From positions 1-42,850 of the IMG/VR virus record IMGVR_UViG_3300013307_000011: 42,850 bases of DNA; one strand, 5' to 3'. This DNA is from a virus. Positions within the stretch are counted from its first letter, which is position 1; each line of letters starts with the position of its first letter. A program made the translations under genes and the position numbers. This document shows, piece after piece, positions 1 to 42,850 of the stretch. The notes under the pieces are model-generated. The model saw nothing but the letters and a program-made list of their open reading frames with translations, did no database searches and was not told where the DNA came from.

Positions 1-123
1 ATCCCATTGCTTCCACAGCAGGGACGATTGCCGGTAGCGCGCTGACTGCAGGCGGCTTGTCTCAGGCTGGCGTTCTTCCATCGGGAATGTTGCCGCAGGG
101 CGCATCGCTGCTGTCGAGGGTAG
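1..123. repeat. Terminal direct repeat, left copy (123 bp)
   Basis: Bases 1-123 are identical to 42728-42850. Collapsing the two copies keeps one reading frame intact across the junction. This is what an assembler leaves on a circular or circularly permuted, terminally redundant genome. A true 123-bp physical repeat would need end mapping. The sequence lies inside coding DNA. Confidence 0.9.
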
Positions 124-1745
124 GTGTAGGTGCTGGTGAAGGATTTGGTCTTGGCGCTCTTCAGGGGGCAGGAACCGGGGAGGGTGATGGTAGTGTAGAA
201 AACGCACTGTATAACGGTGCCATCGGCGCTGTTGCTGGCGGCGCTCTTCCAGCCGTGGCTCAAGGTGTATCGTCTGGATATCGCTCTATTGCAGACATGT
301 TGGCTCGGAATAACGCAGCGAATGCAGCCGGAACAACGCCAGAAGTGGCATCAAGTCTGGCGCGTATCCTTGCCGCAGATGGGTCTCTTGGCCCGCAAGG
401 GCTAAACAACATGCAGGCTGCAGGCCGTGAGGCGATGCTGGCCGATGCTGGCCCGAATGCCCGACAGGTTCTTGACCGAAACATTCAGCGAGGGGGGCAG
501 GGCGGAGTTCTTGCTAGAGATCGTATCGATGCCAGAGTAGGCAGAGACGCGCAAGCCCTAACTGATGTTCTCGATACAACGCTTGGCTCCCCTCAGGGCC
601 TGACTTCTGCTGGTTCCTCAATACGTCAAGGAACGGCTGCAGCTCGTGGTAACACTTATGATGCCGCTTATGCTGCACCAATTAACTATGCTGATCCTCG
701 TGGTGCTGCGATTGAGGACATGGTTAAAAATCGCGTTCCGCGTTCCGCAATTGCGAAAGCGAATGAATTGATGCGAGTTGAGGGGCTTAAATCTCAGCAG
801 ATCAAAGCAAACTTCGCGGATGATGGCACCGTAACCTTTGAAACTCTCCCTGACGTCCGCCAACTTGATTACATCACTCGTGGCCTGAATGATGTTGCTA
901 GTGAGGCTGACGGTGCTGGAGCTATGGGTGGAACCACCGCAGTAGGCAGAGCTTATGGCGATCTTTCCAAGGAACTTCGCGGAAACCTAAGAGAGCTTGT
1001 CCCTGAGTACGGCACTGCACTCGATACGGCATCGGACGCCATATCTCAGTCCAAAGCTTTGAAGCTCGGAGCGAATATCCTTTCTCCCTCGTCTACGATG
1101 GATGATATAGCTATCGCTACCCAAGGCATGTCCGCTTCGGAACGAACGGCCTTGAAGCAGGGTATTCGCTCTAATATTGAGAACCGCGTGGCAAACGTCA
1201 CAAGGACCGTTAAGGATGGCGACACAGACGCACGTGAGGCCATAAAGGCCATCAAAGATCTGTCCAGCCGCGCCAATCGAGAAAAGGTTGCATCGGCCAT
1301 CGGCGCTGATGACGCGAAGACCCTTTTCGATGAAGTTGACCGCGTTTCAAAGTCTTTCGATCTTCGAGCTTCCGTTGCTGATAATTCAGCGACATATGCG
1401 AGGCAAGCCGCAGACAAAATGTTGACTGACATTAACGCGCCTGGGCCTCTAGGGAAACTCCAGCGTGGAGAGCCTTTGAAGGCGGGTAAGTCTGTTGCAC
1501 AAATTCTTACCAATACGACGCCCGAAGCGGATCTCCTCAGAGAGGACGCTTTGTCGGCACAGATCGTTGATCTTCTAACTCGCCCCTCACAGCAGGCAAT
1601 TCCAGCTTTCCAGGCGATGCAGAATTACCAAGGTCAGACGATTGCAAATCAAGCAAGGGCCAACCGGATTGCTGAATTGCTCTTGAGCGCAAGGTCTGGC
1701 GTCTATCCCAGCGCGCCGCTCCTAAGAGGAGACAGCAAACGATGA
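1..1745 (+). CDS. Large virion/ejection protein, 3' part of gene split by the contig ends
   Basis: This is the C-terminal part of a gene that begins at 42382. The frame is open from base 3 and matches the frame at the right end once the 123-base overlap is collapsed, giving about 696 residues. The protein is rich in Ala, Gly, Asn and Gln, with long predicted helices and no enzymatic motif that I recognise. Together with the two preceding genes (39482 and 40270) it resembles the set of internal or ejection proteins of short-tailed phages, which leave the head with the DNA. The last codons overlap the next gene as ATGA. The ejection role is inferred from position and composition. Confidence 0.7.
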   Translation, partial: PIASTAGTIAGSALTAGGLSQAGVLPSGMLPQGASLLSRVGVGAGEGFGLGALQGAGTGEGDGSVENALYNGAIGAVAGGALPAVAQGVSSGYRSIADMLARNNAANAAGTTPEVASSLARILAADGSLGPQGLNNMQAAGREAMLADAGPNARQVLDRNIQRGGQGGVLARDRIDARVGRDAQALTDVLDTTLGSPQGLTSAGSSIRQGTAAARGNTYDAAYAAPINYADPRGAAIEDMVKNRVPRSAIAKANELMRVEGLKSQQIKANFADDGTVTFETLPDVRQLDYITRGLNDVASEADGAGAMGGTTAVGRAYGDLSKELRGNLRELVPEYGTALDTASDAISQSKALKLGANILSPSSTMDDIAIATQGMSASERTALKQGIRSNIENRVANVTRTVKDGDTDAREAIKAIKDLSSRANREKVASAIGADDAKTLFDEVDRVSKSFDLRASVADNSATYARQAADKMLTDINAPGPLGKLQRGEPLKAGKSVAQILTNTTPEADLLREDALSAQIVDLLTRPSQQAIPAFQAMQNYQGQTIANQARANRIAELLLSARSGVYPSAPLLRGDSKR

Positions 1746-1873
1746 ATACACACATCAAAACAAACGGGACTACAGAAATATTTTCTGATAAATCTTTCAT
1801 GAGAAAGATAAGCGGAATTATTAGAATGGCCGCAATGGCATTGGAAACGAAGTTAGACATGAGGTTAATCTAA
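1742..1873 (+). CDS. Small 43-residue protein between ejection and tail-fibre genes
   Basis: The start codon overlaps the stop of the previous gene (ATGA) and the stop overlaps the next start (TAATG). A good ribosome site (AGAGGAGA) lies upstream. The product is basic and Met-rich with an amphipathic helix in its second half. I do not recognise a family. The tight coupling on both sides and the ribosome site argue that it is translated, possibly as a minor virion or assembly peptide. Confidence 0.6.
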   Translation: MNTHIKTNGTTEIFSDKSFMRKISGIIRMAAMALETKLDMRLI

Positions 1874-3300
1874 TGCCTGATGACAGTTCTGGCAACTATT
1901 CTGTCCCTGCAGGGACCCTCGTAAACACTGGTGACACGGTTCTTCCGTCGCAGCATAACCCATGGGCAAACGATAGCTCTACAGCTATTTCCAACCGTTT
2001 TAGCAAAGACGGTCGCGCTCCTGCAACCGGCAACTGGAACCTTAATGGATTCCGTATCACTCAGCTTGGAACCCCTTCTGCTGCTGGAGACGCCACGACT
2101 AAAACTTACGTCGATACGGCAATTACTGCAGTAAACAGTTCACAGCCAAAGATCGAGAATCTTGCAGCAAACCGGCTTGCCTTGGCGGCTGACAAGGGAA
2201 CGTCTTTCCGGTTTTCTGGCAATCGAACTCTCACATTCCAGCCCGCCGCAACTCTCGGCGCTAATTGGTGGTGTGAGGTTTGGTCCAAGAGCGGCGTCGT
2301 CACGCTAGATCCCGACTCTGCAGAGACCATTGAAGGATCGGCAACGATGCTTATCCAAACAGGAGAGCGTTGTATTGTCTTTTGCACTGGAACCCTGTTT
2401 TACGCAATTACAGCTTCAACATCGTACTCCGGTCCTCAGCTTCAGGGCTATTACTTCGGTCTTGGCCTGACAACCGCAGCCGATGCAGCGAACGATATCA
2501 CCGTAGCAACGGGTGCTGCCGCTGCTGACACTGCCAACTACGACCTCATGCAGCTTACGTCTGCCATCACCAAGCAGATTGATGCAACGTGGGCCGTGGG
2601 TAATAATGCAGGCGGTCTCGATACAGGATCTGTTGGTAACAACACCTATTACATCTGGCTTATCCGCCGTCCTGATACTGGGGTAGTGGATGCTTTGTAT
2701 TCACTGTCGTCCACTGCGCCAACGATGCCGACGAACTATACGCAGAAGCGACTGATCGGGCAGACCATTCGGGCCAGTGCGACGAACGGTACGCCTTCGA
2801 GCATCTGGGTTGACCTCACAAATCGTGGGCGAAAATTCTTCGGGACGTTCGCTCTCTCCGGAACGGCGACGACGATCAACAGCATCCCGCCTGCCGTATC
2901 TGTCGTCCACATCATTTTTCCTGGCCTGACGGTCAGTGCATCAGCAAAGCCTCTTGTGAGAATGGGGACATCCGGGAGCATTTTTGCGACGGGATATAGT
3001 GGTTTTGGGGGCGCTATAGCTTCAGGTTCTGCAGGCGGTTCAGCGGACACGACAGGCATTCCCATTGCTGGAGGCGGTACGACTACTGGAACGTGGAGGT
3101 CGTCGGTAATGCTTGAACGGTCGGCCCCTGGCTCGAATATTTGGCAGATCACGTCTGTTGGCTACAGCATTAATGGTGCGGCAGTTGGTGTGAATAGCAC
3201 CGAAATCGACCTAGGAGCTGAGCTTACACGTCTGCAAGTCACGACAGCCGCAGGCACAGCAACCATTGGTGATAACGCCAACATTTGGGTGGAGTTCTGA
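1873..3300 (+). CDS. Tail fibre / tail spike protein
   Basis: 475 residues. The N-terminal 80 residues have the pattern of podoviral and prophage tail-fibre heads: a short beta segment, then NPWANDSSTAISNRFSKDG, a glycine-rich turn with NLNGFRITQLGTP and AATKTYVD-like residues. The rest is beta-rich, Ser/Thr/Gly repetitive and variable, as expected of a receptor-binding shaft and tip. It lies after the ejection genes and just before a probable fibre-assembly gene and the lysis genes. The product likely binds the host surface. The receptor cannot be read from sequence. Confidence 0.8.
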   Translation: MPDDSSGNYSVPAGTLVNTGDTVLPSQHNPWANDSSTAISNRFSKDGRAPATGNWNLNGFRITQLGTPSAAGDATTKTYVDTAITAVNSSQPKIENLAANRLALAADKGTSFRFSGNRTLTFQPAATLGANWWCEVWSKSGVVTLDPDSAETIEGSATMLIQTGERCIVFCTGTLFYAITASTSYSGPQLQGYYFGLGLTTAADAANDITVATGAAAADTANYDLMQLTSAITKQIDATWAVGNNAGGLDTGSVGNNTYYIWLIRRPDTGVVDALYSLSSTAPTMPTNYTQKRLIGQTIRASATNGTPSSIWVDLTNRGRKFFGTFALSGTATTINSIPPAVSVVHIIFPGLTVSASAKPLVRMGTSGSIFATGYSGFGGAIASGSAGGSADTTGIPIAGGGTTTGTWRSSVMLERSAPGSNIWQITSVGYSINGAAVGVNSTEIDLGAELTRLQVTTAAGTATIGDNANIWVEF

Positions 3301-3302
3301 GA

Positions 3303-3650
3303 ATGACGACGCAAACGGTCTATGAGAAGGTCGGTGGCGAATGGGTATCTCGCCAAGAGGCATATGTCCCGCCTGCTTACACGCCCGCGATTGGCGACTA
3401 TGAGTCCGCCATTCAAGAGACTATTGACGCCGCCGCTAAATCTCGCCGCTACGCTGACGGCAACTCCATGGATGGCTACGTCACATCAACCGTGCCCGCT
3501 TGGGCAGAAGAAGCTCAGGCGTTCGTCGCTTGGCGGGATAATGTCTGGCAATTCGCCTATTCCGAGTTAGCCAAGGTTCAGGCAGGAGAGCGCGAGCAGC
3601 CAAGCGTCGATGGTTTCCTTGCAGAACTACCGGAGATCGTCTGGCCGTGA
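3303..3650 (+). CDS. Tail-fibre companion / assembly-like protein
   Basis: 115 residues from the ATG at 3303, two bases after the fibre stop; an upstream in-frame TTG lies inside the fibre gene. The N-terminus (VYEKVGGEWVSRQEAY) is followed by a helical region with SRRYADGNSMDGYVTS and WAEEAQAFVAWRDNVW. This pattern recurs in short proteins next to phage tail-fibre genes and resembles DUF4376-type fibre-assembly domains. A chaperone or assembly role is inferred from that family and from position. The stop overlaps the next GTG start as GTGA. Confidence 0.6.
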   Translation: MTTQTVYEKVGGEWVSRQEAYVPPAYTPAIGDYESAIQETIDAAAKSRRYADGNSMDGYVTSTVPAWAEEAQAFVAWRDNVWQFAYSELAKVQAGEREQPSVDGFLAELPEIVWP

Positions 3651-4075
3651 TCCTCCGATACATCCTCTACTGGCCCGTCAATCTCGTGCTGGTTCTGCTT
3701 GCCTACATTCTATCCCCATTCCTTGCTCTATGGTCGATGAAATATGGCCCTGTCCTCCCCGGAAAGTGGCGCTGGTTCTCTACCTTGAACGGCACACTAG
3801 ACGGCGGGATTGAACAGCACGTCCCAGGGTTCGACCCGAACGCCAAGGGCTTCAACCTCTGGTGGCATCGTACCCGCTGGACGTGGCGTAATCCCTGCAA
3901 CGGCTGGCAGTCTGAGCTATTGGGGATTAAGAGCATTGATCAAGGCTTCACGGTGAAGAAAGACATTCCGCTGTTTGGCAAGTTTTATCTCAAGCTCTGG
4001 CTTGGCTGGAATCCAAACAAGCGCGGTGGCAACTACTATCCTTTTATATTCCAGTGCTCAATTCGGAGAAAGTAA
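3647..4075 (+). CDS. Membrane-anchored phage protein (DUF7338-like)
   Basis: 142 residues, GTG start overlapping the previous stop. It has an N-terminal hydrophobic segment (about residues 5-30), then a Trp/Tyr/Asn-rich soluble part with HRTRWTWRNPCNGW and GWNPNKRGG. Short proteins with one membrane segment and this Trp/Arg-rich body occur beside lysis or tail genes in many phages (DUF7338-like, recalled rather than searched). Function unknown. It sits immediately before the endolysin. Confidence 0.55.
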   Translation: MILRYILYWPVNLVLVLLAYILSPFLALWSMKYGPVLPGKWRWFSTLNGTLDGGIEQHVPGFDPNAKGFNLWWHRTRWTWRNPCNGWQSELLGIKSIDQGFTVKKDIPLFGKFYLKLWLGWNPNKRGGNYYPFIFQCSIRRK

Positions 4076-4600
4076 ATGACATATCAGCTACCCAAGGAAT
4101 GGCTTCAGCCCGTACAGATGAAGCGCGTAATTCTGCATTGGAGTGCGGGGGGCTGGAAAGCCTCTGATCTCGATAAGGAACACTATCACTTTATCGTAGA
4201 GAATGCCGGTAACGTTGTCCGAGGCGACCACACGATTGCCGATAACGTCAATACGGCTGATGATGACTACGCGGCACATACGCGAGGTTGCAACACAGGC
4301 TCTATCGGCGTCTCTATGGCTTGCATGGCTGGCGCGGTAGAAAGCCCGTTCAATGCCGGTAAATATCCAATGACTGAAACCCAATGGAACCGAGCTGCTG
4401 ACGTGGTTGCGGCATTGGCGACATTCTACAAGATCCCCGTAACGGACAAGACGATCCTTTCTCACGCAGAGGTTCAGGCCAATCTTGGCATTCAGCAGGC
4501 AGGTAAATGGGATGTTGCACGTCTCCCCTTCGATCCTTCGACGGTTGGCGCGAAGGCATGTGGCGATAAGTTCCGCGCTATGGTGAAAGCCAGGATGTAA
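4076..4600 (+). CDS. Endolysin, N-acetylmuramoyl-L-alanine amidase
   Basis: 174 residues. The protein has the zinc amidase (Amidase_2 / T7 lysozyme-like) layout: HWSA with H21 near the N-terminus, a middle AAHTRGCNTGSIGVS segment, SHAEV with H130, and GKWD with K144 and D146. H21, H130 and D146 are the likely zinc ligands. It would cleave the bond between muramic acid and L-Ala in peptidoglycan at the end of infection. No signal peptide is visible, so release would depend on the neighbouring holin-like protein. It is directly followed by holin-like and spanin genes, which confirms a lysis cassette. Confidence 0.9.
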   Translation: MTYQLPKEWLQPVQMKRVILHWSAGGWKASDLDKEHYHFIVENAGNVVRGDHTIADNVNTADDDYAAHTRGCNTGSIGVSMACMAGAVESPFNAGKYPMTETQWNRAADVVAALATFYKIPVTDKTILSHAEVQANLGIQQAGKWDVARLPFDPSTVGAKACGDKFRAMVKARM

Positions 4601-4903
4601 ATGGGGCCGCTCAGCAAGTTCTTCATGGATCATAAGGCGTCTGCAGAGTGGGCAACTCGTCGGCGCATCATCATTCTTACGCTCATATGGGCTGCAGGGT
4701 TGATTACCTACCTTTCAGTCATAGGGAGGCCGACCTCCTTGAATGAGGCGATAGCGACTAACCTCATCTTTCTCATGGGCGGTATAATCGGATCGTATGT
4801 ATTCGGTGCAGTCTGGGAACAAAATGCTTCCAGAAAAGCTGATCTTGCACAACAGTCAATTGACCAAGGAACGACGAATACAGAGGTAAAGGTTGAGCCA
4901 TGA
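4601..4903 (+). CDS. Holin-like two-TM membrane protein
   Basis: 100 residues. Two hydrophobic segments (about residues 23-41 and 53-70) are separated by a short polar loop. The N-terminus is basic and the C-terminal tail hydrophilic. It starts immediately after the endolysin stop and overlaps the i-spanin gene by 4 bases. Size, topology and position fit a holin that permeabilises the inner membrane. Sequence family not identified, so the call rests on context. Confidence 0.65.
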   Translation: MGPLSKFFMDHKASAEWATRRRIIILTLIWAAGLITYLSVIGRPTSLNEAIATNLIFLMGGIIGSYVFGAVWEQNASRKADLAQQSIDQGTTNTEVKVEP

Positions 4904-5283
4904 CAGCGATTATCACATGGCTCCTCACCTCAAAGATAGGCCGAATCCTTCTAGGCGGGCTGATTATCGTCGGAGCCTTTTTCGCCTTCCGTGCTTGGTT
5001 GGCGTGGCACGATTCAAACGTGGCTGAAGCCGCAAAGAATGGTTATGTTCTCCTAGCCGAGAAGACCGCAGCAGAAGCCAAAGCCGCAGAGATCCAGCGC
5101 CAGCTAGACGCAGCAAAACAATCCCTCGCCACCTTTCAAAAGCGCCTAGAGACTGAAACCGCGCAGGACAAGATAGATGATCAGAAACGCGAGGATGAGA
5201 TAAAATCCTATGAACTGCTACTCTCCGAAGCTAATCGCAAGTGCTTGCTTGATTCTGGTGACCTTGAGTTCCTGCAGCGCTAA
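4900..5283 (+). CDS. Inner-membrane spanin (Rz-like)
   Basis: 127 residues. One N-terminal transmembrane segment (about residues 12-32) is followed by a long charged coiled coil with many Ala, Glu, Lys and Gln. This is the i-spanin architecture. Its C-terminal third overlaps, in the +1 frame, the o-spanin lipoprotein gene starting at 5210. The pair would bridge the periplasm and fuse the inner and outer membranes in the last step of lysis. Confidence 0.8.
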   Translation: MTAIITWLLTSKIGRILLGGLIIVGAFFAFRAWLAWHDSNVAEAAKNGYVLLAEKTAAEAKAAEIQRQLDAAKQSLATFQKRLETETAQDKIDDQKREDEIKSYELLLSEANRKCLLDSGDLEFLQR

Positions 5284-5515
5284 TAAACGTCTCAATGCCG
5301 CAGCTACCACTCAAGGCCAGATCCAGGCTCGTATCAACCTGCCAGAATACCCCACAGACTGCCGCTCCAAGGAATCCCACGCCTCTATCAAGGTTGGTGA
5401 TGAAGTCAGGTCAGTGCTAAAACGTGAACGTGCCGCACTTGACCGGCAGAACATGAGGACAGACCGATGCGCGGCCTTCTACGATACCACAGCATCAAAA
5501 CTGGCGGGCAAATGA
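5210..5515 (+). CDS. Outer-membrane spanin lipoprotein (Rz1-like), overlapping the i-spanin
   Basis: 101 residues, starting 74 bases inside the i-spanin gene in another frame. A signal peptide ends in a lipobox L-S-S-C with the acylated Cys at residue 22, so the mature protein is an outer-membrane lipoprotein. Downstream are INLPEYPTDC and a conserved-looking charged helix with several Cys. This resembles the extended o-spanins of alphaproteobacterial phages. Partner: the i-spanin at 4900. Confidence 0.8.
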   Translation: MNCYSPKLIASACLILVTLSSCSANKRLNAAATTQGQIQARINLPEYPTDCRSKESHASIKVGDEVRSVLKRERAALDRQNMRTDRCAAFYDTTASKLAGK

Positions 5516-5607
5516 GCATCGGCGAACTCGGCAGGCTCTTTAGCGTTGGAATAGTCTGCTTTGCCTTGGGACTTCTTTCTGGCTTATATATCAACAGTTT
5601 GATATAA
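5512..5607 (+). CDS. 31-residue single-TM peptide at the end of the lysis cassette
   Basis: The start overlaps the o-spanin stop (ATGA). The product is almost all one hydrophobic helix (about residues 10-27). No separate ribosome site is needed if it is translationally coupled. It could be a second holin, an antiholin or a passenger. Function unknown; it is short enough to be missed by gene finders. Confidence 0.5.
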   Translation: MSIGELGRLFSVGIVCFALGLLSGLYINSLI

Positions 5608-5628
5608 CAGCTTCATGAAATGCCGGAA

Positions 5629-6120
5629 CTACTTTATGTGAGCCCAGCTTCTTCCTGAAATTATATTCAATATCTGATTTTTTGATACAGGGTATTCCCT
5701 GGCTATTTCTCTAGGCGTCTTTTTTGAGGATCTTATATCTAATATGTCTTTTTCTGTGAGCTTTGAGGAGCCGTGCCTTTCCCCTCGCATTACGGTGCCA
5801 TGGATTTCTTTATCCATAGCGTTTTCATGAGGAGTCTTCCACTTCAAATGAGACGGATTGCAGCACCCCAAAGACCCTTTGCCGCATTCGTGGGCTGCGT
5901 GAATATTTTTGTCTCTTGGGCCATACAACTTTTCGCAAATGTACCGGCAAACTGAAGAAGTTTTCCCGTCTTTCCAGAAAATTGCGTATCCCTGCCGGTT
6001 TTTGCTAAAGGGCCATATGATGCACTCATTCTCTGGATTCATGCCCAAGAGAATCTCAATGAAATAAGCCGCTTCTCCCTTGCGGGATTTTGTCTTAAAG
6101 AATAGATTGTAGGAAGCCAC
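5629..6120 (-). CDS. HNH endonuclease (homing-type)
   Basis: 163 residues, GTG start with GGAGA seven bases upstream. The core has CIIWPFSKNRQGYAIFW, then AAHECG (H77), a CCNPSHL segment (H91) and N100 with AMDKEIHGT, which is the HNH_3-type ββα-metal nuclease layout. The C-terminal 45 residues (KLTEKDILDIR, PREIAREYPVSKNQIL) form a helix-turn-helix, as in free-standing HNH homing enzymes. It is alone on the minus strand between the lysis cassette and a plus-strand membrane cluster, suggesting an inserted selfish gene. Confidence 0.85.
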   Translation of the reverse strand: MASYNLFFKTKSRKGEAAYFIEILLGMNPENECIIWPFSKNRQGYAIFWKDGKTSSVCRYICEKLYGPRDKNIHAAHECGKGSLGCCNPSHLKWKTPHENAMDKEIHGTVMRGERHGSSKLTEKDILDIRSSKKTPREIAREYPVSKNQILNIISGRSWAHIK

Positions 6121-6211
6121 TGCATCTTCTCCATGCTTGGTTAGAAGCCGTACAAGCGCTCGTTACGCTTTGCGGCTTTCGCATTTTTAGCATATAACCA
6201 TTTGTGATTAA

Positions 6212-6514
6212 ATGCCACGGGTGATTTATGAAATGCCAGATGCGAGTATAGGGAAAGCGGCTTCAAGCCTCATAGAGCAATCTCCCGTATGGGGGTCTAT
6301 AGTTGTCATCCTGTGCGCCGTCGTCGTTTTCATGTACTGGCGCAATTCAGAAGCCCAAAAAGCCCTACTGAATGCCAAGCAAGAGCATCTAAACGATATC
6401 AAAAAAAGCAATGAAATCACGGAGCAAATCAAGGGGATTATCGTTCCACTGATTTCTAGTATAGAATCCATGAAGACCGTCCTTGAGATCCTAAAGGATA
6501 GGACGAAGCCGTGA
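6212..6514 (+). CDS. Single-TM coiled-coil protein
   Basis: 100 residues. One transmembrane segment (about residues 26-43) is followed by a charged coiled coil (about residues 45-98). No strong ribosome site is visible before this ATG, and a second ATG eight codons in is an alternative. Its stop overlaps the next GTG. It begins a three-gene membrane cluster of unknown function. Confidence 0.55.
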   Translation: MPRVIYEMPDASIGKAASSLIEQSPVWGSIVVILCAVVVFMYWRNSEAQKALLNAKQEHLNDIKKSNEITEQIKGIIVPLISSIESMKTVLEILKDRTKP

Positions 6515-6696
6515 AACTTTTTGGTATGTTTAAGAGCAAAAAGCACGTAGAAATAGAGAAAGAGCTTGAGACTGAGCGGGCGAAAGTTATTGACCCCAAT
6601 CACGACCAAGCTTTGCGCTCGGCATCCCATATCTTGAACGTAATGTCCAATGCACTGAGTATCATGGCGGAAGAAGATGCACAGACTCGTAGGTAA
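6511..6696 (+). CDS. Small charged helical protein
   Basis: 61 residues, GTG start overlapping the previous stop (GTGA). Lys/Glu-rich N-terminus and a helical C-terminus (ASHILNVMSNALSIMAEE). It overlaps the following membrane-protein gene by 20 bases. No family recognised. It probably works with its two membrane neighbours. Confidence 0.5.
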   Translation: MKLFGMFKSKKHVEIEKELETERAKVIDPNHDQALRSASHILNVMSNALSIMAEEDAQTRR

Positions 6697-7444
6697 CTCT
6701 CTGCTGCTCGGCGTGTTCGCCGTGCTGATGCTTTACGTCATCATATCACTTGTAATCCCCAGCCCTATCTTCGCGGCTGGTATGTCTATCTTCCTTATGC
6801 TTTCCGCTCTACTGGGGGTGCGTCGGTATGCGCCAGCCAGCTACGATATCCTGGTAAACAAGCTCAGGAGTGAGAAAAGGGATGGATCTCACTTCGTCGT
6901 CCTAGGCATTACATTCATCGCCCTAGGGCAAGTGTATCAAGGTGTTTACGGCGTCTTTTGGGAAGCCTATGGCCGCCCTATGGATTGGATTGGTACTTGG
7001 TATTCTCGTCTAGGTCACCTAATGACCATAGGCGGTTTTCTGAGCCTCTACTTCTCCCCAACCTTTACGGAAGGCCCTCCCAAACTAAAGAATGCTTTGA
7101 TTGTTGGCATTCTGTTTATCTTGTCGGTTATTGGCGCGTTCCTGGCTGGTGGAAAATTCTTCAATCCGACGAATGATGAGCTTTTGCGCTTTATCCAGAT
7201 TCACGGCGCTAGCGTTCCATCTTGCGATGCCTCTAACCCATACTGGATTTCCAGTTCAGGGCGCATTCACGGCCCTCTTTCCCCTTACCGCTGGCAGATA
7301 AAGCCAAAGCAGTGTTTCCCCACTCAGCAAGCCGCTATTGACGCCGGATACCGCCCTATTGGTTGGGCTAAATCGGACTCTACGTTCCAAATTCTAAAAC
7401 GGCCAGCCACAGAACCGCAGCCCACGCCAGAAGCGAAAGAATGA
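6677..7444 (+). CDS. Polytopic membrane protein with soluble C-terminal domain
   Basis: 255 residues. Four to five hydrophobic segments fall at about residues 5-27, 32-50, 72-92, 108-125 and 138-160. A soluble C-terminal domain has two Cys (SCDAS and KQCFPT) and ends in GYRPIGW, which distantly recalls short Ada- or sunset-type domains (a weak resemblance). It is the last gene of the cluster 6212-7444. Phage membrane clusters at this position may serve exclusion of other phages, but nothing in the sequence proves it. Confidence 0.55.
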   Translation: MHRLVGNSLLLGVFAVLMLYVIISLVIPSPIFAAGMSIFLMLSALLGVRRYAPASYDILVNKLRSEKRDGSHFVVLGITFIALGQVYQGVYGVFWEAYGRPMDWIGTWYSRLGHLMTIGGFLSLYFSPTFTEGPPKLKNALIVGILFILSVIGAFLAGGKFFNPTNDELLRFIQIHGASVPSCDASNPYWISSSGRIHGPLSPYRWQIKPKQCFPTQQAAIDAGYRPIGWAKSDSTFQILKRPATEPQPTPEAKE

Positions 7445-7474
7445 CGACTGCTATCATTCCATATCCACGCGCTG

Positions 7475-7657
7475 TCATTGTTCACCAACCGTAGGAACCA
7501 AAAACCATTTTACATCCTGCATATGGTTACTGGTCTCCTTTATCCACGCTTGTTCAAGCTTTCCATGCTTATTCCAACGAATATTGGCGGTTGGATAAGT
7601 CCACACGTGAGGCGTATTCTCTTTCCACTCATTCAGGCTTATTTCTTCTTCACTCAT
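7475..7657 (-). CDS. Small protein, last gene of the leftward early operon
   Basis: 60 residues from the ATG at 7657, which has GGGGAG seven bases upstream and overlaps the preceding stop as ATGA. A longer in-frame start at 7708 is possible. The product is Trp-rich and acidic at its N-terminus (MSEEEISLNEWKENTPHVW). No family recognised. It faces the plus-strand cluster ending at 7444, so transcripts converge here. Confidence 0.55.
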   Translation of the reverse strand: MSEEEISLNEWKENTPHVWTYPTANIRWNKHGKLEQAWIKETSNHMQDVKWFLVPTVGEQ

Positions 7658-7746
7658 CCCAATCTCCCCGTAAAGTACAGATACACCACAATATGAATAC
7701 ACAGGCATAAGCCTATCATGAAGCGGTTGAAGGTGTGGCTAAACAT
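7654..7746 (-). CDS. 30-residue hydrophobic peptide
   Basis: ATG at 7746 lies inside the end of the previous gene, with GGGG six bases upstream. The stop overlaps the next start as ATGA. Residues 10-27 form a single hydrophobic helix (IGLCLCIHIVVYLYF). Coupling on both sides supports translation. Function unknown; it belongs to a run of tiny envelope proteins (7654-8040). Confidence 0.4.
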   Translation of the reverse strand: MFSHTFNRFMIGLCLCIHIVVYLYFTGRLG

Positions 7747-7936
7747 TGAAAACCCCAAGTTTATGAGCGAGCAAAATTGCCGCCAACCACCATCCAATAA
7801 CAGCAAATGAAACCCACCTCCAAAAAACCTTCTCATCGTGAATTGCATTCTGTCTAAGTCTTTCACACTCAGACAGCGCGGCATCTAGCTTATACTCTAA
7901 GACATAAATCTTATTTTTATCTGCGTCGTTCAACAT
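7739..7936 (-). CDS. Small coiled-coil protein with C-terminal TM segment
   Basis: 65 residues from the ATG at 7936 (AGGGAGAAGGC just upstream); an in-frame ATG six codons earlier is less well placed. The first half is a charged helix, and residues about 40-62 form one transmembrane segment (WRWVSFAVIGWWLAAILLA). This looks like a tail-anchored membrane protein. No family recognised. Confidence 0.55.
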   Translation of the reverse strand: MLNDADKNKIYVLEYKLDAALSECERLRQNAIHDEKVFWRWVSFAVIGWWLAAILLAHKLGVFNV

Positions 7937-8040
7937 GCCTTCTCCCTCACACATACAGCTTCGTACAGATCCTTCTCAGTCCATTCCCTAGAAGACTGGC
8001 AACCGGATATTAATAGGCTTAGGAGGATGATGTATTTCAC
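7930..8040 (-). CDS. 36-residue lipoprotein
   Basis: GTG start overlapping the previous stop (GTGA), with a GGAGAGGA ribosome site. The N-terminus is a classic signal peptide ending in I-S-G-C (Cys 14). The mature lipoprotein would be only 23 residues (CQSSREWTEKDLYEAV...). Such tiny phage lipoproteins can act in lysis or superinfection exclusion; here that is only a possibility. Below the usual gene-length cut-off. Confidence 0.6.
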   Translation of the reverse strand: MKYIILLSLLISGCQSSREWTEKDLYEAVCVREKAC

Positions 8041-8333
8041 TCCTCTCCGCCCCCAACCAGTTCATAAACCATATTCCCATCATTGAACCTAGCGTATTGG
8101 GGCATCCAATAAAGGCGAGGGCCATAGTGAGAAAGGCCTTCAGTCAGCATGTACTCTATTTCTTCACCGTTCTGTGTGTTAACCGCAGTCCATTTCCATG
8201 CGGGCTTTTCATCTACTCCGACGATTGGTTCTGGTTCCGAAATTACCCTCGCCTTGACGTTGTATCCATACTGGCATTCGTAGTGAATGTTGCCAATCTT
8301 TAAGTCTTTGATTTCAGAATCTTTAATATGCAT
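8037..8333 (-). CDS. Hypothetical protein, 98 residues
   Basis: ATG at 8333 overlaps the stop of the DUF968 gene (ATGA), with GGGGAAAG upstream. The product is mixed, probably beta-rich, with KPAWKWTAVNTQNGEEIEYML and YGPRLYWMPQYARF. No family recognised. It is the middle member of the coupled leftward operon. Confidence 0.5.
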   Translation of the reverse strand: MHIKDSEIKDLKIGNIHYECQYGYNVKARVISEPEPIVGVDEKPAWKWTAVNTQNGEEIEYMLTEGLSHYGPRLYWMPQYARFNDGNMVYELVGGGEE

Positions 8334-8731
8334 CACTTCTTTCCCCGATCATTGATCCGTTGCATAATAGCAGATACCGCAAACGGTGTCCCCTCATCTC
8401 CATATTGGCTGTAGATTGCCCAAAGCACAACGGCCAGGGAATGCGGGTTCTCTCCTACTTCAGACCAGTATGTCGCCTCTGATCCGGAATGCTGAATTCT
8501 GTGCTCTTCAGGGCAAAGAGGCAACGCCCACATATCTGAAGCCTTCGTCCCGCGCGCTCTTCCGTAGTGACCGTATCGAGGATTGGCATACGATACGTGA
8601 GCAGCCTCAACGCCATACCGGCCCGTCACAACACAAGGCAACAAATGAAGCCACGAAATATAACCCTTGTCCTTCTTGCTCTTAGCCTTTGGGAAGTACG
8701 CTTCAGTTCTGGGTGCGATCCTGCTTGCCAT
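8333..8731 (-). CDS. DUF968-like putative HNH-type recombination nuclease
   Basis: 132 residues from the ATG at 8731, which overlaps the previous stop (TAATG). An in-frame start 18 codons upstream lies within the neighbour. The core CVVTGRYGVEAAHVSY, then GHYGRARGTKASDMWALPLC and EEHRIQHS, matches the DUF968 / NinX-like phage family: a predicted HNH fold in which AAH, C and H residues hold metal. Related proteins sit in lambdoid recombination operons and are suspected to resolve recombination intermediates. The Rad52-like operon context fits. Confidence 0.75.
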   Translation of the reverse strand: MASRIAPRTEAYFPKAKSKKDKGYISWLHLLPCVVTGRYGVEAAHVSYANPRYGHYGRARGTKASDMWALPLCPEEHRIQHSGSEATYWSEVGENPHSLAVVLWAIYSQYGDEGTPFAVSAIMQRINDRGKK

Positions 8732-8979
8732 TACCCGAACCTCGGATCTATGAACTTTTGAATGGGCTCTGGCGTATTTAACCACATCTCCACTAAAGCT
8801 TCCCCTTTTGGGGTAACGTGAAAAATTCCAGATTTAATATCAACGCCAGTTGTCAATATGCCCATTTCGACTAACCTTGAAACGGTATCCGCATAAGCTG
8901 GAGCATCCTTCCTTGGAAAAGGAGCCAAGCTCGCCCGGTGATGCAGAATAAGTTCAATTTCGTAAGGCGTCCAAAGCAT
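8731..8979 (-). CDS. Small protein with winged-helix-like pattern
   Basis: 82 residues; AGGGGGAAAGAGA precedes the ATG. Helices with SRLVEMGILTTG are followed by a short beta hairpin (SGIFHVTPKGEALV), the usual layout of a winged helix in a reader or regulator. No family recognised. Its stop overlaps the DUF968 gene start. Confidence 0.5.
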   Translation of the reverse strand: MLWTPYEIELILHHRASLAPFPRKDAPAYADTVSRLVEMGILTTGVDIKSGIFHVTPKGEALVEMWLNTPEPIQKFIDPRFG

Positions 8980-9040
8980 TCTCTTTCCCCCTGTGAACTA
9001 ACCGTAAAGCTAAATGACCTTGCACTGACACGAGCGGCGA

Positions 9041-9199
9041 TCATGACAGCCCGCTAAGGAAAAGAGCCAAGATCCAAATCGGTGAAGTCATAACGATGCC
9101 GATCATTAGGAATGCAAAACCGATAAAAGCCAAAATTGGTATTGAGTAAACGACAGCTTTTACACCGGTATACTTTTTCCCATTTATCTCAACCGACAT
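9041..9199 (-). CDS. 52-residue two-TM membrane protein
   Basis: ATG at 9199 with the strong site AGGAAGG six bases upstream; it overlaps the end of the 9189-9440 gene by 11 bases. After a short polar start (SVEINGKKYTGVK) come two hydrophobic segments (about residues 15-36 and 40-51). Function unknown. The 61 bases between this gene and 8979 hold no convincing gene. Confidence 0.6.
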   Translation of the reverse strand: MSVEINGKKYTGVKAVVYSIPILAFIGFAFLMIGIVMTSPIWILALFLSGLS

Positions 9200-9440
9200 T
9201 GCCTTCCTCCCTCAACACCTGAGTTTTCTTTTCCTGAAGCTCCTTACGAAGCGCAGGAACTCCACCCTTCTTCGCTTTCACTGCGGCCTCTAGACGCTTC
9301 TTGCAGTCGTCAAGGTCTTTGTGGAGCTTGGCTAGCTTCATGCGGCGGTTCCAGTTAGACCAATCACCAACCGTAGTCATGGGTTGACACGGTGAATATG
9401 GCTTACGAAACCAGCCGCGAATCCATTTAATGATGTTCAT
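9189..9440 (-). CDS. Basic coiled-coil protein
   Basis: 83 residues, ATG with AGGGGA upstream. The N-terminus is Trp/Arg-rich (MNIIKWIRGWFRKPYSPCQP) and could lie on a membrane. Residues about 30-78 are a Lys/Glu-rich coiled coil. No family recognised. Confidence 0.55.
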   Translation of the reverse strand: MNIIKWIRGWFRKPYSPCQPMTTVGDWSNWNRRMKLAKLHKDLDDCKKRLEAAVKAKKGGVPALRKELQEKKTQVLREEGNVG

Positions 9441-9442
9441 GG

Positions 9443-9661
9443 TTATTCCCCTTTCTTTTCAGCAGTTCTGTATTTTTCAGCGATATTGTCATCCCACAAA
9501 GCGCTCCACCTTTCAGGCTTAAAAACAGAGGCCGAAAAAAGAGCACCAAGCAACCACCACCAGCCGCTTTGCCCTAAGACAAAAACAACGTATGCAGTTC
9601 CGCCAATAGTGAGCGTCTCATAGAAAATTGAGTATATCAGGTATGATGCGATTTTCATCAT
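9443..9661 (-). CDS. Small membrane protein
   Basis: 72 residues. The ATG overlaps the stop of the lipoprotein gene (ATGATGA). Two hydrophobic segments (about residues 5-29 and 33-47) are followed by a charged tail. Directly coupled to the beta-sandwich lipoprotein, so the two may act together at the envelope. Confidence 0.55.
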   Translation of the reverse strand: MMKIASYLIYSIFYETLTIGGTAYVVFVLGQSGWWWLLGALFSASVFKPERWSALWDDNIAEKYRTAEKKGE

Positions 9662-10065
9662 TTGCCCCCACTCATGAGTTCTCCAGCATCGCCTTTGAAA
9701 TCAACATCAGGCAAGATTGCCTGCGGCTTAAAGATGACGCGGTAGTGGTATACGCTCACGTCTGCCGTCTCCAATTGTTCGGCAAAGTATGTGACGTTAT
9801 CCGACAGACCCAGGAAGTGCTTCTTGTAGGCATTTGGGCCAGTCTTGCACGTCACAGACAGTTGACGGTTGCTGTCGAAATTCCCAAGCGAGCAACGGCC
9901 CTCAAGAGAAAGAATATATGCGCCCGTGATGCCGTTGTAGAACACAACTCGACGGTCAATCTCAAACGAGTCTGCCGCTTTTGATAGATTGGTTGATGCT
10001 ACGTCTGCATCAGTGCAACCCGCCAGAACGGAAAGCCCAAATATAGTCGCAATAATCTTTTTCAT
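9658..10065 (-). CDS. Beta-sandwich lipoprotein
   Basis: 135 residues. The signal peptide ends in the lipobox L-A-G-C (Cys 17). The body, with LSKAADSFEIDRRVVFYNG, CKTGPNAYKKHFLGLSDNV and YHYRVIFKP, matches a phage and prophage family of alphaproteobacteria known as beta-sandwich lipoprotein. The family has no proven role; surface exclusion or immunity to related phages is a reasonable guess. The ribosome site AAGGGG is typical of this operon. Confidence 0.75.
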   Translation of the reverse strand: MKKIIATIFGLSVLAGCTDADVASTNLSKAADSFEIDRRVVFYNGITGAYILSLEGRCSLGNFDSNRQLSVTCKTGPNAYKKHFLGLSDNVTYFAEQLETADVSVYHYRVIFKPQAILPDVDFKGDAGELMSGGK

Positions 10066-10514
10066 TCCATTACCCCTTGATGATCTGGGTTTGTCAGAAT
10101 GACACCCAGCGCTGTAAAATGCTGATAGACCTTATCCATGTACTCCATAGCCTCTCTAACGCCCATAAGGCGGCTTACAGGGAAGTCTATGGGTTCTCCC
10201 ATGAGGGAAAGCTTTGACTCGTATGGAAGCGGCTTGACGATGCGGTCATACTGCTCTCGAAACGCTTCATTGCTTTCTCTCAGTATTGCTACGCCAAAAT
10301 GGAGTTTGGCATAGCATTTCACGTCCGATGCCGTTCTGTCGGCCAACTGGTCCGCGACCTCCTTAAACCACATGTGCATGGTCTTGTTCTGAGGAGTTGA
10401 CCGCTTAACACCGTCCGTAATCGTGCAAACGAATGGGACCTTCTTGTTCTCAATGTATTTTAGAAGCATTCCCCGCGCCTGCTCAGTTTCAACTATCCGG
10501 CTATTGGTAGCCAT
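10062..10514 (-). CDS. NinB-like recombination protein
   Basis: 150 residues from the ATG at 10514, whose first base is shared with the previous stop (TGATG). It shows the NinB / lambda Orf pattern: an N-terminal strand with VPFVCTITDG, then STPQNKTMHMWFKEVADQL where the S-x-x-Q-N motif is typical, and a helical C-terminus with MDKVYQHFTALGV. NinB-type proteins bind single-stranded DNA and help phage recombinases. Its neighbours are the SSB-tail protein and the Rad52-like protein, which supports this. Confidence 0.65.
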   Translation of the reverse strand: MATNSRIVETEQARGMLLKYIENKKVPFVCTITDGVKRSTPQNKTMHMWFKEVADQLADRTASDVKCYAKLHFGVAILRESNEAFREQYDRIVKPLPYESKLSLMGEPIDFPVSRLMGVREAMEYMDKVYQHFTALGVILTNPDHQGVME

Positions 10515-10795
10515 CACCGCCACTCAAAGTTGAATGGGATATCATCCGACATGTCATCGTGAAAGTTAGCCTTAGTCTGCCTAGCCGGGTTCTGACTCTG
10601 AGGCTTGGACTGCTGTTCCTTTGGCTTAAACGCCAGACTGAAGAAACGACCGTTATTTCCTTCCTTCAGCCATCCATTAATCCACATCTCAACGCCGTTG
10701 ATCATGACGGTTCCCTGATAATCAGGAGACTTGTCGTTGCTCTTTCGGTCGTTGCGGAAAAGAGAACCGCTCATATCACGTAATTCGTAGGCCAA
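10514..10795 (-). CDS. Small ssDNA-binding-like protein with SSB-type acidic tail
   Basis: 93 residues. The TTG start at 10795 has AGGAGAG directly upstream, within the end of the Rad52-like gene. A small beta core (YQGTVMINGVEMWINGWLKE, GRFFSLAFKPKE) could form an OB- or DUF736-like fold, followed by a Gln/Pro-rich linker and the tail DDMSDDIPFNFEWR. DDIPF is the signature of the bacterial SSB C-terminal tip that recruits repair enzymes, here followed by five extra residues. It may coat ssDNA or act as a docking mimic. Confidence 0.55.
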   Translation of the reverse strand: MAYELRDMSGSLFRNDRKSNDKSPDYQGTVMINGVEMWINGWLKEGNNGRFFSLAFKPKEQQSKPQSQNPARQTKANFHDDMSDDIPFNFEWR

Positions 10796-10796
10796 T

Positions 10797-11387
10797 TCAC
10801 TCTCCTGCCATCAGCGGATGGTCCAACAACCGCTCGTCAACAATTCTTCCGCCGGTCTTCTCTGCGATTTCCTGCTCTGCTGGTTTGGTCTTGGGCTTGG
10901 GCTTGGGAAGGAATGCAGCGCGGTTCCTTACGTGGTTCCACGGGTCGTCCGTGAACTTCTTGAACTTCAGCTTTCCTTGGTATTCCGTAGCCTCACAAGG
11001 CACCCACGTATTGCCAAGGTCGTAGAGGTATCGGGCAACTCCCCAATTCACTGCAGCGCGCTTTAGCGCGTCACTGAACGCACCCTTTTCTGCCTCTACG
11101 TCGGTATCGCCAGCGCCGTCAGACTTCCATACCCATTGATCGTTGATATAGATACCGATGCGGCAACCCAGCTTTCCGTTTCCAGCGTCGTAGTGCTCGC
11201 TTTGCCAGTATGCAGGCGTGCAGACGCGATCCAGGATGTCCATAACGTCCCTGCTCTGGATGTATGCTAGAGCCAATGCAAACGTGTCATTGCCCCGCTT
11301 TGTCACTGTCTGAGCGCGCCAGCTAATCGAGTCAGCCGGAAACGCACGATGCAATTCTCGTAGGTCTTCAATAGTTACGCCAGCCAT
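10797..11387 (-). CDS. Rad52/22-type single-strand annealing protein (phage recombinase)
   Basis: 196 residues. The protein has the bacterial and phage Rad52 family core: AFPADSISWRAQ, FALALAYIQSRDVMDILDRV, CRIGIYINDQWVWKSDGAGD, TDVEAEKGAFSDALKRAAVNWG and VARYLYDLGN. It should anneal complementary DNA strands during phage recombination and possibly recombination-dependent replication. The C-terminal 50 residues are Lys/Pro-rich and look flexible, likely for partner binding. A TTGACA-N17-TAACAA promoter lies just upstream (11415-11443), so it can be expressed apart from the genes behind it. Confidence 0.9.
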   Translation of the reverse strand: MAGVTIEDLRELHRAFPADSISWRAQTVTKRGNDTFALALAYIQSRDVMDILDRVCTPAYWQSEHYDAGNGKLGCRIGIYINDQWVWKSDGAGDTDVEAEKGAFSDALKRAAVNWGVARYLYDLGNTWVPCEATEYQGKLKFKKFTDDPWNHVRNRAAFLPKPKPKTKPAEQEIAEKTGGRIVDERLLDHPLMAGE

Positions 11388-11414
11388 GTTCTAATTTCCC
11401 CTAATGTCTATAAA

Positions 11415-11443
11415 TTGTTAAACCTTTTTATGGTGGTTGTCAA
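11415..11443 (-). promoter_or_regulatory. Internal sigma70-like promoter for the recombination genes
   Basis: On the minus strand TTGACA (11443-11438), 17 bases, then TAACAA (11420-11415), 28 bases before the Rad52-like ATG. The 70-base gap is the largest between genes of this operon from 9.2 to 14.1 kb, which supports a control site. Confidence 0.45.
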
Positions 11444-11457
11444 TCGTCAAGCTACCA

Positions 11458-11652
11458 TCAAAACGCCTCTGGTCTTTGACGAGCTACGATTTTATCACGT
11501 ACAGCGTCCATCCTGTCTCCAAGAAATGACCTTTCATCAGCCAAGCGCTCAAACTCTTCAAGCATAAGCTCCATACGATACGTAAAGCTGTCATATTCTT
11601 TCTGCATCTGATCAATTTGGCTTTGCCAGCGCTCTATAATTTTGTCAGTCAT
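11458..11652 (-). CDS. Small coiled-coil protein
   Basis: 64 residues, ATG with GAGGATG upstream. Nearly the whole product is one charged helix (ERWQSQIDQMQKEYDSF, LEEFERLADE). It follows the Gp157-like gene by three bases. No family recognised. Confidence 0.55.
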   Translation of the reverse strand: MTDKIIERWQSQIDQMQKEYDSFTYRMELMLEEFERLADERSFLGDRMDAVRDKIVARQRPEAF

Positions 11653-11655
11653 TTT

Positions 11656-12165
11656 CTATTTCATCCTCACAGTTAAAGACTCAACACCATCCACTAGCTT
11701 AGCTCCTGGAACGTCTGCGCCTGCCTTGAGAGCGTCCCCGATCTCTTTCTTCTTCGCCACCTTCTCAGTAGTATAGAAGCCCTGACCTAGCGCATCGATA
11801 TCCTCAATCTCTACCCGCTTCTTGGCGGCATTCAACGTGATGGTGGCCTCGATAAGCGGCAGTGACTTATTCCCAGTCTGCTTCATCAGCGCCAGCATCT
11901 GAGACTTAGCCCAGTCCGCTACGTTCTCCTGACGGGCAATGCGTTCCTCTAGCGCCTTCTTCCTCTCCTTAGCCCCTACAACGCCTTCCTGAGCGCGTAG
12001 GTGAATGCTTAGGAGACGGTCCATGATCTCAGTGAAGTCTGTCTCTCCCTCTGTCATGTCCCTCAGGAGTTGTTCATCAAGCTCAAGCTCTGGGTTATCC
12101 CTCTTCAGGGCATTGATAGAGCGGTAAAGGGCTTCTGTGTCTACGCGGATGAATTTTTCAGTCAT
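11656..12165 (-). CDS. Gp157-family protein (siphovirus Gp157-like)
   Basis: 169 residues from the ATG at 12165, which overlaps the previous stop (ATGA); the longer in-frame start lies inside the neighbour. It has the Gp157 layout: an N-terminal helical pair, TDFTEIMDRLL, a coiled coil with KERKKALEERIARQE, WAKSQMLALMKQTGNKS, then a short beta domain (PLIEATITLNAAKK). The family occurs beside Rad52/Erf/RecT genes and was named for a Streptococcus phage protein linked to phage resistance. A role in recombination or DNA protection is inferred from context. Confidence 0.75.
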   Translation of the reverse strand: MTEKFIRVDTEALYRSINALKRDNPELELDEQLLRDMTEGETDFTEIMDRLLSIHLRAQEGVVGAKERKKALEERIARQENVADWAKSQMLALMKQTGNKSLPLIEATITLNAAKKRVEIEDIDALGQGFYTTEKVAKKKEIGDALKAGADVPGAKLVDGVESLTVRMK

Positions 12166-12395
12166 TTGTCGCGCTCGTCTAGCATTGCATCGGCTACGAG
12201 ATACGCGCATTTAGCCCAAGCCTTGATGCGGTCCATGTCGTCGCCTTCAAGATGGTCCCAAGACCGGATTGGAATTGACGAAATAGCTTGACCTGCAAAG
12301 TAGTCACGCAAGGTCATGCCGGATTCGTTTTGCCAATCGCTATTGTATGCTATGTTTCCAATCTCTGGAAACGCTGGTCCACCTGTATTCTTCAT
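12162..12395 (-). CDS. Small conserved-type phage protein (GGPAFP...GMTLRDYFAG)
   Basis: 77 residues with AAAGGGGA upstream. The pattern GGPAFP near the start and GMTLRDYFAGQAI in the middle is common in small proteins of many tailed phages, with no known function. The C-terminus is a helix (CAYLVADAMLDERDK). It is coupled to the Gp157-like gene. Confidence 0.65.
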   Translation of the reverse strand: MKNTGGPAFPEIGNIAYNSDWQNESGMTLRDYFAGQAISSIPIRSWDHLEGDDMDRIKAWAKCAYLVADAMLDERDK

Positions 12396-12407
12396 CTCAA
12401 TTCCCCT

Positions 12408-12644
12408 TTAAACCAATTCCAGAACCTGAGACTTTTGCTTAGGAGCATTGGCCTCATAGATTGCTGGTGTATTCATCCATTGTTCTCTGCGGATATTAGC
12501 CAACTTGAGAGTAAACCTTGCTTCTCGGAAAAGACCTTTTGAAGATTGTGTCCATCCGATATTATTATGGCGCTGTGCCGCTTTGATCAGCGCCAGTGCA
12601 TCGGCAAGGTAGTGGTGCATCATTTCACGGTTTGGGTTGAACAT
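12408..12644 (-). CDS. Hypothetical helical protein
   Basis: 78 residues; AAAAGGGA precedes the ATG, which lies 20 bases inside the end of the preceding gene. The product is mostly helical (HYLADALALIKAAQRHNN, LFREARFTLKLANIRREQ). No family recognised. Confidence 0.5.
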   Translation of the reverse strand: MFNPNREMMHHYLADALALIKAAQRHNNIGWTQSSKGLFREARFTLKLANIRREQWMNTPAIYEANAPKQKSQVLELV

Positions 12645-12825
12645 TGGCGTCCCTTTTGTTCAGAGCGGCACGGAACCCATTCTCAAAAGCGGCCCAAAGC
12701 GAGCCGTCTACATGCTCATCGTGCAACGCCCACTTTCGGGTGTTCTTGTATTCGTCCGTCTCTTTGTACGAGTTCCATGCAATCTTGCAGGGATGGTCCT
12801 TGGGTATCATTGATGATGCCGTCAT
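12625..12825 (-). CDS. Small phage protein (GSLWAAFENGFRAA type)
   Basis: 66 residues; the start overlaps the previous stop (TAATG) with AAGGTGAG upstream. The C-terminal motif GSLWAAFENGFRAALNK is shared by small early proteins in many phages of Gram-negative hosts. No known function. Confidence 0.55.
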   Translation of the reverse strand: MTASSMIPKDHPCKIAWNSYKETDEYKNTRKWALHDEHVDGSLWAAFENGFRAALNKRDANVQPKP

Positions 12826-13097
12826 TACTGCTCACCTTCGATGAGCCCGATTGCCCTTCTATATTGCTCTCGGAGCAATCTAAGCTTCCTTACAAGAACT
12901 GCGTTATGCTCAGACAATTTTTGGTTTATGGTTTGCAAATTGACAATATCTTCACTGAAGACACGATTTTGCCGGTCATTTGATATCTCGCCAGATATGA
13001 TATCTTCTATCATTTCGAATTCGCGGATATGCGCCGGGATGCCCATGTACTTATCAATTATTTTTTGTGCAATTTCTTCTGGTGTTTCGTTTTTCAT
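12825..13097 (-). CDS. Helical protein coupled to a leader peptide
   Basis: 90 residues from the ATG at 13097, which overlaps the stop of the 15-residue leader (TAATG). In-frame starts at 13106 and 13115 are alternatives, since AGGAG lies eight bases before 13106. The C-terminal half is a coiled coil (DIVNLQTINQKLSEHNAVL). No family recognised. Confidence 0.5.
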   Translation of the reverse strand: MKNETPEEIAQKIIDKYMGIPAHIREFEMIEDIISGEISNDRQNRVFSEDIVNLQTINQKLSEHNAVLVRKLRLLREQYRRAIGLIEGEQ

Positions 13098-13144
13098 TAT
13101 CTCCATCTCACCCACTCCTGTGCCACCTTGGCATCATAAGCCAT
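13097..13144 (-). CDS. 15-residue leader peptide MAYDAKVAQEWVRWR
   Basis: A tiny frame with its own ribosome site (AGGGGA six bases before ATG), ending in TAATG on the start of the next gene. It is a close relative of the 14-residue frame at 13563-13607: ten of fourteen aligned residues are identical (MAYDAK, Q, E, V, W). The repeated occurrence argues against chance. It may couple or regulate translation of the downstream gene. Confidence 0.5.
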   Translation of the reverse strand: MAYDAKVAQEWVRWR

Positions 13145-13146
13145 AT

Positions 13147-13569
13147 TCATTCCCCTTTTGCTTTGGAAATAGCTTTCTCACCAAGTCGAATTAAATCATC
13201 TGCATCTTGTGGCGGGTTCCCGTCTCGAGCCATTTTCTCTGCGCGAACAAAAAGCTCAAGAGCCTCAAGAAGGTCAGGAGCGGTGGCAATCAAGTGGGCG
13301 TTCGGGTGGTCTATCAAAGCAAACCAATCCGCATGATGTTCCCTCCCAACCTTTTCAACGGCCAATTCGAAAGCTCTATGAGGCTTGCCGCCCCACCCAT
13401 CTTCAGTCCAATTATGAAAAACCGGCGCAGCTCCATTCATTCCATATCGCTCAAATCCGAGGACGGTTTTGTCGTACGTGCCAGCAGGATGGCCGCCACA
13501 AAGATTGATTGACTTGTGCTTGCGGTTTATTTCCCACCTCCAAGGACCAGGAGTGTGCTTGCCTACCAT
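13147..13569 (-). CDS. Phage early protein (HTPGPWRW ... NAHLIATAPDLLEAL)
   Basis: 140 residues. It starts with HTPGPWRWEI and carries HPNAHLIATAPDLLEALELF, a pair of motifs common in accessory early proteins of many tailed phages, with no biochemical role known. The start overlaps the stop of the upstream leader peptide. Two bases after its stop the second leader begins. Confidence 0.65.
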   Translation of the reverse strand: MVGKHTPGPWRWEINRKHKSINLCGGHPAGTYDKTVLGFERYGMNGAAPVFHNWTEDGWGGKPHRAFELAVEKVGREHHADWFALIDHPNAHLIATAPDLLEALELFVRAEKMARDGNPPQDADDLIRLGEKAISKAKGE

Positions 13570-13607
13570 TTCACAATCTCCTGATTGGCCTTCGCATCAT
13601 AAGCCAT
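13563..13607 (-). CDS. 14-residue leader peptide MAYDAKANQEIVKW
   Basis: ATG at 13607 with GGGGGAGGA seven bases upstream. Its stop lies inside the start region of the 13147-13569 gene, so ribosomes finishing it are positioned on the next ATG. Paralogous to the frame at 13097-13144. Confidence 0.5.
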   Translation of the reverse strand: MAYDAKANQEIVKW

Positions 13608-13608
13608 C

Positions 13609-13809
13609 TTAATTCCTCCCCCAATCGTCTTCAGAGTTGTCAAGATTTTGCATGTGAACGAAATCAAAGCTTCTACGCGGAAAAATCCGAAGCATCTTGT
13701 TGCAGCAAGCCGTTTTTGCGTTTGCAGGGTTCCCGTATTGGTCAACATTCCAAAGCGGGGCCTGACCAGCCTTAAACCTCAATTCTTCACCACACATAAT
13801 GCATTTCAT
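13609..13809 (-). CDS. Small zinc-ribbon-like protein
   Basis: 66 residues from the ATG at 13809 (GGGAG seven bases upstream). It carries CIMCGEELRFKAG near the start and CC about 30 residues later, a CxxC...CC set that could bind zinc. The start is two bases after the preceding stop. A nucleic-acid role is possible but not shown. Confidence 0.5.
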   Translation of the reverse strand: MKCIMCGEELRFKAGQAPLWNVDQYGNPANAKTACCNKMLRIFPRRSFDFVHMQNLDNSEDDWGRN

Positions 13810-13811
13810 CC

Positions 13812-13982
13812 TCAATCTCCCTTCATAACCATCTTAGTAAATTCCTGGGTGATCCTTGCCTGCTCAACAGCCTGCTTCTCGTAAGAGCCAAGCGTTCCAA
13901 ACACAAACCCGAAAGACAATGCCATTACACCTGCGCAGTACAGGATAGTACGGGTGCTGAATTGGATTGTTGGTGTGGTCAT
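13812..13982 (-). CDS. 56-residue single-TM protein
   Basis: The start overlaps the previous stop (ATGA). Residues about 11-33 form one hydrophobic segment (TILYCAGVMALSFGFVFGT), followed by a charged helix (YEKQAVEQARITQEF). Below typical length cut-offs but tightly placed between two coupled genes. Function unknown. Confidence 0.55.
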   Translation of the reverse strand: MTTPTIQFSTRTILYCAGVMALSFGFVFGTLGSYEKQAVEQARITQEFTKMVMKGD

Positions 13983-14164
13983 TGGTCGAGATCCTTAATT
14001 TCGAGCGCCACCTTGCGGCAAACGGAAGACTCGTAAACGAATATGCTGTCAACGCTCACTTGGGCGTCAACAAGATTCCTAATTGTCTCAATTGCTGATT
14101 CACGAGTGACGTGGACTGCGCATCGAGTCTCTTCAGCCCAAACTACAATCCAATGATTATCCAT
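13979..14164 (-). CDS. First gene of the leftward early operon
   Basis: 61 residues from the ATG at 14164 (GGGGA upstream; an ATG two codons earlier is possible). Alternating strand/helix pattern with HWIVVWAEETRCAVHV and SAIETIRNLVDAQV. No family recognised. It follows the main leftward promoter (14208-14236) by about 45 bases. Confidence 0.5.
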   Translation of the reverse strand: MDNHWIVVWAEETRCAVHVTRESAIETIRNLVDAQVSVDSIFVYESSVCRKVALEIKDLDQ

Positions 14165-14207
14165 TCCCATTCCCCTTCTGTCATGCTGGATAGATGTTTA
14201 TGGGGAG

Positions 14208-14236
14208 AAGATATCTTACATGACGTAAGGCGTCAA
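14208..14236 (-). promoter_or_regulatory. Main leftward early promoter
   Basis: On the minus strand TTGACG (14236-14231), 17 bases, then TATCTT (14213-14208). The spacer carries part of the inverted repeat TGACG-TAAGG-CGTCA (14221-14235), and the -35 touches the palindrome AGGAC-TATTT-GTCCT (14236-14250). Placed to drive the whole 7.5-14.2 kb operon. Confidence 0.55.
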
Positions 14237-14538
14237 GGACTATTTGTCCTATTTAACATGAGGCTTGTAATTATTTTCGGATGGGCGTAGATTGTTCGGG
14301 AAATGAAAAGCCCCGCATCTCCTCCAAGAGACCGGGGCGCGACTGGTTCGAATTCTTTGGCGAGGATTAACCAGTGAGGATAGTTATAAAGCACTTTCTT
14401 CACTTTTTCAACCTCCCCTAAAATCCGAATGCTGTCGTAGCGCACACGTATATTCTCGCGGACCGGTTCGGCGTGTGTGTTAATGGCATGAGCAAGAATG
14501 GGTTGCGTATACGGCTCAAAGGGTTTTGGCGGCGTCAA
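14233..14538 (-). CDS. Possible hypothetical protein with TTG start
   Basis: 101 codons open from a TTG at 14538. The middle (RYDSIRILGEVEKVKKVLY, NYPHWLILAKEFEPV) reads like a real protein. Against it: no ATG, a weak ribosome site, and a terminator-like hairpin inside its 3' third. It is the only sizeable frame in this part of the control region. Function unknown; it may be a real gene in the immunity position or a remnant. Confidence 0.35.
   Translation of the reverse strand: MTPPKPFEPYTQPILAHAINTHAEPVRENIRVRYDSIRILGEVEKVKKVLYNYPHWLILAKEFEPVAPRSLGGDAGLFISRTIYAHPKIITSLMLNRTNSP
14236..14250. promoter_or_regulatory. Operator-like palindrome AGGAC-N5-GTCCT
   Basis: Perfect 5-5-5 inverted repeat directly beside the -35 of the leftward promoter. 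A near-identical site (AGGAC-AATTG-GTCCA) lies inside the rightward promoter at 15452-15466. Shared sites on two opposing promoters suggest one regulator. Confidence 0.5.
14306..14338 (-). terminator. Rho-independent terminator-like hairpin (minus strand)
   Basis: Minus strand GCCCCG (14338-14333), with GTCTC/GAGAT extending the stem, a short loop, then CGGGGC (14315-14310) followed by TTTT. It would stop leftward transcripts before the main leftward promoter. It lies inside the doubtful 14233-14538 frame. Confidence 0.45.
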
Positions 14539-14985
14539 GCTGGTGGTTGCCCTAATACGTCAGGATCGATCCTGAAAAAGTTCCAAGCGTTAATGCTCGA
14601 TGCAGTTAACGTTCGTGACACGATGCAGTCGGCTCCGTTGAGCAGGTTAGCACCTCACGATGCCAAGTAACTCTAGTCATTCTGTGGCTGGGGTTCTTGG
14701 TATCGTTCTTCTCCACAGTCTCACCATTGAGCAGATACACTAGATAACAGGTTATAGTCACATGACTGAGATGAGAGATTACCTGAAAACACAAACTCAC
14801 CGGATGAGTGAAGAGCAAATCGGCTTTGAAACTTCCATCCGAAGCAGACGCTCAGACAAGAGAGCGTGATTGGCTCGTGCTTCTTTACATGTGGTGTCAC
14901 ATGGATTCTGGCTCTGTAGCTAAAAGAAAATTCCCGTTCTCTAAATCTGCCTGATTTGCTAATATATCGGCAACAGGAGATCCAC
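14539..14985. other. Divergent control region without a convincing gene
   Basis: About 450 bases between the doubtful leftward frame and the first rightward gene. It holds a perfect 16-base palindrome (14560-14575, with two overlapping GATC sites), the short palindrome ATAAC-AG-GTTAT (14744-14755), and a weak rightward promoter: TTCTCT at 14937-14942, 17 bases, TAATAT at 14960-14965. Only tiny frames are present, the best a 35-codon one at 14762-14869 (MTEMRDYLKTQTHRMSEEQ...) with a poor ribosome site. It is a plausible regulatory or replication-origin region. Confidence 0.4.
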
Positions 14986-15438
14986 ATGGACAAGACCTCA
15001 GTCGTCAACGCCCTTCTTCAGAACCCTCAGCCTACGCAGCAGGACGAAAAGACACAGAAAGTCATCAATGCTTTGCTTGGAGAGAGAGCGTCACAACAGT
15101 TTGGCCTTCTCCCATACCAGCCAGGATATAACTTCCCGCAGGACGTTGGCCTTGGTGGCCTCTCGACGGAATACACGGCAACAGACACGGCTCCTGACGG
15201 CCAGATATTCAATTACCCTCAGATATGGTTTACCCAAGAAGGTGAAGCCGTAGTTCTGCCTCGTGACCAAGCATATGACGAAGCGACGGCATATGAGCGC
15301 AATACGGCCAAACGCTTTCCACGCTTCAATAGCCTTGGAAACGCCGAGACGTACGCAGAGCATAGATCCATGAGCGGCGGGGCCGAACAAACCCCCCTCG
15401 CAAGCTTGTTTGGATTTTTTGGCGGTCCTCGTAAATAG
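14986..15438 (+). CDS. Virion-like protein encoded in the early region
   Basis: 150 residues from the ATG at 14986 (CAGGAGAT upstream). The C-terminal half (FNYPQIWFTQEGEAVVLP, AYERNTAKRFPRFNSLGNAE, YAEHRSM) resembles a motif often found at the end of large podoviral internal proteins (recalled, not searched). It stands first in the rightward early operon, far from other virion genes, so it may be an independent copy with an early role. Function unknown. Confidence 0.5.
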   Translation: MDKTSVVNALLQNPQPTQQDEKTQKVINALLGERASQQFGLLPYQPGYNFPQDVGLGGLSTEYTATDTAPDGQIFNYPQIWFTQEGEAVVLPRDQAYDEATAYERNTAKRFPRFNSLGNAETYAEHRSMSGGAEQTPLASLFGFFGGPRK

Positions 15439-15441
15439 CTA

Positions 15442-15470
15442 TTGACGAAATAGGACAATTGGTCCATATT
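15442..15470 (+). promoter_or_regulatory. Rightward promoter overlapped by GGAC/GTCC operator
   Basis: TTGACG (15442-15447), 17 bases, CATATT (15465-15470), 25 bases before the next ATG. The spacer contains AGGAC-AATTG-GTCC, matching the palindrome at 14236-14250, so a bound repressor would block polymerase. Confidence 0.55.
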
Positions 15471-15495
15471 CCAATCATCAACAAGGGGATTAGAA

Positions 15496-15696
15496 ATGAC
15501 CAACCTAACCGCCAGCCGCCACGAAGTTCTGAACGGCAAGAAGCTCTCGATTTTCGATATCGTCCGCGACGGCCAGCGCCTTGCCTCGGTGATGACTTGG
15601 GATAGCCCGTTTGCCAAGTGGTCTGTCCATACCGACTCTGGCCGCGTTCAGTTTGATACCAAAGCTGACGCAATGAACTACTGCACCATGCTGTGA
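15496..15696 (+). CDS. Small beta-rich protein
   Basis: 66 residues with AAGGGGA upstream. Beta-strand pattern (KKLSIFDIVRDGQRLASVM, KWSVHTDSGRVQFDT) ending in a short helix. No family recognised. First gene behind the operator-controlled promoter, so its product may be an early or immunity factor. Confidence 0.5.
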   Translation: MTNLTASRHEVLNGKKLSIFDIVRDGQRLASVMTWDSPFAKWSVHTDSGRVQFDTKADAMNYCTML

Positions 15697-15702
15697 GGGA
15701 AA

Positions 15703-15912
15703 ATGACTGATTGGAACGAATTAGAAAAGCCGGGTTATATTGGTCCTAACGCTTGGGCCAAAAGCGCTGAAGTTATTGAAGAAATAAAGCGGACAAATAT
15801 GGTCCGTATATCTATCGCCAGAGCTTTGTCTTTTCTCGATGCGGGGCCGAAAAGAAAAGGGTACTGGATGTCTACCGCAGCCGGGGAAAAGCCTGATTGG
15901 ATTGGAGAATAA
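15703..15912 (+). CDS. Hypothetical protein, 69 residues
   Basis: ATG preceded by GAGGGAAA. Mixed helical protein (NAWAKSAEVIEEIKRT, MVRISIARALSFLD). The coding sequence contains a third inverted repeat CGGAC-AAATATG-GTCCG (15790-15806). No family recognised. Confidence 0.5.
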   Translation: MTDWNELEKPGYIGPNAWAKSAEVIEEIKRTNMVRISIARALSFLDAGPKRKGYWMSTAAGEKPDWIGE

Positions 15913-15930
15913 CAAAATGGACGACAAAAC

Positions 15931-16158
15931 GTGAGTAATTTTGATAGTGTGGACGCTATTAATCGTCTTATGGTGGAGAGGCGTCTAAAGCGAAGCGACA
16001 TTTTTCCATCTAAGGCTCGGGCGTCCGATTGTTTAAATCGAAAAAGACCTTTGTCTATTTATATGATCCGTAAGCTTCATTTTGAATACGGTATTCCAGC
16101 AGAGATACTTATTTCTCCATACAAAAAAACAGAGGAAAATATGGGTGTCGATACATGA
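15931..16158 (+). CDS. HigA-like HTH regulator
   Basis: 75 residues from the GTG at 15931; the previous stop is in the same frame, so no earlier start exists. AINRLMVERRLKRSDIFPSKARASDCLNRKRPLSIYMIRKLHFEYGIPAEILIS, read in pieces, is the XRE-type HTH of HigA antitoxins and small phage repressors. It could bind the GGAC/GTCC palindromes. A five-codon frame (MDDKT, 15917-15934) with a better ribosome site overlaps its start and may couple translation. No toxin partner of the HigB type is adjacent. Confidence 0.65.
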   Translation: MSNFDSVDAINRLMVERRLKRSDIFPSKARASDCLNRKRPLSIYMIRKLHFEYGIPAEILISPYKKTEENMGVDT

Positions 16159-16337
16159 ACATCAAAGACATTCAAAAGCGAGCAATCAAACTCGGTGCCG
16201 GTGAATGGGCCGTAAAGAAATGGCGAGTCCGCAAGAAAATCCCGCTGGAATGGCAGGTCAAGCTTATGCAAGACGAGCCTGGAGTTTTTTCTTTTTCCGA
16301 CTTCAAGCGCATTCATGAGGAGATGAGACGTGGGTGA
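16155..16337 (+). CDS. Cro-like small HTH protein
   Basis: 60 residues, start overlapping the previous stop (ATGA). IKDIQKRAIKLGAGEWAVKKW followed by RVRKKIPLEWQVKLM has the Cro/C1-type layout in which a helix reads DNA and W-x-V-R-K-K-I-P follows. Pairing with the HigA-like gene suggests a two-regulator switch. Confidence 0.6.
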   Translation: MNIKDIQKRAIKLGAGEWAVKKWRVRKKIPLEWQVKLMQDEPGVFSFSDFKRIHEEMRRG

Positions 16338-16542
16338 TTTTATCAAATGGACGCACTACACTGACGGAAGCGACGATGTATCAGTTGAGCCGTCACAGGC
16401 TTACAAAGAGGGGTTCGTGGCGTATGGCCATCATTACATAGATGACAACCCGTACGAAGAATACACGGAAGAACATGACGACTGGCGGCACGGTTATGAC
16501 GACGCTGCTATAAAAGAAGTCCTCGAAGGACCGTCGGCCTAA
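16330..16542 (+). CDS. RMF/CrpP-like small protein
   Basis: 70 residues, GTG start overlapping the previous gene by 8 bases. AYKEGFVAYG, then NPYEEYTEEHDDWRHGYDDA, follows the ribosome modulation factor / CrpP pattern (AxxxGxxA ... NPY ... W..G). Such proteins are common in phages of Alphaproteobacteria. Real RMF inactivates ribosomes, but this one is strongly acidic, so the same activity is doubtful. Confidence 0.55.
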   Translation: MGDFIKWTHYTDGSDDVSVEPSQAYKEGFVAYGHHYIDDNPYEEYTEEHDDWRHGYDDAAIKEVLEGPSA

Positions 16543-16560
16543 GCCCAAGGGGAAATAAAG

Positions 16561-16644
16561 ATGAATGAAGATAAAAAGGTTTACAACGTGAGGCCTAGGC
16601 ATTTCGTGACGCTGTCTAACGCCAAGCTGGAGGACCAGCCATGA
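16561..16644 (+). CDS. 27-residue peptide gene
   Basis: Strong AAGGGGA site seven bases before ATG; the stop overlaps the next start (ATGA). The product is basic (MNEDKKVYNVRPRHFVTLSN...). Too short for family assignment. Likely translated and coupled to the following gene. Confidence 0.5.
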   Translation: MNEDKKVYNVRPRHFVTLSNAKLEDQP

Positions 16645-17039
16645 TCGACATCACCGAGAAGCTTCAGCGTGTCCTGCAAACGATGACAAACGACGACAAG
16701 TCGGCTCCCCGGTCTCCCAATCGCGAGCGCTTCGTTGAGCGTTCAAACCTCTTGCTGGAATGTATTTCTGCGTTGAACTCCCCACCGCCCCGATCACATG
16801 TGATGGGGAGCTTCCTCCCCACAGAAGACGGTGAATTTAATGGCAATGTGCCAGAGTTCGGGAAGATTGATGATGTCTTGAAGACTGCCGAGCGCATTAT
16901 CCAGAGCGTGTGCGAACTGCAGGAGATGCCGCAGTTGGACGATCCTGAAACCATCGTCATTAACGTCAATGACCTCCGGACAATAGTCGAGAACTGGTTG
17001 GAGCGCGCCGCTCTCTCTGCACCGGAGGCAGAGGGATGA
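16641..17039 (+). CDS. Hypothetical acidic protein
   Basis: 132 residues. Helical ends with a Pro-rich middle; a C-terminal helix (VNDLRTIVENWLERAAL). The start overlaps the 27-residue gene and the stop overlaps the next start. The ribosome site is GGAGG about 10 bases upstream. No family recognised. Confidence 0.55.
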   Translation: MIDITEKLQRVLQTMTNDDKSAPRSPNRERFVERSNLLLECISALNSPPPRSHVMGSFLPTEDGEFNGNVPEFGKIDDVLKTAERIIQSVCELQEMPQLDDPETIVINVNDLRTIVENWLERAALSAPEAEG

Positions 17040-17254
17040 AAAGCCTTGACCTATTCCGCTCTGGCCTCGACACCTACGAAATATCTCAAAAGCTTCATAA
17101 GCCAGAACATGAAGTAAGCAGAGCAATATACATGGCACGGTGTAACGAGAAGGGGCTGGAGATCCGCACACAGAAATCTCCATACGCATTGAAGCTGACT
17201 GGAAAGCCTCATACCGGCAAGAATCCAGGAAGGGTTTGGAAGAGTCATGCCTGA
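17036..17254 (+). CDS. Small HTH protein
   Basis: 72 residues. LFRSGLDTYEISQKLHKPEHEVSRAIYMAR is a clear helix-turn-helix of the sigma/GcrA-like kind, followed by a basic tail (SPYALKLTGKPHTGKNPGRVWKS). The start overlaps the previous stop (ATGA). It may be a transcription regulator or a nucleoid-type protein. Confidence 0.6.
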   Translation: MKSLDLFRSGLDTYEISQKLHKPEHEVSRAIYMARCNEKGLEIRTQKSPYALKLTGKPHTGKNPGRVWKSHA

Positions 17255-17600
17255 AGCGAAGTGTTTTTTGCCGTGGCCCGACAGGAAGTTATCACCAAAT
17301 TTCCGAGGTCACTGGACAGTAGTTGCCAAAGCCAAAAAGAAGGCTAAGAATGACACCTACTACGCGGTCCTAGAGCAGGGCATAGGAAAGATAGAGGCAG
17401 ATCGTATTACGGTGCGGTACTCGTTCTATCCTCCTAACCGTCATCACTACGATACAGACAACTTGGTTTCCAGGATGAAGGCCGCAGGAGACGGAATAGC
17501 GCTGGCGATTGGAATTGATGACTCCAAATGGGAGCTGCAGATAGCCCCGCGTGGGCCGATTGAGAAGCATGGCATGGTTATGGTTCAACTAGAGTGGTAA
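17247..17600 (+). CDS. rusA: RusA-like Holliday junction resolvase
   Basis: 117 residues. It shows the RusA core: an N-terminal strand, YSFYPPNRHHYDTDNLVSRMKAAGDGI in segments, and GIDDSKWEL. D69, D71 and D91 or D92 are the likely metal ligands, with K78 nearby. It would cut four-way junctions arising from Rad52-mediated annealing and from replication, so DNA can be packaged. Start: ATG overlapping the previous gene by 8 bases. Confidence 0.85.
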   Translation: MPEAKCFLPWPDRKLSPNFRGHWTVVAKAKKKAKNDTYYAVLEQGIGKIEADRITVRYSFYPPNRHHYDTDNLVSRMKAAGDGIALAIGIDDSKWELQIAPRGPIEKHGMVMVQLEW

Positions 17601-17609
17601 GGGGAAAAT

Positions 17610-18281
17610 ATGCGTAAAGAGGTAATAGGGGATTGCACGCTTTATCTTGGCGATTGCTTTCCAATCATGAGACAACTGCCGAATGTTGATGCTGTCCTTA
17701 CAGATCCTCCATACGGAATAGGAAAGGACGGGCAGAAACGTACAAAAGGAGGTCACGGAGGGCGTAAAGAGTACGAATTTAAAAATTGGGACAGCGAGAG
17801 GCCGTCAGAGGCAACGTTTAAGGAAATCCTTAGAATTGCTCCTGATCTGATCATTTGGGGCGGAAACTATTTTGCTGATCTTCTTCCGGCGACAGGACAA
17901 TGGCTTGTTTGGGACAAGGGTCAGAGAATAAACCAATCAGACGGTGAATTAGCTTGGACAAACAAAAACGGCGCTTTGAGAATATTTACTCTTAACAGAG
18001 TGGCATTGATGACCGACGGCGCTCAGCACCCAACGCAAAAGCCAGTTGAACTAATGCAATGGTGCCTTGGCTTTTTACGTCAAGGTTGCTGCGTACTAGA
18101 CCCGTTCATGGGTAGCGGTACTACAGGGGTCGCTTGTGTTAGGAGGGGTCACTCATTCATAGGCATTGAAAGAGACCCCGAATATTTTGAAATTGCTTGT
18201 GAAAGAATAAAGAAGGCGTACAGGCAACCTGATATGTTTGTAACGCCTGCAGAGACGTGGAAGCAAGGGGAAATGATATGA
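17610..18281 (+). CDS. Site-specific DNA methyltransferase (beta class, N6-adenine or N4-cytosine)
   Basis: 223 residues, with AAGGGGA before ATG. Catalytic motif IV DPPY is at residues 32-35. The S-adenosylmethionine motif DPFMGSGTTG is at 164-173, followed by FIGIERDPEYFEIACER. Motif IV coming first defines the beta class, which includes CcrM and many phage enzymes. Target specificity cannot be read. No restriction partner is nearby, so it probably protects phage DNA or modifies transcription sites. A GcrA-type regulator, known to read methylated GANTC, is encoded 1 kb downstream. Confidence 0.9.
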   Translation: MRKEVIGDCTLYLGDCFPIMRQLPNVDAVLTDPPYGIGKDGQKRTKGGHGGRKEYEFKNWDSERPSEATFKEILRIAPDLIIWGGNYFADLLPATGQWLVWDKGQRINQSDGELAWTNKNGALRIFTLNRVALMTDGAQHPTQKPVELMQWCLGFLRQGCCVLDPFMGSGTTGVACVRRGHSFIGIERDPEYFEIACERIKKAYRQPDMFVTPAETWKQGEMI

Positions 18282-18643
18282 AACGTAAACTCACTAAGGC
18301 AGACGAAACACCAGAGTTTCAAGAGTTCTGGTCATTCTGGATGAATTACGCCAGAGACACAGACGGCAGGGGCTTAGCAAGAGACGCATTCTTCAAGCAT
18401 GTATGGGCAGGAGCAGACCCAAGGGATATCATAGACGCTGCTCACTTCTTTGTGCTTCGAAAGCTAAAGGATAAGAACTTCATCCCTCTCGTAGCAAGCT
18501 GGCTAAATTCGCAGGCCTACGAAGATCTGGCAGAGGAAGAGCGCAATTACCAGAAGCGCCTCCAGGAACGCCAGACACAGCCAACAAACGTAGTCCGCAT
18601 GGTATCTCTACCGGCTCATCACTTTCTAAACCGCAGTGCCTAA
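18278..18643 (+). CDS. Replication-associated protein (FWxxY...ARDAF type)
   Basis: 121 residues from the ATG at 18278, overlapping the methyltransferase stop (ATGA) with AAGGGGA upstream. FQEFWSFWMNYARDTDGRGLARDAFFKHVWAG, FIPLVASWLNSQAYED in segments, corresponds to the C-terminal module of phage replication initiators (F-W-x-x-Y-P-x-K...A-x-x-A-F ... P-x-x-W-L-N). No N-terminal DNA-binding domain is present, so it is a short form. It is followed by a DnaA-C-like gene; together they may form the origin-recognition set. Confidence 0.6.
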   Translation: MKRKLTKADETPEFQEFWSFWMNYARDTDGRGLARDAFFKHVWAGADPRDIIDAAHFFVLRKLKDKNFIPLVASWLNSQAYEDLAEEERNYQKRLQERQTQPTNVVRMVSLPAHHFLNRSA

Positions 18644-18657
18644 ACAAGGGGAAACAC

Positions 18658-19140
18658 ATGATACATTCAGAACTGCTCAGGCAGCAAAACCACTATGGGG
18701 CAATCCGTAAACGGCTATGGGGAAAGCCACAGAAGCCCAAGGCTGCGAATGAGAACATTCCCGTAGTAATCGAGCCTCCAAAGCCCAAGCCTTCATGGCG
18801 CTTGGCGGCTAGCTTCTTTGACGCTCATGTAAATTCCTATAGAGCACATAAATTCAACAAATACACGTCATTCATCAAGCAGAGGTGTGACGACATCGGA
18901 ATCCAGTACGAGGCGTTTCTGAATACCAGCCGCCGCCGTAAGGGGAGCATGGACCTTTCGATGAAGCGACATCAAATCCGATGGGAAACAAAGAAGAATT
19001 TCCCTGAGCTAACGCTTCTGCAGATGTCCAGAATATGCGGTAATCTAGATCATTCATCGCTTCTCTGGAGTTTCAAAAGAATGGATGAGCTTGTTGCAAA
19101 AGGGTATAAGCTTTTAGGGGAAGAAAATGCAGCCGTTTGA
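18658..19140 (+). CDS. DnaA C-terminal-domain-like protein
   Basis: 160 residues, AAGGGGAA before ATG. A Pro/Lys-rich linker precedes a helical C-terminal part: RRKGSMDLSMKRHQIRWE, then LTLLQMSRICGNLDHSSLLWSFKRMDEL. The last matches the DnaA domain IV helix-turn-helix signature (I-x-x-x-F-G-x-R-D-H-T-T-V), with NLDHSSLLWSFKR in place of it. It lacks the ATPase domain. It likely binds a phage origin or recruits host DnaB, by analogy. Confidence 0.65.
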   Translation: MIHSELLRQQNHYGAIRKRLWGKPQKPKAANENIPVVIEPPKPKPSWRLAASFFDAHVNSYRAHKFNKYTSFIKQRCDDIGIQYEAFLNTSRRRKGSMDLSMKRHQIRWETKKNFPELTLLQMSRICGNLDHSSLLWSFKRMDELVAKGYKLLGEENAAV

Positions 19141-19492
19141 TTTGGATCTAGCTATCAGAATGTGGAAAGAGGGCGCTTCTGCTTCGCAAATCGCCAAAGC
19201 TTTGGGTTCAACGCGAGGTTCCGTTATGGGGCATGTGCATCGAAAGCGTGATTTATTCGAACGCAGGGGGACGCCAATACATTCTCCTCCAGAGCCGCGT
19301 AAGCCCGTTTCATTGGAAAAAAGAACGCAATACGACAGTTCCAGGATTGAATTTGCAAAGCCTTTGATTGACCTGGAGAGGGGAGAATGCAAATGGCCCT
19401 TGACGGAACGGGGACCGCACCTTTTTTGTGCGGCGGAGACGAAAACGAATTACTGCGATCACCACACCGCGAGATATTACCGCTGCGCATGA
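19127..19492 (+). CDS. gcrA: GcrA-family cell-cycle regulator
   Basis: 121 residues, TAGGGGAAG before ATG, overlapping the previous gene by 14 bases. The N-terminal HTH (FDLDLAIRMWKEGASASQIA, STRGSVMGHVHRKRDLF) and the C-terminal Cys/His module (ERGECKWPL, FCAAETKTNYCDHH) are the GcrA signature. In Caulobacter and relatives GcrA acts with sigma70 at promoters bearing methylated GANTC. The family is confined to Alphaproteobacteria, which dates the host group. A phage copy could redirect host or phage promoters. Confidence 0.85.
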   Translation: MQPFDLDLAIRMWKEGASASQIAKALGSTRGSVMGHVHRKRDLFERRGTPIHSPPEPRKPVSLEKRTQYDSSRIEFAKPLIDLERGECKWPLTERGPHLFCAAETKTNYCDHHTARYYRCA

Positions 19493-19692
19493 TGGATAAC
19501 CCACTTACGCCCCAACAAAAGGAAGTTGTTGAATGGCTATCTCACGGAAAAACTTTTGGCGAAATTGCCATCATTCTAGACGTTTCTTACAAGGCTGTAA
19601 CGAGGCGTATGGAAAGGGTATGGATTAATACCGGAACAAGCAACCGACACGGTATTGTGGCTATGGCTCTGAGAAACCACTGGATAGAGTAG
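19489..19692 (+). CDS. LuxR/GerE-type HTH protein
   Basis: 67 residues from the ATG at 19489, overlapping the GcrA stop (ATGA). LTPQQKEVVEWLSHGKTFGEIAIILDVSYKAVTRRM in segments is a GerE-type HTH with the usual L-T-x-x-E-x-E-V start; the recognition helix is SYKAVTRRM. No receiver or ligand domain: the protein is only the DNA-binding domain. Probably a transcription regulator acting with GcrA. Confidence 0.75.
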   Translation: MMDNPLTPQQKEVVEWLSHGKTFGEIAIILDVSYKAVTRRMERVWINTGTSNRHGIVAMALRNHWIE

Positions 19693-19701
19693 TGTAGGGG
19701 C

Positions 19702-19730
19702 TTGAAACAAACAAAGGGGTACTGTAATTA
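19702..19730 (+). promoter_or_regulatory. Sigma70-like promoter for the candidate small RNA
   Basis: TTGAAA (19702-19707), 17 bases, TAATTA (19725-19730), with TG just before the -10. It lies right after the LuxR-type gene. Transcription would start near 19737, directly before the non-coding stretch ending in a strong terminator. Confidence 0.5.
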
Positions 19731-19736
19731 TTAACC

Positions 19737-19830
19737 ATTCGACGTTGAGCGCTTGAAGCTTCCTCCCCCTTGGCTGAGTTCCGTTGAATCTTAAGGCCCT
19801 GGCTGTTCCCCGGCTGGGGCCTTTTCTTTT
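19737..19830 (+). ncRNA. Candidate phage small RNA with C-rich anti-Shine-Dalgarno loop
   Basis: About 95 nt bracketed by a promoter and a rho-independent terminator, without a good reading frame. ATTCGACG (19737-19744) can pair with CGTTGAAT (19782-19789) to close a loop that displays CTTCCTCCCCCTTGG (19759-19773). That loop is complementary to the AAGGGG / CCAAGG ribosome sites used throughout the early genes, including the gene immediately downstream. C-rich loops of this kind are known in alphaproteobacterial sRNAs. Existence and targets are inferred. Confidence 0.5.
19793..19830 (+). terminator. Rho-independent terminator
   Basis: AAGGCCC (19793-19799) pairs with GGGCCTT (19817-19823) around a 17-base loop, followed by TTCTTTT. 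It ends the rightward early operon and the candidate sRNA. Confidence 0.75.
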
Positions 19831-19872
19831 CAAATAAATTGTTTTATGATATCTCCAAACCAAGGAGATACA

Positions 19873-20181
19873 ATGGCTATCAAGATCAAGACAGACACCG
19901 CGCCTGATGAGCGCAAGAAATCGGCAGGGTTTAGTAATCGTTCTCATGCAGTCGGTTCAGAAATGGACGCTAAAGGTGGTGCCGTCCCCAGCGGGGGAGA
20001 TAACCAACGAGACGAAGCAGGTGCGACTCCTGCGCCGCTACAGGTAGCGAACGATACCCCTTCACGCACATTCCGAACACGAGCGCCTAATAACACGTTT
20101 GACCGCAAGGCGTACATGGCTGAGTACATGCGGCAGTACAACGCAAAAAAGAAGGCTAAGAAGCAGAATGATGTTGACTAG
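19873..20181 (+). CDS. Hypothetical protein with basic C-terminus
   Basis: 102 residues from the ATG at 19873 (CCAAGGAGAT upstream); an in-frame start nine codons earlier has no ribosome site. The N-terminal two thirds look disordered (Gly/Pro/Asp/Thr). The C-terminus FDRKAYMAEYMRQYNAKKKAKK is a basic helix often seen in small phage proteins. Function unknown. Confidence 0.5.
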   Translation: MAIKIKTDTAPDERKKSAGFSNRSHAVGSEMDAKGGAVPSGGDNQRDEAGATPAPLQVANDTPSRTFRTRAPNNTFDRKAYMAEYMRQYNAKKKAKKQNDVD

Positions 20182-20242
20182 AAGATAAAACTGTTTTAGG
20201 TTTCTGATATTCACTTACCGCACACCTAAAAGGGGAAATGCA

Positions 20243-20914
20243 ATGAAATTTGATGTTCTTGATCGCTACACAGGCGAAGTAAAATTTACGGCTGACATTT
20301 CTTGTGATAAGTCGGCGCTTCCATCGGTTAAGCTTGGGCTTGCAGTTAAGTGGGCCATTAAGGAAAACGCCAACCTGCGCTCCGCCGACCTGCGCTCCGC
20401 CGACCTGAGCTACGCCAACCTGAGCTCCGCCGACCTGAGCTCCGCCGACCTGCGCTCCGCCGACCTGAGCTACGCCAACCTGAGCTACGCCGACCTGCGC
20501 TCCGCCGACCTGAGCTCCGCCGACCTGCGCTACGCCAACCTGAGCTACGCCGACCTGAGCTACGCCGACCTGCGCTCCGCCAAAAATGCAGAATGGGCTG
20601 TAGCTGTAACGCGCATTCTTCCAGAGGGTGATTTGATCGGATGGAAAAAATGCCGTGAAAATGTTATTGTAAAGCTTAGAATTCCTGAAGACGCTAAGCG
20701 TTCTCATGCTTTTGGTAGAAAGTGCCGCGCTGAATATGCTGATGTTATTGAAGTCATTGGAGCAGATAGGGGAATTTCTATACATGACGGAAAGACAGAA
20801 TATGTAGCCGGTACTCGTGTAACTCCTGATAGCTTTGACGAAAATTGGTCAGAAGAATGCTCTTCAGGAGTTCATTTTTTCATAACTCGGATTGAGGCTG
20901 AAAAGTATGTTTAG
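20243..20914 (+). CDS. Pentapeptide-repeat protein with DUF5758-like C-terminal domain
   Basis: 223 residues, AAAAGGGGA before ATG. Residues 43-112 are fourteen A-[N/D]-L-x-x pentapeptides, predicted to form a right-handed quadrilateral beta helix. The rest ([70 protein letters not shown]) is a DUF5758-type domain often joined to such repeats in phages. Some pentapeptide proteins mimic DNA and block gyrase, but this subtype has no known activity. The repeat DNA is almost uniform, unlike the flanks. Confidence 0.85.
20369..20578 (+). repeat. Fourteen tandem 15-bp units within the pentapeptide gene
   Basis: Every unit is GCC-[A/G]AC-CTG-[A/C]GC-T[A/C]C. Only three of the fifteen positions vary, each between two bases; the codon wobble positions never vary. 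This low divergence implies recent expansion or ongoing homogenisation. Confidence 0.95.
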
Positions 20915-21125
20915 ACCAAACTATCACTACATCGAGGCGAAGGGTAAATACTTCTTCGGCTGGTGGGATTTGGAAACGATGGAAAAGCCGTGCTTTAGTT
21001 CGGATGAGGAGTGCGTGATGATGTACTCTCTTCCATACCATACTTCCGAAGCCCAAGAAGATTACGCAAGACTACAGGAACTAGGATACGACGCAGAGAT
21101 CTGCAGTGCGTATGTGGGGAGATGA
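20907..21125 (+). CDS. Hypothetical aromatic-rich protein
   Basis: 72 residues from the ATG at 20907, overlapping the previous stop, with GAGG upstream. Rich in Tyr/Phe/Trp ([19 protein letters not shown]). No family recognised. Confidence 0.5.
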
Positions 21126-21127
21126 AG

Positions 21128-21601
21128 ATGGAAGATAATGAAAAGAGCCCACCGCCACAGGAAAAAATGATGGGGGAGAGAGCATTGCGTTCTGCCTTAG
21201 AATTCTATGCTGCGCCGGAAAACTGGACAGAACCAAATCAGGCTAACAGCCAAGAGCTTTTTGATACGGCTATGGGTCTTGATCTTGGTTCCCGAGCCAG
21301 AGAAGCGCTTGCATGTTATGCCCCGACACCAGCTGTCGAGCAATGGCAGCCGATTGAAAGCGCCCCTAAAGACGGCCGTCACGTCATCCTTTACTGCGAT
21401 TATTACGGCGTTGGTCGTTGCGCGTGGGAAGGCTGGCGCAAGGTATGGCGTTCGGACGATCCAAGCCACGGCATAGGGTTTCCGCATCCGACGCATTGGA
21501 TGCCACTGCCTGATTTTCCGCCCGGATCAGTACGGGCAGAAAACGCACGTCTGACCGCTCTTGCAGCAACAACGGAGGCAGAAGGTTCGACAAGCACCTA
21601 A
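21128..21601 (+). CDS. DUF551-containing protein
   Basis: 157 residues from the ATG at 21128 (GGGGAG six bases upstream; the ATG at 21122 is an alternative). The centre, QWQPIESAPKDGRHVILY, and PTHWMPLPDFP form the DUF551 domain, common in phage early genes. N-terminal part: helical (RALRSALEFYAAPENW). Function unknown. Confidence 0.65.
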   Translation: MEDNEKSPPPQEKMMGERALRSALEFYAAPENWTEPNQANSQELFDTAMGLDLGSRAREALACYAPTPAVEQWQPIESAPKDGRHVILYCDYYGVGRCAWEGWRKVWRSDDPSHGIGFPHPTHWMPLPDFPPGSVRAENARLTALAATTEAEGSTST

Positions 21602-21639
21602 CATTCAGATAAGATAAAACAAACAGGAGATGCACGGAT

Positions 21640-21792
21640 ATGGGTTTAGTCCTTCTAATCATTCTTATCGTTTTGCTCATCGGCGGTCTTCCTAACTGGC
21701 CGTATATGGCAAACTACGGGTGGGGACCGAGTGGTGGAATTGGGCTTATTCTCCTGGTTGTCGTCATTCTGCTCCTTCTAGGGAAAATCTGA
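21640..21792 (+). CDS. DUF3309 membrane peptide
   Basis: 50 residues, AGGAG ten bases before ATG. Two hydrophobic stretches around GGLPNWPYMANYGWGPSGG, the DUF3309 hallmark, a family seen mainly in Proteobacteria. Below typical length cut-offs. Its stop overlaps the next ATG (TGATG). Function unknown. Confidence 0.8.
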   Translation: MGLVLLIILIVLLIGGLPNWPYMANYGWGPSGGIGLILLVVVILLLLGKI

Positions 21793-22022
21793 TGTCTGTG
21801 ATTCTTGATGAATTCCATTATCATGAGGCATTAGACCGTGCATCTTTGATGTGCGACATTGTTTCAGAGAGCCTAGAAAATCATCCGGTTATTACGCATC
21901 ATCCTGAGCTAAGGGCGCGTGTAGAAGCAGCAGTTCACGAGCTGTTTCAGCTTTATCAGGATTTGGGTACCATGACATTGAAGGGCGATACACAGTGGAA
22001 ATCCCAGACTTCAACTGCGTAG
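21792..22022 (+). CDS. Helical hypothetical protein
   Basis: 76 residues from the ATG at 21792. Nearly all helix (FHYHEALDRASLMCDIVSE, ELRARVEAAVHELFQLYQDL). Similar all-helical proteins occur in phages without a known role. Coupled to DUF3309. Confidence 0.55.
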   Translation: MSVILDEFHYHEALDRASLMCDIVSESLENHPVITHHPELRARVEAAVHELFQLYQDLGTMTLKGDTQWKSQTSTA

Positions 22023-22228
22023 AGACAACGCTTAGAGGCAATAGAGAGATCTACTGGGGTCCTCTGCCTCAATCTTTCGAAGGTGAGCGTGACCTAAAGA
22101 ACCGTAGCGTAGTAATCAACGGAGAAATCCGCGTTATTCGAGACGTAGAGTTCTTCCATAAGGTAAAGCCAGTTGCCGGTGAATACGTTGGCATTAGCTT
22201 TTATCACCAAATGGAGAATCCTAGATAA
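21995..22228 (+). CDS. Hypothetical protein with a truncated relative downstream
   Basis: 77 residues, GTG start 28 bases inside the previous gene, weak ribosome site. Beta-rich (KNRSVVINGEIRVIRDVEFF) with the C-terminus KPVAGEYVGISFYHQ. The same ending (KPVAHEYVGLSLYH) appears in a short frame at 23102-23185, which shows this tail has been duplicated. Confidence 0.5.
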   Translation: MEIPDFNCVETTLRGNREIYWGPLPQSFEGERDLKNRSVVINGEIRVIRDVEFFHKVKPVAGEYVGISFYHQMENPR

Positions 22229-22236
22229 ATTAGGCG

Positions 22237-22264
22237 TTGACAGCCGCGTAAAACAGTTTATAAA
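22237..22264 (+). promoter_or_regulatory. Promoter overlapping the AT-rich 15-mer
   Basis: TTGACA (22237-22242), 16 bases, TATAAA (22259-22264). The -10 overlaps GTAAAACAGTTTAT (22248-22261), one copy of the recurrent motif. It drives the GTG-start gene at 22332. Confidence 0.5.
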
Positions 22265-22331
22265 TGTAGTTATTGAAACAGACAAACGGCGCGGCAATCC
22301 CGCTAGCGCTTTTAGCCTTAAGGAGGCTCTC

Positions 22332-22535
22332 GTGGTTGTTTCTTTCTCTACTCTCGCTGGTGGCGTTTTCGTTGAAGTTCTTTCCGGCATGGAGCGCACT
22401 GGCCGCGAGCGCTGCTTCCGCTTTGATAAGGCTGGAAACGCGGAATATGCAGTTCTTTCCGAACTGGAGTCTAACGCCAACGCCGCCCGTTGGTATGGGC
22501 ACGCCTTCAAGGCAAAGGACTTTACCTTCTGTTGA
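22332..22535 (+). CDS. Small hypothetical protein, GTG start
   Basis: 67 residues. The GTG at 22332 lies five bases after AAGGAGG, the strongest ribosome site in this region, so I prefer it to the longer frame. The sequence FSTLAGGVFVEVLSGMERTGRERCF and AKDFTFC has two Cys. No family recognised. Confidence 0.55.
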   Translation: MVVSFSTLAGGVFVEVLSGMERTGRERCFRFDKAGNAEYAVLSELESNANAARWYGHAFKAKDFTFC

Positions 22536-22573
22536 AGGGGATGGCCGTATTAATTTAAACAAAGGGGATTAAA

Positions 22574-22750
22574 ATGATCGCAAAGATTAATGAAAATGAA
22601 GGCGTTTGCATTGAAGGCCGTTGGAAGGGTTGGCTGTTCAAGCGTCTTAGGGACGGGCAGTGGGTTTCTGTAAAAAAGCTTAAGGAAGAAAACCCTGCTG
22701 AAAGCCTTACGTTGGGACACATCCTAAATTCTGCTCTTTTGAAAAGGTAG
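22574..22750 (+). CDS. 58-residue basic protein
   Basis: AAAGGGGA precedes the ATG. GRWKGWLFKRLRDGQWVSVKK reads like a small SH3-like or RNA-binding beta protein, but no family is recognised. Shorter than usual cut-offs. Placed in a regular run of early genes with the same ribosome site. Confidence 0.55.
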   Translation: MIAKINENEGVCIEGRWKGWLFKRLRDGQWVSVKKLKEENPAESLTLGHILNSALLKR

Positions 22751-22754
22751 GTGT

Positions 22755-22973
22755 ATGGTGTCTGTTTTTACTTCAACAAGGAAAATAACCTTCAATGAGG
22801 CAATTGAAGAAATGGACCGTCGCGGAAGGGTTATTGAAGATCTTGAGAAAAAGATTAAGATTGCTGAAGCGGCGTTCTTAGACATTGATGCAGTTCAGTG
22901 TGATTTTGGCTATTACGAACAGGCGGCTAACACGATGAAAAATATTGCCAAAAAAGCTTCCAGGGAGATTTAA
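22755..22973 (+). CDS. Small coiled-coil protein
   Basis: 72 residues, GGTAGG before ATG. A charged helix (NEAIEEMDRRGRVIEDLEKKIK) with a second helix at the end. Directly abuts the next gene. Unknown function. Confidence 0.5.
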   Translation: MVSVFTSTRKITFNEAIEEMDRRGRVIEDLEKKIKIAEAAFLDIDAVQCDFGYYEQAANTMKNIAKKASREI

Positions 22974-23135
22974 ATGGAAAAGATTGAGCAAAGGCACCGT
23001 GAAGCTGCAGTAACAAAAATCAAAGGGGACGATCCAAAAAGCGTTTCCGTGCGCTCTAAAATTCTGCTCGGAGAATGCGATGATCACCCTTCGGTTCAAG
23101 CATGCGTTTTTTACGAACGAGTTCAAAGCCAGTAG
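22974..23135 (+). CDS. 53-residue hypothetical protein
   Basis: Begins immediately after the previous stop, with GGGAG nine bases upstream. Charged, two Cys (LGECDDHP, QACVFYERV). Its last codons lie in the region of the duplicated tail 23126-23185, read in another frame. Confidence 0.5.
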   Translation: MEKIEQRHREAAVTKIKGDDPKSVSVRSKILLGECDDHPSVQACVFYERVQSQ

Positions 23136-23185
23136 CTCATGAATACGTAGGATTGAGCTTGTATCATAAAGGGGAAAGCAGATAA
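23102..23185 (+). pseudogene. Truncated copy of the C-terminus of the 21995 gene
   Basis: A 27-codon frame whose last 19 codons encode KPVAHEYVGLSLYHKGESR, matching KPVAGEYVGISFYH...R at the end of the 21995-22228 gene. Bases 23125-23171 match 22165-22211 at 35 of 47 positions. The stop is retained and overlaps the next start (TAATG). It is either a decayed duplicate or a kept micro-protein. Confidence 0.5.
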
Positions 23186-23406
23186 TGCCAAAAGTCATAC
23201 CGTACATCGCGACCGTGGAATTTGAAAAGCATGGGGACTGGTATGTTTTTACGAACGTATCTACTACAGAGCAGACTTTCTCGGTAAATTTCAATGGCCG
23301 TGATGAGGAGTTTACTCTAGGTCCAGGTCTTTCGATGCTATACCCCACAGATTCTGTAAAATTGGACAGCATTTATAGGCCTGTAAGCAATACAGCTTAT
23401 AACTAA
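23185..23406 (+). CDS. Small beta-rich protein
   Basis: 73 residues, AAAGGGGAA before ATG. Repeating strands (YIATVEFEKHGDWYVFTNV, FSVNFNGRDEEFTLGPG) suggest a small beta sandwich. No signal peptide, no family recognised. Confidence 0.5.
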   Translation: MPKVIPYIATVEFEKHGDWYVFTNVSTTEQTFSVNFNGRDEEFTLGPGLSMLYPTDSVKLDSIYRPVSNTAYN

Positions 23407-23411
23407 GGGGA

Positions 23412-23717
23412 ATGATGATGAGAACGGCTCTCTTAACCATCCTCCTCATAACAGCTTCAACACCAGTATATGCAGATGGAATAAAGGATGCTGCTATCCT
23501 GGCAATTGATAAAACACTTTGCGGCTTCAACGTTCCTCAGACGCTCATTGACTCCAGCATTGTTCAGGGGATGAGGGAATACGGCATCAACTACGATCAA
23601 GCCATCCTCGCTGCAGGATACGTAGGGCAGGATCTGGAAAACCGCATCATTGCCAAAAACGTGCCAACACAGTATTGTGAAGCACGAAGACAGACGTGGA
23701 TTAACATGCTTCAATGA
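23412..23717 (+). CDS. Secreted/periplasmic small protein
   Basis: 101 residues, AAGGGGA before three successive ATGs. The N-terminus is a clear Sec signal peptide (MMMRTALLTILLITASTPVYA, cleavage after VYA). The mature 80 residues contain two Cys (LCGFNVP, QYCEARRQ) that could form a disulphide. A periplasmic early protein in a phage suggests exclusion or envelope modification; unproven. Confidence 0.6.
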   Translation: MMMRTALLTILLITASTPVYADGIKDAAILAIDKTLCGFNVPQTLIDSSIVQGMREYGINYDQAILAAGYVGQDLENRIIAKNVPTQYCEARRQTWINMLQ

Positions 23718-23754
23718 GCCAAGGACTTTCAAAAATACTGCTGAGAGTATTCCA

Positions 23755-23877
23755 ATGCCCTATCTCGTACGCCTAAGTAAGCTTCCGGCCTTGGCTCGAC
23801 CTTCTAGCCCGGAGAAGATATGGGAACTCAGTAAAACAGTTTATGGGGAATTAGTTCATGAATTCTGGAAAGAGTAA
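23755..23877 (+). CDS. 40-residue protein before the terminase genes
   Basis: ATG at 23755 with GAGAG upstream. MPYLVRLSKLPALARPSSPE is followed by a helix (IWELSKTVYGELVHEF). The coding sequence includes one copy of the recurrent 15-mer (23831-23844), so the DNA may also serve as a control site for the small terminase gene. Confidence 0.4.
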   Translation: MPYLVRLSKLPALARPSSPEKIWELSKTVYGELVHEFWKE

Positions 23878-23885
23878 ATAATTTT

Positions 23886-24200
23886 ATGGCAGCAGATCGC
23901 GGTAGAAAAGCTGGATTCCAGATGTCAAATGAGCATCGGGTTAAAATCCAGAATTCAAATATCCTCAATGCGTTGATTGAGCATGTTGAGGGTATTCGTG
24001 AAATGAGTGCAACTCAGGTTAGTGCTGGCCTTGGTTTGCTTAAGAAAGTGTTGCCTGATCTGGCTGCTTCAGCCGATACAAATGCAGATGGTGAGCTTCG
24101 CCAAGTAGACAGGATGACAGATGCAGAGCTTGAAGCCATCGCCGCAAGCAGCAGCAATGGAACTGCTTCGCCGTCGAAGAGCAAGAACCTCCTTAATTGA
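23886..24200 (+). CDS. terS: Small terminase subunit
   Basis: 104 residues. The N-terminus RGRKAGFQMSNEHRVKIQNS and a long helical centre (IEHVEGIREMSATQVSAGLGLLKKV) are typical of the short small-terminase proteins of podoviruses of Alphaproteobacteria. It overlaps the large subunit gene. It would recognise phage DNA and load the packaging motor. Identified by position and pattern; no HTH is obvious. Confidence 0.7.
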   Translation: MAADRGRKAGFQMSNEHRVKIQNSNILNALIEHVEGIREMSATQVSAGLGLLKKVLPDLAASADTNADGELRQVDRMTDAELEAIAASSSNGTASPSKSKNLLN

Positions 24201-25665
24201 TTACGCTCGATACATTGAGGTTCCTGGCGCTCCCCTGACTGAAGGGGATGAGGATGCAGAGACATTCAAGCCTGTTGAGACAGTCCTTGCTGGTCATCAC
24301 AAGCTAATCCTAGACGCCACACAGCGCTGCATTGAGCGATACAATGGGCGCACGATGCTGTTTCTGCCTCCTGGCTCAGCAAAGTCCACGTATGCAACAG
24401 TCGTCTCTCCTACATGGGCTATGGGGAAGTGGCCCGGTTTCAAGGTTATCGCGGCGAGCTATGGTTCAGACCTGACGAAGAAGTTCGGTCGCCGTATGCG
24501 CTCCATTGCCAAGCAGCCAGCATTCAATACGCTATTCGATACCAAGCTCAGCGCTGAGAGTGCTGCAGCGGATGAATGGGCGCTTGAGAACGGCTCTGAA
24601 TTCATGGGTGGCGGCATCCTATCCGGCATCACTGGTAACCGAGCAGACTTCGTTCCTATCGATGACCCTATCAAGGGCAGACAGGAAGCTGACTCCGAAG
24701 TCATTCAGAAGCGCACGATGGAAGAGTATCAGGACTCCATTCTTACGCGTCTAAAGCCCGGCGGCTCTGTGATGCTAACCCAGACGCGCTGGAACATGAA
24801 CGACCTTGCAGGGCAGATCCTGCCAGAGGACTACGCTGGCCAGTCTGGCATGATTATGTGCCGTGATGGCAATGAGTGGGAGGTTATATGCATTCCCGCT
24901 CAGGCAGAGCGCCATGACGATCCTCTAGGCCGTGATATTGGGGAGTATATCTGGCCGGAATGGTTCAAGGAAAGCCATTGGGATCAGTTCAAGCGCATCC
25001 CTAGAACATGGAATGCGCTGTATCAGCAGAGGCCAGCACCTGAGACTGGTTCTTATTTCGAAAGAGACTGGATTCGCCTCGTAGACAAGATGCCGCCCAA
25101 GGAAACGCTATCGGTCTACGGCGCTTCTGACTACGCAGTAACGGCGGATGGCGGCGACTACACCGTTCACGTAGTTGTGGGCGTCGATCATGAGGGCCGT
25201 ATGTGGCTTCTCGATATGTGGCGTCAACAGGCAAGCTCAGACGTATGGGTAGAGGCATTCTGTAACCTTGTCCGCAAGTGGAAGCCGATTGGGTGGGCTG
25301 AGGAAACAGGGCAGATCAAGTCAGGTGTAGGCCCGTTCCTTGTCAAACGCATGCTCGAAAGCCAATCATATGTCGCTCGTGAGCAGTTCGCCACTCGTGG
25401 AGACAAGGCAATCCGCGCGCAGTCTATCCGTGGCCGCATGGCGCTCCAGGGGCTGTATATCCAGCGTGATCAGCCATGGCTTTCCGATCTCATAAGCGAG
25501 ATGATGAGCTTTCCCGTTGGTGTGCATGACGATGCCGTTGACGCTCTTGGCCTATGCGGGCAGTTGATGGATAGAATGTTCATGGGCAACAAGCCAAAGC
25601 AGCCGGAACGCAAGCTGGAGATTGGCGCTGTGTATGCGCCTGCATTGCCGAGGGTTAGACGATAA
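24121..25665 (+). CDS. terL: Terminase large subunit
   Basis: 514 residues from 24121 (AGGAtgacag before ATG); the ATG at 24157 is an alternative. ATPase: the P-loop PPGSAKST is at about residues 83-90 and the Walker B region FVPIDDP at 178-183. The nuclease domain begins near residue 330 with YGASDYAVTADGGDYT and ends with VHDDAVDAL near 483, supplying the acidic metal ligands of the RNase H-like fold. It cuts concatemers and drives DNA into the procapsid through the portal at 26295. The set of terminal signals suggests headful or permuted packaging, but this is not decided by sequence. Confidence 0.95.
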   Translation: MQSLKPSPQAAAMELLRRRRARTSLIDYARYIEVPGAPLTEGDEDAETFKPVETVLAGHHKLILDATQRCIERYNGRTMLFLPPGSAKSTYATVVSPTWAMGKWPGFKVIAASYGSDLTKKFGRRMRSIAKQPAFNTLFDTKLSAESAAADEWALENGSEFMGGGILSGITGNRADFVPIDDPIKGRQEADSEVIQKRTMEEYQDSILTRLKPGGSVMLTQTRWNMNDLAGQILPEDYAGQSGMIMCRDGNEWEVICIPAQAERHDDPLGRDIGEYIWPEWFKESHWDQFKRIPRTWNALYQQRPAPETGSYFERDWIRLVDKMPPKETLSVYGASDYAVTADGGDYTVHVVVGVDHEGRMWLLDMWRQQASSDVWVEAFCNLVRKWKPIGWAEETGQIKSGVGPFLVKRMLESQSYVAREQFATRGDKAIRAQSIRGRMALQGLYIQRDQPWLSDLISEMMSFPVGVHDDAVDALGLCGQLMDRMFMGNKPKQPERKLEIGAVYAPALPRVRR

Positions 25666-25710
25666 AACTATTTACAATGGTGTAAAATAGTTTATTGTAA
25701 AATTGTTTAT
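25663..25710 (+). repeat. AT-rich regulatory repeat cluster after terL
   Basis: TGTAAAATAGTTTAT (25681-25695) and TGTAAAATTGTTTAT (25696-25710) are tandem 15-mers with one mismatch. Upstream, TTTACA-ATGG-TGTAAA (25671-25686) is a perfect inverted repeat, and ATAAAACTATTTAC is a degenerate third copy. Related motifs lie at 19832, 20186, 22248 and 23831. Confidence 0.6.
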
Positions 25711-25725
25711 GAAAGGGGAGCCGGA

Positions 25726-25938
25726 ATGGCCTACGGCAACTATGACATCAAAACTGAACATATGATTAAGCTGGTTGAATCCGAGCTTGATGATAAGATC
25801 AAGAGAGCGGATGCAATTGATAAGAAGGTTAAGGAAATCCAAGACCTCAGTGATTTGATTGTGGCGGCTTTGGTTGATTCAGGGCATCAGCAGCTTGCAA
25901 CTTATGTCGTGAACAGGATCGCTATTTTGAATAAATAG
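25726..25938 (+). CDS. Small helical protein
   Basis: 70 residues, AAAGGGGAG before ATG, behind the AT-rich repeat cluster. Charged helices (KLVESELDDKIKRADAIDKK). No family recognised. It uses the early-type ribosome site although it lies among virion genes. Confidence 0.5.
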   Translation: MAYGNYDIKTEHMIKLVESELDDKIKRADAIDKKVKEIQDLSDLIVAALVDSGHQQLATYVVNRIAILNK

Positions 25939-25989
25939 GAACATTCGTGCTATAAACCCGTTCTAACGTCATCCACAGGAGGATATGAC

Positions 25990-26247
25990 ATGTCGCGACA
26001 CAAGAATGCAGATCCGGCCATTGAGGCAGCAGCCAAGCAGCGTGAAGAGGAAATGACGCCGACTCCGGTTGTTCATGAATCCTTCGAAGCCATGCAGGAA
26101 CGCACTGAGGCTGACCGCAAGGGTACGAACGAAGACCCTTCTATTACCAACGATCCGACCCGCGCTCGCTTCGAGTCTATGGAAAAGGCTAAGGATGAGC
26201 AGAACAAGCTCTATCTGAAGCAGCATGACGGAAAAGCTAAGGTATAA
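25990..26247 (+). CDS. Highly charged small protein
   Basis: 85 residues, CAGGAGGA before ATG. Glu/Lys/Asp-rich and probably disordered or helical (AIEAAAKQREEEMTPTP). Between terminase and portal, where small packaging or scaffold accessory proteins often lie. No family recognised. Confidence 0.5.
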   Translation: MSRHKNADPAIEAAAKQREEEMTPTPVVHESFEAMQERTEADRKGTNEDPSITNDPTRARFESMEKAKDEQNKLYLKQHDGKAKV

Positions 26248-26254
26248 CCTTGGT

Positions 26255-26283
26255 TTGACGTTTAAGCAGTTTTGCGCTAATTA
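26255..26283 (+). promoter_or_regulatory. Promoter before the portal gene
   Basis: TTGACG (26255-26260), 17 bases, TAATTA (26278-26283). Placed 12 bases before the first portal ATG, so transcription would begin in the hairpin at 26286-26310. Confidence 0.45.
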
Positions 26284-26285
26284 TA

Positions 26286-26310
26286 GGCCCGTTCATGAAC
26301 AGAGCGGGCC
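26286..26310 (+). promoter_or_regulatory. Hairpin over the portal start (GGCCCG ... CGGGCC)
   Basis: A 6-bp GC stem (26286-26291 with 26305-26310) whose loop contains GTTCATGAAC and the first ATG of the portal frame. It may terminate incoming transcripts weakly (TTAT follows) or control portal translation. Confidence 0.5.
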
Positions 26311-28706
26311 TTATGTCATCTGAAGACGAAGTAGAGCTTGAGCCAAGCGATTCCCTGAAAGAACCAGACGACGCAAAATCGTCCGCTATTGTATTGAAGC
26401 AATTGCGTGAATGGGAAAAGACCGAACGCGAATGGCAGGACATTTGCGACCAGATCGATGAAGTATATTCCCGCACGGATCGCAACTACACGGCTCTAGA
26501 GCGCACTTCTCCTGGTGTATGGGATGATGCAGAGCTAGACCTGTTTTGGGCGTCTTATGAGATCCTGAAGCCAGCCGTTTATGCCCGCCCTCCCAAGCCT
26601 GTTGTCTCTCCTCAGTTCAAAGATCGTCGTCCGGTAAAGAACAAGACGGCAGAGCTTCTAGAGCGCACGTCTATTTCTGCTTTTGACAGGTCTGATATCA
26701 ACAACGTCATGTGCGAGATCAGAGATGACCTGATCTTTACCAATCGTGGCGTTATGTGGCTTACGTATGAGACTGAAGGCGGACAGAAGGTTTGTTTTGA
26801 GCAGATCGATCGCAAGGACTTCCGTCACCAGCCAGCCCGCAAATGGTCTGAGGTAGGTGCAGTAGCCCGCCGTGCATGGATGACGAAGCGCGACATGAAG
26901 AAGCGCTTTGCCTCACACTCCGGGGATGCGTACAAGGACGCCAACTTCACGGTAAAGCGAGATGAGGAAGAAAACGGCTCCGTAGATCACAGCCGCAAGG
27001 CCAGCGTATGGGAAGTCTGGCACAAGGTAGACAACAAGGTTTATTGGGTCTCTGAGGGCGTGGACGTTCTGCTTGACGTGAGTGAGCCTGAACTGAAGCT
27101 TCGTGACTTCTTCCCATGCCCCAAGCCTGCATTCGGTACTCTCCAGCGCCGATCGCTTATTCCTGTGCCTGATTATGAACGTTATGCGGTTCATTTTGGC
27201 AAAATAAACACTCTCACAAGCCGAATCTATCTCCTCCTCGACAAAGTGAAGATGAAGGGTCTTATCCCTTCTGGCGGTGACGTAGCAGATGCTATCGAGG
27301 AGCTTATCCGCTCTGATGATGATGAGATTCTGATTCCTGTTCCGAGCGCGTCCCTCACCGGCGATATGGCTAACTTTGTGCAGTGGATGCCCATTGCTGA
27401 TGTTGCCACGACGATTCAGGGCCTCATTACTGCCCGTTCGCAGCTTATCGATGACTTTTACCAGCTTTCCGGCATCTCAGACATCATGCGTGGGGCCACT
27501 GAGGCTGAGGAGACACTAGGCGCTCAGCAACTCAAGACCCAATACGGCTCCATTCGTGTTAAACAAAAGGTAAGCGAACTGCAGCGTATTGCCTGTGACG
27601 CGGTAAAGATTGCCTCAGAGATCATTGCGGAGAAGTTCTCTCAAGAGACGCTTCTTGAAATGTCTCAGATGGAGATTCCGACTAAGGCGGATATCACCAA
27701 GCAGATTGACGGCATCGAGAAGGCTGCAAAGCAGGAACTGAAGGCGCTTGAGGACAAGGCGCGGCAGATGGCTTCCCAGATGGGCGGTCAGGCTGATCCT
27801 CAGCAGGCGCAGAAAGCGCAACAGGAATTCCAGCAGGCTCAACAGCAAATCCTTGCCAAGTATGCGCCTATGCTCAATGAGGCAAAGGCTGAAGTCCCGA
27901 TTGAAGACATTATGAAGCTCCTGCGCGATGATAAGGCGCGGGGCTTTGCGTTCGAGATCGAAGACGAATCCACCATCATTGCTGACGAGCAGGCAGAGAA
28001 ACAGAGCCGTAACGAGTTTATGGCTGCATTCTCGACTGCAGCACAGGCATTGGCTCCTCTCGTCCAGAGTGGGCCAGATGGAGCTAAGCTCGCAGGTGCG
28101 CTTCTCAAGTTCCAGCTTGCTCCATACCGTGTAGGCCGTGAACTGGAATCCATGATTGATGATTGGATTGACAGCGTAGCCAATACGCCTCCTCAGAGCC
28201 AGGATGACGGCAGTGCAGAACTTGCTGCCGCTCAGAACAAACTCGCTGAGGCAGAACAGGTAAAAGCTCAGGCTGCTATGGCCAACGTCCAAGCCAAGGC
28301 CGCACTGGATAAGGCTGAGAACCAGCGGAAATTCCTTGAAATGCAGCAGAAGGCAATGGCTGAGGCGGCCAAGTTCGAACAGGAGAACGAAAAGCTTCGC
28401 CAGTCCCTTGCTGCTGAACAGACAAAGACGGCCCTCATTGAAGCGCAGGTCAACAAACTCACGGCAGAAACCGCAAAGATTCTTGCCTCCATTGGCCTTG
28501 ACGAACGTAAGCAGCAATTGAGTGAGTACACGGCTGAGAACAATGAACAGCAGAGGCAAGTGGACACGGCTATGGCTCTCAAATCTGAAGACCGCGCTCA
28601 GCGTGGCGAGGATAGAGCAGATCGCCAGCAGGACTTCAGTGAACAGCAAGGAACACGCCAGCAGGACTTTGCTGAGCGGCAGGCCATGACGCAAGGAGAC
28701 GACTAA
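26295..28706 (+). CDS. Portal protein
   Basis: 803 residues (ATG 26295 in the hairpin loop; the ATG at 26313 is an alternative start). The core shows portal features of the P22-like group: NYTALERTSPGVWDD near the start, ISAFDRSDINNVMCEI, RDDLIFTNRGVMW, and TARSQLIDDFYQLSGISDIMRG with GAQQLKTQYGS. It has a very long Gln/Ala/Glu coiled-coil C-terminus (about residues 480-800), longer than usual, which may form a barrel inside the head. Twelve copies should make the DNA channel for the terminase. It follows the terminase and precedes head genes. Confidence 0.9.
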   Translation: MNRAGLMSSEDEVELEPSDSLKEPDDAKSSAIVLKQLREWEKTEREWQDICDQIDEVYSRTDRNYTALERTSPGVWDDAELDLFWASYEILKPAVYARPPKPVVSPQFKDRRPVKNKTAELLERTSISAFDRSDINNVMCEIRDDLIFTNRGVMWLTYETEGGQKVCFEQIDRKDFRHQPARKWSEVGAVARRAWMTKRDMKKRFASHSGDAYKDANFTVKRDEEENGSVDHSRKASVWEVWHKVDNKVYWVSEGVDVLLDVSEPELKLRDFFPCPKPAFGTLQRRSLIPVPDYERYAVHFGKINTLTSRIYLLLDKVKMKGLIPSGGDVADAIEELIRSDDDEILIPVPSASLTGDMANFVQWMPIADVATTIQGLITARSQLIDDFYQLSGISDIMRGATEAEETLGAQQLKTQYGSIRVKQKVSELQRIACDAVKIASEIIAEKFSQETLLEMSQMEIPTKADITKQIDGIEKAAKQELKALEDKARQMASQMGGQADPQQAQKAQQEFQQAQQQILAKYAPMLNEAKAEVPIEDIMKLLRDDKARGFAFEIEDESTIIADEQAEKQSRNEFMAAFSTAAQALAPLVQSGPDGAKLAGALLKFQLAPYRVGRELESMIDDWIDSVANTPPQSQDDGSAELAAAQNKLAEAEQVKAQAAMANVQAKAALDKAENQRKFLEMQQKAMAEAAKFEQENEKLRQSLAAEQTKTALIEAQVNKLTAETAKILASIGLDERKQQLSEYTAENNEQQRQVDTAMALKSEDRAQRGEDRADRQQDFSEQQGTRQQDFAERQAMTQGDD

Positions 28707-29219
28707 ATGGCACAGAATAACCTAGGCGCTCCGGTTTATGTGACCAATAACGCCGCCAATCCTATTTCTACGTCTGTTTCTGATGGTGCAGGCGGTACGG
28801 CTACGGCCCTTCCTCCAGGCCGAGCAGCGGCTGCAGCTTCTGTGCCTGTGGTCTTCAGCAACGAAGATTTCCAGACATTCGCTCCAACGTCAACCGCGCG
28901 TCTTGTGTCTGCTGCTGCTTCCACGAATGCTACTTCTGTCAAGGCGTCTCAAGGCAGAGTCTTCCGAATCACCGGATACAATTCCAACGCTGCGGCTCGA
29001 TATCTCAAGATGTACAACAAGGCATCATTACCTACCGTTGGAACAGATACGCCAATCTGGACTGAATACCTAGCTGCACAGACGAAATTCTCCATTGATG
29101 TAAACGGCCTTAACTTCTCTACGGGTATTGCTTACGCATTGACGACTGCCGGGGCGGATAGCGACACTGGAGCGCTCACGGCGGGCGATGTCACAAACCT
29201 CAATATCGCTTATTCGTAG
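28707..29219 (+). CDS. Virion structural protein (MAQNN type, 1)
   Basis: 170 residues. Ala/Thr/Ser-rich and beta-rich, with TSVKASQGRVFRITGYNSN and YLKMYNKA, a pattern of small head-decoration or stabilising proteins next to portal genes. It shares the start MAQNN with the next gene. It abuts the portal stop. Exact role unknown. Confidence 0.55.
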   Translation: MAQNNLGAPVYVTNNAANPISTSVSDGAGGTATALPPGRAAAAASVPVVFSNEDFQTFAPTSTARLVSAAASTNATSVKASQGRVFRITGYNSNAAARYLKMYNKASLPTVGTDTPIWTEYLAAQTKFSIDVNGLNFSTGIAYALTTAGADSDTGALTAGDVTNLNIAYS

Positions 29220-29227
29220 GTGATAAG

Positions 29228-29602
29228 ATGGCCCAGAATAACTTTTCGTTCCGAAGGTCAACAGACCCTCTTTTGCTTCCTGTAGCGACGACTGCAACAC
29301 AATTCACTGTTCCGGCAGGATATTTCCTTCAGGGCGGTCCTGGATTTGGCGCAACGTCGTTCTGGGTATGCAATGCCAATAACTTTTGGGTTCGCCTCAG
29401 AGGGTCTGGAATTATGACCGACGTAAACGGATCTTATTCCTACACTGCCGTAACAGATACGACCGGATGGCTTTTCCCTCCTGGATATATGGGGGCCTTT
29501 TCTACTCAATATCCAATGTGGATGAGCACGCTGTCTGTATCTCGTCAGGGTCTCCCTGCCGGGACTGGAACCCTTGAGCTAAGCTATGGTGGCGGCAACT
29601 GA
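29228..29602 (+). CDS. Virion structural protein (MAQNN type, 2)
   Basis: 124 residues, GTAGGTGATAAG before ATG. Beta-rich with Gly/Phe/Trp (NNFWVRLRGSG, TDTTGWLFPPGY). No family recognised. Likely a small virion component, similar in placement to its neighbour and perhaps a distant relative, given MAQNN. Confidence 0.5.
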   Translation: MAQNNFSFRRSTDPLLLPVATTATQFTVPAGYFLQGGPGFGATSFWVCNANNFWVRLRGSGIMTDVNGSYSYTAVTDTTGWLFPPGYMGAFSTQYPMWMSTLSVSRQGLPAGTGTLELSYGGGN

Positions 29603-30003
29603 TGTCTCAGCGCAGCACATTCTCTCCAGCTACAGCGGGCGCTCAGGGACCAAAGGGTGACACTGGCCCTCAAGGTGATATTGGGCCACAAGGCCCAGCA
29701 GGAGCTACTGGCTCTACTGGGGCGGCAGGAACAAACGCAACAGTTCTAGTCGGGACTGTAACCCTTGGGGAGACATCTCTTATCACCTTGGCTCTTGGTG
29801 TTCGGCGCGTGACGGTGGCCTTGACAGGAACCGTAACCGCAGGCTCATACATGGCTATACCGACCGCTGCGCCTCCATCGGGATATTCCATACAGGATTG
29901 CTACTGCACGACAGCAGGACAGATTACGGTTGGTATTCTGGTTCCTGTTCTTGGCGTTGCAACATCCTATTCCATCCCCGTAAAAATCTTCAGGATAAAT
30001 TAA
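29602..30003 (+). CDS. Collagen-like virion protein
   Basis: 133 residues. About ten G-x-y triplets, many with Pro, Gln, Lys or Asp (GPKGDTGPQGDIGPQGPAG), occupy residues 13-43 and predict a collagen triple helix, followed by a beta-rich globular tip. This is a head-fibre or tail-fibre architecture: a trimeric stalk with a knob. Its start overlaps the previous stop (TGATG). Confidence 0.7.
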   Translation: MSQRSTFSPATAGAQGPKGDTGPQGDIGPQGPAGATGSTGAAGTNATVLVGTVTLGETSLITLALGVRRVTVALTGTVTAGSYMAIPTAAPPSGYSIQDCYCTTAGQITVGILVPVLGVATSYSIPVKIFRIN

Positions 30004-32490
30004 ATGGCAGGAGAGCTTACGGTACTGAGATTGAGGCAGCGTATGGGCGTTGTGGGTGGTGTAATCATCCTCAATAATCTAACTCTGTCTTCCGTAGCGG
30101 CAAACCCAAGCTACAGCGCTACGATAATTGGTAAAACCGCAGGGTCTACCGTAACAGGCGTTTCTTCTGACGGAACGACGATAAACATCACAGGCTCTTC
30201 GGTCACTGCTACGTTTACTGCCAACGGGACACCGACAATCACGCTTACAGAGACCTTTGCAGGAGCCTCGAATAGCCCGAAAGTCTCAACGCCAATTTCT
30301 ATAACTGTAACTGGCGCTAGTGTGATTGTGCCATTGGACGCTCCTGTCACAGCTTCGATGGTAAGCGCAGGGAAGCTTATCGGTGCTTGGGGATTTGATA
30401 GACTAGTCGAGAACTACAGCGGCAATACCATCAATGCTGTTAATAACGATACAGCGGGCAATTTTTCACTAGGGTTCGACGGAACGTCGTTTGCGTTCAA
30501 TTCTGCTGGACTACCAGCTAACTCAAACCTCCTTTCCTTTGTTGACCAATCAGGAAATAACAACCCCCTCTCTACCGTCTCGGGGGCTACTGTCCAATTA
30601 ACAAGATCTGGTGTTGCGTCTCGGTTTGGGACGAAGCGAGACTCTACGGAGCAGTTAACACGCTCTCCTACTCTTGGGGGTGTAGGCGCTGGCTTTGCCG
30701 GTACTGGCACTATGTCAACGGCGGCATTGGCAATGGCTCTATCGACCACTGGCTACGAGATTCATATGCTTTGGTCTCCAAACAATCGGAAAATAGCCTC
30801 TAACGACACATCCGATCCCGTTCCAGGCGGCAATAACACTCGCGAAAGCCTGTTCTGCTATGGGAATAACCTAAGCAACATGATGATGTGCTATCTAGGA
30901 GGCGGGACTTTCGTAGACATTGGGCGAATGGCTGTAGGAGGAACTGCAAATCAGGTTAACAACAAGGGGCAAAACTCTAGCTTCTATAGGTACAAAGCGA
31001 AGGGCCAGCACGTCACCTCATACACCATGAACTCCACCAATTGGCAGGAGATAGAGAGCGGCAAGATCACCAAGAGCGTAACGCTTGGTGGGTCTTCTCA
31101 GACTGGCGTTGCTGGTGGCGCGCTAGATAACGGCATCTTTGCCTTTGGTGGCTATTTCAATTCGGCGTCTAACAACTCCCTGATCACTACGAATAGGCCA
31201 GATTTCATTCTTGGTGCGGTTATCATTACCAAGGCATTGACGGATGCTGAACGTTACCAGCTTCAGGCTAAGCTTTCGGCCATCGGCCAGCAGCATCGTG
31301 TTGCTGACGTTAATACAGTTAAGGGATATTTTGACGAAATCGTTGACCACCGTGACGTAAACGCCGGGACTGGTCGCGTAGTTGGGAAAAACAATAAGCT
31401 TACGACTGACTTCAATATTGGATCGGGCTTTTTTTCTGCAGGATACACAATCCCTGGAATTGGCACGACCGGGATGAGGTCAACTTCAACTTCATCCACT
31501 GCGTCATATCAGGCGACAGACAATTATTTCTATGATGTCATTGAAGGCACCGTTATGAGGCTTTCCTTCTGGGAAAGTAACGCTCAGAACGGAAACCTTG
31601 CATGGGATCTAGGAACTGGTTCTGCTTTGCCTACCGATCAAACCCAGTACAGTTTGCTACTAGGATGCCATCACACTATCCCAGCGGTGGCTACAAAGCC
31701 ATCTGAAGTCTTGGACACACTTCCTCGCCTGGGGTCACGTCGTCTATCGGATTTGACTCTTTGGGGTGTAGATCCAGCAGGAAACCAGAGCACTCTGAAA
31801 TACAATATGCTTACGTCTCACGTTCCGACTCTATACGGTCAGACGTATGATAACTACGTTTGGTCGAAGGCTGCATTGGAGAACTCAGAGCCGACTGTCA
31901 CCGTCACTGGATCGATCTCAGGAACCACGCTGACCGTTACAGCCACGAACGGCGTCATCAAGGTCGGCAGTGCTATCAGCGGAAGCGGCGTGACTGCTGC
32001 CCGCATTTCTAGCCAGTTGACCGGCACAACGGGAGATGTCGGAACCTATCAGGTCAGCGTCTCACAGACCGTCGCCTCGACCTCGATTGCGGTAGATCAG
32101 CCATATCGGTTTGACGCGCCTGTCTATATGTATGTTGGGGATTCTGCACAGTATCCCTTCAAGCCAAACCAGTTGCAGCTTCATATCGCGACGTTCTCTC
32201 CTGATCCAAGTTATAACCCATCTAGTCCTGACCCAAATCTTTTCCTGAGTGGCCGAGTCAACTCATATGTTTGCGGTGGCGCTCAAGATCCTGTCGGACA
32301 TATGGACGGTTCTATTGCTAAAAACTCTAGGACGGGAACGAGGCAGGCCACCAGCGGGCACAAGATTCAATCAGTTCAGTATCAGTATGCTTGGCAAGGA
32401 ACACGCTGCATGTGGGGCTTTGTTAAGCGGCAGTTGACTGAGGCTGAAATAGAAACCGTACAGGTAAATTGCTACAAACTAGTATCTTAA
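30004..32490 (+). CDS. Large fibre-like surface protein with Ig-like repeats
   Basis: 828 residues. The N-terminal 115 residues are beta-rich and Ig-like ([15 protein letters not shown]). A central lectin- or jelly-roll-like region follows, then a second Ig-like repeat ([35 protein letters not shown]) and an aromatic-rich C-terminus ([16 protein letters not shown]). This is typical of long variable fibres or head-surface adhesins that bind carbohydrates. It follows the collagen-like gene, so the pair may form a head fibre separate from the tail fibre at 1873. Confidence 0.65.
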
Positions 32491-32531
32491 AAAAGAAGAT
32501 GCTATAACGATTAACCAAAGGAGACTAAAGC

Positions 32532-32777
32532 ATGGCAACCACAATCGCTCGACTTGCAGAACGCAGCATGGTCCCCGAACTTGCTCGGGAAATCGTTCGC
32601 AACCTTCCTGGCAGCAACACCGCAGTTGTAGCCCTTACGCCGCTTACTGGCGCATCCGGCACGACTGGTAACGCTATCGTTGACGTTGGCGCATCGTTTA
32701 GCCAGACGACGCTCAACAACAACTTCCGCGCCCTTGAAGACAAGGTCAACGCTATCATCGCCGCTCTCCAGTCATGA
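32532..32777 (+). CDS. Small virion protein
   Basis: 81 residues, AAAGGAGA before ATG. Ala/Thr-rich, with FSQTTLNNNFRALEDKVNAIIAAL as a C-terminal coiled coil, typical of a trimerising stalk or a head-fibre base. Its stop overlaps the next start. Confidence 0.55.
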   Translation: MATTIARLAERSMVPELAREIVRNLPGSNTAVVALTPLTGASGTTGNAIVDVGASFSQTTLNNNFRALEDKVNAIIAALQS

Positions 32778-33124
32778 TTGAAAAGCGTTGGTACACATTG
32801 GCTAATGGAAGGCAGGTCTATCGGGCCGTGCCTTCCGCCGCATCTTCTGGTTCAGGCTCTTCCTTCCCTTGCCCTCGTTTTGCACGAGACGAGATTGAAC
32901 CGACTTGGGGGGCGGACGGTAAGCAGTACACTAGCATGGCGGCATACCGGCGCACTCTCAAGGCGGATGGCAACCCACGCGGCGAAGAGTTCATTGAATA
33001 CGGGAATGAGCCTATTCCAGAGTACAAGGCTCCTGAATTCAACAAAGCCGAACGCATTGAATCCATCAAGAAAGCAATCCACGACGTAGAGACCGGCAAC
33101 GTGCCTCTCTCCGTATCTGATTAA
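32774..33124 (+). CDS. Hypothetical virion-region protein
   Basis: 116 residues, ATGA overlap. RWYTLANGRQVYRAVPSAA, then FARDEIEPTWGADGKQYTSMAAYRRTLKADGNPRG. The latter segment (…Y-x-S-x-A-A-Y-R-R-…-G-N-P) is a recurring motif of small phage proteins near capsid genes. Function unknown. Confidence 0.55.
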   Translation: MIEKRWYTLANGRQVYRAVPSAASSGSGSSFPCPRFARDEIEPTWGADGKQYTSMAAYRRTLKADGNPRGEEFIEYGNEPIPEYKAPEFNKAERIESIKKAIHDVETGNVPLSVSD

Positions 33125-33155
33125 ACGTTACACCTTCTCAGACGAGGTAAAACAC

Positions 33156-34370
33156 ATGGAAAATACCCAAATCACTCAGGACATGCAGACGGATTCCACC
33201 GTCATTGATACGGATATTGATGGCGTAAAGTCTGGCGGCGGTAAGCCTCCCGTAGAGCAAAAGCCTGAGCCTAATCGTAAAGCTGAATCCGCTCGCGAAA
33301 GCCTGGAAGCTGAAGCCAAGAAGCTAACAGACAATCCTCCCAAAGACGAAGACGATGAAGACGAAAAGCCAGCCGTAAAGGACAAGGCGGAAGCCAAGAC
33401 CGAAAAGGTTGAGGAAAAGCCCGCGAAGACTGAGGAATCTGCCCGCAAGGTAGATGCTAGCGAGCAGGAGGCTAAGAACCCTAAGCCGTCTGAGGGCCGC
33501 AGGAATATCGAGGCCCCTGCTCGTTTTCTACCGAATGCAAAAGACGCATGGCGGAATGTTCCGCGTGTCGTTCAGGAAGAATGGGCGCGCTCTGAGACTG
33601 AACGTGAGGCCGAAATTGCTCAGTACCGTGAGCATAAGGTGTTTCGCGAGGAGCTGAAGGACTTCGAAGATCTCGCCAAGCGCCATAATGTGCCGTTCAA
33701 ACAGGCCCTGGATAATTACGTCAAGATTGAGAAGGATTTTGCAGAAGATCCCGCTAAGGGGTTTCGGCAGCTATGCCAGAATCTCAATATCTCGGCACCG
33801 CAAGCAATCGGGCATATTCTTCGCTCCGCCAACGTCACCATTCCACAGCTTATCGAGCATATGCAGCGCGAGCCGCACCAATACACGAGCCTAGCTCAGC
33901 GCCCTCAGCCGCAGCCAACGCAAGAACAGCAGCCGCAGATTACTCCTGAAGTGCGGGAACTGCAGCAGCAGATCCAGGCTTTGCGTGCTGAACAGGTTGC
34001 AAATGCTGTAATTGCCCCATTCGCGCAAGATTATCCCGAATATCACCAGCATGAGGAACAGATTGCTAAAGTCTTGCAATCTGGTATTATCGAACAAATA
34101 CATGGTTCTGGCCTCAGTCCACGTGACAAGCTTGAAGCCGCTCTTTTTATGGTTGCCCCGCATGTTCGCAGGGTTACGCAAACTGAAGCGGGTGACGGCC
34201 TCACGGTTCAAGAGGAAGAACAGTCCAAAGCCCCTGCTCAAGACGTTCAAGGCGGCAAATCCGTCAAATCTTCCATCGGTGGCGTCACAGAGACGACGGT
34301 TGCAGATCGGAAGATGTCCATGAGAGACATGCTCGAAGAGGAAGCCCGTAAGATCTCCCGCCGAGCGTAA
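33156..34370 (+). CDS. Scaffolding protein
   Basis: 404 residues. Highly charged, disordered first third (Lys/Glu/Pro), then APARFLPNAKDAWRNVP, VVQEEWARSETEREAEIAQY and FEDLAKRHNVPFKQALDNYV. It has a Gln-rich middle and a helical basic C-terminus (SMRDMLEEEARKISRRA), the usual capsid-binding end. It lies directly before the major capsid gene. It would guide procapsid assembly and leave before packaging. Confidence 0.85.
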   Translation: MENTQITQDMQTDSTVIDTDIDGVKSGGGKPPVEQKPEPNRKAESARESLEAEAKKLTDNPPKDEDDEDEKPAVKDKAEAKTEKVEEKPAKTEESARKVDASEQEAKNPKPSEGRRNIEAPARFLPNAKDAWRNVPRVVQEEWARSETEREAEIAQYREHKVFREELKDFEDLAKRHNVPFKQALDNYVKIEKDFAEDPAKGFRQLCQNLNISAPQAIGHILRSANVTIPQLIEHMQREPHQYTSLAQRPQPQPTQEQQPQITPEVRELQQQIQALRAEQVANAVIAPFAQDYPEYHQHEEQIAKVLQSGIIEQIHGSGLSPRDKLEAALFMVAPHVRRVTQTEAGDGLTVQEEEQSKAPAQDVQGGKSVKSSIGGVTETTVADRKMSMRDMLEEEARKISRRA

Positions 34371-34385
34371 ACAGGAGCAACATAC

Positions 34386-35396
34386 ATGCCGATTACTACA
34401 GATCGTCAGTATCGCCAGCTTCTCACTGCAGCCGTAGCCCGTCGCAGCCGAGAAGTTCAGGATATTGTCTACAACGCAACCCCACTCTCCCGCATCCTCC
34501 GCGATGAAGGCCGAATCAAGACGAAGCGTGCCGGTGGTCCGGAACTTCGCGTTCCGATCATGTTCGACAAGCTTCAGGCTCAGTGGTTCACTGGCTATGA
34601 CAAGATCGAAATCACCCCGAAGGAACTGCTGAACTCGGCAGTATTCAACTGGTCTCGTGTCGTTAGCATGTTCTCCCTTACGGGTACTGAACTGCTGTAC
34701 ACTCGCGGTCAGGAAGAAGTCATCGACCTGATGGAGACCTACCTCGATGCGGCTGAGAAGTCCGTCAAGGAAGAATGGGAAATCTCCCTCGTAGGTGACG
34801 GTACTGGTCAGGGTGGCCGTCAGATGATTGGTCTTGGCGGTGCGATTCCGATCATTGCCAATACGGGTGTCTACGGCGGTATCGACCGCGCCACGGTTCC
34901 GAACTGGCGTACGTCCACGTTCAACATTCCGGCTGGTGATGTCGCAGGCTTCACGACCTGGGATGTTTCCACGGTTCGCCCGATCATTGACCGCATCTCT
35001 CTCGCCCGTTCGCGTAACGGTCGCTATGCGGATCTCCTGATTGCCGATGCCCGCGCTTATGAGCCTATCGCAGGTTCGTTCGTTGCCCATCAGCGTCTTG
35101 GTTCCGAGCGCCTTGGCCGTCTTGGCTTTGCCGGTCTGACCTACATGACGCCTGCAGGTCCGGTTGATATCGTGGCTGCTGGCGGTATCGGTAACGTCAT
35201 GCCGACCAATACTGTTTACGGCATCGATACTCAGGGCCTCGCCGTCTACACCTTCCCAGGTCAGGAATTCGTACCGTTCCACTCTGGCGATGGTATGCGC
35301 CCGATTAACCAGGATGCCTACGCGCAGGGTATCGTATGGTCTGGTCAGTTGGTTCTTGAGAACCCGCTCTTCAGCTACCGTATCGTTACCGTATAA
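34386..35396 (+). CDS. Major capsid protein
   Basis: 336 residues, AACAGGAGCAA before ATG. RILRDEGRIKTKRAGGPELRVP, WFTGYDKIEITPKELLNSAVFNW, KEEWEISLVGDGTGQGG, GGIDRATVPNWRTSTFNIP and GRYADLLIADARAYEPIAG match a large family of HK97-fold capsid proteins of podoviruses and siphoviruses. The codon choice is visibly more biased than in neighbours, as expected of the most expressed gene. It forms the icosahedral shell with the scaffold at 33156. Confidence 0.92.
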   Translation: MPITTDRQYRQLLTAAVARRSREVQDIVYNATPLSRILRDEGRIKTKRAGGPELRVPIMFDKLQAQWFTGYDKIEITPKELLNSAVFNWSRVVSMFSLTGTELLYTRGQEEVIDLMETYLDAAEKSVKEEWEISLVGDGTGQGGRQMIGLGGAIPIIANTGVYGGIDRATVPNWRTSTFNIPAGDVAGFTTWDVSTVRPIIDRISLARSRNGRYADLLIADARAYEPIAGSFVAHQRLGSERLGRLGFAGLTYMTPAGPVDIVAAGGIGNVMPTNTVYGIDTQGLAVYTFPGQEFVPFHSGDGMRPINQDAYAQGIVWSGQLVLENPLFSYRIVTV

Positions 35397-35408
35397 GGAG
35401 AAACGACC

Positions 35409-35747
35409 ATGGCGAACTCTCAGCCTTTCCGCACTACTCCGCAGCTTGGCCAGCAGCTTAACGTCATTGAGACGACGCTGCCGTACTACGACCTGCTTGC
35501 GAATATCACTACTCCTTCTCCCAAGCTTGGGAACAAGGAAGTCGGCAACGATGGCGCAGATTATGTCTATGTTCAGGCGTCTGCTCTTATCGCCGCAACC
35601 GCTACGACCGGCACTCAGGTAACGGTAACGTTCCCGGCGTGGACCGTAGCAACCGGCGCTGGCGGCTATTACACCCCCGTCAATACCGCCGTTCCCTCTG
35701 GTGCCTACTTCTGGGCGCGCAAGGGTGCATACAACGCAGTACCGTAA
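35409..35747 (+). CDS. Head decoration or small structural protein
   Basis: 112 residues, AAGGAGAAA before ATG, close behind the capsid gene. Beta-rich, with YYDLLANITTPSPKLGNKEVG and GGYYTPVNTAVPSGAYFW. Small proteins at this position are commonly capsid cement proteins. Family not identified. Confidence 0.6.
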   Translation: MANSQPFRTTPQLGQQLNVIETTLPYYDLLANITTPSPKLGNKEVGNDGADYVYVQASALIAATATTGTQVTVTFPAWTVATGAGGYYTPVNTAVPSGAYFWARKGAYNAVP

Positions 35748-35751
35748 TAAT

Positions 35752-35769
35752 GGGGAGCTTCGGCTCCCC
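35752..35769 (+). terminator. Terminator-like UUCG hairpin after capsid genes
   Basis: GGGGAGC (35752-35758), TTCG tetraloop, GCTCCCC (35763-35769): a very stable stem followed by TCACCCCTTTCT. A poor T run suggests a partial terminator that lowers expression of the connector genes relative to capsid. Confidence 0.65.
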
Positions 35770-35798
35770 TCACCCCTTTCTCAGACAAAGGAAACCAC

Positions 35799-36500
35799 AT
35801 GACTGAACTTGCACAGATCGACGTTCGAGACATTACCGTAACGCCCGTATTCCGCTGGATGGACATTGAGAACATTCCGAAGTCGGAGGATGCGGGCTAC
35901 CTCATCAAGGAAAACCGCGAAGTTGTTCAGGTCCGCTTTGCCGGATCGAGCAACTATTCCCCGGTGTTCCCAGTTGATGCTTTCTGGAAGCGTGAGGGAA
36001 ACCAGATCGTAACCTATCGTGAGCGTTGGGCGGAACAGTACCGCCAGTTCAAGGAAGGCAACCCGCAGGAAGTGAGTGGCACTCCCCTTGAGCAGCTTCG
36101 TCCATACGGCATTACTCCTGAGCAGCTTTCCTTCTGCCGCACCATGCGCATTTACAGCATCGAGGCTTTGTGCGCCCTTGAGGGTACGCCTCTCAAGAAC
36201 CTTGGGATGGATAGCAACAAGCTCAAGGACATGGCTAACCGCTACATCGCAGACCATCGCACCAGCAAGGATGCAATGGCAGAGATCGAGGCACTTAAGG
36301 CTCAGATTGCCGCACTCCAGGCTTCTCATGTTACGGTTCCGGTCCCCGCCGAGGACTCTACGCCTGAAGAAATCCAACAGGCCATGCTTTCTCAGATGAC
36401 AGAAGACGAACTCCGGGCTTTCATTGAAGAGAAGACTGGCGCTAAGCCGGATGGCCGTCTGAAGCATGAAAGCCTCGTGAATCTCGCCAAAGGACTCTAA
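35799..36500 (+). CDS. Virion-associated protein with helix-hairpin and SAP-like end
   Basis: 233 residues. N-terminal beta part (DVRDITVTPVFRWMDIENIP), a middle helical part (YGITPEQLSFCRTMRIYSIEALCAL), a coiled coil (MAEIEALKAQIAALQAS) and a C-terminal SAP-like helix pair (MTEDELRAFIEEKTGAKPDGR, HESLVNLAKG). This type is frequent between capsid and adaptor genes in podoviruses. Role in head-tail joining is guessed. Confidence 0.55.
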   Translation: MTELAQIDVRDITVTPVFRWMDIENIPKSEDAGYLIKENREVVQVRFAGSSNYSPVFPVDAFWKREGNQIVTYRERWAEQYRQFKEGNPQEVSGTPLEQLRPYGITPEQLSFCRTMRIYSIEALCALEGTPLKNLGMDSNKLKDMANRYIADHRTSKDAMAEIEALKAQIAALQASHVTVPVPAEDSTPEEIQQAMLSQMTEDELRAFIEEKTGAKPDGRLKHESLVNLAKGL

Positions 36501-37205
36501 ATGTCTGTTTTGACCGCTCTACAATCCGCAGCAATTAGACTGATTGGCCGCAAGCCGTCAGTCTTTTTCTCGTCTCAGAATCAGTTTGAGATGGAGCTTG
36601 TAGATCTGGTCAACGATGCGGCTAACGACATCATGCAGCACAATGATTGGCAGTCCTTGATAGGGATTGCCAATTTTACCGGAGACGGCACGATTTCATC
36701 GTTTGATATCCCCGATGGGTATGACCGAATGATGCTGACTGCTGAAGTTCAAGACCTCAACAATTGGGTGTGGGGTTATCAGCATGTCCCGTCAGTCAAT
36801 GATTTCATTCGGATTCAGGCGCGTGAACTTGGACCTTATCCGGGTATCTGGTGTATCTTTGACGACAAGTTCAACTTCTACCCCGCTCCTCCTGCAGGAC
36901 AGTTAGCTACGTTCCCGTACATCAGCAAGAACTATGCCCTTGCGTCAGACACGACAACGACCAAGCCAGCCTTTACGGCGGATGATGATACTTTCAGAAT
37001 CAAGAACGGCGAAAGCCTTTTGACGTTGTGGATTATCTGGCGGTGGAGAGAGAACAAGAAGCTTGATTATACCGGTGATCAGGAAAACTTTACCCTTGCG
37101 ATTGATCAGCTCGCCGCAAAAGACAAAGGCTCCCGCGTTTACCGTTCCTATACAACTCGTCTGAGAGGCAACTTCAGGACCGCATGGCCGTATACGTTGG
37201 GCTGA
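36501..37205 (+). CDS. Head-tail adaptor (P22 gp4-like)
   Basis: 234 residues. LVNDAANDIMQHNDWQSLIGI, FDIPDGYDRMMLTAEVQ and the ending LLTLWIIWRWRENKKLDY match phage adaptor proteins that bind the underside of the portal (gp4 of P22, tail-tube A-like). It directly follows the previous stop. It would extend the channel of the portal. Confidence 0.7.
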   Translation: MSVLTALQSAAIRLIGRKPSVFFSSQNQFEMELVDLVNDAANDIMQHNDWQSLIGIANFTGDGTISSFDIPDGYDRMMLTAEVQDLNNWVWGYQHVPSVNDFIRIQARELGPYPGIWCIFDDKFNFYPAPPAGQLATFPYISKNYALASDTTTTKPAFTADDDTFRIKNGESLLTLWIIWRWRENKKLDYTGDQENFTLAIDQLAAKDKGSRVYRSYTTRLRGNFRTAWPYTLG

Positions 37206-37214
37206 GGAGAATGA

Positions 37215-39032
37215 ATGTACTATCGCCCCGCTCTGAAGCAGAAGAAGACCGCTCCTCGCGCTTCCCAGGTTAAGGTATTCGGATCTCCCACTGCTGGATG
37301 GCTGGCAAACCGGCAGCTTTCCAACCCCGAAGGCGTTCAAGGCGCTGCTCTCCTAGATAATTATTTCCCAACCGCCACATCCGCGATGCTTCGCCGTGGG
37401 AAAGAACTGACGGTTACGCTTGGCACTGATGATGTGCTTTCGATGTTTTCGTATAATTTCGGCAATAATGAAAAGCTATTCGCCGCAACCAATGTTGGTA
37501 TCTATGATGTACCGACCGGTAACATTGTCTACAGCGGAACGACAAATGGGCGCTGGAAAACGACGCAGTTCGCTGCTACCGGAAATACCTATCTCATAGG
37601 CGTCAACGGGAGTGATCGCGGATTCATCTACGATGGCTCTAATTATTGGCCGAATGTCAAAGGTGGCGTTTCAGCGCTCAACTACGACGCTCGTACCGTT
37701 GCATTCGTTGGGGGAACACTGACGGGCGGAACGTCAGGCGCGACAGGAACGATTTACAAGGTTGTTGTAGGCGTTCCGAATACCATTGGAACGATCTACC
37801 TAACCAACGTCACCGGGACATTCCAGGATAACGAAATAATCACTGCTAGCGGAGGTGGATCTGCTACGGCGAATGGTGTTGCCTCGCTGTCTGTTCCTGG
37901 CGTTGATTTCGGTACTGGTGTGACTTCTGCGGACATGAGTTTTGTATGGGTCTACAAGAACGCTCTGTACTTCCTGAGAAAAGACAGCCTTTCATTTTAC
38001 TACCTCCCTGTTGACAGCATTGGAGGGGTGGCGACAGAAGTAAGCCTTGCTGGCGTTCTGACCATCGGCGGCAAGCTCATGATTGGTCAGGGTTGGTCGC
38101 TAGATACAGGTCAGGGCGGCGGGCTTTCCGAGCAGTGCGCGTTCATTTCGGACGAAGGCGAAGTTGCCATCTATCAAGGTCTCTCCCCTGCGGCTAATCA
38201 GGGATGGAGCCTTGTGGGCATTTACCGGATTGGGGCCGTACTTGGTGATAAGGCATGGGTTAGAGCTGGGGCTGACTTGTTGATTGGAACCACTATTGGA
38301 ATGGTATCTCTCTCCCAAGCCATCCAAAGGGATGTAGCCGCTATTGCGCCGCAAGCTGTTTCTTATCCTATTCATGACGCATGGGTAGACGCCCTTAATC
38401 GCAGAGGCATGACGGATTGGCAGGCAATTATCTGGCCTGAAGGTCAAATGATTGCGGTTGCTCCTCCTAACATCATTGGCGGAGATAAACCGGTAATGTA
38501 TGTGGTAAACGCAAATACGATGGCGTGGTGCCGCTTTACCAATTGGGATGCTCTATGCTTCTGCGTGTTCCAGGGTAATTTCTATTTTGGATCTCCCAAT
38601 GGAGAGGTGTATCAAGGAAACGTCTCTGGTTACGATAACGGCCAGCCCTACACAGGGGCTTATATCCCCCTTTTCGAGGACATGGGCGCTCCCAGCAATC
38701 TCAAGGTTCCAAAGATGGGCCGCGCTGTCCTGCGCTCTCTGAGCCATGTCGATGACTCCTTGACCTTTAAATCCGAGTATGATGTTTCTCTAAGCGATCC
38801 TCCGAATGCCGGAATAGTCTCAGGGGACTCTCTGTGGGGTTCCGCTGTTTGGGGAACCGCTGTGTGGGGTTCGTTCACGGATACGGTAATTGATGAAAAT
38901 TGGCAGTCAATCGGCGGCGCAGGTTATGCTTGCTCTCTTTTGCATCAGGTAACATCAGGCTCTATCGGAGCGATTGACACGGAGATTGTCCGGCTTGAAA
39001 TGACCTACACTGTTGGGGAATTCGTGTCGTGA
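37215..39032 (+). CDS. Tail-hub/stopper protein (P22 gp10-like)
   Basis: 605 residues, GAGGAG before ATG. WLANRQLSNPEGVQGAALLDNYFPTATSAMLRRG is the start of the P22 gp10 / packaged-DNA stabilisation family. The rest is a beta-propeller-like series (TAWCRFTNWDALCFCV, YQGNVSGYDNGQPYTGAYIP, SLWGSAVWGTAVWG). It should plug the portal channel after packaging and link to the tail. It overlaps the next gene by 4 bases. Confidence 0.75.
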   Translation: MYYRPALKQKKTAPRASQVKVFGSPTAGWLANRQLSNPEGVQGAALLDNYFPTATSAMLRRGKELTVTLGTDDVLSMFSYNFGNNEKLFAATNVGIYDVPTGNIVYSGTTNGRWKTTQFAATGNTYLIGVNGSDRGFIYDGSNYWPNVKGGVSALNYDARTVAFVGGTLTGGTSGATGTIYKVVVGVPNTIGTIYLTNVTGTFQDNEIITASGGGSATANGVASLSVPGVDFGTGVTSADMSFVWVYKNALYFLRKDSLSFYYLPVDSIGGVATEVSLAGVLTIGGKLMIGQGWSLDTGQGGGLSEQCAFISDEGEVAIYQGLSPAANQGWSLVGIYRIGAVLGDKAWVRAGADLLIGTTIGMVSLSQAIQRDVAAIAPQAVSYPIHDAWVDALNRRGMTDWQAIIWPEGQMIAVAPPNIIGGDKPVMYVVNANTMAWCRFTNWDALCFCVFQGNFYFGSPNGEVYQGNVSGYDNGQPYTGAYIPLFEDMGAPSNLKVPKMGRAVLRSLSHVDDSLTFKSEYDVSLSDPPNAGIVSGDSLWGSAVWGTAVWGSFTDTVIDENWQSIGGAGYACSLLHQVTSGSIGAIDTEIVRLEMTYTVGEFVS

Positions 39033-39478
39033 TCGAAACTGAGTATTATGGCCCGCAAACACCTCAGCAAAACCGCATTGTAGGAGATTTTGTTTCTAAT
39101 CTCGTATGGAAACAGCCTGGAATGTTGGAAAAATATTGCACAATGGGTGTTTTTGACGATGGTGAGCTTATCGCCGGTACGGTTTACCATAACTGGCACC
39201 CAGACGAAGGAATCATTGAATTGTCCTCGGCTTCGCTAAGTAAGAAGTGGCTGACAAAGCGTGTTATTTCGGCTATGTTCGCGTTACCATTTGAGCGGCT
39301 AGGATGCCAGTTGGTTGTCTTGAGGGTTTCGGAGCGAAATACAGGAATGTGCAAGATAGCCCGCCGCTTTGGTTTCGATGAGACTTATATTCCGAGACTA
39401 AGGGGACGTGACGAAGGCGAGGTAATCTTTCGCTATACCGATGACCAGTGGCGTGAGTCGCCCTATAGAGGAGATTAA
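39029..39478 (+). CDS. GNAT-like acetyltransferase encoded among virion genes
   Basis: 149 residues, GTG start overlapping the previous stop (GTGA). The GNAT layout is visible: GVFDDGELIAGTVYHNW, IIELSSASLSKKWLTKRVISAMF (helix 3 region), VVLRVSERNTGMCKIARRFGF, and an ending with EGEVIFRYTDDQW. The pyrophosphate loop (R/Q-x-x-G-x-G/A) is unclear, so activity is uncertain. GNAT genes recur between head-completion and ejection genes in podoviruses; substrate unknown. Confidence 0.7.
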   Translation: MIETEYYGPQTPQQNRIVGDFVSNLVWKQPGMLEKYCTMGVFDDGELIAGTVYHNWHPDEGIIELSSASLSKKWLTKRVISAMFALPFERLGCQLVVLRVSERNTGMCKIARRFGFDETYIPRLRGRDEGEVIFRYTDDQWRESPYRGD

Positions 39479-39481
39479 CCA

Positions 39482-40270
39482 TTGGGAAAGTCCGCTCCGA
39501 AGGCTCCAGATCCCGCAAAGACCGCCGCTGCTCAGGGCCAGTGGAATAGCTTCACTGCACAGCAACAGCAGGCGATGAACCAGACCAATCAGGTTTCTCC
39601 GTGGGGTACTCTCACGTATGACCAGACTGGTTCTCAAACCATTATCGACCCGAACGGTAAAGCGGTCCAGGTTCCCAGGTATACAGCGACAACCGCGCTT
39701 ACTCCTGAGCAGCAAAAGATTTATGATCAGTCGCAGCAGGCAGATATCAACCTCTCGCAGATTGCCAACCAGCAGTCGGCAAAAGTTGGCGAGCTTCTAA
39801 ACGACCCGTTCAGTTTCAGCAATGACGATGCCTCTCAGTGGGCATATGACCTTGCCTCGCCGCGCATCCTGAAACAGCAGCAGCAGAACCAAGCTTCGCT
39901 AGAGACTCAGCTTGTGAACGCTGGTATTCGTCGCGGTACGCCTCAATGGGATGCTGAAATGTCGCGTCTCACAAACGCTAATAGCGACCAGCTTAACCAG
40001 CTTGCTTTGACCGGTCGCTCCCAGGCGTTCAGTGAAGCTCTTGCGCAGCGTAACCAGCCGCTTAACGAAATCATTGGCCTCATGTCTGGTACGCAGATCC
40101 AGAACCCCAACGCTACCTTTGCTCAAACTCCTCAGAGCCAAGTGGCGGGCGTGGATTACACGGGATTGGTCAATCAGCAGTATCAATCTAAACTCAATGC
40201 TTATAACTCGCAGATGGGTGCTCTTGGTGGCCTGTTTGGTGGAGTTGCATCCATATTTGGAGGACTTTAA
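39482..40270 (+). CDS. Internal virion / ejection protein 1
   Basis: 262 residues from a TTG start with GAGGAGATT upstream. Gln/Asn-rich N-terminus, KAPDPAKTAAAQGQWNSFTAQ, a beta patch (VSPWGTLTYDQTGSQT) and a C-terminal glycine-rich hydrophobic end (GALGGLFGGVASIFGGL). This pattern is typical of short internal or tail-knob proteins of podoviruses that go into the cell with the DNA. Together with the next two genes it forms the ejection set. Confidence 0.65.
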   Translation: MGKSAPKAPDPAKTAAAQGQWNSFTAQQQQAMNQTNQVSPWGTLTYDQTGSQTIIDPNGKAVQVPRYTATTALTPEQQKIYDQSQQADINLSQIANQQSAKVGELLNDPFSFSNDDASQWAYDLASPRILKQQQQNQASLETQLVNAGIRRGTPQWDAEMSRLTNANSDQLNQLALTGRSQAFSEALAQRNQPLNEIIGLMSGTQIQNPNATFAQTPQSQVAGVDYTGLVNQQYQSKLNAYNSQMGALGGLFGGVASIFGGL

Positions 40271-42381
40271 TGGTTGGAAACCTGCGAGACCTTCTTCCGG
40301 CAGTCTTCACCGGACCAAATGGACAACCATTGACTCCTGATCAAGTTAGGGCAAGGCAAGCTATTGCGGCGTCCCTTCTAGAGCGAGCCACAGATACATC
40401 CCCTACGGCAGGAGGTTGGGCTAGTGTATTGTCAAAGGGCGTTCAGGGTTTCGCTTCAGGTTATAAAAATCGTTCTGCGGAAAGAGGATCTGAAGCGGCA
40501 ACGAAAGCAGATTCCGATCTGTCTTCTGCCCTTCTTGGCTCTCTAGGCGGCGGTTCTGCACCAACTGTGCCGATGACCGATGCCAATGCGCAAGTAGCGG
40601 CGACTTCTCCTTCCGCTCTTCCTTCCGGTGACAATGCGGATTACATCAGAAATGGCCTGATCAGCCGTGGCTTTTCTCCGCAGGTTTCCGATGCCTTCCT
40701 TGCAAATTTCCAGGATGAAAGCGGACTCAATCCAGGAATCAATGAGCAGAACCCCGTAGTAGCAGGATCTCGTGGCGGATACGGTCTGTATCAGCTTACA
40801 GGGCCTCGCCGTGTGGCCTATGAGAACTTTGCCAAGGAGCGCGGTGTCGATCCCTCCAATATCGACGCTCAGCTTGATTTCCTGAAGTATGAAGTCAATG
40901 GGCCTGAAGCAGCCGCAGCCAAGACATTTATGGATGCACCTGATACGGCAACAGCGGCACAAGCGATTGTGAATAATTTCTTGCGTCCAGCGCCTCAATA
41001 TCGTCAGGAGCGCGCCGCTCGGTATGCTTCTTTGCCTTCAGTGCAGACGGCTCCGGTCTCTACTGTAGAGGTTGCCTCTATTGCTCCTGTAACGGCAACT
41101 GACGCTTCTCCAATTGGGCAAGGGCAAACTGTTGCTGATCCGACTGTAGCCACACCGCAGAATATCTCACCTGTTGCTCAGGCTTTGACGGCACCGGTAA
41201 AGGGTGATCGTTTAGGCGCAACAACGATGCAGAACTTCAACGACCGGTTCGGTTCTGCCGTGCCAGTGTCTGACATTCCAGAGATCTACAGCCAGCCGCA
41301 AGATTTCCCCGCTCCTCAGCAGGCTCCCGTTCAGGCCACCCCACAGCCAGCCCCCGTTGCGGCGGTTCCGTCTTTGCCCGCCATTCAGCCGCCTCCTGCG
41401 CTGCCTCCCGCTGTCATTCAGGCGCTTTCCAGCCCTTACGCTAGTGAGAGCACAAAGCGGGTTGCCTATTCTCTTCTGCAGCAAAACCAAGAACAGAAGC
41501 AGGCATATCAGGAACAGGTGTTGAAGCGTCAGGCGACACAGCAGGCGTTGCAGCAGCGTCAATCCGTTGCGCAAAGCCTTGGCATAAATCCGCAGTTGGC
41601 CGCTGATGATGATGCTTGGAAACAGGCCGTATCGGCCGCTAGTGGGGGTGCTAAGTTCATCAACGCGGGTGATGGGAATATCTACAATTCTCAGACCGGA
41701 GAATGGATACAGCGCCCTAATTCTGGACAGCCTAAATTTAGACAGGCGACGACTGAAGAAATTCAGCGGTATGGGGTAAATGGTCAGGTAGACCAAGATG
41801 GAAAATTCTACCCCATTACTCCGCCACGAGGAACTTCAATTACTCTTGGTAATGACGGATCTCTTCAGTTTAATGAAGGTGCTGGCGTGACGCAGCGTGC
41901 CCCTACTGAGGCGCAGGCAAAAGACGCATTCTTTACCACTAGAATGACGGCGGCTTCTCCGACTCTTGATAAATTCGAACAGACGCTTCTCAGCCCTGAT
42001 CAGGTAGCGGCGGATTACGTTCCGGGTGGAAGATACTATCAGTCAGAAGAATACCAGCTTGCTAGGGATGCTGGCGACGATTTTGTGGCGTCCTATCTCC
42101 GAAAGGATTCTGGCGCAGCCTTGACCAAGGAAGAGCGCTCGGAATATGGGCGGATGCTTCTTCCTCAACCGGGAGACAAACCCGCTGTTATTGACGCAAA
42201 AAGACAACGTCGTCAGATTGCTATTCAAGCTATTAAGTCTGGCCTTCCTCCCTCGTCGGTTGACAGCGTTCTTAAAGCTATTCAGGCGGTTCCTGGCGCT
42301 GATAAAGCGGCTATGACAACGGAAGAGAAGAATATAATCCAGACAGATATTCCGGGCGTCACAATTCGCAGGAAAAATTAA
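40270..42381 (+). CDS. Ejection protein 2 with phage tail lysozyme domain
   Basis: 703 residues, overlapping the previous stop by one base (TAATG). Residues about 123-255 are a phage tail lysozyme-type domain: YIRNGLISRGFSPQVSDAFLANFQDESGLNPG, with the catalytic-type Glu in DESG, then GGYGLYQLTGPRR. The rest is Pro/Gln/Ala-rich. The enzyme should open peptidoglycan so DNA can pass. It is followed by the long protein at 42382. Confidence 0.8.
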   Translation: MVGNLRDLLPAVFTGPNGQPLTPDQVRARQAIAASLLERATDTSPTAGGWASVLSKGVQGFASGYKNRSAERGSEAATKADSDLSSALLGSLGGGSAPTVPMTDANAQVAATSPSALPSGDNADYIRNGLISRGFSPQVSDAFLANFQDESGLNPGINEQNPVVAGSRGGYGLYQLTGPRRVAYENFAKERGVDPSNIDAQLDFLKYEVNGPEAAAAKTFMDAPDTATAAQAIVNNFLRPAPQYRQERAARYASLPSVQTAPVSTVEVASIAPVTATDASPIGQGQTVADPTVATPQNISPVAQALTAPVKGDRLGATTMQNFNDRFGSAVPVSDIPEIYSQPQDFPAPQQAPVQATPQPAPVAAVPSLPAIQPPPALPPAVIQALSSPYASESTKRVAYSLLQQNQEQKQAYQEQVLKRQATQQALQQRQSVAQSLGINPQLAADDDAWKQAVSAASGGAKFINAGDGNIYNSQTGEWIQRPNSGQPKFRQATTEEIQRYGVNGQVDQDGKFYPITPPRGTSITLGNDGSLQFNEGAGVTQRAPTEAQAKDAFFTTRMTAASPTLDKFEQTLLSPDQVAADYVPGGRYYQSEEYQLARDAGDDFVASYLRKDSGAALTKEERSEYGRMLLPQPGDKPAVIDAKRQRRQIAIQAIKSGLPPSSVDSVLKAIQAVPGADKAAMTTEEKNIIQTDIPGVTIRRKN

Positions 42382-42850
42382 ATGCCAACATACGAAGTTG
42401 AAGTAAACGGCCAAAAATTTGATATTGACGCACCGGATGATAACGCTGTGCAAATGGCTGTGCGGCAACTTCAAGGCCAGAAAAATAGTTCCGAAGGCAC
42501 AGGTCCAAATCTGGATGAGTATTACTCGTCAGGAATATACTCCGGTGCCTATAACCCACTAGGCCCCATCGCAAAGACCGTCGATGCTTTCGCCACAAAT
42601 GCCCAAGCCGCTCCGTTGTTTGGGTGGGGAGATGAGGCTGTAGGTGGTCTTTCAGTTCTGGGTGGCGGAGATTACCAGAATAACACTAATGCAGTTCGCT
42701 CAAGAGAAGAGCAGCTATCGAATAGCAATCCCATTGCTTCCACAGCAGGGACGATTGCCGGTAGCGCGCTGACTGCAGGCGGCTTGTCTCAGGCTGGCGT
42801 TCTTCCATCGGGAATGTTGCCGCAGGGCGCATCGCTGCTGTCGAGGGTAG
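42382..42850 (+). CDS. Large virion/ejection protein, 5' part (continues at base 1)
   Basis: ATG follows directly after the stop of the tail-lysozyme gene. The N-terminus (MPTYEVEVNGQKFDIDAP, then a helix with VQMAVRQLQ) looks like the short N-terminal module seen in many phage internal or ejection proteins. The next 90 residues are Gly/Ala rich. The frame runs off the right end and continues in frame at bases 1-1745 of the circular molecule. It is the last gene of the virion series 39482-1745. Confidence 0.7.
   Translation, partial: MPTYEVEVNGQKFDIDAPDDNAVQMAVRQLQGQKNSSEGTGPNLDEYYSSGIYSGAYNPLGPIAKTVDAFATNAQAAPLFGWGDEAVGGLSVLGGGDYQNNTNAVRSREEQLSNSNPIASTAGTIAGSALTAGGLSQAGVLPSGMLPQGASLLSRV
42728..42850. 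repeat. Terminal direct repeat, right copy (123 bp)
   Basis: Identical to bases 1-123. It marks the circle closure, so the unit genome is 42,727 bp. Confidence 0.9.

Follow-up and report, generated by a model that had tools for sequence, protein, structure and literature searches.

The window analysed here comes from a virus record and spans 42,850 bases. The proteins that it encodes include a terminase, a portal, an Erf/Rad52-like annealing protein, a Gam/Gp157-like protein and a GcrA-like protein, and it is therefore probably a phage of an alphaproteobacterium. Its small early genes form a rightward block, the last products of which are a protein with a DnaA-like C-terminal motif, a GcrA-like protein and a LuxR/sigma-r4-like protein. 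The unit described here lies at the early/late junction, where the early rightward operon ends, and the terminase is located 4.3 kb downstream of it, with small genes between. One gene of the window (20243-20914) contains a low-complexity pentapeptide-repeat tract that matches tracts in Rhizobium, Rheinheimera and Bordetella phages.

Anatomy of the predicted transcription unit

Direct reading of the sequence placed TAATTA at 19725-19730, 17 nt 3' of TTGAAA, which is the sigma70-like promoter proposed by the first-pass annotation. An alternative reading (TGT-AATTAT) gives an extended -10 with a spacer of 18 nt. The number of promoter-like sites in this region does not by itself exceed chance (14 against an expectation of 11.2), and the promoter call therefore rests on conservation, the -35 and -10 being unchanged in three phages.

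The same annotation had described a non-coding stretch followed by a strong terminator, and a stem enclosing a C-rich loop; both descriptions were borne out. A coding potential of 19737-19830 was rejected, since this segment holds no ATG, and the terminator hairpin (19793-19823), with 13 pairs and a T-rich tail, was the strongest in the 10 kb scanned. The arms ATTCGACG and CGTTGAAT pair with each other, one of the pairs being G-U, and the minimum-energy fold of the RNA added inner helices while UCCUCCCCCUU stayed an apical loop (-34.9 kcal/mol, z = -3.2, equalled by 1 of 200 shuffles). The 15-mer CTTCCTCCCCCTTGG has a single exact occurrence in the window. Both the anatomy and the limits of conservation are those of an independent unit, with a promoter and a terminator from which its transcription is predicted, and we consider it very probable that 19702-19830 is a real sRNA gene (Table 1).

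Table 1. Coordinates of the unit, of its candidate targets and of alphaR8 RNAs in other phages (window positions unless a locus is named)
Feature	Position	Strand	Remarks
LuxR/sigma-r4-like protein gene	19387-19692		directly 5' of the sRNA unit
-35 box TTGAAA	19702..19707	+	invariant in three phages
Promoter spacer, 17 nt	19708..19724	+	contains both variable positions of the element, 19716 and 19717
Extended -10 (TG..TAATTA / AATTAT)	19723..19731	+	invariant in three phages
Predicted small RNA, ~94 nt	19737..19830	+	start placed from the promoter; without ATG; 94/94 identical in three phages
Closing stem, 5' arm ATTCGACG	19737..19744	+	from sequence and fold
Closing stem, 3' arm CGTTGAAT	19782..19789	+	from sequence and fold
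Apical C-rich anti-Shine-Dalgarno loop UCCUCCCCCUU, 11 nt	19761..19771	+	inside CTTCCTCCCCCTTGG (19759-19773)
Intrinsic terminator of the sRNA	19793..19830	+	by position also terminates the early rightward operon
5' UTR of gene 19873, candidate target	19846..19880	+	98-100% identity with G001 and G002; fold z -3.1
Candidate target site, AAGGGG 5' of gene 15496	15483..15488	+	
Other candidate AAGGGG sites	17599, 18265, 18646, 20230, 22562, 23169, 23405	+	
Other candidate AAGGGG sites	9453, 10078, 12408, 14177	-	
alphaR8 loci in other phages	L080:3495-3575, L081:3495-3578, L084:3495-3575, L083:3477-3577, L082:3501-3599		

Conservation in related phages and searches for further copies

Two related IMG/VR phages, G001 (856-986, + strand) and G002 (42466-42600, - strand), carry the unit with 98-99% identity over 131-142 bp between non-homologous flanks; the genome segments that they share with the window are ~90% (G001) and ~75% (G002) identical in nucleotides. 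Alignment of the three copies (131 columns) showed variation at only two positions, both in the promoter spacer, and none in the 94 nt of the RNA. The conserved block begins at GCTTGAAA, the -35 box, and ends at the T tail of the terminator. On the sequence evidence, these limits are those expected of a self-standing transcription unit; a recent exchange of a cassette could also explain the identity, and with these exact limits the cassette would still be a unit. Failure of the loop and stem to be conserved in related phages had been named as grounds for abandoning the idea, and both are invariant in G001 and G002. Covariation gives no information for this RNA since the three copies are identical.

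The unit has the same place in the three phages, at the early/late junction and 3' of the last early gene. The identity of this gene varies: it encodes the LuxR-like protein, after the GcrA-like one, in the window, a GcrA-like protein in G001 and a 211-aa protein in G002. Between the sRNA terminator and the next shared piece lie 742 bp of unrelated DNA in G001 and 144 bp in G002. The DNA between the sRNA and the homologue of gene 19873 in G001 includes a tRNA-Arg (TCT; L054:1508-1583). Directly after the sRNA, G002 has a second unit with a promoter-like sequence, a hairpin and a terminator (L059:2331-2450, minus strand), which is possibly another small RNA.

Searches of IMG/VR with loop, stem and stem-terminator patterns revealed no copy beyond those of the window, G001 and G002. 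The exact loop 15-mer had 45 matches in IMG/VR, with the element carried only by L016 and L023, and the real matches to a stem-plus-CCTCC pattern were only G001 and G002. A scan of a genome collection gave one match (L068), which was rejected because it lies in apparent coding DNA without the hairpin-terminator context. Searches of INPHARED and PLSDB by blastn returned only chance matches of the size of a terminator or a promoter, and the element was absent as DNA from 385 alphaproteobacterial genomes. A covariance model (R1) gave weak matches in 26 of these same genomes; they were set aside, as the ten alignments shown cover mainly the terminator and none has the C-rich loop. The LuxR-like protein as query found no relatives, and the portal and terminase queries returned few.

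Complementarity of the loop to early ribosome sites

AAGGGG can pair with the 16S anti-Shine-Dalgarno sequence only via a G-U pair, while its match with the CCCCUU of the loop is perfect. The calculated duplex energy of CAAGGGG was -14.0 kcal/mol with the loop and -7.4 kcal/mol with the 16S sequence, whereas that of AAGGAG was -6.2 and -8.2 kcal/mol, respectively. The three phages contain 17, 20 and 20 AAGGGG-N3-10-ATG sites, when shuffles contain about 2.4, 2.9 and 3.2. Complete relatives that lack this RNA contain 1, 4 and 1, a comparison that is only suggestive as support for the target idea because these relatives have a higher G+C and probably different hosts.

Comparison of early and late genes showed that AAGGGG precedes 12/51 early and 1/27 late genes, 19/61 and 1/30, and 13/43 and 2/34 in the three phages (p = 0.028, 0.002 and 0.009, respectively), which share ancestry and are thus not independent replicates. 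The script that called the gene starts gives preference to Shine-Dalgarno sites; when starts were picked without Shine-Dalgarno information the early bias remained, though weaker (p = 0.05, 0.03 and 0.02), and the shuffled-loop test gave 17-25 of 200. A contiguous complementarity of at least 6 nt to the loop was found for 18/51 early and 3/27 late genes, the figure for random 18-mers being 3%, so that the exposed loop is complementary to ribosome sites beyond chance. The energy of the loop-to-site duplex was also lower for early sites (median -9.9 versus -7.2, p = 0.003), a contrast reached by 14 of 500 shuffled loops, while the 16S anti-Shine-Dalgarno sequence gave no significant difference between early and late sites (p = 0.13). 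Within the same genome AGGAG/GGAGG is more frequent among the late genes, and a simple preference of the host is thus a less likely reason for the bias. AAGGGG is also present at one conserved late gene (25726). A preferential complementarity of the loop to early AAGGGG sites is thus supported statistically at the sequence level, in three related, non-independent phages.

The first-pass annotation had the loop complementary to the ribosome sites of most early genes and suggested that the RNA controls the whole early class. The early bias is indeed strong, but "most" was too broad in view of the 12/51 genes with AAGGGG and the 18/51 with a match of at least 6 nt, and control of the whole class was not upheld: the share of early genes with the site is only between a quarter and a third, and cofolding of the hairpin with targets detected no specific binding above shuffles. 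Cofolding has to open the stem and cannot represent loop kissing, which the proposed contact would therefore have to be. The C-rich loop will pair with many G-rich Shine-Dalgarno sites, those of the host included.

The predicted complementarity to CCAAGG before gene 19873 was confirmed, as CCAAGG is present there and matches CCUUGG of the sRNA. It is part of the loop/Shine-Dalgarno region of a hairpin (TATCTCC/GGAGATA) in the 5' UTR that sequesters the Shine-Dalgarno sequence, and this hairpin is a possible cis-regulatory element.

Proposed role, alternatives and known RNAs

We propose that an independent phage small-RNA gene closes the early rightward operon. Its sigma70-type promoter would give an RNA of ~94 nt, with the 5' end locked in a stem and UCCUCCCCCUU presented in a hairpin loop ahead of a strong terminator. 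This RNA, with Hfq if Hfq is involved at all, would act in trans, its loop pairing with ribosome sites of the AAGGGG type, chiefly those on early mRNAs of the phage itself, and the pairing would block translation initiation and help the early-to-late switch. A chromosomal analogue speaks for such a role: SisA of Caulobacter represses many mRNAs via a 10-mer that has an anti-Shine-Dalgarno signature (PMC12559287). We give a probability of about one half to repression of the AAGGGG early genes of the phage being its main role. More tentatively, AAGGGG may be a private ribosome-site dialect of the early genes, which the ribosome reads via G-U and which one RNA matches, while late genes of the AGGAG type largely escape. 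Temporal control in phages is usually attributed to transcription factors, antitermination or sigma factors; if the proposal is correct, recognition of a class-specific ribosome site by an RNA would place an early-to-late switch at the post-transcriptional level, and a single RNA could turn down a class of early genes.

The RNA might instead be a mimic of, or a competitor to, host sRNAs of the alphaR8 type, although we consider this rather unlikely. The alphaR8 core is UUUCCUCCCU (PMC12559287). UUCCUCCC of the phage sRNA has 8 of the 10 positions of this core and would act on host mRNAs or on host sponge RNAs (such as CrfA), so that host metabolism would be redirected and pairing with phage early sites would be secondary. 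AlphaR8 RNAs at a comparable place in L067 and in two Bradyrhizobium prophages also speak for such a mimic. However, the RNA scored 19.2 bits (E = 0.1) against RF00519, whose gathering cut-off is 41, with no match at gathering level in the whole window; UUCCUCCC, partly in a stem and partly in the apical loop, is out of register with the family core in the cmscan alignment; and the additional CCCCUU fits AAGGGG rather than alphaR8 targets.

Results with the RF00519 covariance model showed that three INPHARED phages exceed the cut-off (62.8, 62.8 and 47 bits) while two fall below it (37 and 32 bits). These alphaR8 sRNAs, in OP596613, PP395640, OM681334, KY940711 and OP596612, are not annotated as RNA. 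L067, a metagenomic relative with a terminase 73% identical in amino acids, has a near-threshold alphaR8 RNA (L067:9130-9207, 35.9 bits, E = 4.9e-6) between the early genes and the HNH-terminase. Among the five INPHARED phages, two Bradyrhizobium prophages (62.8 and 32 bits) carry theirs immediately ahead of the HNH-terminase. Three of the six phage alphaR8 RNAs (L067, OP596613 and OP596612) thus lie just upstream of an HNH-terminase block, and the others lie elsewhere. We claim no shared descent of the window RNA with that of L067, as the alignment places their cores out of register. Since several phages hold alphaR8 RNAs, phages of this host group seem to acquire anti-Shine-Dalgarno sRNAs repeatedly. 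The expectation that a phage-borne RNA of this kind would be new has to be narrowed accordingly, given these family members in sequenced phages and the blocking of ribosome sites by sar and c4. Several lineages of phages carry anti-Shine-Dalgarno sRNAs of the alphaproteobacterial type, in three cases close to the terminase, and annotation missed them. The "Microcystis" phages Mwe-JY13, Mwe-JY08 and yong2 (L072, L081 and L084) have a GcrA-like gene or alphaR8 sRNAs, which are typical of alphaproteobacteria; their host labels look doubtful.

Lambda has a similar arrangement, Q-pR'-6S-tR', in which a promoter, a short RNA and a terminator follow regulator genes at the early/late boundary. By analogy, the unit would be a late promoter with a short RNA that is a terminated leader of little function until a late regulator, the GcrA- or LuxR-like protein, allows read-through. 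The unit directly follows the last early genes, whose products are GcrA-like and LuxR/sigma-r4-like regulators, and lies upstream of the late block, which agrees with this. The small genes that fill the 4.3 kb before the terminase do not agree, and neither does the unrelated DNA that follows the terminator in both relatives, with the tRNA gene of G001 and a further terminator. A mere leader would also need no invariant C-rich anti-Shine-Dalgarno loop, and we regard this explanation as improbable.

It is slightly less probable still that the unit is only the operon terminator and a preceding hairpin, such as a stabiliser in the 3' UTR of the early operon, the promoter being a chance match. It does lie at the operon end, and promoter-like matches are as common in shuffles, but conservation starts exactly at the -35 box, includes the -10 and stops short of the upstream genes, each of the three phages having different ones. 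We regard conservation as DNA, in a recombination, origin or packaging site, as very improbable, and likewise a recent swap of a cassette between phages. The absence of homology in both flanks speaks for such readings, and so do the mosaic early regions and the other segments with at least 95% identity. Against them, the ends coincide with promoter and terminator, and a recent swap would explain the identity but would not on its own account for the functional anatomy or for the match to AAGGGG.

With respect to known families, the repressor RNA that we propose appears to be a scaffold distinct from alphaR8, and we claim no membership in alphaR8, ar14, cuckoo or sar. Like the alphaR8 RNAs (RF00519 suhB/mmgR; Caulobacter SisA-D, Sinorhizobium MmgR), it is short and has a Rho-independent terminator (19793-19830) and a C/U-rich anti-Shine-Dalgarno core, UUCCUCCC. 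The alphaR8 core, however, is a single-stranded 10-mer between a weak hairpin and the terminator, whereas the window RNA presents its core on a long closed stem, in the apical loop, and this loop is extended by CCCCUU.

The Cuckoo/CcsR RNAs and alpha-r14 (NfeR1; RF02344 ar14), which act in trans in alphaproteobacteria, likewise show a C-rich anti-Shine-Dalgarno motif, of the CCUCCUCCC type, in a hairpin loop. They are chromosomal and not phage-borne, and the motif of the window RNA is CCUCCCCCUU; CCUCCUCCC is absent from its loop, which reads UCCUCCCCCUU, and its ar14 score was 14.7 bits for a cut-off of 58.8. The top sub-threshold Rfam match was sar (RF00262), with 22.2 bits, mostly from the terminator, for a cut-off of 43, and homology with sar, GlmZ and the other sub-threshold Rfam matches was rejected. 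Like the window RNA, sar of P22 and c4 of P1/P7 are small structured phage RNAs directed at ribosome sites of phage mRNAs, which they block (sar of P22 and c4 of P1; PMC12197685). Both act on one mRNA, ant, whereas the loop of the window RNA is proposed to act on many early genes.
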